From an uncultured Candidatus Saccharibacteria bacterium (GTDB lineage: Bacteria; Patescibacteriota; Saccharimonadia; Saccharimonadales; Saccharimonadaceae), in the NCBI GenBank assembly GCA_947304155.1, contig CAMZAD010000001.1, positions 186,001 through 250,000 of the forward strand: 64,000 nt of DNA, read 5' to 3'. Positions within the stretch are counted from its first letter, which is position 1. The number at the start of each line of letters is the position of its first letter. Both the position numbers and the translations under genes were made by a program. A model generated the notes under the pieces. It searched no databases and had not been told where the DNA came from. It saw nothing but the letters and a program-made list of their open reading frames with translations. Positions 1 through 64,000 of this stretch are shown here, one piece after another.

Positions 1-270
1 GCTTTTGACGGTCTTATTGATGACGTTGCGGCTCTTGATGATTTCAGAGTAAGTTTTTACGAGGTTATTAGAGAGAGCGACGTCGTTATTAGTAAGTTGT
101 TTTGAGTTGTCTGAGATAAGGACGATGTTAGTGCTTGAATTATAAAGTGGAGTCTTGAAAAAGATTGAATATGCTTCGCCAGCACTTAAGACGACAACAA
201 GAACAGCTAGGATAATCCATAGCTTTTGTAATGCATAAAGCAAAAACTCCTTGATATCTATTTCTTCCAT
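1..270 (-). CDS. Polysaccharide co-polymerase, Wzz/YveK-like (partial, N-terminus only)
   Basis: The frame opens at the ATG at 270 and runs off the left edge, so only the first 90 residues are present. They show a short cytoplasmic start (MEEIDIKEFLLYALQKLW), one membrane span (about residues 19-34, IILAVLVVVLSAGEAYSIF) and an extracytoplasmic stretch with YNSSTNIVLISDN, followed by NDVALSNNLVKTYSEIIKS. This matches the first half of Wzz/capsular chain-length regulators, which set polymer length in capsule or exopolysaccharide export. The rest of the gene and any tyrosine-kinase partner lie outside the window. A sugar transferase that could feed the same pathway is at 34.2-34.9 kb. Family call is fairly firm; the exact polymer is unknown. 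Confidence 0.72.
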   Translation of the reverse strand, partial: MEEIDIKEFLLYALQKLWIILAVLVVVLSAGEAYSIFFKTPLYNSSTNIVLISDNSKQLTNNDVALSNNLVKTYSEIIKSRNVINKTVKS

Positions 271-295
271 AATATTCCCAATAAATATTTTATAT

Positions 296-324
296 ATTAT
301 ATCAAAAAATTGCTTTTCTGTCAA
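296..324 (-). promoter_or_regulatory. Sigma-70-like promoter of the Wzz-like gene
   Basis: Reading the minus strand, TTGACA (319-324) and TATAAT (296-301) are separated by exactly 17 bases. This is a full consensus match about 25 bases upstream of the ATG at 270. Confidence 0.8.
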
Positions 325-345
325 ATATGTTATAGATATGGAAAA

Positions 346-368
346 GGGGCCGACATGTTGTCGACCCC
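346..368 (-). terminator. Intrinsic terminator downstream of the 402-1127 gene
   Basis: GGGGCCGACA and TGTCGACCCC form a ten-position stem with one mismatch and a three-base loop. On the minus strand a TTTT tract follows. Confidence 0.7.
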
Positions 369-401
369 TTGAAATTGGGTTTTGGGCTTTTTACTCGAGT
401 T

Positions 402-1127
402 TTACCTGATTTCCGGTATGCTGCGCCAGAGGTCCATAATTTGGATATCTAGGATGCGATCTTGATTAAAGTTTGGTATTTCAAACTTTTCTTGTCGCCG
501 ATATCCGGCCTCTTCAAGCTTCTTGACGCTGCCTTTTCCCTTACAAAGATATGTATTTCCGTCTTTATAGACGAAGGCGACTGTATCGCCATTTTGGTTA
601 AAACGGCCGATTTTCTCCTCAAAATTTATATCGTGATAGAAATAGAGAGGATATAGTCGGTCAAAACCATTTTCTCCTTCGTAAGGTATGCCATCTATTG
701 GGATGACGATGGCGCGTCCAGTGAGTACATTTAAGTCTGCAGTTAGCCTTAATCCCTCGTACATTTGTCTCGTCTCTTCTGAAAACTTGAGATAATACAT
801 CATGTACGATTGTTTCAGGTACTCACTCCAGCTATCCTGATAGCTAGACGGAAAGCCTTTTTCCGCGAAAGGTACGTCGTAATTCCGTTGCTTGAACTTT
901 TCGTGAAATAGAATATCACGAATTTCTTCAGTATACGGGATTACGTAAGGTGTGTTCTCGTAAATGAAACAAATTTTGGCACAGTTGAAGCTATAGGTGT
1001 GGTCGTAACGACCGCGAACCTGGTTAAGCCTCATCTGCTCCTCGTAACTGAGGTCTGTCTCCTTTACGGGAATTGCGAGCTTTATAAGCTCATAAAAAAA
1101 TTTAATGTCTCTGATGTCCTTAACCAT
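402..1127 (-). CDS. Unrecognised 241-residue protein related to the two small proteins at 2.7-3.7 kb
   Basis: No known family is recognised. The ATG at 1127 follows a good ribosome site (AAGGAGGTGAT). There is no signal peptide or membrane span, so it is probably cytoplasmic. The N-terminal 60 residues (DIKFFYELIK... RYDHTYSF... YVIPY) align by eye with those of the proteins at 2679-3155 (DIKFLYEAIE... GYDFVFAF... YIVDY) and 3312-3749. The remaining ~180 residues are unique and rich in Tyr/Phe (MMYYLKF, RLYPLYFYHDI). It is transcribed alone, between its own promoter and terminator. Homology with the two small proteins is an inference from spaced identities. Confidence 0.75.
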   Translation of the reverse strand: MVKDIRDIKFFYELIKLAIPVKETDLSYEEQMRLNQVRGRYDHTYSFNCAKICFIYENTPYVIPYTEEIRDILFHEKFKQRNYDVPFAEKGFPSSYQDSWSEYLKQSYMMYYLKFSEETRQMYEGLRLTADLNVLTGRAIVIPIDGIPYEGENGFDRLYPLYFYHDINFEEKIGRFNQNGDTVAFVYKDGNTYLCKGKGSVKKLEEAGYRRQEKFEIPNFNQDRILDIQIMDLWRSIPEIR

Positions 1128-1174
1128 GTTTTTATCACCTCCTTCTAGAACAAGGCCAAAGTTGCATCACTGTT

Positions 1175-1203
1175 ATTATGCAACATGATTGCGAAAAAGT
1201 CAA
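1175..1203 (-). promoter_or_regulatory. Promoter of the 402-1127 gene
   Basis: Minus-strand TTGACT (1198-1203), a 17-base spacer and CATAAT (1175-1180). The -10 lies inside an inverted repeat (GTTGCAT...ATGCAAC), so the early transcript can form a small hairpin. Confidence 0.65.
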
Positions 1204-1274
1204 TAGCGTAACAGATAAGCGCTTATGGTTTTGGCATGAAAAAGACAGGACTTATGCCACATGGGCTGCCTGCC

Positions 1275-1451
1275 TTAAAGGTGCTGGACATCGGGATCCT
1301 CGCTGCCAGTGATAGGCTCATAGTCGGCCGGATAGCTAGTAATTTTGCGAATAAACTCCGCAACTTCCTCATCTTCCTGTCTCCGGATTTCTGCCGACAT
1401 TACGTCAACCAGGATGTCGCCGAGTTCTTTAAAATCTACCTCAAACTTGAT
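1275..1451 (-). pseudogene. 58-codon coding-like fragment without a start codon
   Basis: Minus-strand codons from ATC (1451) to TAA (1275) read as a plausible acidic protein (IKFEVDFKELGDILVDVM, then SAEIRRQEDEEVAEFIRK). The frame closes upstream at a TGA at 1470-1472 with no ATG, GTG or TTG between. The only internal ATG (codon 18) lacks a Shine-Dalgarno sequence. It is either a 5'-truncated remnant abutting the tRNA-Thr gene or a short protein using a non-standard start. The fragment fills most of the otherwise empty 1128-1497 interval. Confidence 0.35.
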
Positions 1452-1458
1452 TAAATTA

Positions 1459-1485
1459 AAAAAAGAAAGTCAAACTTTCTTTTTT
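1459..1485. terminator. Small AT-rich hairpin beside tRNA-Thr
   Basis: AAAGAAAGT-CAA-ACTTTCTTT with A and T runs on both sides. It could terminate the tRNA transcript on the minus strand. Confidence 0.5.
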
Positions 1486-1497
1486 GCCTTAATCTCA

Positions 1498-1573
1498 TGG
1501 AGCCGCGAGTCGGACTTGAACCGACGACCTGCCGCTTACAAGGCGGCTGCTCTACCAACTGAGCTATCACGGC
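1498..1573 (-). tRNA. tRNA-Thr(UGU)
   Basis: A 76-nt cloverleaf on the minus strand with acceptor GCCGTGA/TCGCGGC, encoded CCA, anticodon stem GCCGC/GCGGC and loop CTTGTAA, giving anticodon TGT. The T arm contains GGTTCAAGTCC. It reads threonine ACA codons and is one of two tRNA-Thr genes in the window. Confidence 0.95.
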
Positions 1574-1637
1574 ATGTTTCACATTATAACAAAGGAGTGG
1601 CATTTTAGCAAGAATAATCGCTTTTGGTCAAAAAATA

Positions 1638-1659
1638 CCCCTGCACTTAAGTGCAGGGG
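1638..1659 (-). terminator. Terminator of the 1674-2288 gene
   Basis: Perfect 22-base palindrome CCCCTGCACTT-AAGTGCAGGGG, followed on the minus strand by TATTTTTTG. Confidence 0.85.
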
Positions 1660-1673
1660 CTTTGTGGCGCCTT

Positions 1674-2288
1674 TTAATTGATGGCAAAGCTCTCTTTAAA
1701 AGGCCAGGGCCATAATGGCCTGTCTTCTTCGTCCATATATACCTCGTCCTCTTCGGTTTCTTTAACCTCCTTTAAGAACTTGCATATTTCTGGATTATTG
1801 AAGAGTATTTCATTTACGCAGTAGTCAAGGTTGCATTCAAGAGTTCGTCTTCTGATTTTCATTTCTCGTTTTTCAGAATATCTCACCCTCTCTACGGATA
1901 GTTTAGCTGGGTTTGGGTCTTCAGTAAGAACGATTTCCAATTCTTCCCCCCAACAAAAAAAGATAGGTTCGACAATCATAAATGATTGCCATAGTGCATT
2001 TTCTGCTAGGCCTTCCTTGGGTGACTTCAGCTCCCTACATGAGTAAATGATTGGTAAAATCGCGGAACTATTAGACAATTTCGCGAAAGATATTCCGTCC
2101 TGAATGAAGCGTCCAACTATGAAACGCTTTTTGTACTCATCTTCGGTGTCGTAGAGTTCGTCGCAGTAACCGTAGATTGTTCCGTCACGAAAAGCGATGA
2201 ACTCTCCGCGGAAGCCGATTTCCGGCTCGCTCCACTTGCCGTCTTGCATAAAATTACCACAGAACTTGTAAAGGGCTACCTCTCTCAT
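1674..2288 (-). CDS. Unrecognised 204-residue acidic protein
   Basis: No family is recognised. An upstream in-frame ATG exists, but the start at 2288 is chosen because GGGAGGTGG precedes it and because the -10 (2335-2340) lies between the two. The product starts MREVALYKFCGNFMQDGKW and ends with a strongly acidic stretch (KEVKETEEDEVYMDEEDRP) and WPWPF. No signal peptide or membrane helix is visible. The N-terminal half looks beta-rich (GEFIAFRDGTIYGYCDEL). It is a single-gene unit with its own promoter and a perfect terminator palindrome, like its neighbours. Confidence 0.75.
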   Translation of the reverse strand: MREVALYKFCGNFMQDGKWSEPEIGFRGEFIAFRDGTIYGYCDELYDTEDEYKKRFIVGRFIQDGISFAKLSNSSAILPIIYSCRELKSPKEGLAENALWQSFMIVEPIFFCWGEELEIVLTEDPNPAKLSVERVRYSEKREMKIRRRTLECNLDYCVNEILFNNPEICKFLKEVKETEEDEVYMDEEDRPLWPWPFKESFAIN

Positions 2289-2334
2289 GGGCCACCTCCC
2301 TATAGTGTATTTATACCGTGAGGTATATATCTGT

Positions 2335-2363
2335 TTTATAACATAAAAGCATGAATTGTGCAA
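2335..2363 (-). promoter_or_regulatory. Promoter of the 1674-2288 gene
   Basis: Minus-strand TTGCAC (2358-2363), 17-base spacer, TATAAA (2335-2340). The leader that follows contains a TATACC/GGTATA hairpin before the Shine-Dalgarno. Confidence 0.6.
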
Positions 2364-2419
2364 ATTTACAGAGTATTTGACAATAAAAAATAGAGTGCAA
2401 GCACTCATTTTTCCTAAAG

Positions 2420-2504
2420 TGGTGCTGGAAGTAGGACTCGAACCTACGAAGCCCGAAGGCGAGAGATTTACAGTCTCTTGTCATTGCCGCTAGACGATTC
2501 CAGC
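2420..2504 (-). tRNA. tRNA-Tyr(GUA)
   Basis: An 85-nt class II tRNA with acceptor GCTGGAA/TTCCAGC, encoded CCA and anticodon stem AGAGA/TCTCT with loop CTGTAAA (anticodon GTA). The extra length is a long variable arm (CGCCTTCGGGCTTCG region), as expected for bacterial tRNA-Tyr. Confidence 0.95.
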
Positions 2505-2590
2505 ATATCAGAGAGTTCGGCTCGCGCCAAGCACGCTCTGACTTCAATATTATAACAAAGTGTCGGCTGTTTTTCAAGCGTTTTTTCTCC

Positions 2591-2619
2591 CTGTTATTAG
2601 GGCGATGTTATGGTATAAT
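2591..2619 (+). promoter_or_regulatory. Promoter of the 2679-3155 gene
   Basis: CTGTTA (2591-2596), a 17-base spacer and a perfect TATAAT (2614-2619). Confidence 0.6.
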
Positions 2620-2678
2620 TAAAGAGGGGCAGGGAGTTTTAGTAACTAGTACTTTAGAAGGAAGAAGGTGGGGTTGGC

Positions 2679-3155
2679 ATGAAGATGATTGTTGGGGCAG
2701 TTCTCTTTATTCAGAATTACGACATTAAGTTTCTCTATGAGGCAATAGAGATACCACAGGAAGTTCTTGAGGAATTTACGGACAATCAAAAAAGACTTAA
2801 AAGTCAGGCACAAAATTTGGGGGGCGGGTATGACTTTGTTTTTGCTTTCAGGACCAGCGAAGCGATTCGCTGGCTGATGAACCAAGATTATATCGTCGAT
2901 TATAACGAAGCGTCTATTTGTAGAAAGGAGGAGCTCTTAGATACGATTGACGTTTTAAAACGAAGATATAATGAGGTTCTATCTCAGGGGGGTAGCGAGG
3001 CAGAAATTCAGGCAAAGTCGCTTGAGCATTGCATCAAAAGCTATAATCTGATGCTTCAGATTAGGGATGGCGAGCTTTCGTTTGACATTCCGACGATGGA
3101 GGATGCGAAAAAGCTTACTCCGAAAAAAGGTTTGCTTGGCCGATTCTTCCAATAA
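2679..3155 (+). CDS. Small lineage-specific protein, DIKF/AIRWL family, member 1
   Basis: 158 residues, no recognised domain and no signal or membrane segment. AAGGTGGGG lies upstream of the ATG. Residues about 13-30 (QNYDIKFLYEAIEIPQEV) and the block FVFAFRTSEAIRWLMNQDYI align with the protein at 3312-3749 (QHYDVMFILNHAE; FDIIFSNPDAIRWLDNQAYI). Both continue through a charged, probably helical region with a similar LDTIDVLKRRYNEV pattern and reach a shared SFDIP near the end. The tail KKGLLGRFFQ is unique. The two genes follow one another, each with its own promoter, which suggests local duplication. Confidence 0.8.
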   Translation: MKMIVGAVLFIQNYDIKFLYEAIEIPQEVLEEFTDNQKRLKSQAQNLGGGYDFVFAFRTSEAIRWLMNQDYIVDYNEASICRKEELLDTIDVLKRRYNEVLSQGGSEAEIQAKSLEHCIKSYNLMLQIRDGELSFDIPTMEDAKKLTPKKGLLGRFFQ

Positions 3156-3187
3156 AACGCTCGGTATTTCACGGGCGTTTTTTACTT
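3154..3187 (+). terminator. Terminator of the 2679-3155 gene
   Basis: AAAACGC (3154-3160) pairs with GCGTTTT (3175-3181), followed by more T. The stem overlaps the stop codon. Confidence 0.6.
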
Positions 3188-3210
3188 TCTTGATTCATTG
3201 TTGCGTAGTG

Positions 3211-3239
3211 TTTACTTATCGCTGAAATTATGGTATAAT
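3211..3239 (+). promoter_or_regulatory. Promoter of the 3312-3749 gene
   Basis: TTTACT (3211-3216), a 17-base spacer and TATAAT (3234-3239). The surrounding TTATGGTATAATTA matches the neighbouring promoter at 2.6 kb. Confidence 0.6.
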
Positions 3240-3311
3240 TATAAGTAGTATTGCACATTTAAATAAGACCTAATCTTTCCAAAAATCTTTAATAAGAAAG
3301 GGGGATTTTAA

Positions 3312-3749
3312 ATGAAATTAAAGATTGGGCAAAAATGGTACTTGCAGCATTACGACGTGATGTTTATCTTAAACCACGCCGAGAGGGCGCCGGAAGTTGT
3401 GCTAGATGAAATCTTTAAGGAGAATTCCTTTGTTAAAGGAGAGGACGATCTTAAGGACTATTTCAAGTTTGACATCATCTTCTCTAATCCTGATGCAATA
3501 CGCTGGCTTGACAATCAGGCGTATATTGTAGATTTTGAGAAGATGCGTTGCACGAAGTTGCAAGCGCTTGAAATTAATCGCGATCAGCTTCGGGTGGAGT
3601 ACGGCCAGATGTATTCTGGTATTGATTTTACGGAACACACTGAGGAACAGAAGTACAAGATTGCAAAACTCGTTCAAAAGATTAAGTCTCTTGACGCGGG
3701 TATTGATTTTCGTATGCACCGACTTGAGTTTGATATTCCAATGAAGTAA
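3312..3749 (+). CDS. Small lineage-specific protein, DIKF/AIRWL family, member 2
   Basis: 145 residues; paralogue of the preceding gene (shared YDVMFIL..., AIRWLDNQAYIVDFE and a terminal LEFDIP). The start has AAAGGGGGA upstream. No signal peptide or membrane helix, so probably soluble. The middle (about residues 85-130) is Lys/Gln/Glu-rich and likely helical. It may be cotranscribed with the short gene at 3782, only 32 bases downstream, because no terminator separates them. Function unknown. Confidence 0.8.
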   Translation: MKLKIGQKWYLQHYDVMFILNHAERAPEVVLDEIFKENSFVKGEDDLKDYFKFDIIFSNPDAIRWLDNQAYIVDFEKMRCTKLQALEINRDQLRVEYGQMYSGIDFTEHTEEQKYKIAKLVQKIKSLDAGIDFRMHRLEFDIPMK

Positions 3750-3781
3750 CTGTTTCAAAAAAAAGAAAGGGGGACAATGAA

Positions 3782-4066
3782 ATGAAACAGACAACTGGAA
3801 ATTATGCTGTGAATGCCCGCAGCGCAGCACGGATTAATTCCGTGGCAATGGAAGCAGTAAGGAGTAGTGGACAGTGGAAAGATGAACCGGCAAAGCCGGA
3901 GCGCGTCTGGTCCTGCCCTGCTGGAGTATCAAAGAGGGTCGCCAACCTCACTTTGAGGCGAGATGCTCTTGAACTAATCTCAGAGCAGCGACAGCTGACG
4001 GAAAAGGAGCAGAAAGAGATTGAGGAGATTAACACTGAAATCTCTAAACTGGTTCCGACCTGCTAA
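3782..4066 (+). CDS. Unrecognised 94-residue protein with C-terminal helix
   Basis: Starts at the second of two close ATGs because the first is followed at once by a stop; AAAGGGGGACA supplies the ribosome site. The N-terminal half is Ala/Arg/Ser-rich (NARSAARINSVAMEAVRSSG). A central VWSCPAGVSKR is followed by a heptad-like helix (LELISEQRQLTEKEQKEIEE) and a terminal Cys. Probably an operon partner of the 3312-3749 gene, ending at a strong terminator. No family recognised. Confidence 0.65.
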   Translation: MKQTTGNYAVNARSAARINSVAMEAVRSSGQWKDEPAKPERVWSCPAGVSKRVANLTLRRDALELISEQRQLTEKEQKEIEEINTEISKLVPTC

Positions 4067-4090
4067 TGTAGGTTTAGGTTTTTGAATTAA

Positions 4091-4126
4091 CCCGGGTAGC
4101 TTTTAAGCATAAAACCCGGGCTTTTT
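4091..4126 (+). terminator. Terminator after the 3782-4066 gene
   Basis: CCCGGGT (4091-4097) pairs with ACCCGGG (4114-4120), followed by CTTTTTC. Confidence 0.8.
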
Positions 4127-4382
4127 CATGGATTAAATTTTGTATAGGTGTTAGTTATTGAATTATTTTCAGATATCTTTATAGTCTGATATAAGTCTTG
4201 TCCTTTTTTCTTGCTAGAAAAGACGAATAAGCTTGACTTTTTAGGGGTTTTGTAGTATAATTATAGTCCAGGCTAAAGATATAAAAGCCTAGTATTTTAA
4301 GCGTTTTTAAAACGCAAATTTTAAAAAACTGAATAAAGAGTGTTCAAAATTTGTTGCCAAAACGCAGAAGGGAGGTGTTACT
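4127..4382 (+). promoter_or_regulatory. Promoter and structured leader of the 4383-5258 gene
   Basis: This gene-free stretch holds TTGACT (4233-4238), a 17-base spacer and TATAAT (4256-4261). A ~115-nt leader follows, with two hairpins: AGGCT/AGCCT just after the start site, and the perfect GCGTTTT-TAAAACGC. GGGAGGTG precedes the ATG. Nothing recognisable lies between the previous terminator and the -35. Confidence 0.7.
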
Positions 4383-5258
4383 ATGGCAACAACGCAGCTA
4401 AGAATTTTGGGAGGCAAGATTTTCTCCTATAACGATCGTAAGTTTGAGAAAATGTCGGCAGATGGACTTTTCTACTCTGGTAACAGATGGAGCGTTCAGA
4501 TTGTTCCCCCAACCATGGAAGAAGATGGCAAAATTATTTGCCATTCTGAAGAAAACTATCAGGATGGACTGGCAGTTTGTCACAAAGAGTTTCCGTTAAA
4601 GGACGGGACGATAGGCCTGTCGGGCGGGAACATTAAAACAAGATACGCTTATTTTAGATCGACTAAATTCCAGAAGTTCCTCGATGATTTCGGGGTTACG
4701 CACGTGAAATACGTCGATCCTAATATGGCATATCCTATGCTGAAGACTTTCAATGATACTTACCGTTGTATGCAGAAAATTTATACTGACGGTGATGTGT
4801 TTGAAATTCCGATGCAAATGCTCGACGCCGATGAGGTGCCTCGTCCTGGTGGAAACAAGAAACTATACAGGTGTGATTCTTGCTATATGGTTAGGAATGC
4901 TACCTGGGTAGTTGTGGAGACTGATAATCACTATATTGGTGGTGAAAATAGTACTAAGATCCTTTATACAAATAAGGGTCGAAGGCTATTGTCTCTAAGG
5001 GATGACAAAAATTTCCTTGCTAATTTACTGGCGCCAAAAGCGATATCGGAGATAAAAAATCCGAGTCCAATAGCCAAGGAAATAAAAGTCCATTGCTGGT
5101 CCGATAATGATGGAGCCAGCTTTGATTGGATGAACCCCCTCGTCGACGACGACTGGGCGAACGGGTCCGGTCAAAATGTAGACGAGATAATGGCTGAGCT
5201 TAGTGCGAAGCCAAGGTTCAGTTTTAAAAATTTTTTTAATCTGGCCCCCGGTAATTAA
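4383..5258 (+). CDS. Unrecognised 291-residue protein
   Basis: The ATG at 4383 follows GGGAGGTGTTACT. The protein begins MATTQLRILGGKIFSYNDRK and appears soluble and beta-rich with many aromatic residues. It has a CDSCYMV pair of cysteines around residue 162 and scattered others, but no clear zinc motif. The C-terminus is acidic (PLVDDDWANGSGQNVDEIM) then basic/aromatic (RFSFKNFFNL). It is a single gene bounded by its own promoter and terminator. No family recognised. Confidence 0.75.
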   Translation: MATTQLRILGGKIFSYNDRKFEKMSADGLFYSGNRWSVQIVPPTMEEDGKIICHSEENYQDGLAVCHKEFPLKDGTIGLSGGNIKTRYAYFRSTKFQKFLDDFGVTHVKYVDPNMAYPMLKTFNDTYRCMQKIYTDGDVFEIPMQMLDADEVPRPGGNKKLYRCDSCYMVRNATWVVVETDNHYIGGENSTKILYTNKGRRLLSLRDDKNFLANLLAPKAISEIKNPSPIAKEIKVHCWSDNDGASFDWMNPLVDDDWANGSGQNVDEIMAELSAKPRFSFKNFFNLAPGN

Positions 5259-5270
5259 CCGGGGGTTTCT
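5245..5270 (+). terminator. Terminator enclosing the stop codon of the 4383-5258 gene
   Basis: CCCCCGG (5245-5251) pairs with CCGGGGG (5259-5265), followed by TTTCTTCGTTTTT. The TAA stop at 5256-5258 sits in the loop. Confidence 0.75.
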
Positions 5271-5302
5271 TCGTTTTTAAGAAAAATTTTAATATGGAAA
5301 AG

Positions 5303-5322
5303 CCCCGGCTGGTTTGCCGGGG
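5303..5322 (-). terminator. Terminator of the 5362-6408 gene
   Basis: CCCCGGC (5303-5309) pairs with GCCGGGG (5316-5322), with TTTT on the minus-strand side. It is one of four near-identical terminators (loop AAACCA) after the helical-repeat paralogues. Confidence 0.75.
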
Positions 5323-5361
5323 ACTCTTCGTTTTTAAGGGGGTTTAAATAATGGAATATGG

Positions 5362-6408
5362 CTACTCCTCGAACTTTTCGAGAAGATCGTCATCAAGTCC
5401 TGCGGTTTCGAAGACATTATAGAAGTATTCCTTCAAGCCGTCGTCGATTCGCTCGGGGTCGATGCTTGCAGCAAGTACACCAACGTCGATAGTGTTGCAG
5501 CCAGCCTCTACTAAACTTGCCATCGCTTCGGCTTCTTCTGGTTTTCCTGAATAGCCGCATTCGGTAACAAACTTAGCTGCCAAGGCTTCGATGTCTCCAC
5601 CCGCATTAGTGAAGTTTTCGGTGAAATCCACGAAATCGCTAGCGCTGGTCGCTTCCAGGTTCTCCAGGATGTCATTCATTAAGAAATTATCCAAGAATTC
5701 CTGTAAGGTAATACACTTCGGTAGGTCGGTAAGGTCGTAGGCACAAGTAATGTACCCAACTCCGATGGTGTTGAGATAACGTTCCTTGTAGTCGTCGGGA
5801 TTGATATTCAAAGCACGCCAATCGTTGTAATCGAAATCAACGATGCTCTCAACGATTTGGTCGTTCAGGTGCTCGTCAACCCATTTTTTTACTTTTGCCG
5901 GGTCCAAACCGTATTTCTCAAATAACTGGAAGACTTGCAAAAGCTCTTCTGCGTCGTCTTCGTTGGCGTCAAGTACCTCATGAATGTAGGAAAATGCGGC
6001 ATTAATGTCGATTCCCTTTTCCATAAAGCTGACAAGTTCATCTTGGCTCATATTGGGGCTAAAGATGTAGCATGCCAAAATGTTGACGTTGGCTCCCATT
6101 TCGATGAAGCGATCCAAATTGCCCCTTACGAAATCGACGTCATCAATTTTGATGGCGAGTTTTGTAGGATTAATATCGGCCCCATAAGAAATGAGTAGGT
6201 CATAGTTCTCGAATACGTCGCGCGGTGCGAGTAATTCGGCAACAAGGGATGGATCTTTCCCTGCCTCCAGGAACTCAGCAAGATGATTTTTTGCGGTTAG
6301 ATTTACATCTTCAACCTCAAGTTCGTCACTGCTGTCAATTTTTTCGAGACATTCGTCCCAAAGCGCGTCCGTGGTGCAGCTTGGCACCTTTTTGATTACC
6401 TTTTTCAT
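5362..6408 (-). CDS. Helical-repeat protein, ankyrin-like, paralogue A (most divergent)
   Basis: 348 residues, very acidic, no signal peptide or membrane span. Degenerate repeats of roughly 27-35 residues end in ankyrin-like turns: LLISYGADIN, RFIEMGANVN, SFMEKGIDIN, LFEKYGLDPA. A long alpha-helical C-terminal part ends LKEYFYNVFETAGLDDDLLE. The repeat pattern and the (F/V)xxW(V/L) and YFYxVxxxxGL blocks are shared with the three upstream paralogues, so the set arose by duplication. Such repeats usually mediate protein-protein contact; the partner is unknown. The ATG at 6408 follows GAAGGAGGG. It has its own promoter, hairpin leader and terminator. Ankyrin-like is an inference from repeat shape. 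Confidence 0.8.
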   Translation of the reverse strand: MKKVIKKVPSCTTDALWDECLEKIDSSDELEVEDVNLTAKNHLAEFLEAGKDPSLVAELLAPRDVFENYDLLISYGADINPTKLAIKIDDVDFVRGNLDRFIEMGANVNILACYIFSPNMSQDELVSFMEKGIDINAAFSYIHEVLDANEDDAEELLQVFQLFEKYGLDPAKVKKWVDEHLNDQIVESIVDFDYNDWRALNINPDDYKERYLNTIGVGYITCAYDLTDLPKCITLQEFLDNFLMNDILENLEATSASDFVDFTENFTNAGGDIEALAAKFVTECGYSGKPEEAEAMASLVEAGCNTIDVGVLAASIDPERIDDGLKEYFYNVFETAGLDDDLLEKFEE

Positions 6409-6424
6409 CTGGTAACCCTCCTTC

Positions 6425-6534
6425 TTTTAAATTTTGCTAGCGTCCGTAGAGCCGACGCTACTCTATAGTTTTTACTATTCTTGTATTATAACATATTTTT
6501 GAAAATAAAAAAGCCCTGGCTGGTTTTGCCAGGG
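6425..6534 (-). promoter_or_regulatory. Terminator-promoter-hairpin cassette, copy 1
   Basis: Along the minus strand this interval carries a terminator for the 6554-7615 gene (CCCTGGC/GCCAGGG, 6514-6534), then ATGTTATAAT with the -10 at 6485-6490. Next come a leader hairpin TAGCGTC/GACGCTA (6438-6460) and the GAAGGAGG ribosome site of the 5362-6408 gene. The same arrangement recurs at 7.63-7.73 and 8.83-8.94 kb. No good -35 is seen because the terminator T tract occupies that position. Confidence 0.75.
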
Positions 6535-6553
6535 ACTTTTTGGGGTGAGGGTG

Positions 6554-7615
6554 CTACTTTTTACTTTTCGTTTTGAATTTTCTTAGGAGACTAGCTCTAA
6601 CGCCCTTGTCCTTTAGAACTCTGTAAAAGTAGTCTTTTTGCTCTTTGCTCATATTCCTGGCCTTAACTTTTGCAGCTAGTTCATCAGCGTCAATAGGTAG
6701 ACTGTGAGTTGATGGATATTCTAGTAACGCGACGAGCAATTCTGCGCGAAGTGGCTCTTTTGGATAGCCTCCAAACTCCCTTAATGCTTTTTCTGTAAGT
6801 ACTTTGTTAGAACCGCGGTAGTCGGCAACTGGAGCAGTGCCATTCCTGTATGACTCAAGTATCTCGTCAACGGTTACAAAATTTAGGAATAACTCGCTTG
6901 GTACGATTTCTGGGATTGCTTTTAAGTTTCCTACGTAGATTTCCTTGTAGATTTTGCACCATCTTTTGGCGTATTTTTCAGGATGTGGTACGAAGTCATC
7001 GCAAAAACCATGAATAATGTCAGAAACGATGTGTTCGTAGACTGGACTATCTTTAGGTTGTGATTTTAGCCAGTTTCCGAACGCGCTTTTGTCTAGTCCG
7101 TGCTTAACTAGCAAGGAGAAGGTGGCCTCAACTATTTCTGAGTTTAAGTTAAGATCTTTCTCCTTAGCAAAGTTGTAGGCAGTTCTAGGGCTAATTCCTG
7201 GTGCGCTTTCAAGCATTTCTTCAGTGCCATAATAGTCAGCGTCAAAACATTTCCATACCATTTTGTCGGTATTGGCACCGTGTTTGTAAAACCACCCCCA
7301 ATGGTTTTCTACGAAATCCGAGCTACATTTTTTTGCGAGTTCATCAACCGTGATATCTGCGCCAGCGTCTTTCAGTTTGTTAAAATACTTAAAGATAATA
7401 TCGCCCTGATCAAGTAATTCGACTAGCCGGTTTGCATCAAAGCCAGCATCAAGAAATTCTTGAAGATACTTTTCGGCTTCGTATGTGATGTCTCTTCTAT
7501 CCAAGAGAACGTCGCGTGAAAAGCATAATTGCTTGTCTTTTTTGAGACGTCCAACGAGGTTGTCCCATATTTCTAGAAGCCTCCTCTTTGAAATATTTAG
7601 TTGTTTAGTTTCCAT
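6554..7615 (-). CDS. Helical-repeat protein, ankyrin-like, paralogue B
   Basis: 353 residues, soluble, closest to the 7742-8824 protein along its whole length. Shared blocks include RLLEIWDNLVGR near residue 13, the repeat turn KLKDAGADIT, NHWGWFYKHGANTDKMVWKC, FGNWLKSQPKDS, LREFGGYPKEPLRAELLVAL, and KDYFYRVLKDKGVRASLL near the C-terminus, which ends in a basic tail (KTKSKK). No catalytic motif is visible. The start follows GGAGGGTTAG. Repeats of this form usually bind proteins; a role in regulation or host contact is only a guess. Transcribed from cassette copy 2. Confidence 0.8.
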   Translation of the reverse strand: METKQLNISKRRLLEIWDNLVGRLKKDKQLCFSRDVLLDRRDITYEAEKYLQEFLDAGFDANRLVELLDQGDIIFKYFNKLKDAGADITVDELAKKCSSDFVENHWGWFYKHGANTDKMVWKCFDADYYGTEEMLESAPGISPRTAYNFAKEKDLNLNSEIVEATFSLLVKHGLDKSAFGNWLKSQPKDSPVYEHIVSDIIHGFCDDFVPHPEKYAKRWCKIYKEIYVGNLKAIPEIVPSELFLNFVTVDEILESYRNGTAPVADYRGSNKVLTEKALREFGGYPKEPLRAELLVALLEYPSTHSLPIDADELAAKVKARNMSKEQKDYFYRVLKDKGVRASLLRKFKTKSKK

Positions 7616-7625
7616 CTCTAACCCT

Positions 7626-7725
7626 CCTTTTTAAGATTCTAGCGCCCATCAGCTGGCGCTCCACTGTGATTTCTATATTATAACATATTTTTGGAAATAA
7701 AAAAGCCCCGGCTGGTTTGTCGGGG
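7626..7725 (-). promoter_or_regulatory. Terminator-promoter-hairpin cassette, copy 2
   Basis: Contains the terminator CCCCG/CGGGG (7706-7725) for the 7742-8824 gene, -10 TATAAT (7677-7682, minus strand), leader hairpin AGCGCC/GGCGCT (7641-7660) and the ribosome site of the 6554-7615 gene. It differs from copy 1 by a compensatory pair in the hairpin stem (T-A to C-G). Confidence 0.75.
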
Positions 7726-7741
7726 ACTTTTTGCGGAGGGG

Positions 7742-8824
7742 CTAATGATTTGTTACTTCAAATTTTTTCAATAGCACAGGGTTAACCTTGTACTTTTCTA
7801 GGACGTAGTGGAAATATCCCTTTTGGTCGTCATCCATGTCGCTAGTGTCAACTGCTGATGCTAATTTGTTAGCGTCTATCGGCAGTGGGTCTTTCCTTGG
7901 GTTGTCGAGAAGAGCTATAAGAAGTTCAGCTTGTTGTATATCTTTTGGATATCCGCCAAACTCTTTTAAGGCTCTTTCTGCCAGCAACTGGTTGGATCCG
8001 GGGAATTCTGACACTAACTCAATACCATTGTTATACTTTTTGACTATTTGTCCTACGGTAACATGGTTGAGGTATACTTCAGCTGGAACCAGGTTTGGAA
8101 TGCCACTTAGACGTCCAATATACTCCTTGGCTTGAGTTCGACACCATTCGTCAATATACTTTCTGCGGTTTGGAACGAAATCATCACATTTTCCACGCAT
8201 GATGTCATCGATGATAAGGCTGTAAATCCAGTGCTTATCTTTGTTTTCCTTGAGCCAATTTTCGAAGAAGCTCGGTTCTAGGCCGTGTTTTGCTAGTACC
8301 GAAAAAACAACCTCAACCTCGTTTGCATGAAAATCCTTGTGGGGCGCGAGAATAAGATTATTTGCTAGACTATAGGCTGTACTAGGTTTAATTTCAGGCG
8401 CCTTTTTAAGTATTCTCTCGAGGTCGGCGGCACAACAGATGTGTTCATAGTCGCCAAAGCATTTCCAGGCCATTTTGTCGATGTTGGCGCCGTGTTTACA
8501 AAGCCAAGACCAATGCTCCTCAACAAAACTAGTTGAGCATCTTTTTACGATATTATTAATATCGATATTGGCTCCGATTTTTTTAAGCTTTTCATACCAC
8601 TCTAGAATGACTTCGTCTGAATTCAGTAAGTCGATTAGCTGGTTCATGTCGTACTTCGCGGCGAGAAACTCTTGGATATACTTTTGAGCTTCATAAGAAA
8701 TATCGCTCAGCTTTTGGGCGTCTTCCTTGGAGATGCCCCGTTTTTTGGTGATTTCCTTGTATCTCTCTACGAGATTATCCCAAATTTCCTGTAACCTTTT
8801 CCCTGAAATAACGTTGTTTACCAT
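7742..8824 (-). CDS. Helical-repeat protein, ankyrin-like, paralogue C
   Basis: 360 residues when started at 8824, where GGAGGATATTAACA gives proper spacing; an in-frame ATG ten codons upstream lies before this ribosome site and is rejected. It is nearly collinear with paralogue B: RLQEIWDNLVERYKE, a turn KKIGANIDINN, EEHWSWLCKHGANIDKMAWK, FENWLKENKDKHWIYSLIID, LKEFGGYPKDIQQAELLIAL, and a C-terminal YFHYVLEKYKVNPVLLKKFE. No signal peptide or membrane segment, and no catalytic residues recognised. Close similarity to B points to a recent duplication. Transcribed from cassette copy 3. Confidence 0.8.
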   Translation of the reverse strand: MVNNVISGKRLQEIWDNLVERYKEITKKRGISKEDAQKLSDISYEAQKYIQEFLAAKYDMNQLIDLLNSDEVILEWYEKLKKIGANIDINNIVKRCSTSFVEEHWSWLCKHGANIDKMAWKCFGDYEHICCAADLERILKKAPEIKPSTAYSLANNLILAPHKDFHANEVEVVFSVLAKHGLEPSFFENWLKENKDKHWIYSLIIDDIMRGKCDDFVPNRRKYIDEWCRTQAKEYIGRLSGIPNLVPAEVYLNHVTVGQIVKKYNNGIELVSEFPGSNQLLAERALKEFGGYPKDIQQAELLIALLDNPRKDPLPIDANKLASAVDTSDMDDDQKGYFHYVLEKYKVNPVLLKKFEVTNH

Positions 8825-8831
8825 TGTTAAT

Positions 8832-8937
8832 ATCCTCCTATTTTTAAATTTCAAGCGCCCATTAGTTGACGCTACACTTGATTCTCATATTATAACATAT
8901 TTTTGAAATTAAAAAAGCCCTGACTGGTTTGCCAGGG
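8832..8937 (-). promoter_or_regulatory. Terminator-promoter-hairpin cassette, copy 3
   Basis: Terminator CCCTGaC/GcCAGGG (8918-8937) for the 8995-9936 gene, -10 TATAAT (8889-8894, minus strand), leader hairpin AGCGcC/GaCGCT (8854-8873) and the GGAGG site of the 7742-8824 gene. At the covarying stem position this copy has a G-U type pair. Confidence 0.75.
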
Positions 8938-8994
8938 ACTTTTTGTTGGTGAGGTTGGAAAAAGTTTTTGTAGTCCCAGCTGGTTTGCCGAGAA

Positions 8995-9936
8995 CTAAGA
9001 TGAGCTTAGCTTAATGAGATCTTCATTACGTAAGCCGCGTGCCATGAACATGATGAAATACTTCTTTTTGTCGTTCTCTCTCATGTTGTCGATATCCATG
9101 TCATCAATAAGCATTTTTAAAAACCTGCGGAGAGGTTCACGACTCTCTTGTCTGAGGGTTGCCGCAGCTTCAAAATCGAAAACAGCACTTGCTATATTGC
9201 CATGGTACCCTTCAATCCACTGTTTACCGGTTGTTCTTTCAAGTACAACTTCAAGTGGGAGTTTGTCTGGTATGGAACAAAGTCCAGATGATAGCACATC
9301 GTTTAGGTTTCTTTCAAGCCAGGCGTCGTAGTATCTTGCTTGGTTGACATATTTTTCCCACTCCGTGTTTAGGATGTGGCGTATGAATATGTCATAAAGC
9401 TCGCTGTCTTTTGGAAGACTGTCAAGCCAAGACTCAAACCCGGTAAATCCGTTTTCGCAGAGAATATGCATTGTATGAGCATATACATCATAACAGTGAC
9501 CTTCTTCGGAAAGAATAGTTTCCTTTGCAATACTAAAAGCTAGATTAGCATCAACGCCTTTCTTTTCAATTAACTCTGTGATTTCCCAGGGCTCTTCAAT
9601 CTTGCCATAGCAAAACTTTGCAAGGGTCTCTACGTCAGTTACATGTTCTAGGAACCAGGTCCAGTTTACTTTTACATAAGTAATTGTAGCCTGATTTAAG
9701 AGATTAATCTTGGTTCCTAGCTCGATAAACTGATTGTAGGACCTTAGTGTATCCTTGGAGTTCATCATTGAGCTAATTACATTCAGATCGAAGTCCTTAC
9801 CGATAAAATCGGATAGAAATTTGTTGACTTCGAACTGGTCTTCTTTGAGTTCTACTGCTTTGTTTTCTCTCTTTTGATTTTTAAAATAATCTTGTAGCTC
9901 CTCAAACTTTACGTCAAGTTCCATCTTCTTTTCCAT
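8995..9936 (-). CDS. Helical-repeat protein, paralogue D
   Basis: 313 residues; the shortest and a divergent member. It keeps KVNWTWFLEHVTDVETLAKF (equivalent to the HWxWxxxHGAN block of B and C), FESWLDSLPKDSELYDIFIR, and YYDAWLERNLNDVL followed by a SIPDKLPLEVVLE segment. The C-terminal YFIMFMARGLRNEDLIKL matches the family ending. The glycine turns typical of ankyrin repeats are mostly lost. The ATG at 9936 follows AAAGGAGAAAAGAC. It is expressed first in the group and from a different leader (long hairpin at 10018-10082). Function unknown. Confidence 0.8.
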   Translation of the reverse strand: MEKKMELDVKFEELQDYFKNQKRENKAVELKEDQFEVNKFLSDFIGKDFDLNVISSMMNSKDTLRSYNQFIELGTKINLLNQATITYVKVNWTWFLEHVTDVETLAKFCYGKIEEPWEITELIEKKGVDANLAFSIAKETILSEEGHCYDVYAHTMHILCENGFTGFESWLDSLPKDSELYDIFIRHILNTEWEKYVNQARYYDAWLERNLNDVLSSGLCSIPDKLPLEVVLERTTGKQWIEGYHGNIASAVFDFEAAATLRQESREPLRRFLKMLIDDMDIDNMRENDKKKYFIMFMARGLRNEDLIKLSSS

Positions 9937-10017
9937 GTCTTTTCTCCTTTTTCAGCTAAGCTGGTAAAATTTCTGACGGGCCCTATGCCTCGCCAGGTAG
10001 AACAAGAATCTATGTAA

Positions 10018-10082
10018 AGATATGGGTGGGATTTTAAACTTTTTCTTCCTCTTAAAGAACTATATTCCCCACCCAAATATCT
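10018..10082 (-). promoter_or_regulatory. Long leader hairpin upstream of paralogue D
   Basis: GATATGGGTGGGA and TCCCCACCCAAATATC pair across a ~38-nt A/T-rich loop, placing a strong hairpin near the 5' end of the transcript and about 80 nt ahead of the start codon. The rest of the 9937-10181 gap holds only the promoter and nothing else recognised. Confidence 0.6.
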
Positions 10083-10090
10083 ATTCGTTT

Positions 10091-10119
10091 ATTATAGCAC
10101 AGAAACCTAAAAAAGTCAA
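10091..10119 (-). promoter_or_regulatory. Promoter of the 8995-9936 gene
   Basis: Minus-strand TTGACT (10114-10119), 17-base spacer, TATAAT (10091-10096) preceded by TGTGC. Confidence 0.8.
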
Positions 10120-10181
10120 TACTTCTTATGATTAAAATACAGAGGTGAAGTTTTGCGTCAACAGGGGTGAGTCTAGCTAGG

Positions 10182-10889
10182 CTAGTTTTCGCTATTTAAT
10201 TGAGGTTGTTCAGATTGTTTATCGTCTTTCATGATATTGATGATATCTTTTGTATCTTTAGCGGTGCTTCTGATATTTTCCATGGTCAGGGCAGAGATAA
10301 CCTCGATTGTGCCGGCTACAGTGGTGAGGGCGCCCATGATAATGTATCCGCTAAGGTCAATTGAATCTGAGGCGAAGATGAAATATGGGCCAATAATGAA
10401 TTCAACGACCATTAAAACAAGCATGAATTTCCAGCGGAAATCCTTGTTGTCACGGTATTTATAGGTATTAATGGCACCAAGAACGCCGTTAAAGGTTGTG
10501 AAACCGCCAGCCATGAGATTTAGGACTTTGTTGGTGAATCCTTCGTTAACGAGGAGAAAGACGCCGAGCGCGGCGATAAGGGTGTAAATTGCAGATTCGC
10601 CAATCTGGAGATAGATTGCGCGCTTTTTGACGTTTTTGACGCGTTGATCTTCCCTGCCAGTTTTGTCGTAATCAGCTTTAATGTAACCGAGGCGATAAAA
10701 GGCCCAGAACGCGAGAACTGCACCTGCAATTACAATGACAACAGGGAGAGTTTTGGTGTCATTCCCGTGTCCGTTAATTGCTGCGATGAACATCATAATG
10801 CCTGAAATAAGCATCATGAGAGCCATGGCAATCTTGTTTTTTAGGAAAATTTTGTAGGCGTTGAGGCCGCGTTTCACTAAGTTGTTCAT
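10182..10889 (-). CDS. Multi-pass membrane protein, DUF308/HdeD-like
   Basis: 235 residues from the ATG at 10889. The same frame extends further upstream, but that extension overlaps the divergent gene and crosses the promoter. About six hydrophobic spans are visible: MALMMLISGIMMFIAAI, VVIVIAGAVLAFWAF, IGESAIYTLIAALGVFLLV, MAGGFTTFNGVLGAI, FMLVLMVVEFIIGPYFIF and IIMGALTTVAGTIEVISAL. A charged cytoplasmic tail follows (DTKDIINIMKDDKQ). Six short spans with small-residue motifs resemble DUF308/HdeD-type proteins; that is inference. The -10 lies six bases before the ATG, so the mRNA should be leaderless. Confidence 0.75.
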   Translation of the reverse strand: MNNLVKRGLNAYKIFLKNKIAMALMMLISGIMMFIAAINGHGNDTKTLPVVIVIAGAVLAFWAFYRLGYIKADYDKTGREDQRVKNVKKRAIYLQIGESAIYTLIAALGVFLLVNEGFTNKVLNLMAGGFTTFNGVLGAINTYKYRDNKDFRWKFMLVLMVVEFIIGPYFIFASDSIDLSGYIIMGALTTVAGTIEVISALTMENIRSTAKDTKDIINIMKDDKQSEQPQLNSEN

Positions 10890-10895
10890 AGTTTT

Positions 10896-10901
10896 ATTGT
10901 A
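10896..10901 (-). promoter_or_regulatory. -10 box giving a leaderless start at 10889
   Basis: Minus-strand TGCTACAAT with six bases between TACAAT and the ATG, so transcription should begin at or next to the initiator A. Confidence 0.55.
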
Positions 10902-10928
10902 GCACATATTTTTTATGTTTTTTGATGG

Positions 10929-10934
10929 TATAAT
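10929..10934 (+). promoter_or_regulatory. -10 box of the 10962-11180 gene
   Basis: TATAAT after GATGG; a short leader with AGGGAGAAATT precedes the ATG at 10962. It is divergent to the leaderless promoter 30 bases away. Confidence 0.55.
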
Positions 10935-10961
10935 AGAGGTAGATTTTAATAGGGAGAAATT

Positions 10962-11180
10962 ATGGGACAAATTGAGAAAGGTAGTATTAAGCATCTGTTT
11001 ATACAGATTGTTGCTTTTTCTGTAATGGGGATTATTCTTTATCCGTTGTTTGACCTTGTAGTCTGTAATTTCTTCACTCATACTGAGTTTGTTTACTCTT
11101 TTAGTAGCCACATTGTTGAGCCAATATTGTTTGGTGTTGTAATGGGTTTAGTCTTTTGGTTTCTTGATAAGAGAAAATAG
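10962..11180 (+). CDS. Small membrane protein, two predicted spans
   Basis: 72 residues: a short N-terminus (MGQIEKGSIK), first span about 13-33 (FIQIVAFSVMGIILYPLFDLV), a loop with FFTHTEF, second span about 50-67 (VEPILFGVVMGLVFWFL) and a basic end (DKRK). The good promoter, AGGGAG ribosome site and clean hydropathy support a real gene. No family assigned. It converges on the 11219-11467 gene, which is also a two-span protein but not evidently related. Confidence 0.75.
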   Translation: MGQIEKGSIKHLFIQIVAFSVMGIILYPLFDLVVCNFFTHTEFVYSFSSHIVEPILFGVVMGLVFWFLDKRK

Positions 11181-11191
11181 TGAATAAAAAT

Positions 11192-11212
11192 GCCCCTCAA
11201 AGTACGAGGGGC
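11192..11212 (-). terminator. Terminator between convergent small membrane genes
   Basis: GCCCCTC (11192-11198) pairs with GAGGGGC (11206-11212). The T tract lies on the minus-strand side (ATTTTTATT), so it mainly serves the 11219-11467 gene. Confidence 0.75.
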
Positions 11213-11218
11213 GGTGTG

Positions 11219-11467
11219 CTAGTTTTCGGCTTTTTTATCTTTTTTTGAGTCGAATACAACTCGAACGACAAAAATTGCGAAAATCATGCAGTAGAACAGA
11301 AAGCTTATAGTTGCAATCACGATGTCATAGGTAGTTAATTTGTTTGTGATTGCAACATACAGGCTATAGAATGATATGAATGGTGCTAGAAGCACTAATA
11401 TAATGCATAACGCCTCAATTCCTTTACCACTCTTTTTCTGTTCTTCTTTTTTAATTTGTTCTTCCAT
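11219..11467 (-). CDS. Small membrane protein with charged ends
   Basis: 82 residues. A Glu/Lys-rich N-terminus (MEEQIKKEEQKKSGKG) leads to a first span about 18-38 (ALCIILVLLAPFISFYSLYV), a short loop (TNKLTTYD), a second span about 48-69 (VIATISFLFYCMIFAIFVVRV) and a charged tail (DSKKDKKAEN). AAGGGGGATAAAAAATC precedes the ATG and TATAAT lies at 11518-11523. Function unknown. Confidence 0.75.
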   Translation of the reverse strand: MEEQIKKEEQKKSGKGIEALCIILVLLAPFISFYSLYVAITNKLTTYDIVIATISFLFYCMIFAIFVVRVVFDSKKDKKAEN

Positions 11468-11581
11468 GATTTTTTATCCCCCTTTTCTTAGTTTATACAC
11501 ATGGACTGTATTTTTATATTATATCATAAAACACTATAATTATCAATAGCGCTTATGATAAAGTTCCTGATGATTCGATGC

Positions 11582-11587
11582 TATAAT
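11582..11587 (+). promoter_or_regulatory. -10 box of the 11613-11921 gene
   Basis: TATAAT in the context GATGCTATAATTAA, 25 bases before the ATG, with AGAGGTAATT as ribosome site. Confidence 0.5.
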
Positions 11588-11612
11588 TAAAATAAGTGAA
11601 ATAGAGGTAATT

Positions 11613-11921
11613 ATGACAATTTTTGGTAATAATGGCAAGATGGCAACCGGTAACGACAGGATGAAATATTGGAATGACGGTGGAATCCAGATTAAATCTG
11701 GGAATAAATTCCAAGAAGGTGGCTCGATTGCGACGTTTAATAACAACGTAATGTGGACACCAAATGGGACGGTGACGATGTCTAATAATACCTTCTGGGG
11801 ACCGGATGGGGTTTATCATCTTGGCTCGAACGGTGTACTCCATGGTCCGAATGGCCAGATTTGGACCGGTGTCAGCTCAAAGCAAGATGCGATGAGCATT
11901 ATTGCACATAAGATGAAATAA
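11613..11921 (+). CDS. Small Gly/Asn-rich beta-repeat protein
   Basis: 102 residues with short repeating motifs spaced about 10-13 residues apart: WNDGGIQIKSGN, NNVMWTPNGTV, NNTFWGPDGVYHLGSNG, VLHGPNGQIWTG. This pattern of alternating aromatic residue and (P)NG/DG turns suggests a repetitive beta-hairpin fold. A short helix (SSKQDAMSIIAHKMK) closes it. There is no signal peptide. No terminator is evident before the convergent tRNA-Thr gene. Function unknown. Confidence 0.7.
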   Translation: MTIFGNNGKMATGNDRMKYWNDGGIQIKSGNKFQEGGSIATFNNNVMWTPNGTVTMSNNTFWGPDGVYHLGSNGVLHGPNGQIWTGVSSKQDAMSIIAHKMK

Positions 11922-11936
11922 TTTTGACATAAAAAA

Positions 11937-12012
11937 TGGAGCCGCGAACGAGATTTGAACTCGTGACCTCATCCTTACCATGGATGCGCTCTACCGACTG
12001 AGCTATCGCGGC
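11937..12012 (-). tRNA. tRNA-Thr(GGU)
   Basis: A 76-nt cloverleaf with acceptor GCCGCGA/TCGCGGC, encoded CCA, anticodon stem CATCC/GGATG and loop ATGGTAA (anticodon GGT). Reads ACC/ACU threonine codons. Confidence 0.95.
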
Positions 12013-12078
12013 TTACTTTGCTTATTCTATCATAAACTTCGGAAAAATGCAAAACTAACGCGCAGATTCTGTGTCAGA

Positions 12079-12912
12079 TTATTGCACGAGTTTTGGAGTC
12101 TTTGGTTTCTTTGAGAAACGGCTAGCTTTCTTTTGTGGGCGAGGTGTAACAGCTTCTTGAACTGACGTCTCTGATACTGGTTGTCTGCGTTTTGGATAGA
12201 AAATTTTGGCAGCACGGCGTGGGGTGGTGGCTTTCTCGGCGGCAGCCTTTTTGGCGGCAACTTCAGCTTCACGGCGAGCAATATCTTCGGCCATTTTCTT
12301 CTCAATTCGAGCAGTTGTCTCGTTTATTTTCTCTGCATCTTCGGCATTTTCGTAAATAGATAGGATTAAGCGTAAGGTAGCGACACTGTCGTCAATTTCG
12401 AAAGCTTTTTCAAGCGCTTCAACGGCACGCTTTCTTTGACCCATCTTTTCATACGCTTTAGAGAGGGCGATATATCTTGCAGGTAGGTTATCTTCTAGAT
12501 TCAAGGCCTGTTCGAATGCCATCGCGGCCTTCTCGTATGCGCCAGTTTCAAGGTAAATAAGACCAGCGTTATGAAGTGAGCTAGCGTTATTATCAAGGGA
12601 TTGAGCAATCTCAAAACACTCGATTGCTTCGTCATAATTCTGCTCTTTAGCATAAAGAATGCCGAGACGGTTATAGGCAGCAGCGTTTTTTTCGTCAAAT
12701 TTTAAGATTGTAAGAAGAGCCTTCTCGGCACGGAGTGGCTTTCTCTCGCGCATTGAGGCTTGAGCTACATCCCAAAGTTTCTTCATCTGGACGTTGTATT
12801 TTTCAGTATGAGCCTTCTCTTCATCTGCTTTTCTTGAACCCAAAAATTGCCCGATTGGGTAAACAAACAAAAGATAAAGACATACAATCAAGATAGCTAA
12901 AACGCCTAACAT
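12079..12912 (-). CDS. Membrane-anchored TPR protein with basic tail
   Basis: 277 residues: one N-terminal span (about 2-24, LGVLAILIVCLYLLFVYPIG), then about four tetratricopeptide units from residue ~55 to 185 (NAAAYNRLGILYAKEQNYDE, SLHNAGLIYLETGAYEKAAM, ARYIALSKAYEKMGQRKRAV). An Ala/Lys/Arg-rich, probably disordered C-terminus follows (AEVAAKKAAAEKATTPRRAA). Polarity by the positive-inside rule suggests that the TPR part is cytoplasmic, acting as a protein-binding scaffold at the membrane. TAAAAT lies six bases before the ATG, so translation is probably leaderless. It follows the delta-prime-like gene after a short gap. Confidence 0.8.
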   Translation of the reverse strand: MLGVLAILIVCLYLLFVYPIGQFLGSRKADEEKAHTEKYNVQMKKLWDVAQASMRERKPLRAEKALLTILKFDEKNAAAYNRLGILYAKEQNYDEAIECFEIAQSLDNNASSLHNAGLIYLETGAYEKAAMAFEQALNLEDNLPARYIALSKAYEKMGQRKRAVEALEKAFEIDDSVATLRLILSIYENAEDAEKINETTARIEKKMAEDIARREAEVAAKKAAAEKATTPRRAAKIFYPKRRQPVSETSVQEAVTPRPQKKASRFSKKPKTPKLVQ

Positions 12913-12918
12913 ATGGAT

Positions 12919-12924
12919 ATTTTA
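12919..12924 (-). promoter_or_regulatory. -10 box giving a leaderless start at 12912
   Basis: Minus-strand TGGTAAAAT, then ATCCAT, then ATG. There is no room for a Shine-Dalgarno. Confidence 0.55.
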
Positions 12925-12940
12925 CCATAAAAGCGATGGT

Positions 12941-13651
12941 TTAGACAAGGTTTGCGACAATTTGAAGACGGACAACGCCGTTATTTTTTACGCCCTGATG
13001 TGCGGCGATTAACCCCTTAATTTTCTTAGTGAAGGCTTCATTTTTGGTCTTAAAAAATGATTTTTCAGCCAGTTCAATAGTGGCTTCAAGAACTTTCAAG
13101 GCTTTTTCACGGTCTTTATGAAGTTCTTCGGCGATGTCGATAATGTCATCTGGTGTAGCAACGAGCAGGCGCTTTGAGAGTGCAAGAATATCTGCTTCAA
13201 CTTCCGGTGCTTTTTCGAGGTGATTTTCGATTTTTAATGTATAAGAATTAGCTCGTGAACGGATGGTTTTTAAGAGAGACTCAGGATTTTTGGCAAATAG
13301 AACGAAGTGATAGTTTTGTTTTGGCTCTTCAAAAAGCTTTAAAGCGGCGTTCTGGGCTTGTTCTTGCATCTTTTCAGCATTCTTAAAGAAAAAGAATTGG
13401 TCGCTGGTTTGTTTGACGGCGGTTTTTGTGATTGTCTCGCGAATTTGGTCGATTGTGATGGCGTCGATTGGTTTGCCACTGGTATTTTTAGCTTGCCCTG
13501 GCTCAACTATCTGAACGTTTTTGAACTTTTTACAGAATGGATTAAAATCAAATGTCTCGCCATCAATCTTGGCGTTTTCATTCATAACAATGATGGCTGT
13601 GCCGCTGTTTTTGATAATGTTTTCGAGCTCAGAAAGCGACTGGAAAAACAT
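12941..13651 (-). CDS. holB: DNA polymerase III delta-prime-like clamp-loader subunit
   Basis: 236 residues. The diagnostic block is FFFKNAEKMQEQAQNAALKL, running on to EEPKQNYHFVLFAKNPESLL and TIRSRA. It corresponds to the Walker B/sensor 1 and SRC-type region of delta-prime (NALLKxLEEPP...TxxPexLLxTIxSRC). No Walker A motif is present, as expected for the non-ATPase subunit. It is shorter than usual (~300 aa), lacking part of the N-terminal region and keeping a helical collar-type C-terminus. It would help load the sliding clamp at the replication fork. Its ATG overlaps the stop of the pseudouridine synthase gene by one base (TAATG), so the two are translationally coupled. Confidence 0.8.
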   Translation of the reverse strand: MFFQSLSELENIIKNSGTAIIVMNENAKIDGETFDFNPFCKKFKNVQIVEPGQAKNTSGKPIDAITIDQIRETITKTAVKQTSDQFFFFKNAEKMQEQAQNAALKLFEEPKQNYHFVLFAKNPESLLKTIRSRANSYTLKIENHLEKAPEVEADILALSKRLLVATPDDIIDIAEELHKDREKALKVLEATIELAEKSFFKTKNEAFTKKIKGLIAAHQGVKNNGVVRLQIVANLV

Positions 13652-14595
13652 TATTTCCCCATGATTTTATTAAATTCAGCTGGTAGTTTTGATTCAAAAA
13701 CCACACGTTTGCCCTCTGGAATGGTGATTTCGAGGGTTTTGGCGTGGAGATAAAGGCGATTTTTAGTGTCTGGCTTTGCATTACCATAGACGCGGTCGCC
13801 AAGAATTGGCGTTCCCAAGTAATTCAAGTGGACACGAAGTTGGTGGGTGCGTCCAGTGGTTGGTCTAAGCTCAAGAAGTGACAAAACTTCAGATTTGCCA
13901 CTCTCTGGATTGATGGTTTTGACTGACTTTTGAACTTTATAATAGGTCTGAGATGGTTTGCCGTTTGCTGCTACGACAAAAGTAGTTGGATGTTTAATGT
14001 TGCGTGCGATTGGAAGGTCAATCATAGCTTCATTTAACTTTGGGCAACCCTCAACAATAGCATAGTAGGTCTTGTGCGCTTTGCGATCTTGGAATTGTTT
14101 ACGAAGGAGTCTTTGAGTCTCTTCATTTTTGCCAAGAATCACTACGCCAGAGGTGTCACGGTCTAGACGATGAACTAAGAGACCGTAGTCCTCTAAAGTT
14201 GGCTCGGCAGTGTATTCGCCTTTAGCCATAGAAAGAAGACCGGTAGGCTTATCTAAAACTATTACATTTTCATCTTCATAGAGTGTCTCTGGGCGCATCT
14301 TTTCGATAGCTTTAGCTTTCAGGTCAGCGTTGGTGAGTTCTTCTGGTAAGGTCAGAATAACGTCAGCATCCTCTTCGACTAAAGTGTTTGGCTTTAAGGC
14401 CGTTTTGCCGTTAACTGTGACGTAGCCAGACTTAATGAAAGTTTGAAGTGTGTTGCGGTTATAATCTGAGTATTTTTCAACAAGAATCTTATCAAGGCGA
14501 AATTTCTCAACTTTTTCCTCTTCAGAAATCACCACGTCGCCGTTAATAACGCGTGAGAGACTTGGTTTCGAGAATTTTTTGCCAGTAATAATCAT
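13651..14595 (-). CDS. RluA-family 23S rRNA/tRNA pseudouridine synthase with S4 domain
   Basis: 314 residues. The S4 RNA-binding domain spans about 31-85 (FRLDKILVEKYSDYNRNTLQ) and the catalytic domain carries the RluA motif HRLDRDTSGVVILGKN, whose Asp is the nucleophile. KAHKTYYAIVEG and RTHQLRVHLNYLGTPILGD complete the family signature. It converts specific uridines to pseudouridine in rRNA (RluD/RluC-like); the target sites cannot be read from sequence. A ~25-residue N-terminal extension precedes S4. TATAAT is six bases before the ATG, so the transcript is probably leaderless. It forms an operon with holB. Confidence 0.9.
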   Translation of the reverse strand: MIITGKKFSKPSLSRVINGDVVISEEEKVEKFRLDKILVEKYSDYNRNTLQTFIKSGYVTVNGKTALKPNTLVEEDADVILTLPEELTNADLKAKAIEKMRPETLYEDENVIVLDKPTGLLSMAKGEYTAEPTLEDYGLLVHRLDRDTSGVVILGKNEETQRLLRKQFQDRKAHKTYYAIVEGCPKLNEAMIDLPIARNIKHPTTFVVAANGKPSQTYYKVQKSVKTINPESGKSEVLSLLELRPTTGRTHQLRVHLNYLGTPILGDRVYGNAKPDTKNRLYLHAKTLEITIPEGKRVVFESKLPAEFNKIMGK

Positions 14596-14601
14596 ACTTA
14601 T

Positions 14602-14607
14602 ATTATA
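14602..14607 (-). promoter_or_regulatory. -10 box giving a leaderless start at 14595
   Basis: Minus-strand TGGTATAAT-ATAAGT-ATG: perfect -10, six-base gap, no Shine-Dalgarno. Confidence 0.6.
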
Positions 14608-14656
14608 CCATAATTTTGGCGTTCTGTATAGTTTGAAGCGCCGCGCTTCCCTGTTA

Positions 14657-15715
14657 TTAACGCAATTTCATTGCTTTTTGGACAGCGAAGAGTTTCTTGT
14701 TTGCAACTTCGTTAGCGTATTTTTCGCCTTCTTCAAGAATCTTATAAACTTCCTCATCTGAAATTTCAGCTACTTTCTTCTGGAACTCTTCAAGGTAAGT
14801 TGAGACCGAGCTCGCAACTTTCTTTTTGAGGTCACCATAATGTGTTTCGCCAGCCCAGGTGCTAATTACGTCTTGGATTGGAGTGTTGGTGACAAGTGCC
14901 TCAATTTGAAGTAGGTTTGAAATGCCTGGTTGATTGAAGAAATCAAAGGCAATCTTACCGAGAGAGTCGGTCTGAGCGGACATGATTTTCTTTGAGACCT
15001 TAGCTGGGTCGTCATTCATCATGATTTTACTGTTTTCAGATTCAGCAGATTTACTCATCTTCTTCTCTGGGTTCTGGAGGTCGCGAATACGAATACCAGA
15101 TGCTTTGTCGGTAGTTTTGCCAAAGCTATCTGAGCCGTTGGCGGATTCCATAAACTTAGCTTGGTCAATGGTTTTGGCTGGAAGGACAAATGTTTCGCCA
15201 TATTTATTGTTGAAACGCTCAGCGATATTGCGCGTTAGTTCAAGGTGTTGAAATTGGTCTTCACCGACTGGGATGTAATCTGCATCATAAAGCAAGATAT
15301 CTGCGGCCATAAGGATTGGATAGTCAAAAATACCAACGTTGGTGCCGAGGTCGCCGTTGTGGCTCTTCTCTTTATATTGAATCATGCGTGATGTTTCACC
15401 CATAGTTGCAACGCAGTTCAAAATCCAGCAGAGTTCAGAATGGGCTGGGACATAGCTTTGGCGGTAAATGTGAACGTTCTCGTTAATCTCGAGGCCAGCT
15501 GCAAGATAGTATTTAATCTCTTTAACGAGGTTCTTTTGAAGTTCGCCATCCACATCAGAGATAATCGTGTGAAGATCAGGGATGAAAATGTTGATTTGGT
15601 TGTTTTTAGAATACTTGTTCGCGAGTCGGGTCATTGGGAGAAGTGCACCAAGAAAATTGCCAAGTTGCATCTCGCTATTGACGCGAATTCCAGTTAAGAT
15701 TGTTTTTCCTTCCAT
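14657..15715 (-). CDS. trpS: Tryptophanyl-tRNA synthetase
   Basis: 352 residues, class I synthetase. The HIGH-equivalent is QLGNFLGALLPM near residue 18. The active-site stretch IPVGEDQFQHLELTRNIAER and KKMSKSAESENSKIMMNDDP (KMSKS loop, about residue 215) are clear. It charges tRNA-Trp with tryptophan using ATP. Length is close to the bacterial norm (~330-350). The start follows TATAAT by nine bases with no ribosome site, so it is nearly leaderless. Confidence 0.95.
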   Translation of the reverse strand: MEGKTILTGIRVNSEMQLGNFLGALLPMTRLANKYSKNNQINIFIPDLHTIISDVDGELQKNLVKEIKYYLAAGLEINENVHIYRQSYVPAHSELCWILNCVATMGETSRMIQYKEKSHNGDLGTNVGIFDYPILMAADILLYDADYIPVGEDQFQHLELTRNIAERFNNKYGETFVLPAKTIDQAKFMESANGSDSFGKTTDKASGIRIRDLQNPEKKMSKSAESENSKIMMNDDPAKVSKKIMSAQTDSLGKIAFDFFNQPGISNLLQIEALVTNTPIQDVISTWAGETHYGDLKKKVASSVSTYLEEFQKKVAEISDEEVYKILEEGEKYANEVANKKLFAVQKAMKLR

Positions 15716-15724
15716 AATACTTTT

Positions 15725-15730
15725 ATTATA
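15725..15730 (-). promoter_or_regulatory. -10 box of trpS
   Basis: Minus-strand TGGTATAAT followed by nine bases and the ATG. Confidence 0.55.
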
Positions 15731-15750
15731 CCAAAGATAACGGCATATGT

Positions 15751-15756
15751 TATAAT
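15751..15756 (+). promoter_or_regulatory. -10 box of tRNA-Ala(GGC)
   Basis: TATAAT in ATGTTATAATTA, 11 bases before the mature tRNA 5' end; divergent to trpS. Confidence 0.5.
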
Positions 15757-15767
15757 TATTTTGGCTT

Positions 15768-15844
15768 GGGGTGTTAGCTCAGTTGATTAGAGCGCGTCGC
15801 TGGCAGCGACGAGGTCACGAGTTTGAGTCTCGTACACTCCACCA
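15768..15844 (+). tRNA. tRNA-Ala(GGC)
   Basis: A 77-nt cloverleaf with acceptor GGGGTGT/ACACTCC, which includes the G3-U70 pair that identifies alanine tRNAs. Anticodon stem CGTCG/CGACG with loop CTGGCAG (anticodon GGC). Encoded ACCA end. Confidence 0.96.
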
Positions 15845-15860
15845 TTTTTTATGCTTATAT

Positions 15861-18272
15861 TTAGTCTGCTACACAACGAACAGTTTTGCCCATTACGTTG
15901 TCTAGGTATGCATATGTCATTTGATTGCTACCTATATATAGGTAAATTGAATTCCATCTGTTTCCTGAGTTTGATGAGAATAGATAGATTGCGTCTCCAC
16001 GACTATCTAATCCGGTTTCGGTTACTCTACCTGCAAAAGTAAGATGCAATGCGTTTATTATGTCTTGCCTTCTTTCTGAATATGCTTGACCCATAGTTGC
16101 AAATTCTCCGCCGCTATATTTATCGCCTGTTGGCATATGCCAACCTTTTGGACAGATATCTTCTGGAAGTTGATTTATTGGTTCACTATCTGATCTTCCG
16201 CCTTTAAAGCAATATGAACCTGCTGACGCAGCACAATAGTTGTATAGTGCGCCTATTTTGCCTGGGTATCCTGCTTCTATTACTGTGTCTTTATCTCCGA
16301 CATAAATCATCGGTGTTGTGTAAGATTTTTTGTTTGCAAAGTACTCTACTCCGCTGGTTGGGTATCGATCGGTATCCGTTCCGCCACCGTTTTTAAACTT
16401 AGTAAGTGTTGTTTCAGAGGCGTTTGTATTGCCGACAAGTTTATTAAGTGGTGTTGCTACCATGTCTATGCGAAGGTTTTCAAGCGTCCAAACATTACCA
16501 TCGGCAATTCTACCAATTAGATATGATTCACCATCGCGTTTATCGTAGGCTGTAATTGTGTCGCCATTATTTGGGATAAGATCATCAAGTGTCGTTGACG
16601 TTGCATCTTGCATATAAAGGAGAGCTGTAATAGTACAGGTTGTGTCATTTTTGACATTATTTACAGTAATCGTGTTATTTTCATATGATGCAGTTTGCCC
16701 GTTTGTACATGTTACTTCCCCAAGAGTGTAATATTCATTTGGCGCAACATTATTAAATACCGCATTTTGATCGTAATTTACATTTTGTTCGCTCGAACCT
16801 GTCCCATTATTCACAACTAGTGTGACATTGTAAGTTTGATATGTTACATCAAGCGTACAGACAGTGTTATAGGTTACTGCATCGACTTCATATGTGGTCT
16901 TACTACTATAAATTCTTAAGTGTTGATTATTTGTGCAGGTCCCGCTGTTCACAATATAGCCCTGGACATTTTCAAATACTGCCGAGAATGTATTATTACC
17001 TTCGCCTTCTGGCACAAAATCATGCCCAAGTTGGTTACCAAATTGGTCATTAATTGTTACTTCATGGCTATAGATTGCTTTATATGACAAGTTTCTATCT
17101 ACAGTTGAAGGATCAATCGTAACATTCTCTTCACACTCGTATTCTGGCATTCCTGTTCCATGCCAACAAGCAAATACTGCGCCGTCTTTTGATGGTTTAT
17201 TTAACGTGAATGGCGCATCGGTGCCCTTTATTGTTGTTGGATTAGCTGTAGCTACTGTCCCGCCAGCGTAATCGTAAGTTATTCTATATCTGGCTTCTTC
17301 GTATAATACAGTTACACTAAAGTCATCCAGGATTAATGCTTCGGGATCTATTTCTGTATCAGTTCCAGTGAATTTAAAGCCTGAAACCATCAAGCCACTT
17401 GGAACTGGAACCCATTCAGGTGCAAATATGTCCCCAAAAGTATATCCATCTTCATATGAGATTGTTCCAAATTCTTCAGGTGTTACATGAGCATCTTCTC
17501 CGGTATCTGGGTCTTTCCAATATACTTCGCCAAAGAAATAGTCTCTTAATTTGATATTGTTATTTAGTAAGATATCCGTGTCTGTATAATCTTCTGCGAC
17601 GGCACCCATACAATAGAAGCCTGTTGCAGTAAAAATAATTGCAAAAACTAAGGTAGCTACTATGCGTTTTTTTCTAAATATAAATGCAATGACGAGTACA
17701 ATTCCGGCAATTATTATAGCAATAATGGCCGACAAGCTGGATGTTTGTCCTGAGAATTCACTCTTGAAGAAGTTTGCACCAGTATTTGGCACTAAAGCTA
17801 CTTCATCTTCTTCGACTTGGTTTGTCTGTAAGTCTAGATATGAAATCGTAAATTTAACACTATTATCTATAGTGCGATCAGTATTGTCTTCATGGGCTTG
17901 TTTGTAAGTGATTTTTACCTCGAGATTGAGGGCTTCACTAGCTTGAATTACTTCGTCAGCATGATTTTCGTATGAATAGTCAACCAATGTGCTGGTATTA
18001 TCATCTGAAATACCGATAATTTTAAGGGAGGTTGTGGTTGAGTTTTTTAGGCTCAAATTATAGGTCACATAATCATTTAGCTTGTGAAAAACAATTTTTG
18101 TGTTTACAGTGTTTCCGGAAATCGTTGGCGTTTCTGCGATAACATTCTCTGCTTTTTCAAGTATTATTGCATTTTCCAATCCAAAATTCCCTGCCGCTGA
18201 GACGACAGTAAATATGAATGCCGACATACAGCAAATTGTAAGCGCGGCAAAAATAGCCTTTATTTTTTTCAC
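15861..18272 (-). CDS. FISUMP-domain surface protein with internal VPNTG sorting-type signal
   Basis: 803 residues from a GTG at 18272 preceded by GGAGG. Order: signal peptide 1-28; extracytoplasmic beta-rich part; VPNTG at 161-165; hydrophobic span 180-199; RKKR 200-203; a second hydrophobic span 204-226; DxDTGED region. Then come Listeria-Bacteroides (InlB-type) repeat-like segments (YRITYDYAGGTVATANPTTI; TYQTYNVTLVVNNGTG) and a C-terminal FISUMP domain (RDGESYLIGRIADGNVWTLE; ICPKGWHMPTGD; ending VRCVAD). The first 203 residues look like a complete sortase substrate, making the protein resemble two proteins joined end to end. A sortase gene is at 27.4-28.0 kb. Unlike the other seven FISUMP proteins it lacks the TNA signal motif and stands alone. 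Confidence 0.85.
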   Translation of the reverse strand: MKKIKAIFAALTICCMSAFIFTVVSAAGNFGLENAIILEKAENVIAETPTISGNTVNTKIVFHKLNDYVTYNLSLKNSTTTSLKIIGISDDNTSTLVDYSYENHADEVIQASEALNLEVKITYKQAHEDNTDRTIDNSVKFTISYLDLQTNQVEEDEVALVPNTGANFFKSEFSGQTSSLSAIIAIIIAGIVLVIAFIFRKKRIVATLVFAIIFTATGFYCMGAVAEDYTDTDILLNNNIKLRDYFFGEVYWKDPDTGEDAHVTPEEFGTISYEDGYTFGDIFAPEWVPVPSGLMVSGFKFTGTDTEIDPEALILDDFSVTVLYEEARYRITYDYAGGTVATANPTTIKGTDAPFTLNKPSKDGAVFACWHGTGMPEYECEENVTIDPSTVDRNLSYKAIYSHEVTINDQFGNQLGHDFVPEGEGNNTFSAVFENVQGYIVNSGTCTNNQHLRIYSSKTTYEVDAVTYNTVCTLDVTYQTYNVTLVVNNGTGSSEQNVNYDQNAVFNNVAPNEYYTLGEVTCTNGQTASYENNTITVNNVKNDTTCTITALLYMQDATSTTLDDLIPNNGDTITAYDKRDGESYLIGRIADGNVWTLENLRIDMVATPLNKLVGNTNASETTLTKFKNGGGTDTDRYPTSGVEYFANKKSYTTPMIYVGDKDTVIEAGYPGKIGALYNYCAASAGSYCFKGGRSDSEPINQLPEDICPKGWHMPTGDKYSGGEFATMGQAYSERRQDIINALHLTFAGRVTETGLDSRGDAIYLFSSNSGNRWNSIYLYIGSNQMTYAYLDNVMGKTVRCVAD

Positions 18273-18356
18273 AAAACCTCCACGTTTCTTTACGTTATTT
18301 TAATGTTATCACGTTATTCTTTTATGCACAAGCGTTTTATCTACGTTCCTTCTTTC

Positions 18357-18385
18357 TTGAATTAAGGGGTGAACCGTGATATAAT
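18357..18385 (+). promoter_or_regulatory. Promoter of the HD-domain gene
   Basis: TTGAAT (18357-18362), 17-base spacer, TATAAT (18380-18385). The start site should fall near 18392, just before an AACTGAGGTTTT element (18395-18406) complementary to the 3' UTR. Confidence 0.7.
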
Positions 18386-18431
18386 GCGGTCATAAACTGA
18401 GGTTTTGGTACTTTAAAAGGAGGGATGCTTC

Positions 18432-19187
18432 ATGAGGAATAAAGTACTGAAAATTATTGAGCTCTACTTTAAACACTGTAAGGGCGATATGGTCCTTCGG
18501 GCTGGTAATGGATATTGTGGGGTTTACGATTTTAATCCTGAGCAGCCTCTTGATACTAATTTCAGAGAAAACGACACAATGCATACGTGTCATTGTGTTT
18601 ATCTTGCAATGCTCATAATGAATTTCTTCAATCTCGGATTTAACGAAGACGAGAAGCTTCGTGCAATTGAATTTCTAATGGTTCACGATCTTGGCGAATC
18701 AAAATATGGCGATATTCCCGATGATGGTCGTCAAAGCGGATTTAATAAGGTTGATATAGAGTTCATAGTCTTTCTTGAATGCATTAAAGGACATCCGCGT
18801 GAAAATTTATTGAAGGATTATTTCCCGCTATTTGAAGCATATGGTGACGAAAAGAACAGATTAGTTCGCTTTATTAAGTTCTGCGACAAACTTGAAGCGG
18901 TACTCCGTTCATTCTTCTATGAATTTATTGGACGACCTGGTCTTATGACTAACAAAGACGGCAAGTTTGGTGCCCTCACCGAGCAAGATGAAGCAGGTAT
19001 TAAGGCAACTGGCAGTATTTACCAGGCAGACGTTTGGGGATACCATCTTTATTGTAAACTCAAGCAGTTCAAGCATGAAGACGAAGAACTCTATGATATC
19101 TTCTGTAATCTTATCTGGGCGGCAGCTTATACGGTTCGCGGAGGAAAAGACCCCATTCCTTGGCTTCCAATTGCTCCCGCAGCCTAA
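18432..19187 (+). CDS. HD-domain phosphohydrolase (possible 5'-deoxynucleotidase)
   Basis: 251 residues. A metal-binding HD signature is visible: His51/His54 in MHTCHCVYLAMLIM, His85-Asp86 in MVHDLGESKYGDIPDD, and Asp152 in FCDKLEAVLRS. The spacings are close to those of the YfbR/HDDC2 nucleotidases. Such enzymes hydrolyse dNMPs or other phosphoesters in the cytoplasm. The location directly upstream of thyA-folA-glyA fits a role in deoxynucleotide balance, but the substrate is inferred. AAAGGAGGGATGCTTC precedes the ATG. It is separately transcribed and ends at a strong terminator. Confidence 0.8.
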   Translation: MRNKVLKIIELYFKHCKGDMVLRAGNGYCGVYDFNPEQPLDTNFRENDTMHTCHCVYLAMLIMNFFNLGFNEDEKLRAIEFLMVHDLGESKYGDIPDDGRQSGFNKVDIEFIVFLECIKGHPRENLLKDYFPLFEAYGDEKNRLVRFIKFCDKLEAVLRSFFYEFIGRPGLMTNKDGKFGALTEQDEAGIKATGSIYQADVWGYHLYCKLKQFKHEDEELYDIFCNLIWAAAYTVRGGKDPIPWLPIAPAA

Positions 19188-19210
19188 AATTTCAAAAACC
19201 TCAGTTAAAA

Positions 19211-19237
19211 ATCCCCTGAATTTTAGGGGATTTTTTC
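19211..19237 (+). terminator. Terminator of the HD-domain gene
   Basis: ATCCCCT (19211-19217) pairs with AGGGGAT (19225-19231), followed by TTTTTC. The preceding AAAACCTCAGTT (19195-19206) is the exact complement of the 5' UTR element. Confidence 0.85.
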
Positions 19238-19259
19238 ATGCTTAAAAAACTTCCTATGT

Positions 19260-19265
19260 TATAAT
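19260..19265 (+). promoter_or_regulatory. -10 box of the thyA-folA-glyA operon
   Basis: TATAAT in ATGTTATAATTAAG, 18 bases before the ATG, with ACGGAGG as ribosome site. No clear -35. Confidence 0.55.
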
Positions 19266-19283
19266 TAAGAAAACGGAGGTAAA

Positions 19284-20216
19284 ATGAGTAAATTTGACGA
19301 TCAATATATTGACCTTTGTCGGAGAATTCTTGAGCACGGCGAAAAAGTCCAAAACTATAAGAAAGTAGATAACCGTTCTGGTGCGACCGCGACTGCAATC
19401 CCGGACCACACTGCTCAAGCTCAATCTGAATCTCGCACAATTCGCTTGCCTCATCAAGTCTTGCAATTTGATTTGTCGGAAGAATTCCCAATTTTAACTT
19501 CTAAAAAAGTTGCATTTAAGTCTGCAATTTTAGAAATTTTATGGATTTATCAGGTTCAGAGTAATGATGTCCGTTGGCTGCAGGACCGTAAGATTCATAT
19601 CTGGGATGAATGGGAGATTGATGAAAATGGAGATTATCAAGGTCGTCATTGGGACCCGAAAGAATTTGCTCACACAATCGGCACAGCATACGGCTGGATT
19701 GTAAATAAATATAAACTTACTCAGAATTTGATTGAAACTCTTAAAGAAAACCCTGGAAACCGTCGCATGGTGATGTCCCTTTGGCAGAACGAATGGCTTC
19801 CGACCGCCGCTTTACCATCTTGTGTTTGGAACTCACAATGGAATTTGATTGACGGAAAACTTAATGTGCTCGTAACTTCGCGTTCATCTGATGTTCCTCT
19901 TGGTTTGCCATTCAATATCGTCCAATATGCGACACTCTGCTACTTGATTGCGCATTGTATTGGCGCAAAACCTGGCCAATTTACATTTATTACAAATGAT
20001 GCTCATATCTATGAAAACCAGGTTGATGGCATCAAGGAGCAGATTAAACGCTATGATGAAGCGAAGGCGAATGGAACCTTGCCTGAAGCGCCAAAGCTTT
20101 GGATTAATCCGGAAGTAAAGGATTTCTTTAAGTTTGATAATTCGCGCGCGCTTAAGGATGTGAAACTAGAAGATTATAAACATTTGGGCATAATCAAAAT
20201 GCCAGTTACGGAGTAA
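19284..20216 (+). CDS. thyA: Thymidylate synthase
   Basis: 310 residues. It methylates dUMP to dTMP with methylenetetrahydrofolate, yielding dihydrofolate. Family landmarks: the nucleophile Cys in ALPSCVWNSQWNL, then VTSRSSDVPLGLPFNI with the dUMP-binding RSxD, NRRMVMSLWQNEW upstream, and FITNDAHIYENQVDGIKEQI. The residue after the catalytic Cys is Val where E. coli-type enzymes have His. The C-terminus ends IKMPVTE, lacking the usual terminal Ala-Val/Ile. The gene is followed by folA after two bases, so TS and DHFR are made together and the DHF is recycled at once. Confidence 0.93.
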   Translation: MSKFDDQYIDLCRRILEHGEKVQNYKKVDNRSGATATAIPDHTAQAQSESRTIRLPHQVLQFDLSEEFPILTSKKVAFKSAILEILWIYQVQSNDVRWLQDRKIHIWDEWEIDENGDYQGRHWDPKEFAHTIGTAYGWIVNKYKLTQNLIETLKENPGNRRMVMSLWQNEWLPTAALPSCVWNSQWNLIDGKLNVLVTSRSSDVPLGLPFNIVQYATLCYLIAHCIGAKPGQFTFITNDAHIYENQVDGIKEQIKRYDEAKANGTLPEAPKLWINPEVKDFFKFDNSRALKDVKLEDYKHLGIIKMPVTE

Positions 20217-20218
20217 TA

Positions 20219-20710
20219 ATGAGTTTTTCGATAATTTCAGCAGTTGGTAAGAATTTGGAAATTGGCAAAAAAGGTGGGCTTTGCTTTAATATCCCTGGCG
20301 ATTTGAAATATTTTAAGAAGACCACGAATGGCCATAAGATGATTATGGGCTATAACACCTTCAAGAGTTTGCCGAAGGTTTTGCCTAATCGTGAGTCAAT
20401 CGTACTCTGTAATGATGATGTAGATTTACCAAAAGGTGTCGTTCAGGTTCGTTCTATTGAAGAGATTCGTGATAAATATGAGAACCTTGATGAAGAGGTG
20501 TTTGTAATTGGCGGTGGCCGAGTATACGCTCAGATGGTGCCATACGCACAAAAGCTTTACCTAACTGAGGTTGATGCTGAAGATAAGAATGCCGATACTT
20601 TCTTCCCAAGCTTTGATAAAAGTGAATTCTCACGTAAGGTAGTTGGTAGTGGTGCTGATGGAAAGCTCAACTATGATTTTGTAGTCTACGAACGAGAGGA
20701 GGAGTTATGA
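20219..20710 (+). CDS. folA: Dihydrofolate reductase
   Basis: 163 residues. N-terminal SIISAVGKNLEIGKKGGLCF with the folate-site LKYFKKTTNGHKMIMGYNTF and the NADPH-binding VFVIGGGRVYAQM match the family. It reduces the dihydrofolate produced by ThyA to tetrahydrofolate using NADPH. The usual Trp after the Leu-Pro (…LPW) is replaced by LCFNIPGDL. The start overlaps closely with the end of thyA (TAATAATG), which suggests translational coupling. Confidence 0.93.
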   Translation: MSFSIISAVGKNLEIGKKGGLCFNIPGDLKYFKKTTNGHKMIMGYNTFKSLPKVLPNRESIVLCNDDVDLPKGVVQVRSIEEIRDKYENLDEEVFVIGGGRVYAQMVPYAQKLYLTEVDAEDKNADTFFPSFDKSEFSRKVVGSGADGKLNYDFVVYEREEEL

Positions 20711-20757
20711 TTTAATTCCGCAAAGCAGGTGGATTTTAAATTATAGAAAGGTTTTTT

Positions 20758-22131
20758 ATGGCAAGAGATGTAATATTTGACTTAATTGATGAAGAAAAGA
20801 AGAGGCAAACTGAGGGTTTGGAATTAATTCCTTCCGAGAACTACGTTTCAAAGGCTGTGCTTGAAGCAATGGGTTCAGTTTTGACTAATAAATACTCTGA
20901 AGGTTACCCAAACTTCAATAAGCTTGATGGCGATGAGAAAGATATCGCAAAGGATGTTTTTGAAAACTACCGCTATTACGGTGGTCAGATCAACGTTGAC
21001 CGTATTGAACGTATCGCAATTGAGCGTGCAATGAAGTTATTTGGTGCAGACCATGCCAATGTCCAGCCTCACTCTGGCGCAAATGCCAACGAAGCAGTTT
21101 ACTTTGCTTGGTGTGAGCCTGGTGACAAGATTTTGGCAATGAACCTCGGTCATGGTGGTCACCTTACCCATGGGTCTCCTGTGACTCGTTCTGCAAGAAT
21201 CTATGACTTTATTGCTTACGGCACCACGCCTGATGGTGATTTAGACTATGATGAGATGGAAAAATTGGCGCTAGCTGAAGGTCCAAAAATTATCTTGATT
21301 GGCTATTCTGCCTTTATGAAGATTCCTGACTTTAAGCGTGTTGCTGAAATCCGTGACAAGGCTCAAAAGAAATGGGGCTATGAAATCCTACTCATGGCTG
21401 ATATGGCGCACGTGGCTGGTTTGATTGCTGGCGGCATCCATCCAAATCCTCTCGATTTTGGCTTTAACGTTATGACTACGACAACTCATAAGACGCTTCG
21501 TGGCCCTCGTGGTGGCATTATTCTCTCGAATGGTAATGTTGCTTCACCACTCAAGAAGCCTGAAAAGAATTTGGAAAATATCCCAATCTTGATTGATCGC
21601 GCAGTCTTTCCTGGTACTCAAGGCGGTCCGCTTGAGCATGTGATTGCTGCTAAGGCCGTTGCATTTGGCGAAGATTTGAAGCCTGAATTTAAGGAATATG
21701 CGAAGAATATCGTTAAGAACGCTAAAACTTTGGCTGAGAATCTCAAAGGCCATGGATTCATTCTTCAAGGTAATGGCACTGAAAACCATTTGTTGCTCGT
21801 TAAAGTTAACGAGAGTTTCGGTGTGAATGGTAAGTTCTATGAGAAGGCACTTGACCTTGTCGGTCTAACTTTGAATGCTAACGCCCTTCCTGGCGATAAA
21901 GGCGGTGCGTTTAAGCCTGGTGGTGTTCGTCTTGGTACTCCAGCTATCACCTCTCGCGGTATGGGTGAAAAAGAGATGAACCAGATTGGCGATTGGATGA
22001 ATGATGTGATGCAACTCTGTGTTAAGGCTGGTTCATTCAAGAAGCTTGAAGCTGAATATAAGGCTGAACTTGAGAAAATTCATGGCGAAGTGATTAAACT
22101 CGCTACATCTTTCCCTGTTCCATCAATCTAA
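20758..22131 (+). CDS. glyA: Serine hydroxymethyltransferase
   Basis: 457 residues, PLP enzyme converting serine and THF to glycine and methylene-THF, the ThyA cofactor. The N-terminal ELIPSENYVSKAVLEAMGSV, the PLP-lysine motif TTTTHKTLRGPRGG and the C-terminal KPGGVRLGTPAITSRGMGE are standard. It is somewhat longer than the bacterial norm (~415), mainly at internal loops around residues 70-85 and 245-265. GAAAGG lies upstream of the ATG. Third gene of the thymidylate cycle operon; the 47-base gap after folA has no terminator. Confidence 0.95.
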   Translation: MARDVIFDLIDEEKKRQTEGLELIPSENYVSKAVLEAMGSVLTNKYSEGYPNFNKLDGDEKDIAKDVFENYRYYGGQINVDRIERIAIERAMKLFGADHANVQPHSGANANEAVYFAWCEPGDKILAMNLGHGGHLTHGSPVTRSARIYDFIAYGTTPDGDLDYDEMEKLALAEGPKIILIGYSAFMKIPDFKRVAEIRDKAQKKWGYEILLMADMAHVAGLIAGGIHPNPLDFGFNVMTTTTHKTLRGPRGGIILSNGNVASPLKKPEKNLENIPILIDRAVFPGTQGGPLEHVIAAKAVAFGEDLKPEFKEYAKNIVKNAKTLAENLKGHGFILQGNGTENHLLLVKVNESFGVNGKFYEKALDLVGLTLNANALPGDKGGAFKPGGVRLGTPAITSRGMGEKEMNQIGDWMNDVMQLCVKAGSFKKLEAEYKAELEKIHGEVIKLATSFPVPSI

Positions 22132-22174
22132 AAATAAGCATAAGCCCCCTCTTTCAATTTGGATGATTTTGATA

Positions 22175-22180
22175 TATAAT
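22175..22180 (+). promoter_or_regulatory. -10 box of the 22231-22845 gene
   Basis: TATAAT in TTGATATATAATG; the leader contains the short palindrome GCTTTTAAGC and an AAGGAGGGAG ribosome site. Confidence 0.55.
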
Positions 22181-22230
22181 GTCAAAATGTGCTTTTAAGC
22201 AAGGACATTCAAAGAAGGAGGGAGTTTTTT

Positions 22231-22845
22231 ATGAGTAGTATGGAACTTTTGAATAATTTTATTAAAGCTATCAGGGAGCCGATTGTAGTGAAGTCGCGAA
22301 TAGATGACTCTGATGGGCTGCTTCGGATTTCTCTGATTGCAAAAAGTAAGTCTGCAAAGAAATTTCTCTATCCTGAACTAGACGGTTCAAATTTACCAGA
22401 CTTGAAGGAACTGGCGTTTCACTTATCGGATAAGCTTCCGACCGGTCATAACGTATTAATTCATCCTCTTCCGAGGAAGAATTTCTATACGATTACGGCA
22501 CTTCGGAGCTCGTTTCGGGCGTATCTTGAGAGTACACATAATAAGGATAGTCTTTCTGGACCAGCCTCAATTCAGCCACTTTCTAGGGATTATATAATCC
22601 TACCGGAATATGGCGCAATTCGTGCTGAGGTACTCTATTCAAGAGATGCTGACCCCACGAAATATCCATGGGTTGAAGTAATGGTTGCCGTGAAGACCAG
22701 TAGTCTGTCCGAAACACATGACCAAAATATTGCAGTTTGCGCAGTCCAATCAATTCGGAGCTATCTCGATTTTTATAGTGACGAATTAAAGACGATTGTC
22801 CCTGGTGCAAATGCTTTTTATGTCTGTTGTGAATATGACCGCTAG
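22231..22845 (+). CDS. Unrecognised 204-residue protein
   Basis: The ATG at 22231 is chosen over one 14 codons upstream because GAAGGAGGGAGTTTTTT directly precedes it. The product begins MSSMELLNNFIKAIREPIVV, is probably soluble, and has a mixed alpha/beta composition. Central segment LPTGHNVLIHPLPRKNFYTI and a late VPGANAFYVCCEYDR with a Cys pair stand out. No signal peptide or membrane helix. It has its own promoter and terminator. No family recognised. Confidence 0.75.
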   Translation: MSSMELLNNFIKAIREPIVVKSRIDDSDGLLRISLIAKSKSAKKFLYPELDGSNLPDLKELAFHLSDKLPTGHNVLIHPLPRKNFYTITALRSSFRAYLESTHNKDSLSGPASIQPLSRDYIILPEYGAIRAEVLYSRDADPTKYPWVEVMVAVKTSSLSETHDQNIAVCAVQSIRSYLDFYSDELKTIVPGANAFYVCCEYDR

Positions 22846-22852
22846 TTAAAAA

Positions 22853-22880
22853 GGCTCGGATTTTTCTCCGAGTCTTTTTT
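22853..22880 (+). terminator. Terminator of the 22231-22845 gene
   Basis: GGCTCGGA (22853-22860) pairs with TCCGAGTC (22867-22874), then TTTTTT. Confidence 0.85.
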
Positions 22881-23010
22881 GTTGGTAAGCCGTCCGCTTC
22901 AACAACGCTTCGCTTATGTATCGCTTGCCGTCTTTCCACCAAATCGATATTTTCTAATCGAAAATATTTTTATAAATAAAAATTGAAAGCTTGCGCTTTC
23001 CTCGATTTAG

Positions 23011-23086
23011 TGGTGGAGCATACGAGAATCAAACTCGTGACCTCGGCAATGCGAATGCCGCGCTCTATCAGCTGAGCTAATGCCCC
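23011..23086 (-). tRNA. tRNA-Ala(CGC)
   Basis: A 76-nt cloverleaf with acceptor GGGGCAT/ATGCTCC (G3-U70 present), encoded CCA, anticodon stem CGGCA/TGCCG and loop TTCGCAT (anticodon CGC). Decodes GCG. It sits alone in the 22846-23188 gap; the rest of that gap holds terminators and A/T-rich sequence only. Confidence 0.95.
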
Positions 23087-23124
23087 AACAGTGATATTAT
23101 ATCACTAAATATCTGTCTTAACAT

Positions 23125-23151
23125 CAAAAATACCCCTTTCGGGGTACTTTT
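23125..23151 (-). terminator. Terminator at the end of the alpha/L17-L13-S9 operon
   Basis: CAAAAATACCCC and GGGGTACTTTTG form an imperfect 12-position stem with a four-base loop; TTTTTG on the minus side. Confidence 0.8.
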
Positions 23152-23188
23152 GAGCTTTGTAGCAAGTATCGAATGATTCCAATGCGAA

Positions 23189-23587
23189 TTAACGCTTTGA
23201 GAACTGTTCTTTCTTGCGTGCTGAGCGAAGACCGTATTTCTTGCGCTCTTTTTCGCGTGGATCGCGTTTGACGAAGCCAGCTTTCTTCAATACTGGGCGA
23301 AGATCTGGGAATTCGGTTTGAAGAGCTTTTGAAATAGCAAGTTTGATTGCGTCGACTTGGCCGGCGAGACCACCACCAGAAACACGAATAGTGATGTCAT
23401 ATTCTTTTTGCTTCTGGGTGAGAGCCAATGGATCTGTGATTTCTGCGAGGTAAGTTTTGTTACCTGAGAGATATTCAAGAGCTGGCTTGTCATTAATCGT
23501 GATGTTGCCTTTACCCTTGTAAAGACGTGCACGAGCGGTGGCAGCTTTGCGGCGACCGAGACCATAGGTGTATTTGGCTGCTGGCAT
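23189..23587 (-). CDS. rpsI: 30S ribosomal protein S9
   Basis: 132 residues. YGLGRRKAATARARLYKGKG, SGGGLAGQVDAIKLAISKAL and the basic tail ending EQFSKR, whose last residues reach the P-site tRNA, are diagnostic. Last gene of the infA-L36-S13-S11-S4-rpoA-L17-L13-S9 run; its ATG overlaps the end of rplM, as in the common bacterial rplM-rpsI pair. The terminator follows about 40 bases downstream. Confidence 0.97.
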   Translation of the reverse strand: MPAAKYTYGLGRRKAATARARLYKGKGNITINDKPALEYLSGNKTYLAEITDPLALTQKQKEYDITIRVSGGGLAGQVDAIKLAISKALQTEFPDLRPVLKKAGFVKRDPREKERKKYGLRSARKKEQFSKR

Positions 23588-24012
23588 TACTTAATCTCCT
23601 TTGGATTTTGAGCTGCGTGAGTGTGTTCGCTGCCGTTGAATACGCGGAGACGTGCAAGACGATCTGCTGCGAGTTTATTCTTTGGAAGCATACCCTTAAC
23701 AGCTTCTTTAATAGCATAGGAAGGATCTTTTTCGATCACTTCTTCAAGTTTCAAAGAAGTAAGTCCTCCAGGGAAGCCACTATGGCGGTGGTACATCTTG
23801 TCGGTCATCTTGTTGCCAGTAACTTTGATGTTCTTAGCGTTGATGACGACTACGTAGTCACCATTGTCGATGTGTGGGGTGTAGGTAACTTTGCTTTTGC
23901 CCATGAGCTTGTCAGCGATAACTACAGCGAGTTTACCAAGTGGCAAGGTTGAAGCGTCTACAAGATACCATTCACGCTTAATTTCTGAAGATTTTTGAGA
24001 ATAGGTTTTCAT
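23587..24012 (-). CDS. rplM: 50S ribosomal protein L13
   Basis: 141 residues. WYLVDASTLPLGKLAVVIAD, NGDYVVVINAKNIKVTGNKM and YHRHSGFPGGLTS are family landmarks. L13 is an early-assembly protein of the large subunit. Here the rplM-rpsI pair is fused to the alpha operon directly behind rplQ, with a one-base stop/start overlap at 24012. Confidence 0.97.
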   Translation of the reverse strand: MKTYSQKSSEIKREWYLVDASTLPLGKLAVVIADKLMGKSKVTYTPHIDNGDYVVVINAKNIKVTGNKMTDKMYHRHSGFPGGLTSLKLEEVIEKDPSYAIKEAVKGMLPKNKLAADRLARLRVFNGSEHTHAAQNPKEIK

Positions 24013-24395
24013 TACTTACTCTCCTTCTTGTCTAGATTAATATCATCGACGAATGAGATAGTTGCCATTTCAGAGTTGTCTCCTTTGCGGAAACCAGCTC
24101 TTTCGATACGAAGATATCCAGAGTTACGCTTGATTTGTGGTGCAATTACGTCCATGAGAAGGTCTGCAACTTCAATGTCGTCGAAACGAGCGACAAGAAG
24201 GCGACGATTTGCGAGACCACCTTTTTTAGCGATGGTAACACATTTTTCAACTTCACGACGGATTTCTTTTGCACGTGCGAGCGTAACCGTGATTGATTGA
24301 TATTTGATCAGAGAGCACTCGAGCCCACGAAGAAGTGCGCGTCTCTGGTCGGTTTCACGGCCGAATTTACGACCTTTATATCCGTGGCGGTGCAT
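24012..24395 (-). CDS. rplQ: 50S ribosomal protein L17
   Basis: 127 residues; MHRHGYKGRKFGRETDQRRA is the typical N-terminus and GYLRIERAGFRKGDNSEMAT the typical C-terminal sheet. It sits near the peptide exit tunnel. Starts two bases after rpoA ends, the usual rpoA-rplQ arrangement. Confidence 0.97.
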   Translation of the reverse strand: MHRHGYKGRKFGRETDQRRALLRGLECSLIKYQSITVTLARAKEIRREVEKCVTIAKKGGLANRRLLVARFDDIEVADLLMDVIAPQIKRNSGYLRIERAGFRKGDNSEMATISFVDDINLDKKESK

Positions 24396-24396
24396 T

Positions 24397-25347
24397 TTAA
24401 ATATTTAACTCCGTTAACTTTTCTTTAACTTCGTCAAGCGCCTTTTGACCAAAACCTTTGAGTTCCTTGAGGTCGCTATCTGAAAGGACGACGAGGTCGC
24501 GGATGGTTTTAATGTCATTGTTGATAAGAGCGTTGGCGGTACGAGCAGAAAGGCCGAGTTCTTCGATAGGAAGTGCAAGACCAGAATCTTCTTGCTCGTC
24601 ATTTACGCCTGGAGCTGGTGCAGATTCGACTGTGGTTGAACCAGCGAGGGCGGTATATTGGTTGACTAAGATAGCTGCAGCTTCTTCAAATGCTTCACGT
24701 GGGGTAATAGTACCGTCAGTGTCGATTGTGATAGTAAGTTGTTGCAAGTTAGTATCTTGGCCAACACGGGTGTTTTCTACTTTGTAGCGAACACGCAAAA
24801 CTGGTGTGAAGACAGCATCAAGTGCGATCATGTCGCTGTGGATGCGTTCTTCGCCAGAACGTTCGATTGTAAGGTAACCACGACCACTCTCAACTACAAA
24901 ATGCATTTTAAGAGTGTAGTTTGGATCATCAATGTGGCAGATTACTTGGTTAGGGTTAGCGATTTCAACATCTGAAGTGAGTTTGATATCGCCAGCGACA
25001 ACGCGTTGGTCGCCATCTTTAGCTGATTGATCTTTACCTTTAATCTCGAGCTCAAGTTCGACTGGAGCATCGGTGTGGCATTTAAAGCGAATGTTCTTAA
25101 GATTCAACATAATATCAACGACATCTTCGCGAATGCCTTTGATTGATGTGAATTCATGAGTTGTGCCTTCAATTGAGAAAGATGTGATTGCAGCACCTTT
25201 GATACTTGAAAGCAAAACGCGGCGGAGTGAGTTTCCAAGAGTGTTACCGTAACCATAGTAAAGTGGTTTGATTACAAATGATGCACTTGTCTTTGAAAGC
25301 TCTTTGACTTCAGCAAGGTTTGCTTCATGAATTACTTTTGTTGTCAT
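24397..25347 (-). CDS. rpoA: DNA-directed RNA polymerase alpha subunit
   Basis: 316 residues. The N-terminal dimerisation domain holds FVIKPLYYGYGNTLGNSLRR and VLLSSIKGAAITSFSIEG. A flexible linker (TTVESAPAPGVNDEQEDSG) leads to a complete C-terminal domain with IEELGLSARTANALINNDIK and LKGFGQKALDEVKEKL, the helix-hairpin-helix surface that contacts UP elements and activators. The alpha dimer is the scaffold for beta/beta-prime assembly; rpoBC are at 47.8-55.1 kb. Confidence 0.97.
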   Translation of the reverse strand: MTTKVIHEANLAEVKELSKTSASFVIKPLYYGYGNTLGNSLRRVLLSSIKGAAITSFSIEGTTHEFTSIKGIREDVVDIMLNLKNIRFKCHTDAPVELELEIKGKDQSAKDGDQRVVAGDIKLTSDVEIANPNQVICHIDDPNYTLKMHFVVESGRGYLTIERSGEERIHSDMIALDAVFTPVLRVRYKVENTRVGQDTNLQQLTITIDTDGTITPREAFEEAAAILVNQYTALAGSTTVESAPAPGVNDEQEDSGLALPIEELGLSARTANALINNDIKTIRDLVVLSDSDLKELKGFGQKALDEVKEKLTELNI

Positions 25348-25355
25348 TTTCCTCC

Positions 25356-25973
25356 TTAGCGTGAGTAATACTCAACGATTAATTGTTCGTTAATGCCCGC
25401 CTCAGCTTCTTCGCGCTTTGGTAGCCCTGTTACTTCAATCTTCATTTTCTTAGCATCTGACTTCATCCAAGACAAAGTTGGTTGTGAAGCTGCTGCTACG
25501 ACGTTATCAAGATTCTTAAAGTATTCAGATTTTTGACTCTTTGCACGAACTTCGAGAACGTCACCTGGGTTCAAGCGAATTGATGGAATATCAATACGAC
25601 GACCATTCAAAGTGAAGTGTCCGTGTGAAACGAGTTGGCGTGCTTGACGACGAGTGGTTGCAAAACCAGCACGATAAACAGCGTTGTCTGCACGACGCTC
25701 AAGGTAAGAAAGGAGGTTTTCACCTGTTAGACCTTCTGCCTTTTGAGCTTCTTTCATGAGTTTAGCAAATTGTTTCTCAAGAAGACCGTAAAGACGGCGA
25801 ACTTTTTGCTTCTCACGCATTTGGGTAAGGTAAAGGCTACCACCGCGAACATGCATGTCACCGTGTTGACCAGGGATACCGGTCTTTTTAGCCATTACTT
25901 TGTGCGCCTTTGGTGCGAGAGCCCAGCTCTCACGACGCGATTGTTTTACGATAGGAGATATATCACGTGCCAT
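25356..25973 (-). CDS. rpsD: 30S ribosomal protein S4
   Basis: 205 residues. RADNAVYRAGFATTRRQARQ and VSHGHFTLNGRRIDIPSIRL form the S4 RNA-binding domain, and the end EQLIVEYYSR is typical. The N-terminus (MARDISPIVKQSRRESWALA) has no zinc-binding cysteines, so this is the C-minus type. S4 nucleates 16S assembly and in other bacteria represses its own operon. Its stop overlaps the rpsK region by the usual close spacing. Confidence 0.97.
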   Translation of the reverse strand: MARDISPIVKQSRRESWALAPKAHKVMAKKTGIPGQHGDMHVRGGSLYLTQMREKQKVRRLYGLLEKQFAKLMKEAQKAEGLTGENLLSYLERRADNAVYRAGFATTRRQARQLVSHGHFTLNGRRIDIPSIRLNPGDVLEVRAKSQKSEYFKNLDNVVAAASQPTLSWMKSDAKKMKIEVTGLPKREEAEAGINEQLIVEYYSR

Positions 25974-26404
25974 TATGGTTTCCTTTCTCCCTTAGGACGT
26001 ACACCGCCGTGAGCGATTGGCGTCTTGTCGGTAATACTGTCAATTTTGATGCCAAGACCTGAGATGGCGCGGATTGCGCTATCACGACCGAGGCCGATGC
26101 CCTTGACGTAAACGTCAACTGAGTTTAGACCATAGTCTTTCTTAGCGATTTCACCAGCTTTTTCTGCAGCGATTTGTGCGGCATATGCGGTACCTTTCTT
26201 GGAACCACGGAAACCATTTGCACCAGCTGAAGAAGCGGCAAGAACTTGTCCCTTCTTATCAGAAATGCTGATAATTGTATTGTTAAAGGTAGCTTGGATG
26301 TGAACTTGACCTGAGGTTACAACACGCTTACCTTTTTTAGCTTTTTTAGCAGCTACAGGAGCCTCAATAGGAGCTTCGGTAGTAGCTTTAACTTCTTCTG
26401 TCAT
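25973..26404 (-). CDS. rpsK: 30S ribosomal protein S11
   Basis: 143 residues. After an Ala/Lys/Glu-rich extension of about 28 residues, the core reads SGQVHIQATFNNTIISISDK, KKGTAYAAQIAAEKAG and GVRPKGERKP. The extension is longer than in most bacteria (usual length ~129). Part of the 30S platform near the mRNA exit. Confidence 0.97.
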   Translation of the reverse strand: MTEEVKATTEAPIEAPVAAKKAKKGKRVVTSGQVHIQATFNNTIISISDKKGQVLAASSAGANGFRGSKKGTAYAAQIAAEKAGEIAKKDYGLNSVDVYVKGIGLGRDSAIRAISGLGIKIDSITDKTPIAHGGVRPKGERKP

Positions 26405-26427
26405 ACTATTTTCCTTTCTCCTAATTC

Positions 26428-26814
26428 CTAAGTTTTACTTGCTGCCTTTGGCTGTGCGCCACCGACCGCGATCGCTTTACCCTTACGAGTACGTGCGTTC
26501 GTGCGGGTGCGTTGGCCGTTTACTGGAAGTCCAGCTTTGTGGCGGATACCTTTGTAAGAATTGATATCCTTAATACGTTTGATATTGTTTGTCACGAGGC
26601 GTCTGAGATCACCTTCGACCTGATATTTCGATGAAATAATGTCGTTGATTTTCTGTTCCTCAGCCTCGGTGAGATCTTTCACCCGAGTGGTAGGCTCAAT
26701 TTTGGCCTCCGCAAGGATGGCTTTAGAGGTCGTACGACCGATTCCGTAAACATAAGTAAGGGCAATCCAAACTTGCTTCTCGGAAGGGATGACGACGCTT
26801 GCAATTCTTGCCAT
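26428..26814 (-). CDS. rpsM: 30S ribosomal protein S13
   Basis: 128 residues. [54 protein letters not shown] and [13 protein letters not shown] match S13, which forms the intersubunit bridge with L5 and touches tRNA. It follows rpmJ after two bases, as in the canonical alpha operon. Confidence 0.97.
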
Positions 26815-26816
26815 GC

Positions 26817-26933
26817 TTAACCCTGCCTTTGCTTGTTTTTAGGTTTTTTCTTGTTGATGACACGAAGAACACCTTTGCGGCGAACGATGATGTCATCAGG
26901 GGAAATTTTTTTAACACTTGCGCGTACTTTCAT
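26817..26933 (-). CDS. rpmJ: 50S ribosomal protein L36, zinc-free type
   Basis: 38 codons from the ATG at 26933 to the TAA at 26817: [20 protein letters not shown] followed by [18 protein letters not shown]. The framework is unmistakably L36 (MKVRxSVKK...VRRKGxxRVI...KQRQG). The four zinc ligands of the common form are replaced (CxxC by SPDD, later Cys/His by Asn/Lys), so it cannot bind zinc through those sites. Short length explains why it is easily missed. It lies between infA and rpsM, its normal place. Confidence 0.95.
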
Positions 26934-26992
26934 AGAAGTGTCAAAATCCTTTCTTTCTTTATGTCTTTTCAAGGTACTTTAAGATATAAAGA

Positions 26993-27018
26993 TATTTACG
27001 AGTGCGGAATTACTCGTA
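26993..27018 (-). promoter_or_regulatory. Hairpin in the infA-rpmJ gap
   Basis: TTTACGAGT and ACTCGTAAA form a nine-base perfect stem with an eight-base loop in the 125-base gap between infA and rpmJ. It could be a processing site or attenuator; no T tract follows. Confidence 0.45.
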
Positions 27019-27058
27019 AATTCACGTTATATCAATTTCGCCATCAAGACGGTTGATA

Positions 27059-27280
27059 TTATTTCAGGCGGAAGCTGATTCTACCCTTTGTAAGGTCATA
27101 AGGGGTTAACTCAACTTCAACCCTGTCACCAGGCACAAGACGGATAAAGTTTTTGCGCATTTTTCCGCTCATGTGCGCAATGATAATATGGCCATTCTCA
27201 AGTTCCACGCGAAATTGCGTGTTAGGCAAAGCTTCAACAACCTTACCAGCAAGTTTAATAACTTCCTTTTGACTAGCCAT
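27059..27280 (-). CDS. infA: Translation initiation factor IF-1
   Basis: 73 residues, a complete OB-fold: [40 protein letters not shown] and [22 protein letters not shown]-1 occupies the 30S A site during initiation. Its leader is only ~14 nt after the -10, with no Shine-Dalgarno. It heads the rpmJ-rpsM-rpsK-rpsD-rpoA-rplQ-rplM-rpsI run. Confidence 0.97.
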
Positions 27281-27294
27281 AAATTACAAAGTTT

Positions 27295-27323
27295 ATTATA
27301 TCAAAAAACCTCCTGTTTTACAA
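27295..27323 (-). promoter_or_regulatory. Promoter of infA, overlapping the upstream terminator
   Basis: Minus-strand TTGTAA (27318-27323), 17-base spacer, TATAAT (27295-27300). The -35 lies in the loop of the terminator hairpin at 27303-27333. Confidence 0.75.
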
Positions 27324-27333
27324 GAGGTTTTTT
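27303..27333 (-). terminator. Terminator of the secY-sortase operon
   Basis: AAAAAACCTC (27303-27312) pairs perfectly with GAGGTTTTTT (27324-27333); the T run closes the stem on the minus strand. Confidence 0.8.
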
Positions 27334-27351
27334 AGAGAATTTTTGAGCTTT

Positions 27352-28047
27352 TTACATTAAAGTTGCACGCAAGAATTGGCGAGAGAGATAAGTCCTTTGT
27401 TTTTGACTCCATTCACCAACACATGAAATAATTGAAATCGATTCTACGCCTTCCACTGGACTATTTTGTATTTCAGCCATCTTTTTGTTTGCATCTTCTA
27501 GTTTTACAGAGACGTTATCATATACTCGATAGTTTAGTATTCTACCGTCTCCCATTTCAATTGTAATAATATCTCCTGCTTGAAGATTTTTTAGGTTTTT
27601 AAAGATACCGTTTACACCTGGGCCACCATTATGTCCATCTAAAATCGCCGTTTTGCCTGTTCCCGGCTTTGCAGATTTGTTATACCATCCCGCATCATAA
27701 ATGTTGTTTGGAGTTGCCATTTGACCATTTTTCTTTACTCCAATTTCAATAATCCTTGCATTATTTATGCCAAGTTTCTCAATCGTAATATAGCGTGGCT
27801 TATCTGCTGCAACTTTGTACTCTTTTACGGTCTTTTCAGGGATTGGCTCGTTTGAGACCTCCTCTTCTTCGACAACGAGATCTCCGACTACACCTGGAGC
27901 CATGCGTTCTGAGCCTTCTTTCTCGGCATAGTAATTCTTTTCCCAGATTGCAAGATATGTTACAAGCCCCAAAAAGATTACTCCGATAATACCGAATATA
28001 ATCTTTGGAATGTATTTTTTGATTGATCTTTTCACCTTTAAAGCCAT
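27352..28047 (-). CDS. Sortase (class E-like transpeptidase)
   Basis: 231 residues from the ATG at 28047 (AAGGG five bases upstream). One N-terminal span (about 15-34, PKIIFGIIGVIFLGLVTYLA) anchors it with the catalytic part outside. Active-site features: His139 in ILDGHNGGPGVNGIFKNLKN, Cys209 in SISIISCVGEWS and Arg218 in QKQRTYLSRQF. The YITIEKLGINNARIIEIGV strand pair is typical. Sortases cleave LPXTG-like signals and attach proteins to an amine or assemble pili; a VPNTG protein is at 15.9-18.3 kb. It follows secY after 21 bases, so Sec translocation and surface anchoring are cotranscribed. Class E is my best fit and not certain. Confidence 0.88.
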   Translation of the reverse strand: MALKVKRSIKKYIPKIIFGIIGVIFLGLVTYLAIWEKNYYAEKEGSERMAPGVVGDLVVEEEEVSNEPIPEKTVKEYKVAADKPRYITIEKLGINNARIIEIGVKKNGQMATPNNIYDAGWYNKSAKPGTGKTAILDGHNGGPGVNGIFKNLKNLQAGDIITIEMGDGRILNYRVYDNVSVKLEDANKKMAEIQNSPVEGVESISIISCVGEWSQKQRTYLSRQFLRATLM

Positions 28048-28068
28048 GCTCACCCTTAGTTTTTGTTG

Positions 28069-29484
28069 TTATTTGTAATCGTCGTATGTGACCATCAATG
28101 CACGTGAATCAAGTGAGCGAAGATTCTCGAGTGCGACTGTAACAACAATCAAGAGACCAGTACCAGTAATTGAGAGGCCAAGTGGAGCGCCATTTAAGAC
28201 AATGAAGATGTAATCTGTGATAAATGGAAGCATCGCAATAAGACCGAGACTAAGTGAGCCGAAGAAGTTCAAGCGTACAACGGTTCTTTCAAGATATTTA
28301 GCAGTAGTTTCACCTGGGCGAACGCCTTCAATGAAGCCACCTTGTTTCTGGAGATTATCAGCAATTTCTTTAGTATTAAAGATAATGCTGGTGTAGAAAT
28401 AGGTGAACATTACAACGAGCGCAAAGTAGAGTGCTGGGTAGACAAACCATTGGGCTGTGATGCCATTTGGATAAGTTGTTGTAAAGTTACTTGCATTTGG
28501 CGCAGTGAAGACTGTGGTCAAGGTTGAACCGATTTGGTTTCCTGGGTCGGCAGATGTAATAAATTGACCAATAAGAGCTGGGACAGAAAGGAATGCTGTA
28601 GCGAAGATCACTGGAACAACACCTGCAGAGATAAGTTTAAGTGGCAAGATTGATTTAATATCGCCGTAAGCTTGATTACCATGGACGCGTTTTGCGTAAT
28701 TAATTGTAATAATGCGTTGTGCTTCGTTGACCTTAACAAGGAGATAGAATGCAATAACCAGAGCGATGCCAAAGCCGAGGAGAATCCAGAAGACTGTTGG
28801 GTTTACTGGGAGACTGAACCAGCCAAAGAGTTCTAATGAGCCTTCAGAAGTATCAAAGAGTTCAGCGCCGATTTGTGCGGCGGTAGTTTGAAACTGAGAG
28901 ACGATGCTAATAAAGATGATTGTAGAGATACCATTACAGATACCTTGTTCGGTCATTAATTCACCAAGCCACATTAAGATAATTGAACCGGCTGTCATAG
29001 CTGTAACGGCGACAAACCAGTCGTGCCCCGTTGCAACGAAAGCGGTGCTACTATATGAGTCCATTGATTTAAAGAGAATATAGATATAAGCAATAGATTG
29101 GACAATTGCAAGAGGAACAGAGAGCATACGAGTCCATTGGTTAATCTTGCGACGGCCAGTCTCACCATCTTCAGAGAGTTCCTCAAGACGAGGAATGGCC
29201 TTAGTGAGAAGTTGAATCACGATTGATGCGGTAATGTATGGTGAAATACCAACAAGAATCACTGCGAAGTTTGCAAGTCCGCCACCAGAGATAAGATTAA
29301 TGAAGTTACCGAAGTCAGTTCTTGTGACAAGGTTTTCCATTGCATCATGGAAGGTTTTTGCGTCACCCATTGGAACTGGGATGTGAGCTAAGAAACGATA
29401 AACTACAACGATTCCGAGCACAATGCCGACACGTTTTAACATGTCTTTATTTTTGAATGATTTAAAAATTGTCTTGAAATGCAT
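28069..29484 (-). CDS. secY: Protein translocase subunit SecY
   Basis: 471 residues with ten predicted spans. Characteristic segments: KDMLKRVGIVLGIVVVYRFL, ISGGGLANFAVILVGISPYI, RRKINQWTRMLSVPLAIVQS, GTQL-like NGISTIIFISIVSQF, and EGVRPGETTAKYLERTVVRL near the end. It forms the SecYEG channel exporting the signal-peptide proteins seen here. It has its own -10 (29517-29522), separate from rplO. Confidence 0.96.
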   Translation of the reverse strand: MHFKTIFKSFKNKDMLKRVGIVLGIVVVYRFLAHIPVPMGDAKTFHDAMENLVTRTDFGNFINLISGGGLANFAVILVGISPYITASIVIQLLTKAIPRLEELSEDGETGRRKINQWTRMLSVPLAIVQSIAYIYILFKSMDSYSSTAFVATGHDWFVAVTAMTAGSIILMWLGELMTEQGICNGISTIIFISIVSQFQTTAAQIGAELFDTSEGSLELFGWFSLPVNPTVFWILLGFGIALVIAFYLLVKVNEAQRIITINYAKRVHGNQAYGDIKSILPLKLISAGVVPVIFATAFLSVPALIGQFITSADPGNQIGSTLTTVFTAPNASNFTTTYPNGITAQWFVYPALYFALVVMFTYFYTSIIFNTKEIADNLQKQGGFIEGVRPGETTAKYLERTVVRLNFFGSLSLGLIAMLPFITDYIFIVLNGAPLGLSITGTGLLIVVTVALENLRSLDSRALMVTYDDYK

Positions 29485-29516
29485 TTAAATTAGGCCTCTC
29501 TGTATTTACTCTCTCT

Positions 29517-29522
29517 ATTTTA
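29517..29522 (-). promoter_or_regulatory. -10 box of secY
   Basis: Minus-strand ATGTTAAAAT, about 32 bases before the ATG. No convincing -35. Confidence 0.45.
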
Positions 29523-29569
29523 ACATAGTTTTTGGGTTTTTGGGAAGAATATAAGAGATTTTACATCAA

Positions 29570-29597
29570 AAAAGACCCCGAATTTCGAGGTCCTTTT
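29570..29597 (-). terminator. Terminator after rplO
   Basis: Minus-strand GGACCTCGAAATTCGGGGTC flanked by A and TTTTTT; separates the L6-L18-S5-L15 unit from secY. Confidence 0.7.
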
Positions 29598-29606
29598 TGT
29601 TTTTAA

Positions 29607-30086
29607 TTAAGCTTCAGCTTTGCGGCTGTCTTCTGCTTTTGGACGAGATGGGACTGCAACTTTTTTGTATGAGCCACCAGCTTTTTCAATAGCAGCGATA
29701 GCGGTCTTTGAAGCAAATTGAGTGCTGAGTTTAATCTTTGCGGTAACTTCACCACGAAGGATAACTTTTACCTTGCTGAATGGATTCTTGATGAGATTAT
29801 TTTCAGCAAGCACGAAGTTGTCGACATCGCCGCTGAGGCTGTTAAGGTTGTCAGTGTAGACAACTTCAGCTTTAGCGTGAAGTGATTTGAAACCTTTGAT
29901 TTTTGGAATAGCTTGCATGATAGCACGTTGGCCACCCATAAAGCCAAGAGGCATCTTGTGATGACCTGTACGAGCTTTTTGACCTTTAGTACCACGACCA
30001 GCAGTCTTACCAAGACCAGCTGAGATACCGCGGCCAGCACGTGTTGGGCGAGTATTCTTATTTACAGTGAGATCATTGTACTTCAT
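29607..30086 (-). CDS. rplO: 50S ribosomal protein L15
   Basis: 159 residues. TRAGRGISAGLGKTAGRGTK, GQKARTGHHKMPLGFMGGQR and the C-terminal AAIAAIEKAGGSYKKV match L15. A short charged tail follows (PSRPKAEDSRKAEA). It starts on the last base of rpsE; rpmD (L30), which normally lies between them, is absent. Confidence 0.96.
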   Translation of the reverse strand: MKYNDLTVNKNTRPTRAGRGISAGLGKTAGRGTKGQKARTGHHKMPLGFMGGQRAIMQAIPKIKGFKSLHAKAEVVYTDNLNSLSGDVDNFVLAENNLIKNPFSKVKVILRGEVTAKIKLSTQFASKTAIAAIEKAGGSYKKVAVPSRPKAEDSRKAEA

Positions 30087-30718
30087 TATTTACTCTCCTT
30101 TTTTGCAGCTTTTTTAGCAGCTGTAGTGTTCCATTTTTCGCGTGGAACTTGTTGGCGGAGACCTTCAACTACTGCGTAAGCAATGTTGACTTTGTTTGTT
30201 GAGCCAAGTGATTTCGAAATAAGGTTTTTAACGCCAGTAAGGCCGATGATTGAACGAACGACACCACCAGCGATAATACCAGTACCAGGAGCTGCCGGCT
30301 TCATGAGGACGTCAGCGCCAGTAACTTTGGTTTCAACTTCGTGGCAGATTGTTTCGCCATCCATGTTGAAGGTAACCATATTTTTCTTTGCTTTGGTTGT
30401 TGCTTTTGCAACTGCTGAGGTAACGTCATTACCTTTAGCGACGCCAACACCAACTTTATTTTTCTTGTTGCCAACTGCAACGAGAGCTTTAAAGCGCATG
30501 CGGCGACCACCAGCAACTGTACGAGAAACACGATCGATGTTGATTGTAACTTCTTCGAATTCTTTTGGAGCTGCTTCAGCTTTGACGCGATCACGGCGAT
30601 TATTCTTGCGAATAGGACGGCCGGCCATATCGCGAGTTTCTTTAGTAGCTGCGACCTTATCGGTCATTTTAAGGGTTCCAGCTTTGTTAATTACGCGTGG
30701 TTCTTTATTTTCAGGCAT
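30086..30718 (-). CDS. rpsE: 30S ribosomal protein S5
   Basis: 210 residues from the ATG at 30718; the longer frame is rejected because it runs into rplR. The ~65-residue N-terminal extension is Lys/Arg-rich (MPENKEPRVINKAGTLKMTD). The core is FEEVTINIDRVSRTVAGGRR, NKVGVGVAKGNDVTSAVAKA and GTGIIAGGVVRSIIGLTGVK. S5 contributes to decoding fidelity. The ribosome site GGAG lies inside the end of rplR (GGAGTTCTAATATG). Confidence 0.95.
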   Translation of the reverse strand: MPENKEPRVINKAGTLKMTDKVAATKETRDMAGRPIRKNNRRDRVKAEAAPKEFEEVTINIDRVSRTVAGGRRMRFKALVAVGNKKNKVGVGVAKGNDVTSAVAKATTKAKKNMVTFNMDGETICHEVETKVTGADVLMKPAAPGTGIIAGGVVRSIIGLTGVKNLISKSLGSTNKVNIAYAVVEGLRQQVPREKWNTTAAKKAAKKESK

Positions 30719-30719
30719 A

Positions 30720-31049
30720 TTAGAACTCCAATCCTTCCTTGCGGGCTGCATCTGCGAGTGCAGAGAGGCGACCAGCATAAGCTTTTGAGCCACGATCAAA
30801 GACAACTTTGGTTACTTTAGCTTTTTTAGCTTTAGCTGCGATTTCTTTACCGATTTCAGCACATTTTTCAGTTTTTGTGCCTTTGGTTTTGCTACCGACA
30901 GTTGTTGCATAAGCTAAGGTTTTCATAGCGTCATCATCAATGACTTGTGCGGTAATATGTTGATTGCTAATGTGAACCGTGAGGCGTGGGCGTTCAGCGG
31001 TGCCGTGGATTTTAGCACGGGTACGATTAGCTCTAAATTCAGCTTTCAT
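30720..31049 (-). CDS. rplR: 50S ribosomal protein L18
   Basis: 109 residues: GTAERPRLTVHISNQHITAQ, VIDDDAMKTLAYATT and FDRGSKAYAGRLSALADAAR with terminal GLEF. Binds 5S rRNA with L5. It begins on the last base of rplF. Confidence 0.96.
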   Translation of the reverse strand: MKAEFRANRTRAKIHGTAERPRLTVHISNQHITAQVIDDDAMKTLAYATTVGSKTKGTKTEKCAEIGKEIAAKAKKAKVTKVVFDRGSKAYAGRLSALADAARKEGLEF

Positions 31050-31585
31050 TATTTCTTACCAGCCTTTCCTGCCTTGCGGACAATAAATTCGTCAGCATAT
31101 TTAATACCTTTACCCTTGTATGGTTCAGGCTTCTTAAGGGCACGAATTTCTGCAGCAACTTGGCCAACTTTCTGCTTATCGATACCAGAAACGGTAATTT
31201 CCATCTTATTTGTGGTAAGAGTGATACCTTCTGGAGCAGAGTATTTGACCGGGTGTGAGAAACCAAGTGCCATTTCGATGTCTTTTGGACCGCCTGAAAG
31301 ACGGAAACCAACACCGTTGATTTCGAGTTTCTTTTCGAAACCTTTTGTTACGCCGATTACAGCGTTTTGAAGTAATGCGCGTTGAAGACCATGCCAAGCT
31401 TTTGAGTTTGGTTCGTCATCTTTGCGGGTTACTACAATCTTGTTTTCTTCTACCTTAGTGGTAGTGTTCTGTTGAACAGGAACCTCGAGCGTGCCTTTTG
31501 GACCAGCGACAGTAATTAATTCGTCACCGACCGTAATTGTCACGCCTGCAGGAATGTCAACAGGTAGTTTTCCGATACGACTCAT
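31049..31585 (-). CDS. rplF: 50S ribosomal protein L6
   Basis: 178 residues, two similar domains: MSRIGKLPVDIPAGVTITVG, GFEKKLEINGVGFRLSG, LGFSHPVKYSAPEGITLTTN and PEPYKGKGIKYADEFIVRKA. First gene of a separate spc-like unit (L6-L18-S5-L15) with its own promoter at 31618-31646, because five unrelated genes separate it from S8. Confidence 0.97.
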   Translation of the reverse strand: MSRIGKLPVDIPAGVTITVGDELITVAGPKGTLEVPVQQNTTTKVEENKIVVTRKDDEPNSKAWHGLQRALLQNAVIGVTKGFEKKLEINGVGFRLSGGPKDIEMALGFSHPVKYSAPEGITLTTNKMEITVSGIDKQKVGQVAAEIRALKKPEPYKGKGIKYADEFIVRKAGKAGKK

Positions 31586-31617
31586 GAAAAAACTTCCTTT
31601 TAGTTAATATCCCTGCC

Positions 31618-31646
31618 ATTTTACCATAGAATTCGATAAAAGTCCA
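31618..31646 (-). promoter_or_regulatory. Promoter of the L6-L18-S5-L15 unit
   Basis: Minus-strand TGGACT (31641-31646), 17-base spacer, TAAAAT (31618-31623). Confidence 0.7.
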
Positions 31647-31666
31647 GAGGTAAAGCTAATTTTCCT

Positions 31667-32518
31667 TTATTTTTGGCTTAGATCGACTTTTGAGTTTTTC
31701 TTCATGCGTTCAGATTTCTTGCGCACAGTTTTAATACTTGATTCTGCCGCTGTCTTTTTCATCTCGCGACGTTTCGTGCGATACTCAACTTTTGCGACAC
31801 GCTTCTGAATTTTACGCTGTGCGCCCTTAAGCCCTTTAACTGATTTCTTAGCAGCCTTCCTAACAGGGCGAATGGCCTTTTTAGCCGTGCGACGAGCCTT
31901 GCGGTTCTGTTTTTTGTAGTAGCTATAGGCATAATTCTTAATCTCGGCCGTTAGGTCAACTTTACCTCCTTTAAAGACATATTTAGCGGAGCTTGCGACT
32001 GCACTACTCATTATGCTATCTATCAGGAAAATTCCTGACAAAATTGCTACAAGCAGAAGTTTAAGTTCAAATCCAAGTGCTGTTACTATACTGGCGACAT
32101 TTGGATGGAGGAAGTTTATGACGGCTGTACCACAAATACCGAATCCAATTGTTGTCCAAAAAGTTACACGACCGCCAATCGTGAAGTTGTACCAAGATGT
32201 ATGGTAGCTCCACCAGCGGACATGGAAGATTTTTTCGAGTATATAACTAGCTAGATATTCAACTATTGCACAAATAGACGCAATTAGTAAAAACTGTTCG
32301 AAGAGATTTAATCCTTTGAATGGATGAATTAAGATCATGACAACAATAAATGATACGCCATAAATCGGACAAACTGGTCCAAAACAAAAACCGCGGTTAA
32401 CAAATTTAACCGGTCGAGAACGGACTGTACAGTAGGTAGATTCGAAAATCCAGCCAAAAACAGAGTAAAAATAGAAGAACAGAATCCAGGTTAATACTAC
32501 CGATAAGATGTCTAGCAT
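31667..32518 (-). CDS. CmpB-like membrane protein (putative ABC-transporter type IV family) with basic tail
   Basis: 283 residues. The N-terminal YFYSVFGWIFESTYCTVRSR and FVNRGFCFGPVCPIYGVSFI match the PF06541-type family once named putative ABC-transporter type IV. About five spans occupy residues 5-175. Residues ~205-283 form a very basic Lys/Arg tail (RKARRTAKKAIRPVRKAAKK) that might bind nucleic acid or acidic lipids. The start is six bases from TATAAT, so it is likely leaderless. One of five genes inserted between S8 and L6. Transport function is not demonstrated for the family. Confidence 0.75.
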   Translation of the reverse strand: MLDILSVVLTWILFFYFYSVFGWIFESTYCTVRSRPVKFVNRGFCFGPVCPIYGVSFIVVMILIHPFKGLNLFEQFLLIASICAIVEYLASYILEKIFHVRWWSYHTSWYNFTIGGRVTFWTTIGFGICGTAVINFLHPNVASIVTALGFELKLLLVAILSGIFLIDSIMSSAVASSAKYVFKGGKVDLTAEIKNYAYSYYKKQNRKARRTAKKAIRPVRKAAKKSVKGLKGAQRKIQKRVAKVEYRTKRREMKKTAAESSIKTVRKKSERMKKNSKVDLSQK

Positions 32519-32524
32519 AAGTTT

Positions 32525-32530
32525 ATTATA
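32525..32530 (-). promoter_or_regulatory. -10 box giving a leaderless start at 32518
   Basis: Minus-strand GATATAAT-AAACTT-ATG, a six-base gap. Confidence 0.6.
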
Positions 32531-32548
32531 TCTAATTTATATTATGTT

Positions 32549-33373
32549 TTAAAGTTTTTTAATTCCCATGAAGTGATATTCTTTATCGAAACTAAAGCGA
32601 TATTTCGCTACGTTATCACGGTCTGAGATACTGAGCTTAAAAGTGGACCGCTCGCCATCAGTTCCTGGCTCACAGTTCTTGTATTTCATTGGCTGCGCTT
32701 CCGTCTCAATTATGCCAATTCCAAAATCATAAACGTCCCTATAGACCTCACAAACTGCGCGGTCAAAATCATCTTCATATTCATAGACCGTAGCTATGTT
32801 AATATCAACATAGTATCCACCATCCGCATTTCCGACATTGATAACATGAATAGCTGCGCTGCCGTAATCAATGAGTCCGCAACCGAAATATAGTCCCAGT
32901 TCATAGGTATTTTCTGTTGGGTTATATTCCGAGCTAAGACACTCGAGCATAGCGGCGTCTGAGGTATGCGTTACTGGTTCGCCAAAGAGTTCTTCATAGC
33001 GATACGCAACATAATCGCCTGAAATTGTTTCAGTGTTGCTATAGGACTCGATATAATTTCCGTCACGATAAATGGTCGCCAGAACCACTGAAAGCTTTTC
33101 TTCTTGCGTCAAACTAAGTTTTTTATATAACGCCATTGTGTTATGGCTATATCCGTCCGTTAAAAAGTCGCCGGTTTTAACAAAATCTGGATTTCTATCA
33201 GATATAAAACTGGTTGCATTCAAGGCTGCGATTTTTTGATAAAGTTTTTCTTTTACCGTTAGATCTACCGATGTAGCCCAATTCAAAAGAAGAATAAAAT
33301 TTATCGCAAGAAGTGCGACAATCGCGATTGCGACAATATTGAAAAATTTATTCTTTTTTTGAGTCTTTTTCAC
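32549..33373 (-). CDS. Membrane-anchored extracytoplasmic protein, family 1
   Basis: 274 residues from a GTG (AAAAGTGAAAAAG). One N-terminal span (about 10-32, FNIVAIAIVALLAINFILLL) and a large outside domain with paired cysteines (CGLIDYGSA, CEVYRDVY, NCEPGTDG). It shares layout and several blocks with the 35004-35963 protein: YYVDINIATVYEYEDDFDRA against YYVDVKAGTVYNGGDQYGC, and KYRFSFDKEYHFMGI against TYRFIFESEGGWLFEF. The two are probably old paralogues flanking the inserted block. A GAGGGCTTAG/CTAAGCTCTC hairpin lies in the short leader. Function unknown. Confidence 0.7.
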   Translation of the reverse strand: MKKTQKKNKFFNIVAIAIVALLAINFILLLNWATSVDLTVKEKLYQKIAALNATSFISDRNPDFVKTGDFLTDGYSHNTMALYKKLSLTQEEKLSVVLATIYRDGNYIESYSNTETISGDYVAYRYEELFGEPVTHTSDAAMLECLSSEYNPTENTYELGLYFGCGLIDYGSAAIHVINVGNADGGYYVDINIATVYEYEDDFDRAVCEVYRDVYDFGIGIIETEAQPMKYKNCEPGTDGERSTFKLSISDRDNVAKYRFSFDKEYHFMGIKKL

Positions 33374-33427
33374 TTTTGTTCCAAGTCTAGGTGAGAGCTT
33401 AGTCTATAGCTAAGCCCTCCGTTAATA

Positions 33428-34099
33428 TTAAGCGTTCTGTGTTGGCTGAGTGGCTTTTGGTTGCTTGTTGTTTGCAGCTGAAGTCTTCAAGATACCAAAT
33501 GCGCCGATTGCGTTGAAGACATAAATCAAAGCTAGGTTACCGAAGTAGACACCACCATCAATCATATCCTTAGAAATGTAAGTATAAAGATTAGTAAAGA
33601 TATCCGAGAACTCTACAGTGATACCATATTCCTTCAATTCTTGGACTACACGGAGCGATGTTGCGACGTTTGCTGCAAGTAAAGTCATGACAAGCATAAC
33701 GATTACACAAATAATAATACCTGTCTTGCTCATCTTTTTAGCGAATTTTTCGTACATTTTCAAAGTTCCGGCCGCCATAACTACGCCTGAGATTGCTGCA
33801 ACAAAGCCCATACTATCGAGCAAAACGATTGCCAGACAACCAAGAAGTGAACCTAATATTGCGCCAACAATACCCATTGGCACATTTTCCTTATCAGCAC
33901 CTACTGTAATAGGCGTTGGTTGGACTGGTTGTGCTACAAGTGTTGGTTGGACTGCGGGTTGAGTTGGTGCTATGGGTGTAGCTGGAGCTACAGGTGCTGT
34001 AGGTTGCACTGGCGCAACAGGTTGTGCTTCAACTGGAGTAGTTGGAGCTCCTTCCTGAATAGTATTCTGGTTTTCTAGATTTTCACCATTTTCTGGCAT
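33428..34099 (-). CDS. Membrane protein with Pro-rich N-terminal region
   Basis: 223 residues. The first ~70 are Pro/Ala/Thr/Gln-rich and disordered (PVEAQPVAPVQPTAPVAPAT). Then come about four spans: GIVGAILGSLLGCLAIVLL, GFVAAISGVVMAAGTL, GIIICVIVMLVMTLLAANVA and GGVYFGNLALIYVFNAIGAF. A short polar tail (NNKQPKATQPTQNA) closes it. AAAGGAACACT precedes the ATG. The low-complexity head with a compact membrane domain is common in CPR envelope proteins. No family assigned. Confidence 0.72.
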   Translation of the reverse strand: MPENGENLENQNTIQEGAPTTPVEAQPVAPVQPTAPVAPATPIAPTQPAVQPTLVAQPVQPTPITVGADKENVPMGIVGAILGSLLGCLAIVLLDSMGFVAAISGVVMAAGTLKMYEKFAKKMSKTGIIICVIVMLVMTLLAANVATSLRVVQELKEYGITVEFSDIFTNLYTYISKDMIDGGVYFGNLALIYVFNAIGAFGILKTSAANNKQPKATQPTQNA

Positions 34100-34162
34100 A
34101 GTGTTCCTTTTTGTTTTGATTGATTTGTTTTTATTTTAAATTATTTTTAATCAATTGTAAAG

Positions 34163-34885
34163 TTAAGCTTTAGCGAGTTTACGATGGTTCTCGCGTCTGA
34201 GTTCGTTTAATTCATTGTGAATTACATTTTTACCAGCATCAACTGATTCCTTTTTAAGGACAGTCTTTACAGACCAGAAGATAACTTTAAGATCCATCCA
34301 AGCTGAAAAATGCTTCACATAGGTAAGGTCATAGCCGATTTTATCAAAGATTGAGATACCATTGCGTCCACTTGCCTGTGCGAGGCCAGTAATACCTGGG
34401 CGAACCATTGTACGCATACGCTCACGATCATTCATAGCTGCATAATAATCTGTAATCCAAGGGCGTGGACCAATAAATGCCATATCACCTTTTACTATAT
34501 TGATAAATTGTGGAATCTCATCAACTGAGATACTGCGGATAAAACGTCCAACCTTAGTATATTGGTCCTCACATGAGGTATCATGGACGTTATTATTAAT
34601 TGCCATCGAGCGGAACTTGTAAATATAGAATTCCTTGCCATTACGACCAGTGCGAAGTTGTCTAAAGAATACTGGGCCACCATCTTCAAGTTTGATCATG
34701 ATTGCGATAACAATAAAGATTGGTGAGCTGAGAATGAGGCCAAGTGTTGCAAGAATGAAGTCTAGGGCGCGTTTAACGCCTGAATAAAAAGTGAAGTGAG
34801 TTTGCCATAGAGCCCTCAAAACTGACGACAGATATGTCGTTTCTTTGGACTGAAACAAATAAGCCACTCTTTCAAGTGTCGTCAC
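34163..34885 (-). CDS. Undecaprenyl-phosphate sugar phosphotransferase (bacterial sugar transferase family)
   Basis: 240 residues from a GTG. One membrane helix (LDFILATLGLILSSPIFIVI) is followed by the family core: GGPVFFRQLRTGRNGKEFYI, YKFRSMAINNN, RFIRSISVDEIPQFINIVKG and DMAFIGPRPWITDYYAAMND, then GITGLAQASGRNGI. Such enzymes transfer a sugar-1-phosphate to undecaprenyl phosphate at the inner face of the membrane, starting a capsule, exopolysaccharide or glycan repeat. The Wzz-like gene at the left edge would act later in such a pathway. It is driven by the strong promoter at 34921-34948. Confidence 0.92.
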   Translation of the reverse strand: MTTLERVAYLFQSKETTYLSSVLRALWQTHFTFYSGVKRALDFILATLGLILSSPIFIVIAIMIKLEDGGPVFFRQLRTGRNGKEFYIYKFRSMAINNNVHDTSCEDQYTKVGRFIRSISVDEIPQFINIVKGDMAFIGPRPWITDYYAAMNDRERMRTMVRPGITGLAQASGRNGISIFDKIGYDLTYVKHFSAWMDLKVIFWSVKTVLKKESVDAGKNVIHNELNELRRENHRKLAKA

Positions 34886-34920
34886 TTTTTACTCTCCCTA
34901 ATTTAACTTCGTTTGCTGTT

Positions 34921-34948
34921 ATTATAGCATATCAGTGCGTTTTGTCAA
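34921..34948 (-). promoter_or_regulatory. Promoter of the sugar transferase gene
   Basis: Minus-strand TTGACA (34943-34948), 16-base spacer, TATAAT (34921-34926). Confidence 0.8.
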
Positions 34949-34957
34949 CAAAAATAA

Positions 34958-34988
34958 CAGGGGTGAAGCTTATGCTTACCCCTGTTAA
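34958..34988 (-). terminator. Terminator of the 35004-35963 gene
   Basis: AACAGGGGTGAAGC and GCTTACCCCTGTT pair with a short loop; TATTTTTG follows on the minus strand. Confidence 0.75.
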
Positions 34989-35003
34989 TTCTTGTGTTTT
35001 ATT

Positions 35004-35963
35004 CTACCTCTGTTCTACCCCTTTAAATTCAAACAGCCATCCACCTTCACTTTCGAAGATAAATCGGTAGGTCGCCATTTCACTTCGCCCCTGTTCGATT
35101 ACTTTTGTTGGGTCTTTACTATCGCAGGTTTTTATAATATCAGTACTAGACGTGTCCACGTTTTTGTTGTCTAATAAGCTTATGTTTTTATATAGAAAAC
35201 AGCCATACTGGTCTCCTCCGTTATAGACTGTACCAGCCTTAACATCCACGTAATATCTCGCGCCTTCCTTTTTATATAGTGTCTTTTCTATTAGAACATT
35301 GCGATATTCCATTTCGCATGCGGTATTATCTTTTATATATTCTTTTTTGTCGACATTATATTTATAGCCGTTGCAGGTTCCGACATCTTGGTGGGTTTCA
35401 AGCGTCTCATTAAAGAGATCTTTATAGTTTTTCTCGACGTTTTCGGCTTTAAATTGTGTTTTCTTTTCGCGTGTCATTTTACTTAATGTAATAAACAGCT
35501 TATCTTCAGCACTAAGACTTCCGGTATATAGGTCCTTAGTAATACTCTCAATATATGGTCCATAGACGACCTTATTCTTGGAGCTATCTGATTTATCGTA
35601 AGAAGTGAAGTGGAGGGAGGCAATGATTTCATCAAGTTTTAGTTTTACGTGTTTTTCTTCGATTTCAGATTCGCTTGTTTTATCGCCACCTAGATTTGGA
35701 AAGAGAGCTGCAATATCAATTTTACCGATGATTTTTGGAATATTCACAAAGGCAAGATAGCCAATAGCTGCAGCCACTGAGATAAATAGCATTGTCACTA
35801 GTACAGCCAGCGTCTTTCGCCCCTTTGGTTCCTTATATTTTTGATCCGCTTCAATTCTAATTGCATCCAATTTTGCTTGGAGCTCGCCCGAAATCCTTAC
35901 TGGTTTTCGGTCATATTTTTTCTCATCCTCAGCTAACGCCGCATCAACTTTAGCTTTTTTCAT
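35004..35963 (-). CDS. Membrane-anchored extracytoplasmic protein, family 2
   Basis: 319 residues. A charged cytoplasmic N-terminus of about 48 residues (EDEKKYDRKPVRISGELQAK) leads to one span (about 50-74, TLAVLVTMLFISVAAAIGYL). An outside domain with cysteines follows (GTCNGYKYNV, TACEMEYRN, YGCFLYKN, KTCDSKD). Similar in plan to the 32549-33373 protein. It is the first of the five inserted genes after S8, whose terminator lies just upstream. No family recognised. Confidence 0.72.
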   Translation of the reverse strand: MKKAKVDAALAEDEKKYDRKPVRISGELQAKLDAIRIEADQKYKEPKGRKTLAVLVTMLFISVAAAIGYLAFVNIPKIIGKIDIAALFPNLGGDKTSESEIEEKHVKLKLDEIIASLHFTSYDKSDSSKNKVVYGPYIESITKDLYTGSLSAEDKLFITLSKMTREKKTQFKAENVEKNYKDLFNETLETHQDVGTCNGYKYNVDKKEYIKDNTACEMEYRNVLIEKTLYKKEGARYYVDVKAGTVYNGGDQYGCFLYKNISLLDNKNVDTSSTDIIKTCDSKDPTKVIEQGRSEMATYRFIFESEGGWLFEFKGVEQR

Positions 35964-36013
35964 AACCTTCCTTTATTACCTTAAGTATAACACAAGCATT
36001 TTCAAAGACCAAC

Positions 36014-36039
36014 AAAAATACCCCAGACGGGGTATTTTT
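36014..36039 (-). terminator. Terminator ending the L3-to-S8 operon
   Basis: AAAAATACCCC-AGAC-GGGGTATTTTT: an 11-base perfect stem with a four-base loop directly after rpsH. Confidence 0.9.
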
Positions 36040-36052
36040 GCGTAAAGTCTTA

Positions 36053-36454
36053 TTAGTAAACTTTAACTAGGATTTCGCCACCAAGACGGTTTTTGCGAGC
36101 TTCTTCGCCAGTCATGATTCCTTTTGAAGTTGAAACGAGGACGATACCACGGCCAGATTTAACTTTTGGAATTTCATCAGCTGCTGCGTAAACGCGGCGG
36201 CCTGGTTTTGAAACTTTAGCAATCTCGTTGATACGAGCGATTTCACCATCTTTATTGATAACGATGTGAAGAATTCCACGAGGTTTTGCATCTTCGATTT
36301 CACAATCTTCGATGTAACCACCTTTTTTGAGACCTTCAGCGACTGCAGCTTTGAGCTTTGAAGTTGGGACACGAATTTCGGTCTTACCTACAAGAATAGC
36401 GTTACGGATGCGGGTGATAAGGTCTGCGATTTGATCAGTAGATTGTAATGACAT
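36053..36454 (-). CDS. rpsH: 30S ribosomal protein S8
   Basis: 133 residues: DQIADLITRIRNAILVGKTE, YIEDCEIEDAKPRGILHIVI and RGIVLVSTSKGIMTGEEARK, ending LGGEILVKVY. Central assembly protein of 16S rRNA and, in E. coli, the spc operon repressor. Last gene of the L3-S8 run. Confidence 0.97.
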   Translation of the reverse strand: MSLQSTDQIADLITRIRNAILVGKTEIRVPTSKLKAAVAEGLKKGGYIEDCEIEDAKPRGILHIVINKDGEIARINEIAKVSKPGRRVYAAADEIPKVKSGRGIVLVSTSKGIMTGEEARKNRLGGEILVKVY

Positions 36455-36471
36455 AACTTACTCCTTTCTCC

Positions 36472-36741
36472 TTACCAGCTACTCTTTGTTACACCAGGGA
36501 TTTCACCCTTGCTTGCTTTTTCACGGAAGGTAATACGACTCATACCAAAACGGCGCATATAACCACGTGGACGACCATCGAGGAGGTCACGGTTTTTAAG
36601 GCGAGTTGGTGAAGAGTTGCGAGGAAGCTTTTGGAGACCTTCGAGGTCGCCGGCAGCTTTCAAAGCTTCGCGTTTCTCTTTGTATTTGTCGTACATTTTT
36701 TGCCTTTTTTGATCACGAAGGACTGCAGATGTCTTAGCCAT
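36472..36741 (-). CDS. rpsN: 30S ribosomal protein S14, zinc-free type
   Basis: 89 residues from the ATG at 36741 ([20 protein letters not shown]); an upstream extension overlapping rplE is rejected. The end [20 protein letters not shown] followed by VTKSSW is diagnostic. This is the longer form without the CxxC zinc ribbon found in the ~61-residue S14. Confidence 0.96.
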
Positions 36742-36742
36742 A

Positions 36743-37312
36743 CTACTTACCCTCCTTCTCAAATGGCATACCAAAGAGTTCTAACAATTTGGTACTCCCT
36801 TCTTTTGAACCATTCTTAATAATGAAAGTAATTTCAAGGCCGTGAAGAACTGATGAATCTTCGAAAGTGATTTCTGGGAATACAGTTTGTTCTTTAAGAC
36901 CAAGTGAGTAATTACCTTGTTTATCGAACGAAGAGCGAGGTACGCCGTGGAAGTCACGAACGTGAGGAAGAGCAACGTTAATCAAGCGGTCAACGAACTC
37001 ATACATCTTGTCGTTACGAAGAGTAACGAGATATCCTACTGGGTCGCCCATACCTTTACGAATTTTGAAGGTCGCAATTGACTTCTTTGGAAGACGTGAA
37101 GTTGGAGCTTGACCAGTGATTTTCTCGAGCGTAAGGTTTACAGTCTCGACAAAACGTTTGTCTTCGCGTTTTTTGCCTACACCTGAGCTAATGACGACTT
37201 TTTCGAGTTTAGGAAGTTTGTTGACGTTGTCAATTTTAAGTTCCTTCTCAAGAGTCTTCACGATTTTGTCATTGTAGACTTCTTTTAATCTTGGGATATA
37301 TTTATCAGCCAT
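36743..37312 (-). CDS. rplE: 50S ribosomal protein L5
   Basis: 189 residues: [55 protein letters not shown] and [20 protein letters not shown]. Binds 5S rRNA and contacts S13 and P-site tRNA. Two bases separate it from rplX and from rpsN. Confidence 0.97.
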
Positions 37313-37314
37313 AA

Positions 37315-37539
37315 TTACTTAGCCTCCTTTTTGAGGTTTGAAACATGGATACCGACGTGAATGTCTTTTTTGCCACCTTGGCGATATGCGTTAGTAGCAA
37401 AGTGACGTTCACGAACACCGATTCCCTCAACACATGCGAGGTTATTCTTTCTATCCATTTTGACAATCTTGCCAGATTTGCCTTTGTTAGCACCTGCAAT
37501 GATTGTTACTTTGTCGCCGGATTTAAGATTTTGTGCCAT
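37315..37539 (-). CDS. rplX: 50S ribosomal protein L24
   Basis: 74 residues: the KOW motif KSGDKVTIIAGANKGKSGKI, then MDRKNNLACVEGIGVRERHF and GIHVSNLKKEAK. It is shorter than the usual ~100, lacking most of the C-terminal extension. Initiates 23S assembly at the 5' end. Confidence 0.95.
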   Translation of the reverse strand: MAQNLKSGDKVTIIAGANKGKSGKIVKMDRKNNLACVEGIGVRERHFATNAYRQGGKKDIHVGIHVSNLKKEAK

Positions 37540-37540
37540 A

Positions 37541-37909
37541 TTATAGTACCTCCGGTGCTAAGCTGATAATTTTGTTGAAGCCGAGGTCACGAAGTTCGCG
37601 TGGGACTGGTCCGAAAACGCGGGTGCCTTTTGGTGTCTTATCATCGTTAATAAGAACTGCAGCGTTGTCGTCGAAGCGGATGGTTGAACCATCTGGGCGG
37701 CGGATTTGGCCACGAGTTCTAACGATAACAGCACGGACAACGGCTTTCTTCTTGACGTTTCCGGTTGGGGAAGCGTCTTTGACGCTAGCGGTGACAATAT
37801 CACCGACGCGTGCGTAGCGGGCGCGAGTACCACCGAGGACACGGATCACTCCAAGTTCCTTGGCGCCACTGTTGTCAGCGACGTGTAATCTAGTTTCCTG
37901 TTGGATCAT
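37541..37909 (-). CDS. rplN: 50S ribosomal protein L14
   Basis: 122 residues: [40 protein letters not shown] and [20 protein letters not shown]. Lies at the subunit interface. Begins on the last base of rpsQ. Confidence 0.97.
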
Positions 37910-38232
37910 TAGTTATTCTCCTTTTCAGAATCTTCGACCTTTTCTTCGATTCCTTCAACTTTATTAATATCTTCTTTAAGCTCGACAGTACCGTGAGATT
38001 TCTCGAGGACCTTGACTAACTTGTAGCTACAAGTCTTAGAGAATGGACGGCATGCCACGATCTCAACCTTATCACCAAGTGAAGCTTCGTTTGCTTCATC
38101 GTGAGCGGTATATTTACGAGTGTGTGAATATTGCTTGCGATAAAGTGGGTGAGTTTCACGAGAAGTGATAGAGACGGTGATGGTCTTGTCACGCTTGTCG
38201 GAAGTAACGATTCCAATAAGTGTTTGTGCCAT
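37909..38232 (-). CDS. rpsQ: 30S ribosomal protein S17
   Basis: 107 residues: [40 protein letters not shown] and [20 protein letters not shown]. The ~25-residue acidic tail ([19 protein letters not shown]) extends beyond the usual ~85 residues. Confidence 0.96.
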
Positions 38233-38441
38233 TATTCGTTTCCTTTCTCTTTAGCTGCATTTTCAGCAGTTAACTTACGAGCAATCTCTTTACGGATCGC
38301 TTTGATATGATGTGGATTAGCAAGAGTACCATCATAAAGACCTTTTTGAGCGATAAGCAAATCTGCTTTAAGTTCAGCAACAGTCTTGTTTGCGATTTCT
38401 GGAGCTTTCTTAGTGGTTTTTGCTTCTTTAGCTTTAGCCAT
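38232..38441 (-). CDS. rpmC: 50S ribosomal protein L29
   Basis: 69 residues, a two-helix protein with KTVAELKADLLIAQKGLYDG and the typical IKAIRKEIARKLTAEN. Sits at the tunnel exit and helps form the SRP/trigger-factor docking site. Start overlaps the end of rplP closely. Confidence 0.93.
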   Translation of the reverse strand: MAKAKEAKTTKKAPEIANKTVAELKADLLIAQKGLYDGTLANPHHIKAIRKEIARKLTAENAAKEKGNE

Positions 38442-38443
38442 GA

Positions 38444-38863
38444 TTAAAACTCCTCTCTCTTGATAATCTTACAGCGAACTGGAAGTTTGTGTGATGCGAG
38501 GCGAAGAGCTTCTTTTGCTTGCTCTTCAGTCACATCAGCGAGTTCAAACATAACAGTACCAGCTTTAACTTTTGCGACGAAGAATTGTGGTTCACCTTTA
38601 CCAGAACCCATTTTTACATCAAGAGGTTTCTTGGTGACTGGGGTGTGTGGGAAGATGCGAATCCAGATTTTACCACCACGTTTGATGTAACGAGTGATAG
38701 CTTGGCGAGCTGCCTCAATTTGCTTTGAGTTGATACGTTCATTGTCAAGAGACATAAGACCGTAGTCACCAAATGCTACATAGTTACAACGGGTTGCAAT
38801 ACCTTCGTTTTTACCTTTACGGACCTTGCGGTGAGCGGTTTTTCTTGGAAGTAAGATAGCCAT
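38444..38863 (-). CDS. rplP: 50S ribosomal protein L16
   Basis: 139 residues: MAILLPRKTAHRKVRKGKNE, KIWIRIFPHTPVTKKPLDVK and MGSGKGEPQFFVAKVKAGTV are family landmarks. Organises the A-site region of the large subunit. Confidence 0.97.
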   Translation of the reverse strand: MAILLPRKTAHRKVRKGKNEGIATRCNYVAFGDYGLMSLDNERINSKQIEAARQAITRYIKRGGKIWIRIFPHTPVTKKPLDVKMGSGKGEPQFFVAKVKAGTVMFELADVTEEQAKEALRLASHKLPVRCKIIKREEF

Positions 38864-38865
38864 GA

Positions 38866-39492
38866 TTATTTCTCTCCTTTATAGATCCATACTTTCACGC
38901 CGACGATACCAGCAATTGTTGGTGCGTGATGGCAGTGGAAGTCGATATCTGCACGAAGAGTATGAAGAGGAACTGAGCCCTCAATAAACTTTTCGCGGCG
39001 AGACATCTCAGCACCGTTAAGACGGCCTGCGACCTCAATACGAACACCTTTAGCGCCAGCTGCCATAGTTGATTGGCAAGCCATTTTAACTGCGCGGCGG
39101 AAGTTCATACGTTTGCCAAGTTGGAAACCAATATTTTCAGCAACGAGTTTTGCAGAAAGTTCTGGTTTCTTAACTTCTTCCACATTGATACGAACTGCTT
39201 GAGAAGCGAATTTCTCAAGTTCTTTCTTTAATTCATTGATACCAGCGCCTTGCTTACCGATAACTGCACCTGCTTTTGCTGTCAAGATAGTGACAGTAGT
39301 GAGGTTATCAGTACGCTCGATGTTGATCTTAGCGATGGTTGGGCGAGCCTTGAAGCGTTCTTCAATAGCTTCGCGGATCTTAATATCTTCAACTAACCAT
39401 TTCTTGAAATCGGTTTTCTTAGTGAACCACTTTGAAGACCAATCTTTGCTAACTTGAAGACGGTAAGATACAGGGTTAACTTTCTGACCCAT
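38866..39492 (-). CDS. rpsC: 30S ribosomal protein S3
   Basis: 208 residues. The KH domain (ILTAKAGAVIGKQGAGINEL) and C-terminal domain (FRRAVKMACQSTMAAGAKGV; RIEVAGRLNGAEMSRREKFI) are clear. The ending TIAGIVGVKVWIYKGEK is typical. Lines the mRNA entry channel. Confidence 0.97.
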   Translation of the reverse strand: MGQKVNPVSYRLQVSKDWSSKWFTKKTDFKKWLVEDIKIREAIEERFKARPTIAKINIERTDNLTTVTILTAKAGAVIGKQGAGINELKKELEKFASQAVRINVEEVKKPELSAKLVAENIGFQLGKRMNFRRAVKMACQSTMAAGAKGVRIEVAGRLNGAEMSRREKFIEGSVPLHTLRADIDFHCHHAPTIAGIVGVKVWIYKGEK

Positions 39493-39884
39493 TACTTGTC
39501 CTCCTTCTTAGCTTCGGTCTTTTCAACCTTCTTAGCTTTTTCTTCACCAGCAACTTCTACGAAGATGTTTGATGAAATTTTCTCGAAAGGCAAAGCACGA
39601 CCACGAGAAGCTGGGACATAGCGACGGATACGGGTACCTGCAGTAACTGAGATACGAGCAACGCGGATTGTCTTTGGATCGATTGAAGCGCCTGAATTCA
39701 AAAGATTTGCTTTTGCAGATTCAATTGCTTTTGCCACTGGCTTTGCAGCACGACGTGGGGTGTTTTCCAAAATAACAAGTGCGTCAGCGACGTAACGGTC
39801 GCGAGCGAGGCTAGCAACAACACTAGTCTTGCGTGGCATTGAATCAATGCCTTTGATGTATGCGTGAGCAAATTTAGTAGCCAT
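39492..39884 (-). CDS. rplV: 50S ribosomal protein L22
   Basis: 130 residues: YIKGIDSMPRKTSVVASLAR near the N-terminus, RVARISVTAGTRIRRYVPAS and GRALPFEKISSNIFVEVAGE. A Lys/Glu-rich tail (KAKKVEKTEAKKEDK) is present. Its long loop lines the exit tunnel near the macrolide site. Confidence 0.96.
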   Translation of the reverse strand: MATKFAHAYIKGIDSMPRKTSVVASLARDRYVADALVILENTPRRAAKPVAKAIESAKANLLNSGASIDPKTIRVARISVTAGTRIRRYVPASRGRALPFEKISSNIFVEVAGEEKAKKVEKTEAKKEDK

Positions 39885-39886
39885 AA

Positions 39887-40180
39887 TTAGTTACCTCCCT
39901 TTGCTGCAGCTGCTTCAGCGGCTTTCTTACCGCCGTGGCGTTTGAACTTACGAGTTGGAGCAAACTCACCGAGTTTGTGACCGACCATGTTTTCTGAGAT
40001 AAGAACTGGAACGTGTACTTTACCGTTGTGAACAGCGATTGTACGACCAACCATCTCTGGAGAGATTGTTGAATAACGTGCCCAAGTTTTAATCACAGTG
40101 CGGTCTTCGAGTGAGAGAGCCTTGATTTTCTTCTCAAGTTTGTAGTCCACGAAAGGACCTTTTTTAAGGCTTCTAGACAT
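39887..40180 (-). CDS. rpsS: 30S ribosomal protein S19
   Basis: 97 residues: [40 protein letters not shown] and [20 protein letters not shown]. Pairs with S13 in the 30S head. Confidence 0.97.
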
Positions 40181-40183
40181 AGA

Positions 40184-41020
40184 CTATTTCCTCTTTCCTT
40201 CGTGACGACTACGCACGATCATTTTATTAGTTTTCTTATTATGGCGAGTTCTGTAGCCAAGAGTCAATTGACCCCATGGAGTACGAGGAGCTTTACCGGA
40301 ACCGTGACGACCACCGTCACCACCACCGTGTGGGTGATCTGTTGCGTTCATTACGACACCACGGACTGTTGGGCGGATACCTTTACGGCGACGACGACCA
40401 GCAGCACCTTGCTTGACGTTCTGATGTTGCAAGTTTGAAACTGTACCGATAGATGCTTCACAAGTTGCGAGAACTTTGCGAACTTCACCTGAAGGCATAC
40501 GAAGGGTTGCATAGCCATCTTCTTTTGCCATGAGCTGTGCTGAAGAACCTGCAGCGCGAACCATTTGTGCGCCACGGCCTGGAGTGAGCTCGATTGCGTA
40601 TACGAAAGTACCTACTGGAATTAATTCGAGAGGAAGACGGTTTGAAGTCTCAACTGGAGCTTCTGCACCAGTCTTAATGACTGAACCTTTAGTCATCTCT
40701 GTATCAGCGGTAATGTAGTAATATACGCCGTTTTGATCTTTAACACGAGCGATACGTGCGCTACGGTTTGGATCATATTCGATTTCCTCAACTGTCAAGG
40801 TCAAATCTTTTGGCAAGTTGTGAGTAAGAAGACGATAGTGACGTTTGACACCACCACCACGATGGCGGACAGTGATACGACCTTGGTTGTTCTTACCAGC
40901 ATTTTGCTTCTTTGCTTTAAGAAGAGACTTAAGAGGCTTGTTGGTTGTGATTTGATCAAAATCCTGTGTAGTCTTCTGACGTTGAGCAGCAGTAGTTGGA
41001 CGATATGCTTTAATTGCCAT
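40184..41020 (-). CDS. rplB: 50S ribosomal protein L2
   Basis: 278 residues: GRITVRHRGGGVKRHYRLLT, the SH3-type core, and the catalytic-centre-proximal RGVVMNATDHPHGGGDGGRH followed by GSGKAPRTPWGQ. Length matches the bacterial norm (~275). Needed for subunit joining. Confidence 0.98.
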   Translation of the reverse strand: MAIKAYRPTTAAQRQKTTQDFDQITTNKPLKSLLKAKKQNAGKNNQGRITVRHRGGGVKRHYRLLTHNLPKDLTLTVEEIEYDPNRSARIARVKDQNGVYYYITADTEMTKGSVIKTGAEAPVETSNRLPLELIPVGTFVYAIELTPGRGAQMVRAAGSSAQLMAKEDGYATLRMPSGEVRKVLATCEASIGTVSNLQHQNVKQGAAGRRRRKGIRPTVRGVVMNATDHPHGGGDGGRHGSGKAPRTPWGQLTLGYRTRHNKKTNKMIVRSRHEGKRK

Positions 41021-41334
41021 TACTTCTTCTCCTTTTCTTCACTTTTAGTTTCTTCATCAAATACACGGATTTTGTCGCCTTCTTTAAGAGTTACATAGGC
41101 GATTTTCTTATCGCGGCGGAATGTTGTGCCTGGATAAGCGTGTTTACCCTTTGAAAAGCGGGTAGCTTTACCCTTGCGGGTCAAGACGCGAATATCTTCT
41201 ACGGTGACATTGAACTGTTCTTCGACGGCTTTTGCAATTGCTTGCTTTGAACCACCATCTGGAACATTAAAGATATAAGTGTTTTTAGCTTGTTCTGTGT
41301 AAGCTTTTTCAGTTGCACGAGGGATAACTAACAT
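41020..41334 (-). CDS. rplW: 50S ribosomal protein L23
   Basis: 104 residues: VIPRATEKAYTEQAKNTYIF, KQAIAKAVEEQFNVTVEDIR and the basic loop RKGKATRFSKGKHAYPGTTF. Chaperone/SRP docking site at the exit tunnel. Stop and start codons overlap with its neighbours. Confidence 0.96.
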   Translation of the reverse strand: MLVIPRATEKAYTEQAKNTYIFNVPDGGSKQAIAKAVEEQFNVTVEDIRVLTRKGKATRFSKGKHAYPGTTFRRDKKIAYVTLKEGDKIRVFDEETKSEEKEKK

Positions 41335-41939
41335 TATTTATTCTCCTTTCCGAGCAACCAGTTTTCGATTACTTCAAGTGCATCTTTTACGATAACAACT
41401 TTGTCTGCGTTCATAAGATCGAAGACGTTGAGGTAAGTTGGGCGAACCACTTTAACATTTGCGATGTTTGAAGTTGCGCGAAGAGTGAGGTCATCCTTTT
41501 CTCTAACAACGAGAAGAGTTTTGTCATCTTCTGAAACTTTTGCAGCTTCGAGAGCTTTAATAGTTTCTTTAACTTTACCTTCTTTGATGCCAAGGCTGTC
41601 GATAACGACAATAGCTTTGTCAGCGTTCTTGATTGAGAGGGCTTGCATGACTGCAACCTTCTTTGCGTTTCTAGCGAGGTTCTTAGTGAAGTTCTCTTCA
41701 CCAGTACGACCACCAGCTACGCCACCATGACGCCAGATAGGGTTACGGGTTGAGCCGAAACGTGCACGACCTGTACCTTTTTGCTTCCAAGGCTTCTTAC
41801 CACCACCGCTAACTTCACCACGCTTCAAGGTTTTTGCATGTGCGCTGCGTGAGTTTGCAAGATATGCATCGTAAGCAACTTTGATTAATTCATAATTTGT
41901 AACTTCGAGACCGAAGATATCTGCATTCAATTCTGCCAT
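41334..41939 (-). CDS. rplD: 50S ribosomal protein L4
   Basis: 201 residues: the tunnel loop region RSAHAKTLKRGEVSGGGKKP followed by WKQKGTGRARFGSTRNPIWR is unmistakable. In E. coli L4 binds the S10-operon leader and represses it; a structured leader is present upstream of rplC here. Confidence 0.97.
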   Translation of the reverse strand: MAELNADIFGLEVTNYELIKVAYDAYLANSRSAHAKTLKRGEVSGGGKKPWKQKGTGRARFGSTRNPIWRHGGVAGGRTGEENFTKNLARNAKKVAVMQALSIKNADKAIVVIDSLGIKEGKVKETIKALEAAKVSEDDKTLLVVREKDDLTLRATSNIANVKVVRPTYLNVFDLMNADKVVIVKDALEVIENWLLGKENK

Positions 41940-41940
41940 A

Positions 41941-42552
41941 TTACTCCTTTCCCTCCACAGTTACAATTCCTTTCTTAGGACCAGGGACTGCGCCTTTAAG
42001 ACCTAAGAGGTTATTTTCTTTGTCGATGTAAGCAACGATAAGGTTCTTTACAGTAACTTGATCGTGACCCATGCGACCTGGCATGCGCTTACCCTTGAAG
42101 ACTTTTTGAGGATACATAGAGCCGATAGAACCGACTTTACGAATATCACCTTTGAAGCCGTGGGTGTTGCGAGACTCTTGGAAGTTCCAACGCTTGACGG
42201 TACCAGCGAAGCCTTTACCTTTGCTTGTGCCAGTCACAGTAACCTTATCGCCGAGCTCAAATGCTTCAACAGAAATACTGTCTCCGACCTTGAGGTCTGC
42301 TGCGGAATCCGTACGAAATTCCTTTAAGATTTTAGGAGTGACACTAGCCTTTTTGACGTGGCCAGTAACCGACTTGCTCAGATTCTTACCCTGACCGTAA
42401 CCGAATTGAACAGCGTTATAACCGTCGGTTTCGACAGTTTTAATCTGAGTCGCTGTAATCGGGCCAGCTTGAAGGATTGTTACAGGAGTAACAAGTCCAT
42501 CTTCACCGATGATCTGGGTCATACCAATTTTGGTGCCGATGATAACTTTCAT
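41941..42552 (-). CDS. rplC: 50S ribosomal protein L3
   Basis: 203 residues: MKVIIGTKIGMTQIIGEDGL, GTSKGKGFAGTVKRWNFQES and GSIGSMYPQKVFKGKRMPGR. First gene of the operon; rpsJ (S10), which usually precedes it, is missing here. GGAAAGGAAAAG lies upstream of the ATG. Confidence 0.97.
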   Translation of the reverse strand: MKVIIGTKIGMTQIIGEDGLVTPVTILQAGPITATQIKTVETDGYNAVQFGYGQGKNLSKSVTGHVKKASVTPKILKEFRTDSAADLKVGDSISVEAFELGDKVTVTGTSKGKGFAGTVKRWNFQESRNTHGFKGDIRKVGSIGSMYPQKVFKGKRMPGRMGHDQVTVKNLIVAYIDKENNLLGLKGAVPGPKKGIVTVEGKE

Positions 42553-42585
42553 CTTTTCCTTTCCTTTAACGGGACACCCTAATGG

Positions 42586-42701
42586 CTAGACAATATGGAT
42601 AGTTCCGTCGCGTATCGCTGCTTGGCCTGTATTTTTATCTCTGTAAAACAGTTTTAAAAAAATACTGCAGTTGGATCTGCGAGGCTTTCCCTCTTGTCTA
42701 G
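42586..42701 (-). promoter_or_regulatory. Structured 5' leader of the L3 operon
   Basis: CTAGACAA (42586-42593) and TTGTCTAG (42694-42701) can close a ~115-nt multibranch structure. Inside are GAGG/CCTC (42681-42693), GTATTTTT/AAAAATAC (42629-42665) enclosing CTGT/ACAG (42641-42651), and a GCG-ATA-CGC mini-hairpin. It is likely an autoregulatory leader, bound by L4 or another r-protein; the ligand is not known. The 42553-42809 gap contains no gene. Confidence 0.6.
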
Positions 42702-42738
42702 TTGTTCAAATGTCACCTTGATAAACTATACGAGTGTT

Positions 42739-42767
42739 ATTTTAGCATAGATTAGTAAAAATTACAA
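42739..42767 (-). promoter_or_regulatory. Promoter of the L3-to-S8 operon
   Basis: Minus-strand TTGTAA (42762-42767), 17-base spacer, TAAAAT (42739-42744) preceded by TGC. Confidence 0.75.
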
Positions 42768-42783
42768 GAGGTAAAACAAAAAA

Positions 42784-42804
42784 TCCCGAGCTTTTGGCTC
42801 GGGA
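42784..42804 (-). terminator. Terminator of the three-gene FISUMP operon
   Basis: TCCCGAGC (42784-42791) pairs with GCTCGGGA (42797-42804), followed by TTTTTTGTTTT on the minus strand. Confidence 0.85.
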
Positions 42805-42809
42805 AATTT

Positions 42810-44333
42810 TTACCAGTAATATTTACATCTTACTTGTGCGCCGTCGTAGTTATTAGCATTTTCCATACTATACGTAATTTCGTTTGTAGTAATTTTAACT
42901 ACATTATCCGCATATCTTGAGATATTAGAATCGTATTCCGATTCACGCGTCCAGTAATATCCAGCTGTTCCAGCATCAACGATGCTTGTCTCGTCTGTAT
43001 TGGCGTCATAGACAATCTTGCCTGACAGTATAAATGGCGTCATGCTCATGCTAAACTGTTCTGAGCCATTCTGAGCCGAAATAAGGCTTTCAATTTCATC
43101 ACCAGATGGTAGTTCCCATCCAGCAGGACAAATTGAGCCATGTGAATAGGATTCATCTACATCTCTCAATGCAGTTGCTGCATAGTTGTAGTATACGCCA
43201 GTCTTTTCCCAGGCATATTCGTCAGTACTATCTGTAGGTGTAGATGCCGCGGTTGTACCACCTTGGTAATATCTTTCTGTCCCTTGAGGCGCATAGCTTT
43301 TTTCTGGAGCAGCGAGCAATGTATAACCATCTTGTTCATACATATCGCTTTCCTTAAAGCCTGACAAAGTTGTACTCGTTGGATTCGTAAAGGTGAATAA
43401 TGGAGGAATTGAACTTGACCTTATGTCTGTATTGTATTTTGTCAGTTCATAAGTGTCGCTAATGTTGTAGTCCATATTCTGCACCATCCAGCAAGAGCCA
43501 TCGGCATATCTTGCCACAACGTATTCTTTGCCGTCGCGAGAGTCTATTAGCTTTGTATGCGGGATTTTCTTAGTATCTTCATCGTCATACTCCCAAATAA
43601 TTCCCGTCGCGTCATCGTCTGGTGTTGGGGTATAGTAGCATACATTACTTGTCATTTCCTGTAATGTTGTTATACCATACATGGAATTTTCCTCATCACT
43701 AATCCATGAGGATTCAGTATAGGCTGTAAGTGATATTGTTGCAGTATAGTGACCATATGATGTAGTGTTCCCCACCTTAACACCGAGATATATATCTTGA
43801 TCTGTGTCAGAGAGATTTGTGGTTTGTTTTATAGTATATCCACCTGCATCACCAATTAGAGTCGATCTAGAACGGTATCCCTCGCCATCAAATGAGATAC
43901 CCCATGAGTCGATTGGCATGCTTGAACTCGTAACTTCTCCTTCAAAGTTAGAATATATTTTCTTTGCGTCGTAATAGACTCCGTTAACCCATCCGGTAGG
44001 CGTTCCTAAATATTCAGACGTATTATAATTATTGAGAATTAGTGAGTAGCCACTAGGCTGGTTAGTCTTTACTCTTGCGGTAATTTTTTTATACTTAAAC
44101 GTTCCTTCGCTTGATGGGACAACCGCGAGAGACTCACTATCGCCAATTATGGCGAGAGAAACACCCGACGAGATATTCATATTCAACCTGCTAACCATTT
44201 TATACTCTTCTGCATTTGTTTTTATCACTGGCGAATATAGGCACACTGCAAAGAAAGCAAAGAGGAGCATGGCCGAGAATACACCCGCATATGCAAGTAT
44301 TGATATTCTTGTTTTCTTTATATTATTTTTCAT
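42810..44333 (-). CDS. FISUMP-domain surface protein, array 1, gene 3
   Basis: 507 residues. Signal-anchor about 13-32 (ILAYAGVFSAMLLFAFFAVC) is followed by SPVIKTNAEE, the signal-end motif shared by seven FISUMP proteins here. A beta-rich domain (about 45-210) follows with a tail of polar repeats. The FISUMP domain begins near 265 with LIDSRDGKEYVVARYADGSC and WMVQNMD, and includes GVYYNYAATALRD, SICPAGWELPSGDE and terminal AQVRCKYYW. It probably localises to the cell surface; FISUMP function is unknown. It starts just after the previous gene's AGGTAA stop region, which doubles as ribosome site. Confidence 0.9.
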   Translation of the reverse strand: MKNNIKKTRISILAYAGVFSAMLLFAFFAVCLYSPVIKTNAEEYKMVSRLNMNISSGVSLAIIGDSESLAVVPSSEGTFKYKKITARVKTNQPSGYSLILNNYNTSEYLGTPTGWVNGVYYDAKKIYSNFEGEVTSSSMPIDSWGISFDGEGYRSRSTLIGDAGGYTIKQTTNLSDTDQDIYLGVKVGNTTSYGHYTATISLTAYTESSWISDEENSMYGITTLQEMTSNVCYYTPTPDDDATGIIWEYDDEDTKKIPHTKLIDSRDGKEYVVARYADGSCWMVQNMDYNISDTYELTKYNTDIRSSSIPPLFTFTNPTSTTLSGFKESDMYEQDGYTLLAAPEKSYAPQGTERYYQGGTTAASTPTDSTDEYAWEKTGVYYNYAATALRDVDESYSHGSICPAGWELPSGDEIESLISAQNGSEQFSMSMTPFILSGKIVYDANTDETSIVDAGTAGYYWTRESEYDSNISRYADNVVKITTNEITYSMENANNYDGAQVRCKYYW

Positions 44334-44343
44334 TTTTCCCCTT

Positions 44344-46047
44344 TTACCTTACTACGCATCTTATTGGATAGCCATTGATTAGCCTAATATTTGGATATCC
44401 AACCTGTTCACTAGCAGTTATATATTCCGGAATTGGATCATCCAATATTCTTGCTGAATACTCACCAAAATAGAATAGTTTAGCTGCACCCATATTGTGC
44501 GTTTTATATTGCTCGTCCTCCAATATATTTGCTTGCGCTTTAGTCATTGTATCTGCCGTCCAATAGTATGCTTTGTATCCGACTTCTACGCACCAAGTCC
44601 CTCCACCATTGTCCCATTCAAGACAATAATCACCAGATGAGGTATTTCCACTATAATTATAGTATCTACCGCCATATTTAAAGAATAACGGAGAAGAAGT
44701 AATCTTATCTAATTTTTCTACAGCATCTTCATAATCTTCTTCTGTTTCATACCCATTTTCTTCGTAATTAAATTTTACACCGTATACAGTTATTAAGTTG
44801 TCAAAGCTCTTTTGGCCGGTAGCAGTAGGGAGTCTCCAGTTCTTCGGGCAGACTGAATCATTTGCGGTTGCCGCGGTGGTTGTGCTTGTTTTATTACCAG
44901 CAGTAGCGGCAAACCAGTTATATCTATATCCACTCTTGACGACATCATGTTCATATCCTACTGGGTCATGATACACATCTGGATAATCTGAGTATGAATA
45001 CGCAATCGAGTGGACACCTGAACCGCGGCTTGGAAGAAGTGGCGCAATCATTGCCGTCTTATATCCTTGATCATCCCACGGCAAAGATTCCGAGCCATAT
45101 GCAGAGCGAAATTCTGTATATTCAAATTCACTTTTTGTATTCAAATCTGTATATTCGTTTGTACTCGTTGATGACGGCAAGTAGCGTAAACCTTCATCCA
45201 TCCAACAGTTGCCATCAGCAAGTTTGGATACTAAATAAAACTTACCGTCTCTTATATCACGTAGATAGTTTGTTGGAACATAGTTAGTATCGTCCGTTGT
45301 GTAATATGTAAGCTCAGTAGCATTTACATTTGGTGTGGTTTCAGCTGCACAGATTTCTGGAGTCAACTGATGCATAAACCTAATACCAGAGAATGTCGTA
45401 AAATCAACTTCCCAATCATCCTCTGACGGCCCGCCACTAATAAGCGTCAGCTTAACTGCACCACGATACACGCCGGCAGCCAGTGAATTACTAAGTTTAA
45501 AACCAAAGGTAAGATTTTTTTTCAACTTACTTTGATCCGTTGTAAACCCTTGGGAACTTGAAATCACCACTGGTGATAACAACCCTGGGACTTTCGTATA
45601 GTTCGTACTATCAAGTGAATATCCCCAGGTATTATCTTGCATTGTGCTACTCGTAACAGAGCCATTAAACTTAGTAGAAATCACATCATCAGCACCTTTA
45701 TTATGCTTCAAGTCCGGGTCTTCTGAAGTTGATGAGAGATACAATTGAAAGCCATCCGAGACATTGCTTTCTACAGACGCAAGAATATCTCTAGATTCAA
45801 AAACACCTTCTTCGTTTGTTAATACTTCGAAATTCACGAAGTTGTTTGATAAGGCAAGCGAAATGTTCGGATTTGAGATAAATTCAACCTCGGTTCGTTT
45901 TTCTTGTGTAGGGATATTACTCCCCTCCGCATTTGTCCTGATTACTGGGGAATATAGGTATACTGATACCATAGCTAGCAGCAAAAATACCGCAAAAATA
46001 CAAACCTTTGATGCTATTTGCTTAGTTTTTGCATTTTTTTCTATCAT
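44344..46047 (-). CDS. FISUMP-domain surface protein, array 1, gene 2
   Basis: 567 residues from the ATG at 46047; an in-frame GTG six codons earlier lies within the end of the upstream gene. Hydrophobic signal (CIFAVFLLLAMVSVYLYSPV) and SPVIRTNAEG. The middle domain contains VESNVSDGFQLYLSSTSEDP. FISUMP: LRDIRDGKFYLVSKLADGNC, WMDEGLRYLPSS, SGYRYNWFAATAGNK, SVCPKNWRLPTATG, ending RCVVR. Cysteines pair in the C-terminal half (YCLEWDNGGGTWCVE). Coupled to gene 3, whose start lies ten bases downstream. Confidence 0.9.
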   Translation of the reverse strand: MIEKNAKTKQIASKVCIFAVFLLLAMVSVYLYSPVIRTNAEGSNIPTQEKRTEVEFISNPNISLALSNNFVNFEVLTNEEGVFESRDILASVESNVSDGFQLYLSSTSEDPDLKHNKGADDVISTKFNGSVTSSTMQDNTWGYSLDSTNYTKVPGLLSPVVISSSQGFTTDQSKLKKNLTFGFKLSNSLAAGVYRGAVKLTLISGGPSEDDWEVDFTTFSGIRFMHQLTPEICAAETTPNVNATELTYYTTDDTNYVPTNYLRDIRDGKFYLVSKLADGNCWMDEGLRYLPSSTSTNEYTDLNTKSEFEYTEFRSAYGSESLPWDDQGYKTAMIAPLLPSRGSGVHSIAYSYSDYPDVYHDPVGYEHDVVKSGYRYNWFAATAGNKTSTTTAATANDSVCPKNWRLPTATGQKSFDNLITVYGVKFNYEENGYETEEDYEDAVEKLDKITSSPLFFKYGGRYYNYSGNTSSGDYCLEWDNGGGTWCVEVGYKAYYWTADTMTKAQANILEDEQYKTHNMGAAKLFYFGEYSARILDDPIPEYITASEQVGYPNIRLINGYPIRCVVR

Positions 46048-46049
46048 TT

Positions 46050-47672
46050 TTACCTCGCTACACACCTTATCGCACCATTAGTACTAAATGAATATGGCGC
46101 ATAATAGTTACTAATAGTTACGCTGCCGTCAGAATTAAGGGAGGCCCTGAATGCGCTACCATTATAGTTACTACTGCCAATTTTTCCATCTACATATGTC
46201 ACGCTTTCTGGCCTATGTAGATAAACTATACTGTTTTTGTAATTCCTATAGCCAGCTTCCTCGCCATAACCTGGGCTATATGTGCCGGTTGGATACATCG
46301 TTAATGGTTGATCCACCATCGTTTTATATCTTACATTATCTCCATTGCTTGGAGAATAGAGACTAACTAGCTCTGTTATTGATTTATTTCCTGTAGCTTC
46401 TGGTAATTGCCAGTGCTTTGGACAAATTGAGTTTTCGGAAATTGTTACCTCTCCACTTACGAGATTATATCCGGCTAACGCTGCATTTATGGTATAAAAA
46501 TTGCCAATTTTTTGGTATCTTTCACCGCTATAGGATTCTTCAAATAGATACATGCCGGCGTTAGTGACACTTCTTTTAACCATATAATCAGCTACATTTG
46601 CTCCAGATACGCTAAAGCTTCTAGAATCGCCTAGCGCCCATGCCAGAGAATTACTACTGCTACCAAATGCTGCCTGTGTAGCATAGAAGGTATTTGTTCG
46701 GAATGCATTGTCACTACGATTAAACAATTCTGGGCTCTCTATATCTGTATATTGAGGGTCAAGAGTAGTAACAGTAAGTGTCGTATTATTATATGAATAG
46801 TTGCCAGACGCAGGTTTAAAATCAAGTTCAAGATTCTGCGCCATCCAGCAGTTTCCGTCGGCATACTTACGAACGAGGTATGTTTTATTATCTCTTGCAT
46901 CGGTCAAAATTGTTTGTGGTACAAAATCATCGTTAGTTGTATGTGAACTGACATATTCTGTGGCAGTTACTTTTGGAGTTGTAGTATTTGCACAAATCTT
47001 CCTGCTTATTTCGTGCATATAGGTAATATCAAAAATTGTTCTCGTATCTAAATCTGACGGGTCATCTTCTTCCGTAGGAACAGAGTTTTCAAGTGCTACT
47101 GCGGTAAAGACAATATTTTTACGATATGTACCTTCTATCAAGTGTGCTGATCTAATAGTAAAATTCACCGTTGTTAGCGATTCTTCGCCAACTGGATTAC
47201 TACTAACACTCTTAATTCTAGCCATTTTTGATGGTTTCGGTATTGGCTGATAATTTCCACTCGTACCATCCAATTTATATGCCCACATATTTGCATTTAA
47301 AGATGAGGATGCCGCAGTTATACTCTTAATTTCATAAGAACTACTCGTTGATTCAAGGCTATTATTTTCGACTTCACTTGCCATATATAAATCATAGCCA
47401 CCTTCAACTGTCGTATAGACTTTTACTTTTACTCCTTTAGTGGAAGTGGTTTGATTACCATTGGCTATATCGAAGACTACTTGGCTATCAGAAATAATTG
47501 AGATATTAGATTTGACGTTAGCGCCAACTCTAAAAGAAGATTGTTCTGCAGCATTAGTGCCAAAGGTCGGCGAATAGAGCCAGATTGCAGCTGCTGTAAA
47601 CAAAAATACCGAGGAGAAGATGCCTACCCCGTTTAGTGTTCTCTTCAAGTATGTTTTGTTTTTACCTCTCAT
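46050..47672 (-). CDS. FISUMP-domain surface protein, array 1, gene 1
   Basis: 540 residues from the ATG at 47672 (AAAGGTGTAT upstream). Signal-anchor VGIFSSVFLFTAAAIWLYSP and the variant motif SPTFGTNAAE. N-terminal domain with TTVEGGYDLYMASEVENNSL. FISUMP signatures: LTDARDNKTYLVRKYADGNC, WMAQNLELDF, SICPKHWQLPEATGN and terminal GAIRCVAR. First gene of the operon, upstream of which a TTAATAT -10-like box lies near 47.69 kb. Its AGG-TAA end serves as ribosome site for gene 2. Confidence 0.9.
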   Translation of the reverse strand: MRGKNKTYLKRTLNGVGIFSSVFLFTAAAIWLYSPTFGTNAAEQSSFRVGANVKSNISIISDSQVVFDIANGNQTTSTKGVKVKVYTTVEGGYDLYMASEVENNSLESTSSSYEIKSITAASSSLNANMWAYKLDGTSGNYQPIPKPSKMARIKSVSSNPVGEESLTTVNFTIRSAHLIEGTYRKNIVFTAVALENSVPTEEDDPSDLDTRTIFDITYMHEISRKICANTTTPKVTATEYVSSHTTNDDFVPQTILTDARDNKTYLVRKYADGNCWMAQNLELDFKPASGNYSYNNTTLTVTTLDPQYTDIESPELFNRSDNAFRTNTFYATQAAFGSSSNSLAWALGDSRSFSVSGANVADYMVKRSVTNAGMYLFEESYSGERYQKIGNFYTINAALAGYNLVSGEVTISENSICPKHWQLPEATGNKSITELVSLYSPSNGDNVRYKTMVDQPLTMYPTGTYSPGYGEEAGYRNYKNSIVYLHRPESVTYVDGKIGSSNYNGSAFRASLNSDGSVTISNYYAPYSFSTNGAIRCVAR

Positions 47673-47766
47673 ATACACCTTTTATGCTTTTATATTAACA
47701 TAAGTAATTTTATTTTTAAAGACTTTTTAAAAAAATCACAAGAATTTTGGCAACATTTTTTGGCAT

Positions 47767-47797
47767 CAGAAAATCCCCAGTGAGTGGGGATTTTCTG
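47767..47797 (-). terminator. Terminator of rpoBC
   Basis: CAGAAAATCCCC (47767-47778) pairs perfectly with GGGGATTTTCTG (47786-47797); T run within the stem on the minus strand. Confidence 0.88.
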
Positions 47798-47813
47798 TTA
47801 GCTAGCGCTAGTA

Positions 47814-50800
47814 TTAAGCGTTGTCGATTTCTTCGGCAGCTGGTTCGACGCTGACTGGAGTGTCAATTTCAGCTTCTGCTTCTTCTCTATCGATACGAGC
47901 TTGGACTTCTGCTGGATCTTCGGCAGCGAGTGGGTCTTTGCCAGTACCTACAGGAATCTTGCGACCGATAATGACGTTTTCCTTCAAGCCATGGAGCTTA
48001 TCGACGCGGCCGTTGATTGCGGCGTTAATAAGAACACGAGTTGTATCCTGGAAGGATGCAGCTGAGAGGAAGGAATCTGACCAAATAGACACCTTGGTAA
48101 TACCAAGAAGAAGTTGAGTATACTTAGCAGGTTCTTTGCCTTCTGATTTGAGTTCGTCATTTTCTGCAGTGACAGCAGCGAGAGAAACGATATCGCCAGC
48201 GACAAAGCTTGAGTCACCAGATTCGTCAATCACGACACGGCTGAACATTTGGCGAACGATAATCTCAAGGTGTTTTGCTGAGATTTCGTGACCCTGAGCA
48301 GCGTAAACTGCCATGACGTCGTTCATGATGTAACGCGCGGTTTCTTCTGCGCCCTTGTACTTTAATTGATCTTGGAGATTCAAAGAACCAGTAGTGAGAC
48401 GGTCACCAGCAACAACTGCATCGCCTGATTTAACAAGCATTTCAGCGTCGTTAGGAATCTCAACCTTAACAGGACCAGATGTAGCTGCGGTAAGGATGAT
48501 TGCACCGTCAACGAGTTGAGCGTTTGCATCAAAGCTTGCGATGATTGGGTCAACGCCTTTATTCTTTGAAGCGATAACGTCACCAGTTTTAACGTTTGCA
48601 CCATCTTTAACTTTAGCGCGACGGCCACCAAGTTCAATCTTTTCAACTTTACCAGCTGATGGGGTGATTTGGACGATGTAGTGATTACCGTCTTCCCAAA
48701 CTTCACAGACACCAGTGATTGGTGAAATCCAAGCTTGACCCTTTGGCGAACGAGCCTCGAGAAGCTCCTCAACACGAGGAAGACCACGTGCGATTGCACC
48801 AGAACCAGCAACACCGGAACCGTGTTTAGTATCGAGTGTAAGCTGAGTGCCAGGCTCACCAAGTGATTGTGCAGCGATAACACCAACTGGTTGGTTTGGC
48901 TCAACGAGTTCGCGAGTTGACATATCGATACCATAAGCCTTCTGTGGGATACCATTAACAGCTTTGGTGGTAAGGATTGATTGAATCTTAACTGATTCAA
49001 CGTTGTCATCCTCTGCGATTTGTGCAGCGATTTCTTTAGAGATTAATTCGTCTTTGTCGACGTAGCCTGGGACAGCTTCTGCGCTGTAGCGACCAGCGAT
49101 ACGTTGTGCAAAGTCGATACCAGTGATTTCAGTTTCTGACTTGTAAACTTCAAAGCCTGGGTCTTCGGCAGTCTCTTCAGTAGTGAAGACGTCTTGAGCG
49201 ACATCAACGAGACGACGAGTGAGGTAACCAGAGTCTGCAGTACGAAGAGCAGTAGAAACCTGACCCTGACGTGCACCACGAGTTGCAATGAAGGATTCGA
49301 GGGTGTTAAGACCTTTCTTGTATGAAGATTTAACTGGAAGCTCGATTTCGTTGTTGTTAATATCGACCATGATACCAATTTCTGCAGATGCGAGCTTAAT
49401 GTTCGAGATAGAACCACGAGCACCAGAGTTTGTCATCACAGCGATATCAGTATCGAGATCTGAGAGCTTATCTTTAAGGAAGTCTGAAATCTTTTTATCG
49501 ATATCACGCCAGTTAGCGATAGTAAGTTTTTGGCGCTCTTCTTCGGTAACGAGACCTTGATTGAATTGGTCTTGGATGAGAGCGGTCTTAGCATCACCTT
49601 CGGCGATGAAATCTTGGATTTCTGGATAAGTTGGGTAATCATCCTTACAAGTTGAGACAGAAGCGATTGTTTCATACTCAAATGCGAGGTTCTTCAACTT
49701 ATCTGCAGTCTTGACCGTTACTTCTGGACCATAGTTGTCGAAGATATTAGCCATGACTTTCTTCAAGTGTTTGCTGTTTTGAACATCATTATCAAATGGA
49801 TAATCTTCTGGAAGGATTTCGTTGAAGATGACACGACCGAGGGTAGTGTTTCTAATTTCCTTCTTTGCAAACACGCGAATTGGGGTTTGGAGAGCGATAT
49901 CACCATTATCGTAAGCCATTTCAGCTTCGTAGATTGATGAATATGCTTTCACATCTTTAGTATCAGTACCTGGCTTGTCGTAAGTGAGGTAGTAGATACC
50001 AAGCACCACGTCCTGATAAATAGCGAGAACTGGAGCACCATCAGCAGGTTTCAAGAGGTTCTTGCCTGCAGACATGAGCTCGCGAGCTTCAGCTTGTGCT
50101 TCGTCAGAGAGTGGAAGGTGGACAGCCATCTGATCACCATCATAGTCGGCGTTGAAACCTGATGCTACGAGTGGGTGAAGTTGTATTGCTTTACCATCAA
50201 TAAGCTTTGGTTGGAAAGCTTGGATTGAGAGACGGTGGAGAGATGGAGCACGGTTAAGGAGGACATAGCGACCTTTAATTACTTCATCAAGAGCATCCCA
50301 AACTACAGATTCACCAGCTTCAATCATACGAGAAGCGACGCGTGGGTTGGTTGCGTGTTCATTAGCAATGAGCCAGCTTACTACGAATGGTTTGAAGAGT
50401 TCAAGTGCCATTTGTTTTGGCAAACCACATTCATTAAGCTTAAGATCTGGACCTACAACGATCACTGAACGGCCAGAGTAGTCGACACGCTTACCAAGAA
50501 GGTTTTGGCGGAAGCGACCTTGCTTACCTTTGAGGAGATCTGAAAGTGATTTAAGTTTTCTACGACCGTTTTGGCTGCTTGCTGAACGTCCGTGAGATGC
50601 GTTGTTGTCGATAAGAGCATCAACTGCCTCTTGGAGCATGCGCATTTCGTTGTGGACGATAACTTCTGGAGCATTGAGATCAAGAAGTTTCTTCAAGCGG
50701 TTGTTACGGTTAATAACACGGCGATAAAGATCGTTAAGGTCTGAAGTTGCGAAACGACCGCCAGGAAGGCTAATCATTGGGCGAAGATCTGGTGGGATAA

Positions 50801-51698
50801 CTGGGATAACAGTTAAGACCAAGTCTGAAGGTTTAATACCTGCAGCCTTCATACCTTCAATAATCTTAATGCGTTTGATGAGCTTGCGTTCTTTTTGACC
50901 CTTAGCTTTTTCAGCTTCAGCTTTAAGGTCTTCAATCATCTTATCAACGTCGATTTCATCAAGCATTTGCTTGATTGCACCAGCACCCATTTCAGCTTCA
51001 ATGAAGTCTTCGTATTCTTCTGGAAGGTTGCGATAATCAACTTCTGAGATAACTGCGCCTTTTTTGAGGCCTTCAAGAATTGATTTTCTTGATAAGAACT
51101 CATTATCAAGCTCTTCAATTTCTTTTGCTTCAGCTTCTGCTAATTTCTTAGCATCAGCACCTTCTGCTTTAGCTTCAGCTTCGTAGCGAAGTTTGATAGC
51201 AGACATAGCAGCGTCGTGGCTTGCGATTAAATCGTTAAGAGTTTGTGCGATTTCATCGTCCTTTGCACTGGTAATAAGATATGATGCAAAGTAAACAACT
51301 TTTTCAATGTTCTTAACGGTAAGGTCAAGAAGAAGTGATAAAGCTGATGGAGTACCACGCATAAACCAAACGTGAGCAACAGGTGCTGCAAGTTTGATGT
51401 GGCCCATACGTTCACGACGAACGATGGATTTGGTTACGAGGTTACCATCTTTATCGACAGCTGCCTCGCGTGAGCGCACGCCTTTAAGCTTTGAATCGTG
51501 TGGATTGATATCTTTTACTGGACCGAAAATACGTTCACAGAAGAGACCATCACGTTCAGGTTTTTGGGTGCGGTAGTTAATCGTTTCTGGCTTTGTAACT
51601 TCACCGTATGACCAGCTCAAGATATCTTCTGGGCTAGCAACTGTGAGGCGGATTGAGTCAAAGTCAGAAGCTGAGATGTAATTATCCATCCAAGACAT
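47814..51698 (-). CDS. rpoC: DNA-directed RNA polymerase beta-prime subunit lacking both zinc sites
   Basis: 1294 residues from the ATG at 51698, one base after the rpoB stop, with GGAGAGGAG upstream; a longer frame inside rpoB is rejected. Core motifs: [38 protein letters not shown], the catalytic [17 protein letters not shown] (usual NADFDGD with Phe changed to Tyr), [14 protein letters not shown] and [20 protein letters not shown]. The N-terminal zinc site is gone: residues 63-90 read [20 protein letters not shown] where CxC...CxxC is normal. The second site is also lost: [17 protein letters not shown] replaces SCDTxxGVCxxCYG. The C-terminal region is otherwise complete and ends in an acidic tail. 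Confidence 0.97.
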
Positions 51699-51699
51699 A

Positions 51700-54600
51700 T
51701 TAGAACTCCTCTCCTTCATCACCGAAGTCAATGGTTCCACTGTCATCCTCCTCGTATTCTTCATCATCGAGTGGTTCGATTTCGTCACCATTTTCGTCGG
51801 TTATTGTAATGCCATCTTCATCTAGCGCAGCACGAGATTCTTCTTCGGTGAGATCAATAGTGTCATCACCATCAGCTGCGAGATTATGGCTTTCGTAAAT
51901 GAGGCGGTCATCTTGAGCTTTTTCGATTTCGCGAGAAGTCTTTTCAATGACAGCATCTGCATCGGTTGATTCCCCGTTGTCGAGGAGGTCAACTTTAAGA
52001 CCAAGACCTTGAAGCTCTTTAACGAGAACGTTGAAGCCTTCAGGAAGTTTTGGACCTTCGATTTGTTCGTGTTTGATAATTGATTCGTAAGCTTTAGCAC
52101 GGCCGTAGACATCATCTGACTTAATAGTCAACATTTCTTGAAGTGTACTTGCAGCACCATAAGCTTCGAGTGCCCACACCTCCATTTCACCGAAGCGCTG
52201 ACCACCGTTTTGTGCTTTACCACCAAGTGGCTGTTGGGTGACCATAGTGTATGGACCAGTTGAACGTGCGTGAATCTTATCTTCAACCATGTGGTGAAGC
52301 TTAATCATATACATCACACCAACTGAGGTTTTTTCGTTAAATGGTTCACCAGTAAGACCATCGTAAAGTTGGACGCGACCGTTGTGGTCAATACCAGCTT
52401 TCTTAAGTTCTTCTGAGATAGTTTCATCAGGAACACCGTTGAATGATGGGGTTGCGACCTTGTAGCCAAGAGCGCGAGCTGCCATACCAAGGTGGATTTC
52501 GAAGAGCTGACCGAGGTTCATACGTGAAGGCACGCCCATTGGAGAAAGTACTACGTCGATTGGAGTACCATCTTCCATGAATGGCATATCTTCTACTGGG
52601 AGGATGCGTGAGACCACACCCTTGTTACCGTGGCGACCAGAGAGCTTATCACCAACTTGAATCTTGCGCATTTCTGCAACGAAGATTTTGATTTGCATAA
52701 GCACACCAGCTTTAAGTTCGTGGCCTTGTTCACGAGTGTAAACACGGACACCGACAACTTTACCGGAGGTACCAGAAGTCATACGGACTGAAGTATCGCG
52801 GACGTCTTTAGCTTTTTCACCGAAGATTGCGCGAAGGAGGCGTTCCTCAGAGCTGAGTTCTTGTTCACCCTTAGGAGTGATTTTACCAACGAGGATATCA
52901 CCAGATGAAACTTCAGAACCAACAGCAACGATACCATCCTCACCGAGGTGGCGGAGGGCATGTTCTGAGACGTTTGGAATATCGCGGGTAACTTGCTCTG
53001 GGCCGAGCTTAGTTTCACGAACTTCAACGTCGAAGTCTTTAATATTAATTGAAGTTAAGGTATCGTCCTCAACTAAGCGGCGTGAGATAACGATAGCATC
53101 ATCCATGTTGTAACCACGCCATGGCATGAAGGCAACGAGAAGGTTTTGGCCAAGGGCAAGTTCGCCTTTATTGATTGATGCACCTTCTACAAGGATGTCG
53201 CCTTTGTTAACTTTAGTGCCACGTGAGACAACGGTGCGCATGTTGTAACAGCGGTCATCGTTAGTCTTTTCGAAGTGGGTAAGTGGATATTCTTTCTTGC
53301 CGAGCTTTGCGCCGTAGTCAACAACGACTGAAACGCCATCAGCTTTTTCGACAACACCTTTATCTTCTGCAACGATAAGTTGTGAAGTGTTGCGAGCAAC
53401 AGCTTCCTCAATACCGGTACCGACGATAGGAGCCTCTGTGTGGAGCAAAGGAACTGCCTGTTTCTGCATGGCACAAGCCATGAGAGAGCGGTCAACACGG
53501 TTTTTCTCTACGAATGGGACGAGTGATGCTGAAACACCAAGAATTTCCTTGTGGGCTGCATCGATGTGGGTAATGCGTGATGATTCAACCTGTGCAGGTT
53601 GGCCATGGACACGAGCAGAAACCCATTCTTCTACGAATTTGCCATCTTTGTCGAGTTTGACAGATGTATCAGCGATAATCATGTCTTCTTCTTGAGCGGC
53701 ATCAACGTAAACAACTTCGTCTGTTACTTTGCCGTTCTTAACGACGCGATATGGAGCTTCAATGAAGCCATATTCGTTAATACGAGCATAAGTTGCAAGG
53801 TTAAGCACGAGACCGACGTTACCACCTTCTGGGGTTTCAACGGTACAGATGCGACCGTAGTGGGTTGGGTGAGCATCGCGGACATCGAAGCCTGCGCGTT
53901 CACGAGTAAGACCACCAGGACCCATTGAGCTGAGCCTGCGTTTGTGTGCGAGCTCTGAGAATGGGTTAGTTTCATCCATCAACTGTGAAAGTTGTGAAGT
54001 TGAGAAGAATTCCTTAACAGCTGCAACTACTGGACGAGAGTTCAAAAGTTGGCTTGGGGTAACTTCTTCTGGGTTTGCCATTGACATACGGTCAAGGATG
54101 TTACGTTGCAAACGGAGCATACCAAGGCGGAATTGGCGTTGGACGAGCTCGCCGACGAGTTTGACGCGGCGGTTTGCAAGTGAGTCGATATCATCTGCAG
54201 GTTCTTGTGTATTATTAAGACGAATGATTTCGCTAATAATTGCAATAAGATCTTGCATTTGAAGAGTGCGGTGTTCACTGTCGTTTGGTGTATCAAAGCC
54301 AAGGCGTTGATTCATCTTAAAGCGACCGACACGGCTATAATCATAGCGCTTGTAATCGAAGAATGTGCGTTCGACCATTGATTTTGCGTTTTCAACTGTC
54401 GCAAGATCACCTGGACGGAGGCGGCGATAAACTTCGAGAAGAGCAGCAGCTTGTGAAGATGTAGTATCTTTATCAAGTGTGCTTTCAATATATTTGATTG
54501 GACCATTGTCGATAGCTTCAAAGGCTTTCTTAATCTCAGAATCTTTCTGCATGCCGAGAGCACGAAGGAAAGTTGTTACTGGGATTTTACGACGGCGGTC

Positions 54601-55143
54601 AATCTTTACAGAGATACAACCATTGGTTGCGGTCTCAAATTCAAGCCATGCACCACGGCCTGGAATAACCTTAGCGCCATAGAAATTCTTACCAGCGACG
54701 TTGTCGGCAGTAAAGAAGACGCCAGCTGAACGAATCAATTGTGAAACAACGACACGCTCAGTACCGTTAATAATGAAAGTTGCGCGATCAGTCATCCAAG
54801 GATAATCACCGAAGTAGATGTCCTGTTCTTTCTTTTCGCCTGTAACTTTGTTTTGGAGTTCAACAGTGACATGAAGCGGAGCTTCGTAGGTTGTCATGTT
54901 GTACTTTGCTTCGTCGACAGTCATTTTTGGAGCTTTGAACTCGTAGTCGCGGAAGCTAAGAGAGAACTTTTGACCGGTGTAGTCATCGATCGGGTTCAAC
55001 TCTGTGAAGACCTCTCTGAGGCCAGATTTGACAAATTCTTCCCAAGAATCCTTTTGGTGAGTTGTCAAATCAGGGATTGGTAGCTCATCACCTTCAGTGA
55101 AAAAGATACGCTTCCCAGCTTTTTCAGTGGTTTTTGTACTCAC
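51700..55143 (-). CDS. rpoB: DNA-directed RNA polymerase beta subunit
   Basis: 1147 residues from a GTG (AGAGGTAAAAGTGAGTAC). The rifampicin pocket reads FFSTSQLSQLMDETNPFSEL and AHKRRLSSMGPGGLTRERAG; the usual Phe at position 514 (E. coli numbering) is Leu, but Asp516, His526 and Ser531 equivalents remain. YGRICTVETPEGGNVGLVLN and the C-terminal GGKAQNGGQRFGEMEVWALE are standard. An ~80-residue acidic tail (DDEEYEEDDSGTIDFGDEGE) is unusual. Operon with rpoC; rplJL are not adjacent in this window. Confidence 0.98.
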   Translation of the reverse strand: MSTKTTEKAGKRIFFTEGDELPIPDLTTHQKDSWEEFVKSGLREVFTELNPIDDYTGQKFSLSFRDYEFKAPKMTVDEAKYNMTTYEAPLHVTVELQNKVTGEKKEQDIYFGDYPWMTDRATFIINGTERVVVSQLIRSAGVFFTADNVAGKNFYGAKVIPGRGAWLEFETATNGCISVKIDRRRKIPVTTFLRALGMQKDSEIKKAFEAIDNGPIKYIESTLDKDTTSSQAAALLEVYRRLRPGDLATVENAKSMVERTFFDYKRYDYSRVGRFKMNQRLGFDTPNDSEHRTLQMQDLIAIISEIIRLNNTQEPADDIDSLANRRVKLVGELVQRQFRLGMLRLQRNILDRMSMANPEEVTPSQLLNSRPVVAAVKEFFSTSQLSQLMDETNPFSELAHKRRLSSMGPGGLTRERAGFDVRDAHPTHYGRICTVETPEGGNVGLVLNLATYARINEYGFIEAPYRVVKNGKVTDEVVYVDAAQEEDMIIADTSVKLDKDGKFVEEWVSARVHGQPAQVESSRITHIDAAHKEILGVSASLVPFVEKNRVDRSLMACAMQKQAVPLLHTEAPIVGTGIEEAVARNTSQLIVAEDKGVVEKADGVSVVVDYGAKLGKKEYPLTHFEKTNDDRCYNMRTVVSRGTKVNKGDILVEGASINKGELALGQNLLVAFMPWRGYNMDDAIVISRRLVEDDTLTSINIKDFDVEVRETKLGPEQVTRDIPNVSEHALRHLGEDGIVAVGSEVSSGDILVGKITPKGEQELSSEERLLRAIFGEKAKDVRDTSVRMTSGTSGKVVGVRVYTREQGHELKAGVLMQIKIFVAEMRKIQVGDKLSGRHGNKGVVSRILPVEDMPFMEDGTPIDVVLSPMGVPSRMNLGQLFEIHLGMAARALGYKVATPSFNGVPDETISEELKKAGIDHNGRVQLYDGLTGEPFNEKTSVGVMYMIKLHHMVEDKIHARSTGPYTMVTQQPLGGKAQNGGQRFGEMEVWALEAYGAASTLQEMLTIKSDDVYGRAKAYESIIKHEQIEGPKLPEGFNVLVKELQGLGLKVDLLDNGESTDADAVIEKTSREIEKAQDDRLIYESHNLAADGDDTIDLTEEESRAALDEDGITITDENGDEIEPLDDEEYEEDDSGTIDFGDEGEEF

Positions 55144-55192
55144 TTTTACCTCTATTTAAGTTTAGTTTGTTATCTTCGGGCATGAAGATACT

Positions 55193-55251
55193 GTTTTGAT
55201 TTTACAAAAACGCCGCCCAATATAGCGCATTGCTCCACAAAAAATCAAAAC
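55193..55251 (-). promoter_or_regulatory. Leader hairpin of rpoBC
   Basis: GTTTTGATTTT (55193-55203) and AAAATCAAAAC (55241-55251) form an 11-base perfect stem around a 37-nt loop that contains a CAAT/ATTG sub-stem. It lies at the 5' end of the transcript, 50 nt before the start codon. No T tract follows, so it is not a terminator. Confidence 0.6.
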
Positions 55252-55269
55252 AAACTACTTCTGTTGGTT

Positions 55270-55298
55270 ATTTTAGCGCAATTTTAGGGATTTTTCAA
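55270..55298 (-). promoter_or_regulatory. Promoter of rpoBC
   Basis: Minus-strand TTGAAA (55293-55298), 17-base spacer, TAAAAT (55270-55275). The first 12 bases (TTGAAAAATCCC) and the block GCTAAAATAA are identical to the rpsP promoter. Confidence 0.85.
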
Positions 55299-55329
55299 GA
55301 GGTTTTTTGGAGATTTTTAATGGTTTTCC

Positions 55330-55357
55330 TTGCAATTTTATATATTTATGTTATACT
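55330..55357 (+). promoter_or_regulatory. Promoter of the 55424-55675 gene
   Basis: TTGCAA (55330-55335), 16-base spacer, TATACT (55352-55357); divergent to rpoBC. Confidence 0.65.
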
Positions 55358-55423
55358 ATTTTGGACATATCATGCATGAGATGTTGTAACTTATTTAAAA
55401 AGGCAAAGGGGGTGAGATAAAAA

Positions 55424-55675
55424 GTGAGAAGTTTTAAAGCTAGTTATATTTTTACAAATATAATTAGTGGGTGTTCAGGTGGATTAGTGATTAAGACCTT
55501 ATACGACTTTGTTGTATTTGATGGTTTTAATCGATTTTCCATGGTAACTGCAGACATATTAACGCTAGTCGTCCTTTTAGTCACATTGGTTGATTGTCAT
55601 AAGACGGTAGCTAAATATGACAAGCAGGAGCACGGGGGTCAGGGCTGGTTCAAAGGTGGATCAACTGATTCCTAA
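55424..55675 (+). CDS. Small membrane protein, two predicted spans
   Basis: 83 residues from a GTG preceded by AAAGGGGGTGAGATAAAA. First span about 8-28 (YIFTNIISGCSGGLVIKTLY), second about 42-58 (VTADILTLVVLLVTLVDCH), then a polar tail (KYDKQEHGGQGWFKGGSTDS). The strong ribosome site and promoter support it. No family assigned. The transcript probably continues through the structured region up to the terminator at 55859-55887. Confidence 0.65.
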   Translation: MRSFKASYIFTNIISGCSGGLVIKTLYDFVVFDGFNRFSMVTADILTLVVLLVTLVDCHKTVAKYDKQEHGGQGWFKGGSTDS

Positions 55676-55858
55676 TAGCTCGGCACACTTTATGGGGAGG
55701 TGATTTAAGCCGATGTTCTTATTAGAACGTTCTTGGGCTAGAGCGCCCTAATAAGCGCTTCAGTGGTCATCTGAGATTTAAAAAAATGTATCCAACGATC
55801 TAACAAGTTAAAATGTAACTAGGAAATAATTCACCAAAAATTGCCAAATTGTTCTAGG
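55676..55858 (+). other. Structured non-coding stretch with a 12-codon mini-ORF
   Basis: After the small membrane gene, TATGGGGAGGTGATTT resembles a strong ribosome site before an ATG (55713) that encodes only MFLLERSWARAP. The mini-ORF is covered by a hairpin, CTTATTAG (55718-55725) with CTAATAAG (55748-55755) and an inner GGGC/GCCC. The rest is A/T-rich and unassigned. It could be a 3' UTR, a leader-peptide element or a small RNA. Confidence 0.4.
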
Positions 55859-55887
55859 GCCCCGCATATTATGTGCGGGGCTTTTTC
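55859..55887 (+). terminator. Terminator of the 55.4-55.9 kb transcript
   Basis: GCCCCGCA (55859-55866) pairs with TGCGGGGC (55874-55881), followed by TTTTTC. Confidence 0.85.
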
Positions 55888-55907
55888 TTGACTTTGTTCT
55901 TGTCATA

Positions 55908-56013
55908 TCAAAAAACCACCCTCTCTCCTTGGTGGTTTTTTAATCATATAAGCTCTCAACTTATTTTTTATTTAAGCTAAGACTCGCAGTTTAGCTTTGT
56001 TCGTTAGAACTTA
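55908..56013 (-). ncRNA. Candidate small RNA (~105 nt)
   Basis: A strong minus-strand promoter (TTGACG-17-TATACT at 56019-56047) leads into ~105 nt with no credible long ORF. The RNA can form AAGCTAA/TTAGCTT and ATAAG/CTTAT hairpins. It ends in the terminator hairpin at 55911-55941 (AAAAAACCACC/GGTGGTTTTTT), whose loop carries AAGGAGAGA, a Shine-Dalgarno-like sequence. A 14-codon ORF (MIKKPPREGGFLI) overlaps the terminator and is probably chance. No known RNA family recognised. Confidence 0.5.
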
Positions 56014-56018
56014 TATTA

Positions 56019-56047
56019 AGTATAGTTATTGTAGGCGTTTTCGTCAA
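56019..56047 (-). promoter_or_regulatory. Promoter of the candidate small RNA
   Basis: Minus-strand TTGACG (56042-56047), 17-base spacer, TATACT (56019-56024). Confidence 0.75.
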
Positions 56048-56071
56048 TAGAATTTTCAAACAATTTTTCTG

Positions 56072-56146
56072 TATTTTTTACAACACTTTACTATTTCACC
56101 CCTGTTTATGTCGTGGATAACTATTTATTATTTTTTACAACACTTT
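56072..56146. repeat. Two direct 18-bp repeats upstream of the small-RNA promoter
   Basis: TATTTTTTACAACACTTT occurs exactly at 56072-56089 and 56129-56146, 57 bp apart, 25 and 82 bp upstream of the -35. Between them, CGTGGATAA (56112-56120) is one mismatch from a DnaA box on the minus strand. This interval has no gene and looks like a regulatory site. Confidence 0.6.
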
Positions 56147-56200
56147 TGTTTTTGACGATGCTTTGATTTTTTGTTTTTTGAGATTTTTGAAGCACAAAAA

Positions 56201-56222
56201 AAGCGGGCTTTTCGGCCCGCTT
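56201..56222 (-). terminator. Terminator of khpA
   Basis: AAGCGGGC (56201-56208) pairs with GCCCGCTT (56215-56222), followed on the minus strand by TTTTTTTG. Confidence 0.85.
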
Positions 56223-56231
56223 CGTTTATAA

Positions 56232-56621
56232 TTAGATATCGAGATCATCAAGGTCTGCGAGGTCTGCACGAGTTTTCTCAGCAAGTTCTGAAGAAGTATT
56301 CTCATCTACATCAATATCGTCTGCAGTGCGAGCAGCGGTTGGCTCGGTGTGTTCGTAGTCACTGACACGTTCGCCATCGGTGTTGACGATTTTGAGATTA
56401 TAGCGGGCATCATTTTTGGTGCCAAGAGCGCGGAGAAGGGTGCGGATTGATTGTGCAGTTGCACCACGGCGACCGATTACACGGCCAACATCCTCTGGGT
56501 CTACAGAGAGGCTAAGAAGGACGCCTTTTTCGTCAATTACGCGATCGATGTTTACTTTATCAGGATTGTTTACGAGGGTTTTTACGATATATTCTACGAA
56601 TTGTTGGTCAATGGTTGCCAT
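56232..56621 (-). CDS. khpA: KhpA-type KH-domain RNA-binding protein
   Basis: 129 residues. The first ~75 match KhpA (YlqC): QQFVEYIVKTLVNNPDKVNI, LLSLSVDPEDVGRVIGRRGA with the GxxG-type VIGRRGATAQSIRTLLRALG. The last ~45 residues are an added acidic tail (TADDIDVDENTSSELAEKTR); KhpA is normally ~75-80 residues. In other bacteria KhpA works with KhpB/Jag in RNA binding and cell-size control. It usually follows rpsP directly; here a convergent gene separates them. Confidence 0.9.
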   Translation of the reverse strand: MATIDQQFVEYIVKTLVNNPDKVNIDRVIDEKGVLLSLSVDPEDVGRVIGRRGATAQSIRTLLRALGTKNDARYNLKIVNTDGERVSDYEHTEPTAARTADDIDVDENTSSELAEKTRADLADLDDLDI

Positions 56622-56686
56622 GAGGAATTCTCCAAATTTTTAATTTTACTACCTCTATTATAGCATAAACATTAGTTTTTATATCT

Positions 56687-56715
56687 TTGACTTTTTGTGA
56701 TTTTTGTTATATAAT
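56687..56715 (+). promoter_or_regulatory. Promoter of the 56767-57174 gene
   Basis: TTGACT (56687-56692), 17-base spacer, TATAAT (56710-56715). Confidence 0.8.
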
Positions 56716-56766
56716 ATATAGATACTTAAGGCCTAGAGCCTAGCAAATTAAAAGGAGGGTTTTATT

Positions 56767-57174
56767 ATGGTTGCAACAGAAGTAATGAACAAAACGAAGA
56801 TTTACTGCGAGGATGCAATCCTCGTCACACAAATGTTACCGTCATTCTTAAACATCTTTAGAACACCTGGGATGATTTTATCATACAACCCAGACATCAA
56901 AGACGTGGCGGTCTTTCTCCGCAAAATTGACGACAACGAAGTTTTTATACTAATTTTCGGAGATGAGGTAAAGCCTGCAAGTTTTATTTCGCAGATTACA
57001 GGTATGGTTGTTGCAAGAAGAAAGACCTTTAAGGATCTGAAGCTTGCGATTGCCGGAAATGAAACGTTGGTTGACCTTTATGGTCGTCTATCTGCGGTAA
57101 ACTACGCGTTTAGGGGTCTGTACGATGTAGGAGCAGTTGAGACGGTCTTATCTTATAAGTCCACCAATTCCTAG
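56767..57174 (+). CDS. Unrecognised 135-residue protein between khpA and rpsP
   Basis: AAAAGGAGGGTTTTATT precedes the ATG. The product is probably soluble, alpha/beta: MVATEVMNKTKIYCEDAILV, DVAVFLRKIDDNEVFILIFG, then RRKTFKDLKLAIAGNETLVD and a C-terminal YDVGAVETVLSYKSTNS. No signal, span or known motif. It is oriented against rpsP and khpA, splitting a gene pair that is usually adjacent, which suggests later insertion. Own promoter; shares a terminator hairpin with rpsP. Confidence 0.72.
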   Translation: MVATEVMNKTKIYCEDAILVTQMLPSFLNIFRTPGMILSYNPDIKDVAVFLRKIDDNEVFILIFGDEVKPASFISQITGMVVARRKTFKDLKLAIAGNETLVDLYGRLSAVNYAFRGLYDVGAVETVLSYKSTNS

Positions 57175-57199
57175 CTTAATATCCCCTCTTAAAACAACA

Positions 57200-57231
57200 A
57201 AAAGCCCGAGTATTTCTCTCGGGCTTTTTTT
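57200..57231. terminator. Bidirectional terminator between the 56767 gene and rpsP
   Basis: AAAAGCCCGAG (57200-57210) pairs with CTCGGGCTTTT (57218-57228), with A and T runs suited to both strands. Confidence 0.85.
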
Positions 57232-57235
57232 AATC

Positions 57236-57595
57236 TTAAGCTTCAGCTTCTGCTGCAGGTGCTTCTTCGACAGGCTCTTCTTTTGGTTGATTCTTACGAA
57301 GTTTATCTGCGTGCTTTGCTTTTGTATTCTTGACTGATGCTTCTTTAACCCAAGCTGGAAGTTTGACGCCGTTAAGCTTCAAAATTCTTGCGACACGGGT
57401 TGAAGGTTGTGCACCATTCTTAAGATAGAATTCCACTTTCTCTGTATCGAGAACGGTTTTCTTTGTGTGTGGGTTGTAATTGCCGACCTCAGCCACAATG
57501 CGTCCCGAAAGAGGGTGGCGCTGTGATTCTTGGACGACTATTCTATACACTGGAAAATGTGTACGACCATTACGTTGCATGCGAATCGCGAGCAT
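57236..57595 (-). CDS. rpsP: 30S ribosomal protein S16
   Basis: 119 residues from the ATG at 57595 (AAAGGAGTAAAA upstream); a longer frame is rejected because it runs through the promoter. MLAIRMQRNGRTHFPVYRIV, GRIVAEVGNYNPHTK and FYLKNGAQPSTRVARILKLN are diagnostic. The C-terminal Lys/Ala/Glu-rich tail (QPKEEPVEEAPAAEAEA) extends beyond the usual ~80-90 residues. Its promoter lies inside a decayed FISUMP gene stub. Confidence 0.96.
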   Translation of the reverse strand: MLAIRMQRNGRTHFPVYRIVVQESQRHPLSGRIVAEVGNYNPHTKKTVLDTEKVEFYLKNGAQPSTRVARILKLNGVKLPAWVKEASVKNTKAKHADKLRKNQPKEEPVEEAPAAEAEA

Positions 57596-57623
57596 TTTTA
57601 CTCCTTTAATTAATATCTTGATT

Positions 57624-57652
57624 ATTTTAGCACATCTCTTGGGATTTTTCAA
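57624..57652 (-). promoter_or_regulatory. Promoter of rpsP
   Basis: Minus-strand TTGAAA (57647-57652), 17-base spacer, TAAAAT (57624-57629). It shares TTGAAAAATCCC and GCTAAAATAA with the rpoBC promoter. Confidence 0.85.
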
Positions 57653-57719
57653 GAGCTAGCGCGCCAGAGAATACGGCGAGACTTAAAGTTTTGTTGGTTT
57701 TATTATCAGTTCTCTTCAT
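57627..57719 (-). pseudogene. N-terminal stub of a fifth tandem FISUMP gene
   Basis: Immediately after the stop of the last array gene (AGGTAAAAT) an ATG at 57719 opens MKRTDNKTNKTLSLAVFSGA-LA. This aligns with the starts of the neighbouring FISUMP proteins (MKNTKTKSNKITSLAIFSGS-LL). After codon 22 similarity stops, and the frame reads nine more codons (LEKSQEMC) to a TAA within the rpsP promoter. The signal peptide and everything beyond is deleted. Most simply, recombination or deletion removed the body of a fifth paralogue. Confidence 0.7.
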
Positions 57720-57722
57720 ATT

Positions 57723-59183
57723 TTACCTTGCCACACAACGAACCGAAGCACCGTGTCCCTTATTATTGTTAGTTGATGGACTAACAATCGTTGAATAATA
57801 TTCCAGGACTTTTATCTGAGCCTGGGTGTAGACAGTAGATGACCAGAGAAAACCATGCTCTCCTTGATAGTACATCATACCAGATCTAATATACTGGCCG
57901 GAATAGATAAAGTTGAACGGCGACCTTAACATTGAGGCTGGACTGACCCCTCCATATTTTGTAGTAAGAAGATAATAGAAGCTTTTATCTTCCGTTGTAC
58001 CAAGAGGAAGCCTCCAACCCTTAGGGCAGATGGAGTCTTCGGCATTGCCGCTCGTCATCGCGTATGTGCCACTTCCAGCGGTAGCAGCATACCAGTTATA
58101 GTAAACTCCGGCTTTCTCCCAATCGTATTCGACACCAGAAGCGGTTGGGGTGCTAGATTTTACTGTGCCACCTTGGTAATATCTGTCCGAGGCAATTGGA
58201 TAGTATGAAAGGGCAGCGGCAGAGGCAATATCATTAGAGCTCGACCAGTTACTTGAAGTTGGAGCAGTGGTAAAAGACGAATTCTCTGGCGTCCAACTAG
58301 TTTTAGTATTGAGGTCAGTAGTGCCACTTGTGAGCTCAGTATTTTTATTGAGTACAAGTTCAAGGTTTTGGCTCATCCAACAGTTACCATCGGCAAGTTT
58401 TGAAATTAAGTAATACTTACCGTCGCGGGTATCTTGGACTGAGGCGCGAGGGACGAGGTCTTCATAGAAGACTTTATTCCAGCTAAAATCTACAGTGTTT
58501 TTTGTTGGAGTATAGGTCTCAGCGCAGTATCGTGCCAGATTTGAGTCTTGCATACTTGTCAAATCAACAAGTCTATTAACATTTGGGACCGGACTCGGGT
58601 GGGCGATAGCTGAGAAGACAACCTTTTTGGAATATGTGCCGGAAGGAAGTGTGCTATCTATCTTCGTTCCAATAGTTACCGTAGTGTCTTTCTCTGAACT
58701 TGTTGGATAATGGTCTAAGTCCTTTATCTTTACCTGGTCTGCAAGGGCTGGGATTTTATTAAAGTAGGTTGCGCCAAGCGAATAGCCCCATTTATTTGCA
58801 GACATAGATGAACTTGTTACGGCAGAGTTAAAATCTGAAGTAATCACGGATTCAGAGACTAGACTAGTCATGGCAGTGGAGCTGTCTTCGGATGAAAAAT
58901 AGAGCTCATATCCGCCAGTACTGTTTGTATCTACAGTCGCAATAATTGAGCCGGAATCGAAGACACCTGCTGAGGTTGGAGTAATATCAAAACTTAGGGC
59001 GTTTTTATCCAGGGAGATTGAAATAATTGGATTAACACTAACATTAACCTCGGCAGATTTCTCAGCAGCGTTAGTTTTAATGGCTGGAGCAAAGATAAAT
59101 ATTGCCGAGACAACAGCAAGAAACAAACCTAAAAAGATAGCGAGGTTTGAAGTTCTATTAGTTTTAGTTTTGATACTCTTCAT
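57723..59183 (-). CDS. FISUMP-domain surface protein, array 2, gene 4
   Basis: 486 residues. Signal-anchor about 14-34 (LAIFLGLFLAVVSAIFIFAP) ending APAIKTNAAE. N-terminal beta-rich domain with TVDTNSTGGYELYFSSEDSS and MSANKWGYSLGATYF. The FISUMP domain starts near residue 240 (VQDTRDGKYYLISKLADGNC, WMSQNLELVL), continues with KAGVYYNWYAATAGSG and SICPKGWRLPLGT, and ends VRCVAR. Likely exported by Sec and held at the surface; FISUMP function is not established. Its 3' end shares long nucleotide identity with genes 2 and 3, and its AGGTAA stop region still precedes the stub ATG. Confidence 0.92.
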   Translation of the reverse strand: MKSIKTKTNRTSNLAIFLGLFLAVVSAIFIFAPAIKTNAAEKSAEVNVSVNPIISISLDKNALSFDITPTSAGVFDSGSIIATVDTNSTGGYELYFSSEDSSTAMTSLVSESVITSDFNSAVTSSSMSANKWGYSLGATYFNKIPALADQVKIKDLDHYPTSSEKDTTVTIGTKIDSTLPSGTYSKKVVFSAIAHPSPVPNVNRLVDLTSMQDSNLARYCAETYTPTKNTVDFSWNKVFYEDLVPRASVQDTRDGKYYLISKLADGNCWMSQNLELVLNKNTELTSGTTDLNTKTSWTPENSSFTTAPTSSNWSSSNDIASAAALSYYPIASDRYYQGGTVKSSTPTASGVEYDWEKAGVYYNWYAATAGSGTYAMTSGNAEDSICPKGWRLPLGTTEDKSFYYLLTTKYGGVSPASMLRSPFNFIYSGQYIRSGMMYYQGEHGFLWSSTVYTQAQIKVLEYYSTIVSPSTNNNKGHGASVRCVAR

Positions 59184-59189
59184 GCCTCC

Positions 59190-60641
59190 CTACCTTGCCA
59201 CACAACGAACATTAGAGCCAAAGGCTTTATTATCATACGCACGCGGAGCAGGACCTGTTGCCTGAATATATGTGTACACATTGGTTTGTGAGCGAACAGT
59301 TGTAGACCAGAGATATCCAACTGCCTCTTGATTAGTCATAACATTATTTTCAAAGTGATAGTATCCAGGTTGAATTACATTGAGTGGGGTGTTAGCTAAT
59401 GATCCGCCTCCTCTGCCGTATTTTTCGGTGACAAGATAATAGAAGCTTTTATCTTCATCAGTTCCAAGTGGTAATCTCCAGCCTTTTGGACAGATAGAAT
59501 CTTCGGCATTGCCGCTCGTCATCGCGTATGTGCCGCTTCCGGCGGTTGCAGCGAACCAGTTATAATAAACCCCGGCTTTTTCCCAGTCATATTCAACACC
59601 AGAGGCGGTTGGTGTGCTAGATTTTGACGTACCACCTTGGTAATATCTGTCTGAAGCAATTGGATAATACGAGTAAGCAGCCGATGAAGCGGCGCTGGTT
59701 GAAGTTGGCCAGGTACTTGAAGTTGGAAATACTGTTAACGTAGAATTCTCTGGGGTCCAGGACGTCTTAGTATTCAAATCAGTCTTTTCATTCGTAAGAG
59801 CTTTGGTTGAATCTAATGCGAGTTCAAGGTTTTGAGACATCCAACAGTTACCGTCGGCAAGTTTTGAAACGAGATAATATTTACCGTCACGAGTATCTTG
59901 CAAGCTATTTCTTGGGACGCGAGTATTGTCTCCATGATATGAGCCATCCCAGTCCAATGCGGTGGCGGTTTTTGCAGGGGTTGTGGTTTCATTACAGATA
60001 TCAGGATTCATTTCCTGCATCGTGCTGATAGTATGAATAGTTTCCGGAGATGGATGAGCAATTGCCGAAAAAACTACGTTTTTTGTATAGGTTCCAGATG
60101 GAAGATTTGTATCTACTTTGGTTGCAATATTAACAGTCGTAGTCTTCTCTGCGCTTGACGGGAAATGATCAAGGTCTTTGATTTTGGTAGGAGTTGCAAG
60201 AGTTGGGATAACCGAGAAGTTCGTGCTATCCAAGGAATAGCCCCACTTGTTCACAGCCATAGTTGAACTTGTGACAGTTCCAGAGAAGTCCGAGGCGATA
60301 GTAGATTCGGAAGTGAGACTTGTCATTGTTGTAGTATTATCTTCAGATGAGAAGAAAAGCTCATAACCACCAGTACTATTAGTATTTACTGTAGCGACTA
60401 CAGCTTGGGAGTTGAAGGCGCCAGCTGCGGTAGGGGTGATATTGAACTCCATAGTGTTGGTGTCTAGAGCAAGAGAAACGACTGGGCTAACTGTAGCTTT
60501 AACCTTAGTATTGGCATTACTATCTGCATTAGTTTTAACAACTGGAGCAAAAAGCATGACAGTAGAAGCGGCAGCAAGAAGCGAGCCCGAGAAGATAGCG
60601 AGGCTAGTGATTTTATTGGATTTCGTTTTAGTATTCTTCAT
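59190..60641 (-). CDS. FISUMP-domain surface protein, array 2, gene 3
   Basis: 483 residues. Signal about 14-33 (LAIFSGSLLAAASTVMLFAP) with APVVKTNADS. Middle domain: TVNTNSTGGYELFFSSEDNT, MAVNKWGYSLDSTNF. FISUMP: LQDTRDGKYYLVSKLADGNC, WMSQNLELAL, KAGVYYNWFAATAGSG, SICPKGWRLPLGT, ending NVRCVAR. The linker cysteines (PDICNETTTP) differ from gene 4. Closest to gene 2 in the first 210 residues but to gene 4 over the YDWEKAG...EDSICPKG stretch, a mosaic pattern suggesting gene conversion. Confidence 0.92.
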   Translation of the reverse strand: MKNTKTKSNKITSLAIFSGSLLAAASTVMLFAPVVKTNADSNANTKVKATVSPVVSLALDTNTMEFNITPTAAGAFNSQAVVATVNTNSTGGYELFFSSEDNTTTMTSLTSESTIASDFSGTVTSSTMAVNKWGYSLDSTNFSVIPTLATPTKIKDLDHFPSSAEKTTTVNIATKVDTNLPSGTYTKNVVFSAIAHPSPETIHTISTMQEMNPDICNETTTPAKTATALDWDGSYHGDNTRVPRNSLQDTRDGKYYLVSKLADGNCWMSQNLELALDSTKALTNEKTDLNTKTSWTPENSTLTVFPTSSTWPTSTSAASSAAYSYYPIASDRYYQGGTSKSSTPTASGVEYDWEKAGVYYNWFAATAGSGTYAMTSGNAEDSICPKGWRLPLGTDEDKSFYYLVTEKYGRGGGSLANTPLNVIQPGYYHFENNVMTNQEAVGYLWSTTVRSQTNVYTYIQATGPAPRAYDNKAFGSNVRCVAR

Positions 60642-60649
60642 GCTCCCCC

Positions 60650-62107
60650 TTACCTTGCAACACAGCGGACATTAAATCCATATCCCTTATAACTTCCGTT
60701 GTTTTGAGGATAAATATTTGAGTTATTAAACGCCAGGCTATACATAATTGGTTGTGAATATGCAGTGCCAGACAAATAATACCCATATGACCCTTGACTA
60801 TTCATGGCACTGCTGTTAAAGGCGTAATAGCCGGCGCGCGGAAGATTAAATGGGGACGACATAAGAGAAGAAGCTGCGGCTCCATATTTTGTGACTAAGA
60901 GATAGCTCCAGCTTTTATTGGAAGTAGTACCAAGTGGCAGTCTCCAGCCTTTTGGACAAATTGAATCATTAACTGTTCCTGAAATTGAATATATGCCGGT
61001 TCCAGCCGTAGCAGCGAACCAGTTATAATATACTCCCGCCTTTTCCCAGTCGTACGAGCTACCACTTCCAGAGGCTGAGCTGGATTTCGAAGTTCCATTG
61101 CGATAGTATCTATCTGATGATATTGGGTAGTACGAATAAGCTGCGGCCGCTGACCCAGATTCTGAGGTTGGCCAAGTACTTGAGTTTGGAACGGTTGTTA
61201 AAGTTGAATTTGTCGGCGACCAGGTTGTTTTAGTATTAAGATCAGTATCTTCATTTGTTATTGTTTTATTTGCAGTAAGTACAAACTCAAGATTCTGGCT
61301 CATCCAGCAGTTGCCATCTGCAAGTTTTGAGACAAGATAATATTTACCGTCGCGATCATCTTTGAGGCTCTTTCTTGGAACACGGCTAGTATCTCCACGA
61401 TATTCACCCGTCCAGTCTAACGCAGTAGCGGAAGTAGTTGGAGTAGTAGTTACTGCACAGGTTTCAGAGGTCATTTGTTGCATGCTAGTTATTTCATGGA
61501 GCGATGGGATTAAACTTGGGTGTGCAACAGCTGAAAAAACAACTTTTTTAGAGTAGGTGCCAGATGGTAGACTTGAATCTATTTTAACTGCGATATTTAC
61601 AGTTGTGTCTTTTTCAGCAGCAGCTGGGAAGTGATTTAAATCCTTAATCTTCGTTGGCGTTGCTAGAACAGGAATGACTGAAAAATTCGTATTATCGAGT
61701 GAGTAGCCCCATTTATTCGCGGCCATAGTCGAGGAAGTTACGGTTGAGTTGAAGTCTGAGGTAATTGTAGATTCTGAAACGAGGCTAGTCATAGCAGTAG
61801 AGCTGTCTTCGGATGAGAAGTAAAGCTCATATCCGCCAGTACTGTTTGTATCTACAGTAGCGACGATAGGTTGTGAGCTAAATGCGCCAGCAGAAGTTGG
61901 GGTAATATTGAAATCTAATGCATTTACGTCAACAGCAAGGGAGACAACCGGATTAATCGTTGTTTCAACTTTAAGATTTGCATTGCTGTCGGCATTAGTC
62001 CTGATAATTGGCGCAAAAAGTAGAATAGCTGAAGCAGCAGTAAGAAGTGAGACAGAGAAGATGGCGAGAGTTGAAATCTTATTAATTTTATTATAGGTTT
62101 TCTTCAT
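60650..62107 (-). CDS. FISUMP-domain surface protein, array 2, gene 2
   Basis: 485 residues. Signal about 14-33 (LAIFSVSLLTAASAILLFAP) with APIIRTNADS. Middle domain: TVDTNSTGGYELYFSSEDSS, MAANKWGYSLDNTNF. FISUMP: LKDDRDGKYYLVSKLADGNC, WMSQNLEFVL, KAGVYYNWFAATAGTG, SICPKGWRLPLGT, ending NVRCVAR. A Ser/Gly-rich variable segment (GTSKSSSASGSGSSYDW) replaces the TPTASGVEYDW of its neighbours. Starts five bases... after the stop region of gene 1, using AGGTAAGAAT as ribosome site. Confidence 0.92.
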   Translation of the reverse strand: MKKTYNKINKISTLAIFSVSLLTAASAILLFAPIIRTNADSNANLKVETTINPVVSLAVDVNALDFNITPTSAGAFSSQPIVATVDTNSTGGYELYFSSEDSSTAMTSLVSESTITSDFNSTVTSSTMAANKWGYSLDNTNFSVIPVLATPTKIKDLNHFPAAAEKDTTVNIAVKIDSSLPSGTYSKKVVFSAVAHPSLIPSLHEITSMQQMTSETCAVTTTPTTSATALDWTGEYRGDTSRVPRKSLKDDRDGKYYLVSKLADGNCWMSQNLEFVLTANKTITNEDTDLNTKTTWSPTNSTLTTVPNSSTWPTSESGSAAAAYSYYPISSDRYYRNGTSKSSSASGSGSSYDWEKAGVYYNWFAATAGTGIYSISGTVNDSICPKGWRLPLGTTSNKSWSYLLVTKYGAAASSLMSSPFNLPRAGYYAFNSSAMNSQGSYGYYLSGTAYSQPIMYSLAFNNSNIYPQNNGSYKGYGFNVRCVAR

Positions 62108-62111
62108 ATTC

Positions 62112-63578
62112 TTACCTTGCTACACAACGGACAGAGAAACCGACACCCTTAATGTCAGAATTTTGAGGAGAAACATTTAATTCATGGAAGAACAGGTTGC
62201 GTGCCTGAGCCTGTGATGAGTCAGCGGACGAAGCCCAAAGGCCTGCGCTATAGCCCTGTCTTTTCATAGTAATATCACCATAATCATAGTAGCCGGCGCG
62301 GAGAAAATTGAGTGGTGGGGTTATCATATTAGCAGCACTGGCACCGTATTTTGTAGTAAGAAGATAATAAAAGCTTTTATTGTCCGTTGTGCCGAGCGGG
62401 AGCATCCAACCTTTTGGACAGATAGAGTCGGTTGCATTACCCGAAGTCATGGCATAAGTGCCACTTCCTGCGGTAGCAGAATACCAGTTGTAGTATACAC
62501 CAGCTTTTTCCCAATCATACTCGGTGTCAGATGCGGTTGGAGTGCTAGATATTGATGCACCTCCTTGATAATATCTGTCTGTTGCAATTGGGTAATATGA
62601 ATATGCAGCGGCTGATGCATTTGAGTATCTATCTGGCCAGGTTCTAGAAGTTGGCTTAACCGTCAGAGTTGAGTTCTCTGGAGTCCAGGTAGTTTTAGTA
62701 TTAAGGTCCGTAGTCTCATTTGAGAGTGATGTATTTTTATCAAGTATAAGTTCGAGGTTTTGACTCATCCAACAGTTGCCATCTGCAAGTTTTGAAATCA
62801 AGTAATACTTGTCGTCACGGCTATCTTTTACCGACGCACGAGGAACAAGGTCGCCAAAGAAGACTCTATCCCAGTCTATTTCCGTAGCATCTGTCGTTGG
62901 CGTATAGGTGTCGGCGCAATATTGCGCTAGGTTTGGGTCTTGCATACTTGTTAAATCTACAAGTTTATTAAGATTTGGAACTGGGCTTGCATGTGCGATT
63001 GCTGAGAATTTTACTACTTTACTATAGACGCCAGCATCAATAGTATCGTCAATTTTAATGCCAATATTAACCGTGGTATTTCTTTCATTTGAAGTTGGAT
63101 AGTGGTCTAGGTCTTTGATTTTTACTTGGCTTGCGAGAGTTGGGATTTTGTTGAAGTTAGTGTTGTCTAGCGAATAACCCCATTTATTGACTCCCATGTT
63201 TGCGAGAGTGACTGCAGAGTTGAAGTCTGAGACAATAGTATCTGAAGTAGTAGTGCTGGTCATGGCAGTGGCATTATCTTCTGATGAGAAATATAGTTCA
63301 TAGCCACCAGTGCTATTGGTGTCTACCGTAGCGATCACTGGTTTTGATTCTGAACTACCGCCGGAAAGTGGAGAAAGAGTGAAGTTTAGGAGAGATTCAT
63401 CGGTTGTGATAGCGAGGACTGGTCTTACAATAGTTTCAACTTCAGCGCTAGATTCGGCAGCGTTGGATTTGATGACTGGTGCGAAAGTCAGAGTTGAAAT
63501 AAGACCAAGAGTTAGGAAGGATGCAAAAATAACAAGTATAGCATCAATTCTTTGATTCTTCCCAATCATTCGCTTCAT
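62112..63578 (-). CDS. FISUMP-domain surface protein, array 2, gene 1
   Basis: 488 residues. Signal about 13-35 (ILVIFASFLTLGLISTLTFA) with APVIKSNAAE. Middle domain: TVDTNSTGGYELYFSSEDNA, MGVNKWGYSLDNTNF. FISUMP: VKDSRDDKYYLISKLADGNC, WMSQNLELIL, KAGVYYNWYSATAGSG, SICPKGWMLPLGT, ending SVRCVAR. First gene of the array. Its -10 (TAAAAT, 63591-63596) leaves a leader of only a few bases and no Shine-Dalgarno. The linker before FISUMP (MQDPNLAQYCADTYTPTTDA) pairs it with gene 4. Confidence 0.92.
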   Translation of the reverse strand: MKRMIGKNQRIDAILVIFASFLTLGLISTLTFAPVIKSNAAESSAEVETIVRPVLAITTDESLLNFTLSPLSGGSSESKPVIATVDTNSTGGYELYFSSEDNATAMTSTTTSDTIVSDFNSAVTLANMGVNKWGYSLDNTNFNKIPTLASQVKIKDLDHYPTSNERNTTVNIGIKIDDTIDAGVYSKVVKFSAIAHASPVPNLNKLVDLTSMQDPNLAQYCADTYTPTTDATEIDWDRVFFGDLVPRASVKDSRDDKYYLISKLADGNCWMSQNLELILDKNTSLSNETTDLNTKTTWTPENSTLTVKPTSRTWPDRYSNASAAAYSYYPIATDRYYQGGASISSTPTASDTEYDWEKAGVYYNWYSATAGSGTYAMTSGNATDSICPKGWMLPLGTTDNKSFYYLLTTKYGASAANMITPPLNFLRAGYYDYGDITMKRQGYSAGLWASSADSSQAQARNLFFHELNVSPQNSDIKGVGFSVRCVAR

Positions 63579-63590
63579 TTGTCTACTTTT

Positions 63591-63596
63591 ATTTTA
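63591..63596 (-). promoter_or_regulatory. -10 box of FISUMP array 2
   Basis: Minus-strand ATGTTAAAATAA, 12 bases before the ATG at 63578; no clear -35. It is divergent to the RNA promoter at 63622. Confidence 0.5.
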
Positions 63597-63621
63597 ACAT
63601 AAACGTCTTAAATGAGTGCGA

Positions 63622-63649
63622 TTGACATTTTTAATATTCATGATATTAT
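63622..63649 (+). promoter_or_regulatory. Promoter of the unassigned structured RNA
   Basis: TTGACA (63622-63627), 16-base spacer, TATTAT (63644-63649). Confidence 0.7.
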
Positions 63650-63655
63650 AGCATT

Positions 63656-63880
63656 AGTATCTTGTAGAGCAGAATTCAGCCTCACTGGCAAGTCGGCTTG
63701 GTCGACCGAGTCGATAGATGATGGATAGGCCCCATCCAAGGTATAGCATTAGCCGTGATCTTATAGAGCAGAGATATTCCCCGCTGCCAAAGTTAGAAAT
63801 ATCGATATACTAGCTAGTACGACGGACCTGGGATGCGTCTAAGGTCATGTAAATGAAGTCTGAAAGGACTTCATTTTTTT
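63656..63880 (+). ncRNA. Structured non-coding RNA, unassigned (~225 nt)
   Basis: Bounded by a good promoter and a perfect terminator, with no ORF of note. Visible helices: TCGGCTTGG (63693-63701) with CCGAGTCGA (63706-63714) around a TCGA loop; GATGG/CCATC; GATATT/AATATC; GACCT/AGGTC. A motif TAGCATTAG...ATCTT(G/A)TAGAGCAGA...TTC appears twice, about 95 nt apart, the first copy overlapping the start site. It lacks the hallmarks of tmRNA, RNase P RNA and SRP RNA. It fills the only large gene-free gap (63579-63906). Confidence 0.6.
63852..63880 (+). terminator. Terminator of the structured RNA
   Basis: AATGAAGTC (63852-63860) pairs perfectly with GACTTCATT (63867-63875), followed by TTTTT. 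Confidence 0.88.
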
Positions 63881-63890
63881 GCACACAAGA

Positions 63891-63918
63891 AAAAAGCCCC
63901 AGAAAATCAGGGCTTTTT
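63891..63918 (-). terminator. Terminator overlapping the stop of the right-edge gene
   Basis: AAAAAGCCC (63891-63899) pairs with GGGCTTTTT (63910-63918); on the minus strand it is the end of the partial gene, with the TGA in the loop-proximal stem. Confidence 0.75.
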
Positions 63919-64000
63919 GTTCTTTTTGTTGAAGTAATACGCGTCGTACATCTCATAGAGAGAAACTACTGGCGCATGTATGCCTTTATCAAGTGCTTCA
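63907..64000 (-). CDS. C-terminal end of an unidentified protein (partial)
   Basis: The frame enters from the right edge and ends at a TGA (63907-63909). Visible residues: EALDKGIHAPVVSLYEMYDA followed by YYFNKKNKKP. The basic end and good terminator support a real gene, but 30 residues are too few to name a family. It shows UGA used as a stop. Confidence 0.6.
   Translation of the reverse strand, partial: EALDKGIHAPVVSLYEMYDAYYFNKKNKKP

Follow-up and report, generated by a model that had tools for sequence, protein, structure and literature searches.

Ankyrin repeat proteins are built from a unit of 33 residues that consists of a beta hairpin and two helices, and the TPLH block is an ankyrin motif. 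PPR, PUF and HEAT proteins are alpha-solenoids, in which the helices form a superhelical array. Among gene arrangements, morons are autonomous promoter-gene-terminator units in prophages. The four genes considered here, A-D, lie in a window of 64,000 nucleotides (the whole stretch of DNA analysed) from an uncultured Saccharibacterium, and they invite comparison with the repeat proteins in the predicted fold of their products and with morons in their predicted flanks.

Results

The genome of the window comprises 770,681 bases and is 97.5% complete. A TrpS search in named genomes kept 80 loci, nearly all from 'Candidatus Saccharibacteria' and many from the ruminant gut; the closest TrpS among these loci belong to a roe deer rumen MAG (RGIG5046, 88%) and a goat duodenum MAG (RGIG2239, 87%), and the organism is a rumen/gut Saccharibacterium.

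The array lies on the minus strand and is transcribed in the order D-C-B-A. It consists of gene A (5362..6408, 348 aa, acidic, pI 4.05), gene B (6554..7615, 353 aa), gene C (7742..8824, 360 aa counted from the ATG after AGGAGG, which is a more likely start than the TTG at 8854 chosen by the ORF tool) and gene D (8995..9936, 313 aa), the most diverged of the four. With gene B as the query, the whole genome contained exactly four matching places (E = 4e-244, 3e-101, 5e-21 and 7e-18, from best to weakest), which are those of A-D, and the identities are 48% for B/C, 27% for A/B and 23% for D/B; these data confirm the four tandem paralogues that an earlier note on this DNA had proposed. The two blocks that it had assigned to all of them are each present in half: an exact HWxWxxxHGAN is found in B and C but not in A or D, and FxxWLxxxPKD occurs in B and D and not in A and C. 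In the tree, B and C are sisters (support 100/99), D joins them moderately (85/93), and A falls outside this grouping; constraining A-D to one clade lowers the log-likelihood by 0.07 units (p-AU 0.48), and the tree neither shows nor rejects a single origin of the array.

The array occupies a variable locus bordered on the minus strand by tRNA-Thr(ggt) (11937..12012) and tRNA-Thr(tgt) (1498..1573), with tRNA-Tyr (2420-2504) near the latter. The span between the two tRNA-Thr genes is 10.5 kb in the window, the largest of 16 measured (0.15–5.7 kb in the others), and both its length and its content differ among relatives. In genome G069, trpS-S4-holB-TPR adjoins the locus as it does in the window, and the order trpS-S4-holB-TPR-tRNA-Thr(ggt)-one family gene-tRNA-Thr(tgt) places a single copy at the same location, which, judging by gene order, is orthologous to the place of the A-D array. 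Among the 80 trpS loci, many of which are cut by contig ends, a family member was within reach only in L099, which holds the same genes as contig C7 of G069. Inspected by eye, the neighbours of the array are housekeeping or unannotated genes. A DUF308-like membrane protein is encoded at 10182-11111, and similar N-termini were seen by eye in the tRNA-bounded locus of L109 and L130. Two plus-strand neighbours (2679-3155 and 3312-3749) appear by eye to be tandem paralogues (IRWLxNQxYIVD) and have no Pfam family. Elsewhere in the window (57723-63578), there are tandem ORFs of about 485 aa, and the three that were scanned match Fib_succ_major near the cut-off.

The distribution of the family is narrow. 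Profile A1 found it in 24 of 196 relatives, all within the genus, and profile A3 in 46 of 174 genus genomes, the own genome being counted in both; in a phylum-wide sample, it was found in 4 of 379 genomes, of which two belong to the genus (one of them the own genome) and a third to a sister genus; the fourth is marginal. The first profile scan of genome contigs with A1 found no relative. No relative was found either in viral contigs, phage records or plasmids, each searched with one query (gene B, the relative L222 and gene A were among the queries), and a phage or plasmid origin of A-D was rejected for want of any such relative. The family thus appears, from the searches made, to be unannotated and genus-restricted.

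Each of the four genes is followed on the minus strand by a predicted terminator of one type, R1: 5301..5325 after A (57.8 bits), 6512..6536 after B (57.6 bits), 7704..7728 after C (55.9 bits) and 8916..8940 after D (58.0 bits), the last three abutting the promoters of A, B and C, respectively. A further, decayed copy lies at 8972-8996. R1 is a covariance model of the terminator built from 10 rows, 4 of which are the window terminators themselves; these are the four strong matches in the own genome (56–58 bits, the next 26), all of them 3' of A-D. The unit ahead of A, B and C comprises terminator, promoter, hairpin leader and ribosome site in near-copies, with the -10 elements at 6485..6490 (A, TATAAT, TATGTTATAAT), 7677..7682 (B) and 8889..8894 (C) and the leader hairpins at 6438..6460, 7641..7660 and 8854..8873, all on the minus strand. 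Ungapped 77-nt copies at 6477, 7669 and 8881 (73–81% to the first) are accompanied by a 61% copy at 5266, and a leader repeat of 38 nt is common to B and C (82%). BLASTN with the unit of B in the own genome gave three full copies, all before A-C, and a terminator copy after A. The regulatory cassette that three of the genes had been said to share is thereby confirmed, and the insulation ascribed to each gene agrees with the terminator predicted after each of A-D.

Gene D ends in the same type of terminator and lacks the A-C unit upstream; its separate promoter (TTGACT ... TGTGCTATAAT, 10091..10119, minus strand) is followed by a long structured leader of about 150 nt (9937..10090, minus strand), in which TTTACATAGATT follows the 3' arm of a hairpin. 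The -10 motif TRTGYTATAAT occurs at 67 sites in the genome, as against 1 for the reversed control, and 4 of the 67 belong to A-D; it is therefore a general promoter type that is uninformative about a private regulator, and a private promoter for A-D was ruled out on this ground. The earlier claim that the genes are under the same control is accordingly overstated, since the -10 element is general and D has a different promoter and leader.

Among the 63 other sites, 44 promoters were sampled (some of them tRNA promoters), and in 25 of these an open start lies at most 14 nt from the -10 element, which would fit leaderless mRNAs. The leaders of A-C measure 61–76 nt, and each has a hairpin as well as a strong Shine-Dalgarno site. 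Their hairpins have the same stem, in which one pair is T-A in A, C-G in B and T-G in C; the shuffle fractions for the stems of A, B and C are 0.01, 0.07 and 0.07, with MFE z values of −2.4, −0.9 and −1.9, a modest signal. An Rfam element was rejected, tRNAs alone having passed the gathering cut-off.

In relatives, flanks of this kind surround other genes as well. R1 matches 64 of 170 genus genomes, of which those contributing to the model are built in, because 6 of its 10 rows were taken from other species, where 4 of these terminators follow family genes and 2 follow unrelated ones. At 30 R1 loci, the upstream gene is a family member in 5 cases (one of them D), and 11 of the 12 candidate upstream genes scanned carry Sigma70_r4 and/or RNA_pol_A_CTD. 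Sigma-4 is present in 10 and alpha-CTD in 7, one of these matches lying slightly below the cut-off; the remaining upstream genes are diverse or none. Most family relatives have terminators of other types. A terminator pattern, derived from family terminators and searched at loci partly chosen for family genes, has 9 distinct occurrences in 1.72 Mb, and 7 of these lie just 3' of family genes. The leader model R2, built from 15 rows that include no window sequence, matches 21 of 170 genomes. It precedes family genes in G018 and G234, which contributed to the model, and in G199, which is new, and elsewhere mostly sigma-4/alpha-CTD genes; of its 7 matches outside the training set, at least 3 (L263, L264, L265) appear to be due to chance. 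R2 has no match in the genome of the window. That genome also holds no sigma-4/alpha-CTD fusion, its three matches being, by eye, RpoD, RpoA and a protein of a different type that carries sigma-4. Judging by these models, flanks with R1 or a leader of a related kind are reused around unrelated accessory genes in relatives. The expectation that the cassette belongs to this family thus stands for the own genome, where the whole unit occurs before A-C only, but not for relatives, where the terminator and a leader of a related kind flank unrelated genes.

Accessory proteins with sigma-70 region 4 and/or the alpha C-terminal domain were noted at L215, L218, L219, L220, L225, L228, L232, L234, L235, L242 and L243, and such genes often share a long leader and the R1 terminator. 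An element like TTTACATAGATT lies directly 3' of a hairpin both ahead of gene D (window 9990-10020) and ahead of unrelated genes (leaders at L054, L218, L219, L220, L223, L235, L236 and L240).

From these observations, it is possible, although we consider it doubtful, that gut Saccharibacteria share a genus-wide exchangeable expression cassette for different optional proteins. The cassette would consist of a promoter, a structured Shine-Dalgarno leader amid largely leaderless promoters and a sequence-conserved terminator, and its payloads would include fusions of RNA-polymerase parts and solenoid binders; A-D would be one payload multiplied in a tRNA-bounded slot, the cassette being conserved by conversion while the payloads diversify. 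The spread of R1, with sigma-4 and/or alpha-CTD genes upstream at 11 of the 30 loci, and the occurrence of R2 before both kinds of gene agree with such a module, against which stand the failure of R2 to match the window's genome, the other terminators of most family relatives, the matches built into R1, and the lack of any observed mobility gene or fixed site of insertion.

The divergence of flanks and genes can be compared directly. The terminator and promoter of A-C form one piece of 58–59 nt that is 88–95% identical between copies, gap columns being left out, as opposed to 34–39% identity at third codon positions among the three genes (dS > 2 or beyond estimation). Since shuffled whole units reach a mean of 0.69–0.70 and a maximum of 0.84, the leader identities (0.74–0.84) are weak by themselves, while those of the terminator–promoter piece exceed the maximum. 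The contrast indicates that the A-C flanks are kept alike by constraint or homogenisation, beyond the trace of a recent duplication. Plain tandem duplication, by which the units would be alike merely through having been copied with their genes and would carry no further meaning, is in keeping with the tandem order, the sister relationship of B and C and the general promoter type; we regard it as unlikely, because mere copying, as long ago as the genes themselves date, fails to explain how alike the flanks are.

Searches with A-D found no Pfam or NCBIfam family above the curated cut-off and no match among PDB sequences; PHROGs and the PADLOC models of anti-phage defence gave weak matches only, in the latter at best 0.0023 for D and none amounting to membership. 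No description of the family was found in titles and abstract openings of the open-access PMC literature. AlphaFold2 modelled protein A from a 14-row alignment with a mean pLDDT of 89, 25 helices and no strand, and A is confidently predicted to be an all-helical solenoid. Foldseek gave no convincing match for A in the PDB (TM < 0.3 throughout the best 50 rows) or among viral models, or for the long relative L045 in the PDB, and neither a partner gene nor a fold match bearing on a binding role was found for A-D. Of the checks proposed in the earlier note, structure prediction thus yielded a solenoid and the HMM search no known family, and its view of an apparently undescribed, expandable helical-repeat family holds.

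The A3 profile matches the full-length relatives L035, L036 and L076 (E about 1e-106 to 1e-109), which places them in the family; the first two are rows of the profile and L076 is not. In the long relatives within the genus, a separate N-terminal domain is followed by consecutive repeats of about 26 aa. A profile of 49 such units, none from A-D, matches A (7.7e-10), C (4.7e-6) and, weakly, B (4.9e-3), and does not match D; the best of 200 shuffled proteins reached 0.016. In the AlphaFold2 model of L045, the repeat part has helices only, spaced by about 26–28 residues, and the N-terminal domain is modelled poorly. Long proteins with an N-terminal GT(P/G)WC-motif domain and many near-identical 26-aa repeats were noted at L042, L045, L048, L052, L054, L089, L090 and L091, and 82-aa ORFs that correspond to no more than the family's N-terminal part and end in TAG occur in three genomes (L040, L041, L083).

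A reading of A-D as diverged members of the ankyrin-repeat family, which might act as effectors on the host cell, is very improbable. In its favour are GA(D/N)I(D/N) turns, an Ank_4 score of 1e-10 for L042 reached without any single stretch passing and a weak structural resemblance to ankyrin proteins of viruses (E = 0.025 for the best ankyrin row). These are outweighed by the lack of any Ank match for A-D at E ≤ 1, by modelled units in which about 26 aa form three short helices without a beta hairpin and by N-termini in which no signal peptide is evident by eye.

Discussion

Given their homology, location, flanks, predicted fold and narrow distribution, as documented above, we favour, with moderate confidence, the reading that A-D form a local tandem array of accessory, genus-restricted genes for intracellular alpha-solenoid proteins, each a transcription unit of its own, with flanks that stay alike and proteins that diverge. 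The terminator of one gene would run directly into the promoter of the next, its T-tract substituting for the -35 box, and the ordinary extended -10 element would be followed by the short hairpin leader and the strong Shine-Dalgarno site. The unit would be copied along with its gene, so that the array could grow without read-through between copies. The proteins would diverge fast, whereas selection or gene conversion would keep the flanks similar, with transcription presumably following the predicted flank signals.

As to function, fold class and divergence are the grounds on which we infer an intracellular, variable binding scaffold: A-D may bind variable protein partners, for recognition or sequestering, much as ankyrins do with a different repeat, and the divergence of the copies would broaden the set of partners. 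Saccharibacteria are described as reduced episymbionts (PMC12206443), and an expanding, fast-diverging array in a genome of 0.77 Mb is therefore likely to be important at the interface with host, phage or competitor.

The flanks are the more telling feature: in this array they are under constraint or homogenised, and flanks of this kind recur around unrelated accessory genes in relatives. R1 and R2 offer a sequence handle for accessory genes that homology search misses, including the sigma-region-4/alpha-CTD fusions, which may act on transcription.

Compared with known systems, the family shares with the Pfam Ank clan an alpha-rich solenoid and a GA(D/N)I(D/N)-like turn that recurs, so that the term 'ankyrin-like' used earlier describes a superficial likeness only. 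Its units, of about 26–28 aa in the models of A and L045, have no beta hairpin, the TPLH block is lacking, and Ank profiles do not match L035, L036 or L044 at 0.1. With alpha-solenoids such as the PPR, PUF and HEAT proteins in the top rows of VIA-align, protein A may have in common the general superhelical array of helices; its best Z is 9.1, obtained against a plant mitoribosomal chain with an rmsd of 10.3 across 317 residues and 8% identity, and lies in the range below about 13 in which, according to the program's warning for helical repeats, a match may reflect a common arrangement only. Like morons, A-D are predicted to have a complete transcription unit per accessory gene; unlike these prophage elements, they form a chromosomal tandem array with no viral or phage relative in the searches made.

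Follow-up and report, generated by a model that had tools for sequence, protein, structure and literature searches.

Sorting signals of sortase substrates normally lie at the C-terminus of a protein, and they are searched for and defined there. In a 64,000 nt stretch of DNA from an uncultured Candidatus Saccharibacteria bacterium (the whole stretch is called the window in the following), a complete signal of this kind is found in the middle of a predicted protein of 803 aa, which continues with a long second part. How can such a signal act inside a chain, and what becomes of the part behind it? It appears that two separate surface proteins are encoded in one chain by this gene of the bacterium, a tiny gut symbiont.

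Layout of the putative precursor gene

The putative precursor gene is located at 15861..18272 on the minus strand, as are all its parts described below. It starts with GTG, and a GGAGG ribosome-binding site (18277..18281) is present 4 bases upstream of this start codon. A tRNA-Ala (GGC) gene on the plus strand (15768-15844) is arranged tail to tail with the precursor gene, 16 bases from its 3' end. Hydropathy analysis revealed three hydrophobic spans in the protein, at residues ~6-26, 178-199 and 204-226. The first belongs to an N-terminal signal peptide (residues ~1-26, 18195..18272) with a VSA/SAA end. It is followed by an Ig-like beta-sandwich domain (residues ~29-158, 17799..18188), the motif VPNTG (residues 161-165, 17778..17792) and the span TM1 (residues ~178-199, 17676..17741), which would be the hydrophobic, stop-transfer part of the sorting signal. 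The basic residues RKKR (200-203, 17664..17675) would form a cytoplasmic loop that is common to the sorting signal and to a second signal peptide, since we read the third span, TM2 (residues 204-226, 17595..17663), as an internal signal peptide. A predicted signal peptidase I site, AVA|E (residues 224-227, 17592..17603), is found at its end.

The C-terminal product (residues 227-803, 15864..17594) is predicted to be extracellular. A hydropathy scan of these 577 residues to the C-terminus (...TVRCVAD) detected no hydrophobic span, and the product is without a further sorting signal. The InlB-like and FISUMP features that a previous reading of the sequence alone had named for the part after the second span are recognizable, all below curated cut-offs. 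The stretch resembling InlB/Listeria-Bacteroides repeats (residues 329-371, 17160..17288) reached 21.3 bits with PF09479 (cut-off 27), and the FISUMP (Fib_succ_major)-like domain (residues ~592-781, 15930..16499) reached 28.9 bits with PF09603 (cut-off 33.9) and 32.5 bits with TIGR02145 (cut-off 41.65). By sequence similarity, this latter stretch is a divergent relative of FISUMP (E ~1e-7).

The sequence-only reading had also described a complete sorting signal inside one protein, and its coordinates and the VPNTG motif were confirmed. The protein has the N-terminal signal peptide and the succession VPNTG-TM1-RKKR of a sortase substrate, and VPNTG is followed by another 638 residues, so that the signal is not C-terminal. 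The only motif model with a match was that for NPXTG-anchored proteins (NF033846; 12.6 bits, cut-off 23.5 bits). Judged from these features, the protein may work like a sortase substrate, if not a standard one, and its cleavage by a sortase is predicted.

For the N-terminal domain, AlphaFold2 (17 rows) predicted a confident beta-sandwich, with pLDDT means of ten-residue blocks mostly at 85-96 for residues 31-120. Helices were modeled at residues 177-198 and 204-224 with low confidence, and confidence was low for the TM region and for everything after residue 220. Residues 23-170 of the model aligned to general Ig-like, appendage and PapD-like folds (Z 8-10), with no clear relative. No Pfam family matched the domain above its cut-off (scattered weak matches only), and comparison to solved structures by sequence gave no match. 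In other genera of the family, the profile of the module, that is the N-terminal part up to the end of TM2, weakly matched secreted proteins of 170-195 aa (E ~1e-6 to 1e-11; loci L274-L281), which have one signal peptide and no PxT-TM-TM part. These small proteins occur singly or in tandem and are clustered with a multi-span, signal-peptidase-like protein. We take them and their neighbor to be TasA/camelysin-like and SipW-like, respectively, in an arrangement resembling TasA/SipW clusters.

Recurrence of the module and of the PxT-TM-basic-TM cassette

The genome to which the window belongs has 771 kb on 11 contigs. The N-terminal module occurs in two more of its genes, there with different C-terminal parts. 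One is a frame of 738 aa with the motif VPDTGG and a metallo-beta-lactamase-type domain as the C-terminal part, the other a frame of 1652 aa with VPDTSG that encodes a long InlB-type repeat protein. About 20 FISUMP-like paralogs with one signal peptide each are also present in this genome, including those at ~44.8, 46.8 and 57.8 kb of the window.

A profile built from the three modules found relatives in 54 of 295 genomes of the family. With a profile of 55 rows, of which a 10-row subset was used to scan the genome contigs, we counted 77 full-length modules in 39 of the 295 genomes. Full-length modules were confined to two genera of Candidatus Saccharibacteria, g1, to which the window belongs, and g11. 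The relatives are mostly metagenome assemblies, several of them from the gut of sheep and water buffalo. The frames with full-length modules comprise 394-2945 aa, and the signal is internal in all of them apart from one at a contig end; the only short frame (234 aa) ends at a contig edge. Among the 68 modules that were read out, signal peptide, TM1, TM2 and a K/R-rich loop were present in all, three spans in module spacing having been required for inclusion, and nearly all were without a later span. The C-terminal parts vary and include FISUMP (the CPxGW signature followed 22 of the 68 modules), DUF285 repeats, InlB repeats, metallo-beta-lactamase and CHAP domains. The protein with a CHAP-type hydrolase as the C-terminal part (genome G193) is possibly a secreted enzyme that degrades cell walls.

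Two separate genes for the halves of the precursor, which the sequence-only reading had suggested looking for in related genomes, did not turn up: none of the 295 family genomes had a split module, in which a stop would follow the basic tail. The architecture is old and recurrent, and this speaks against a recent fusion of two genes, which the same reading had put forward. The matches that contained a stop were, as far as they could be read, ordinary signals at the C-terminus of other proteins (L314, L316, L319), and this was also the case for one match without a stop (L317). We also considered that an internal ATG might serve as a start codon for the C-terminal half alone and rejected this; there is no Met in the loop or at the start of TM2 of the window protein, and 15 of the 55 modules have one.

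The succession of PxT, TM1, basic loop and TM2 also occurs outside the module. It is carried by nine or more other proteins whose N-terminal parts differ from that of the module, in most cases before a long secreted part. Some of these proteins (six loci, one of them with two such genes) have only an N-terminal tail of 18-70 aa without a signal peptide, and the motif VPDTG, VPNTG or SPNTG thus represents a sorting signal almost at the N-terminus. Since the cassette recurs with different N-terminal and C-terminal parts, PxT-TM-basic-TM seems to be the conserved unit.

Conservation of the predicted processing sites and candidate enzymes

Among the 55 non-redundant modules, P162 and T164 of the internal motif were the only invariant columns. 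The next best columns were Y123 (54/55), N77 (52/55) and A226 (50/55). PxT was present in 55/55 modules in the alignment, and 53 of the 55 had P-x-T within 35 aa before TM1 compared to 13.2 expected from composition shuffles, a difference to which the presence of VPxT in the profile used to find the homologs adds a mild bias. The two remaining modules carry the motif just inside the computed TM1 (GPVTGDF and NPATNDN). A loop rich in K, R or H was present in 55/55 modules. The sequence-only reading had made its case depend on conserved VPNTG residues in homologs: this holds for P and T, but the fifth residue, G, is mostly kept in g1 only and drifts in g11.

A226 is the -1 residue of AVA|EDY at the end of TM2; it was Ala in 50 of the 55 modules, in a column that depends on how MAFFT aligned these divergent, hydrophobic segments. 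At position 224 (-3), only V, A, T, I, L, G or S occurred. The segment RKKR-TM2-AVA|E has the features of a signal peptidase I substrate, namely a basic n-region, a hydrophobic core and small residues at -3 and -1, and cleavage is predicted. In a simple signal peptidase test, TM2 passed in 41 of the 55 modules (15.9 for shuffled sequences); the test is not specific, as TM1 also passed in 24 of the 55 (6.0 for shuffled sequences). Because TM1 passes as well, the second cut is suggested mainly by the column conservation and by the stand-alone relatives. In the same genome, the FISUMP relatives are secreted as ordinary proteins on their own, each with one N-terminal signal peptide, and TM2 therefore seems to take the place of this signal peptide in the precursor. 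In the sequence-only reading, one of two options was that the C-terminal rest stays in the membrane. This is probably not the case, as TM2 resembles an internal signal peptide with a conserved signal peptidase site, and we therefore expect two cuts and two products. Linker and hairpin are otherwise weakly conserved, so that the best conserved positions in this region are those of the two predicted cuts. Both sites have been retained in relatives from two genera; a signal for the end of a protein is thus apparently used in the middle of one.

The internal motif was mostly VPxTG in g1 and mostly NPxTxD in g11. N or D before P was present in 2 of 21 internal motifs in g1 and in 20 of 34 in g11 (P = 0.0005), and G after T in 15 of 21 (18 of 21 if the last of tandem motifs is used) and 8 of 34 (P = 0.0007), respectively. 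Ordinary C-terminal signals changed in the same direction, with N or D before P in 1 of 17 in g1 and 5 of 7 in g11 (P = 0.003). The rows are related by descent, and all three P values therefore overstate the number of independent events; some of the C-terminal signals in g11 were found with the module profile, and the open scan alone, which is unbiased, showed the same trend. The genome of the window has the ordinary C-terminal signals IPHTG, VPDTG and VPDTG. In g11, one genome (G202) has NPHTED, DPYTDA, TPNTGD, NPITLA and NPNTLD, and NPRTND, NPRTYD, GPKTGD, NPQTED and APKTGD were found elsewhere. N, Y, E or L replaces G after T in ordinary C-terminal NPxTxD signals of this genus (L316, L317, L319, L290, and L152-L171 of G202). 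The LPxTG signals of one pilus-like cluster in g11 (G068, G109) were unchanged, and sortase matches were found in the same stretches. The simplest reading of these motifs would be that the same kind of enzyme recognizes internal and terminal signals.

The sequence-only reading had named the sortase at 27.4-28.0 kb as the obvious enzyme. A sortase gene is indeed present nearby (27352..28053, minus strand; PF04203 with 54 bits against a cut-off of 26.6). With four sortases encoded in the genome, however, there are other candidates. The best class match of the nearby enzyme was to the class F model NF033748, with 77 bits and thus below the cut-off of 166 bits. The gene lies between secY and rpsM in a ribosomal protein operon (27352-29484). 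Among the 30 best relatives of this sortase in the family, 29 adjoin secY and most also rpsM. The enzyme is widely conserved and plausibly a housekeeping sortase. Nothing links it to the precursor more than the other three sortases, and it is a candidate. Sortases were found in 293 of the 295 family genomes, and for this reason their co-occurrence with the module is uninformative. A sortase family was reported for more than half of CPR genomes (PMC6744442). The genome also encodes a signal peptidase I (PF10502, 105 bits).

Proposed processing of the precursor and comparison to known systems

We consider it likely that the gene encodes a precursor of two proteins that is cut twice, by a sortase at VPNT|G and by signal peptidase I after A226. 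The first signal peptide would start export, and the beta-sandwich domain would cross the membrane. TM1 would then stop the transfer and keep RKKR inside, so that residues 161-203 would represent an ordinary cell wall sorting signal. With a cut at VPNT|G, a sortase would attach the N-terminal domain to the wall or to a different acceptor. TM2 would act as an internal signal peptide and restart export, and signal peptidase I would free the InlB/FISUMP protein by cutting after AVA (residue 226). With these two cuts, equal amounts of two products would come from one transcript, a small domain that is anchored and a separate surface protein that is probably released. We infer both cuts, the acceptor, the release and the equal amounts from the sequences of the module and its relatives. 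More tentatively, and with somewhat less than even confidence, we extend this to a lineage-specific "two-for-one" export device, in which the PxT-TM-basic-TM cassette lies between an anchored N-terminal part and a long, exchangeable secreted part. As sortase and signal peptidase together would separate the halves, the action of the sortase would be coupled one to one to the release of a protein directed at the host. Two observations speak against the precursor that is cut twice: anchoring of an N-terminal domain makes little sense for the forms with a short tail and does not explain them, and G follows T in only 8 of 34 modules of g11.

Processing by a sortase alone, with the N-terminal domain removed at VPNT|G and the rest held in the membrane by TM2 as a type II anchor, is rather unlikely. 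The invariant P-x-T would fit this explanation equally, TM2 is long and hydrophobic, and 14 of the 55 modules fail the simple signal peptidase test. However, a plain anchor would not need Ala at 226 or the restriction to small or aliphatic residues at 224, and at the place of TM2, the stand-alone FISUMP relatives have a signal peptide that looks cleavable.

It is also quite unlikely that the chain remains uncut, with TM1 and TM2 as a two-span anchor, both halves outside and PxT as a structural turn instead of a sortase site. Every module indeed has a hairpin of two spans joined by a short basic loop, and G after T is often missing in g11. Against this stand the invariance of PxT within a linker that otherwise aligns poorly, its presence before hairpins with unrelated N-terminal parts, and its change between the genera, which runs parallel to that of real C-terminal sorting signals.

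The variable G position in g11 could also mean that the sortase site is vestigial and decaying, with only TM1 and TM2 still of importance. This is very improbable, since P and T show no decay in 55 divergent modules and the G position is variable in canonical C-terminal signals of g11, too. An accidental fusion or an assembly error that joined a sortase substrate and a FISUMP protein would agree with the normal C-terminal position of sorting signals and with the likeness of both halves to complete proteins, but it is refuted by the same layout and open frames in two paralogs and in dozens of independent assemblies, and its probability is negligible.

If the precursor is cut twice as we propose, a bacterium would use a virus-like polyprotein layout to obtain two surface proteins from one chain, one of them anchored and the other released. 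Searches limited to the C-terminus would miss a whole class of sortase substrates if internal signals are cut. Saccharibacteria live on other bacteria, and the exchangeable C-terminal parts, with adhesin-like repeats, CHAP hydrolase and metallo-beta-lactamase domains, could mediate contact with the host cell. In the open-access literature, we found no paper on an internal sorting signal or an internal LPXTG in connection with sortase, which is weak evidence of novelty, and no paper on FISUMP in Saccharibacteria.

The precursor shares the signal peptide, PxT(G), the hydrophobic span and the basic tail, and also their usual succession and spacing, with LPXTG-type sortase substrates (Gram_pos_anchor, NF033846). 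Unlike in these, the signal lies in mid-chain, and a second span that resembles a signal peptide comes immediately after it, before a second, long protein. The stand-alone FISUMP proteins of the same genome also have a C-terminal FISUMP-like domain and a secretion signal before the mature part, but are without an N-terminal sortase-substrate domain. The small proteins that we presume to be TasA/camelysin-like show weak profile similarity over the N-terminal domain; in contrast to the precursor, they have 170-195 aa, one signal peptide and no PxT-TM-TM part. In envelope proteins of flavi- and pestiviruses and in mammalian IGSF1, a stop-transfer span lies beside an internal signal peptide in one chain, and cleavage separates the exported products. 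A passage of PMC9162367 describes the cleavage of IGSF1 as co-translational. The bacterial precursor resembles these proteins in that a stop-transfer span adjoins a second, internal signal peptide within one chain, a likeness that implies no descent, and it differs from them in that its first product also carries a sortase site.
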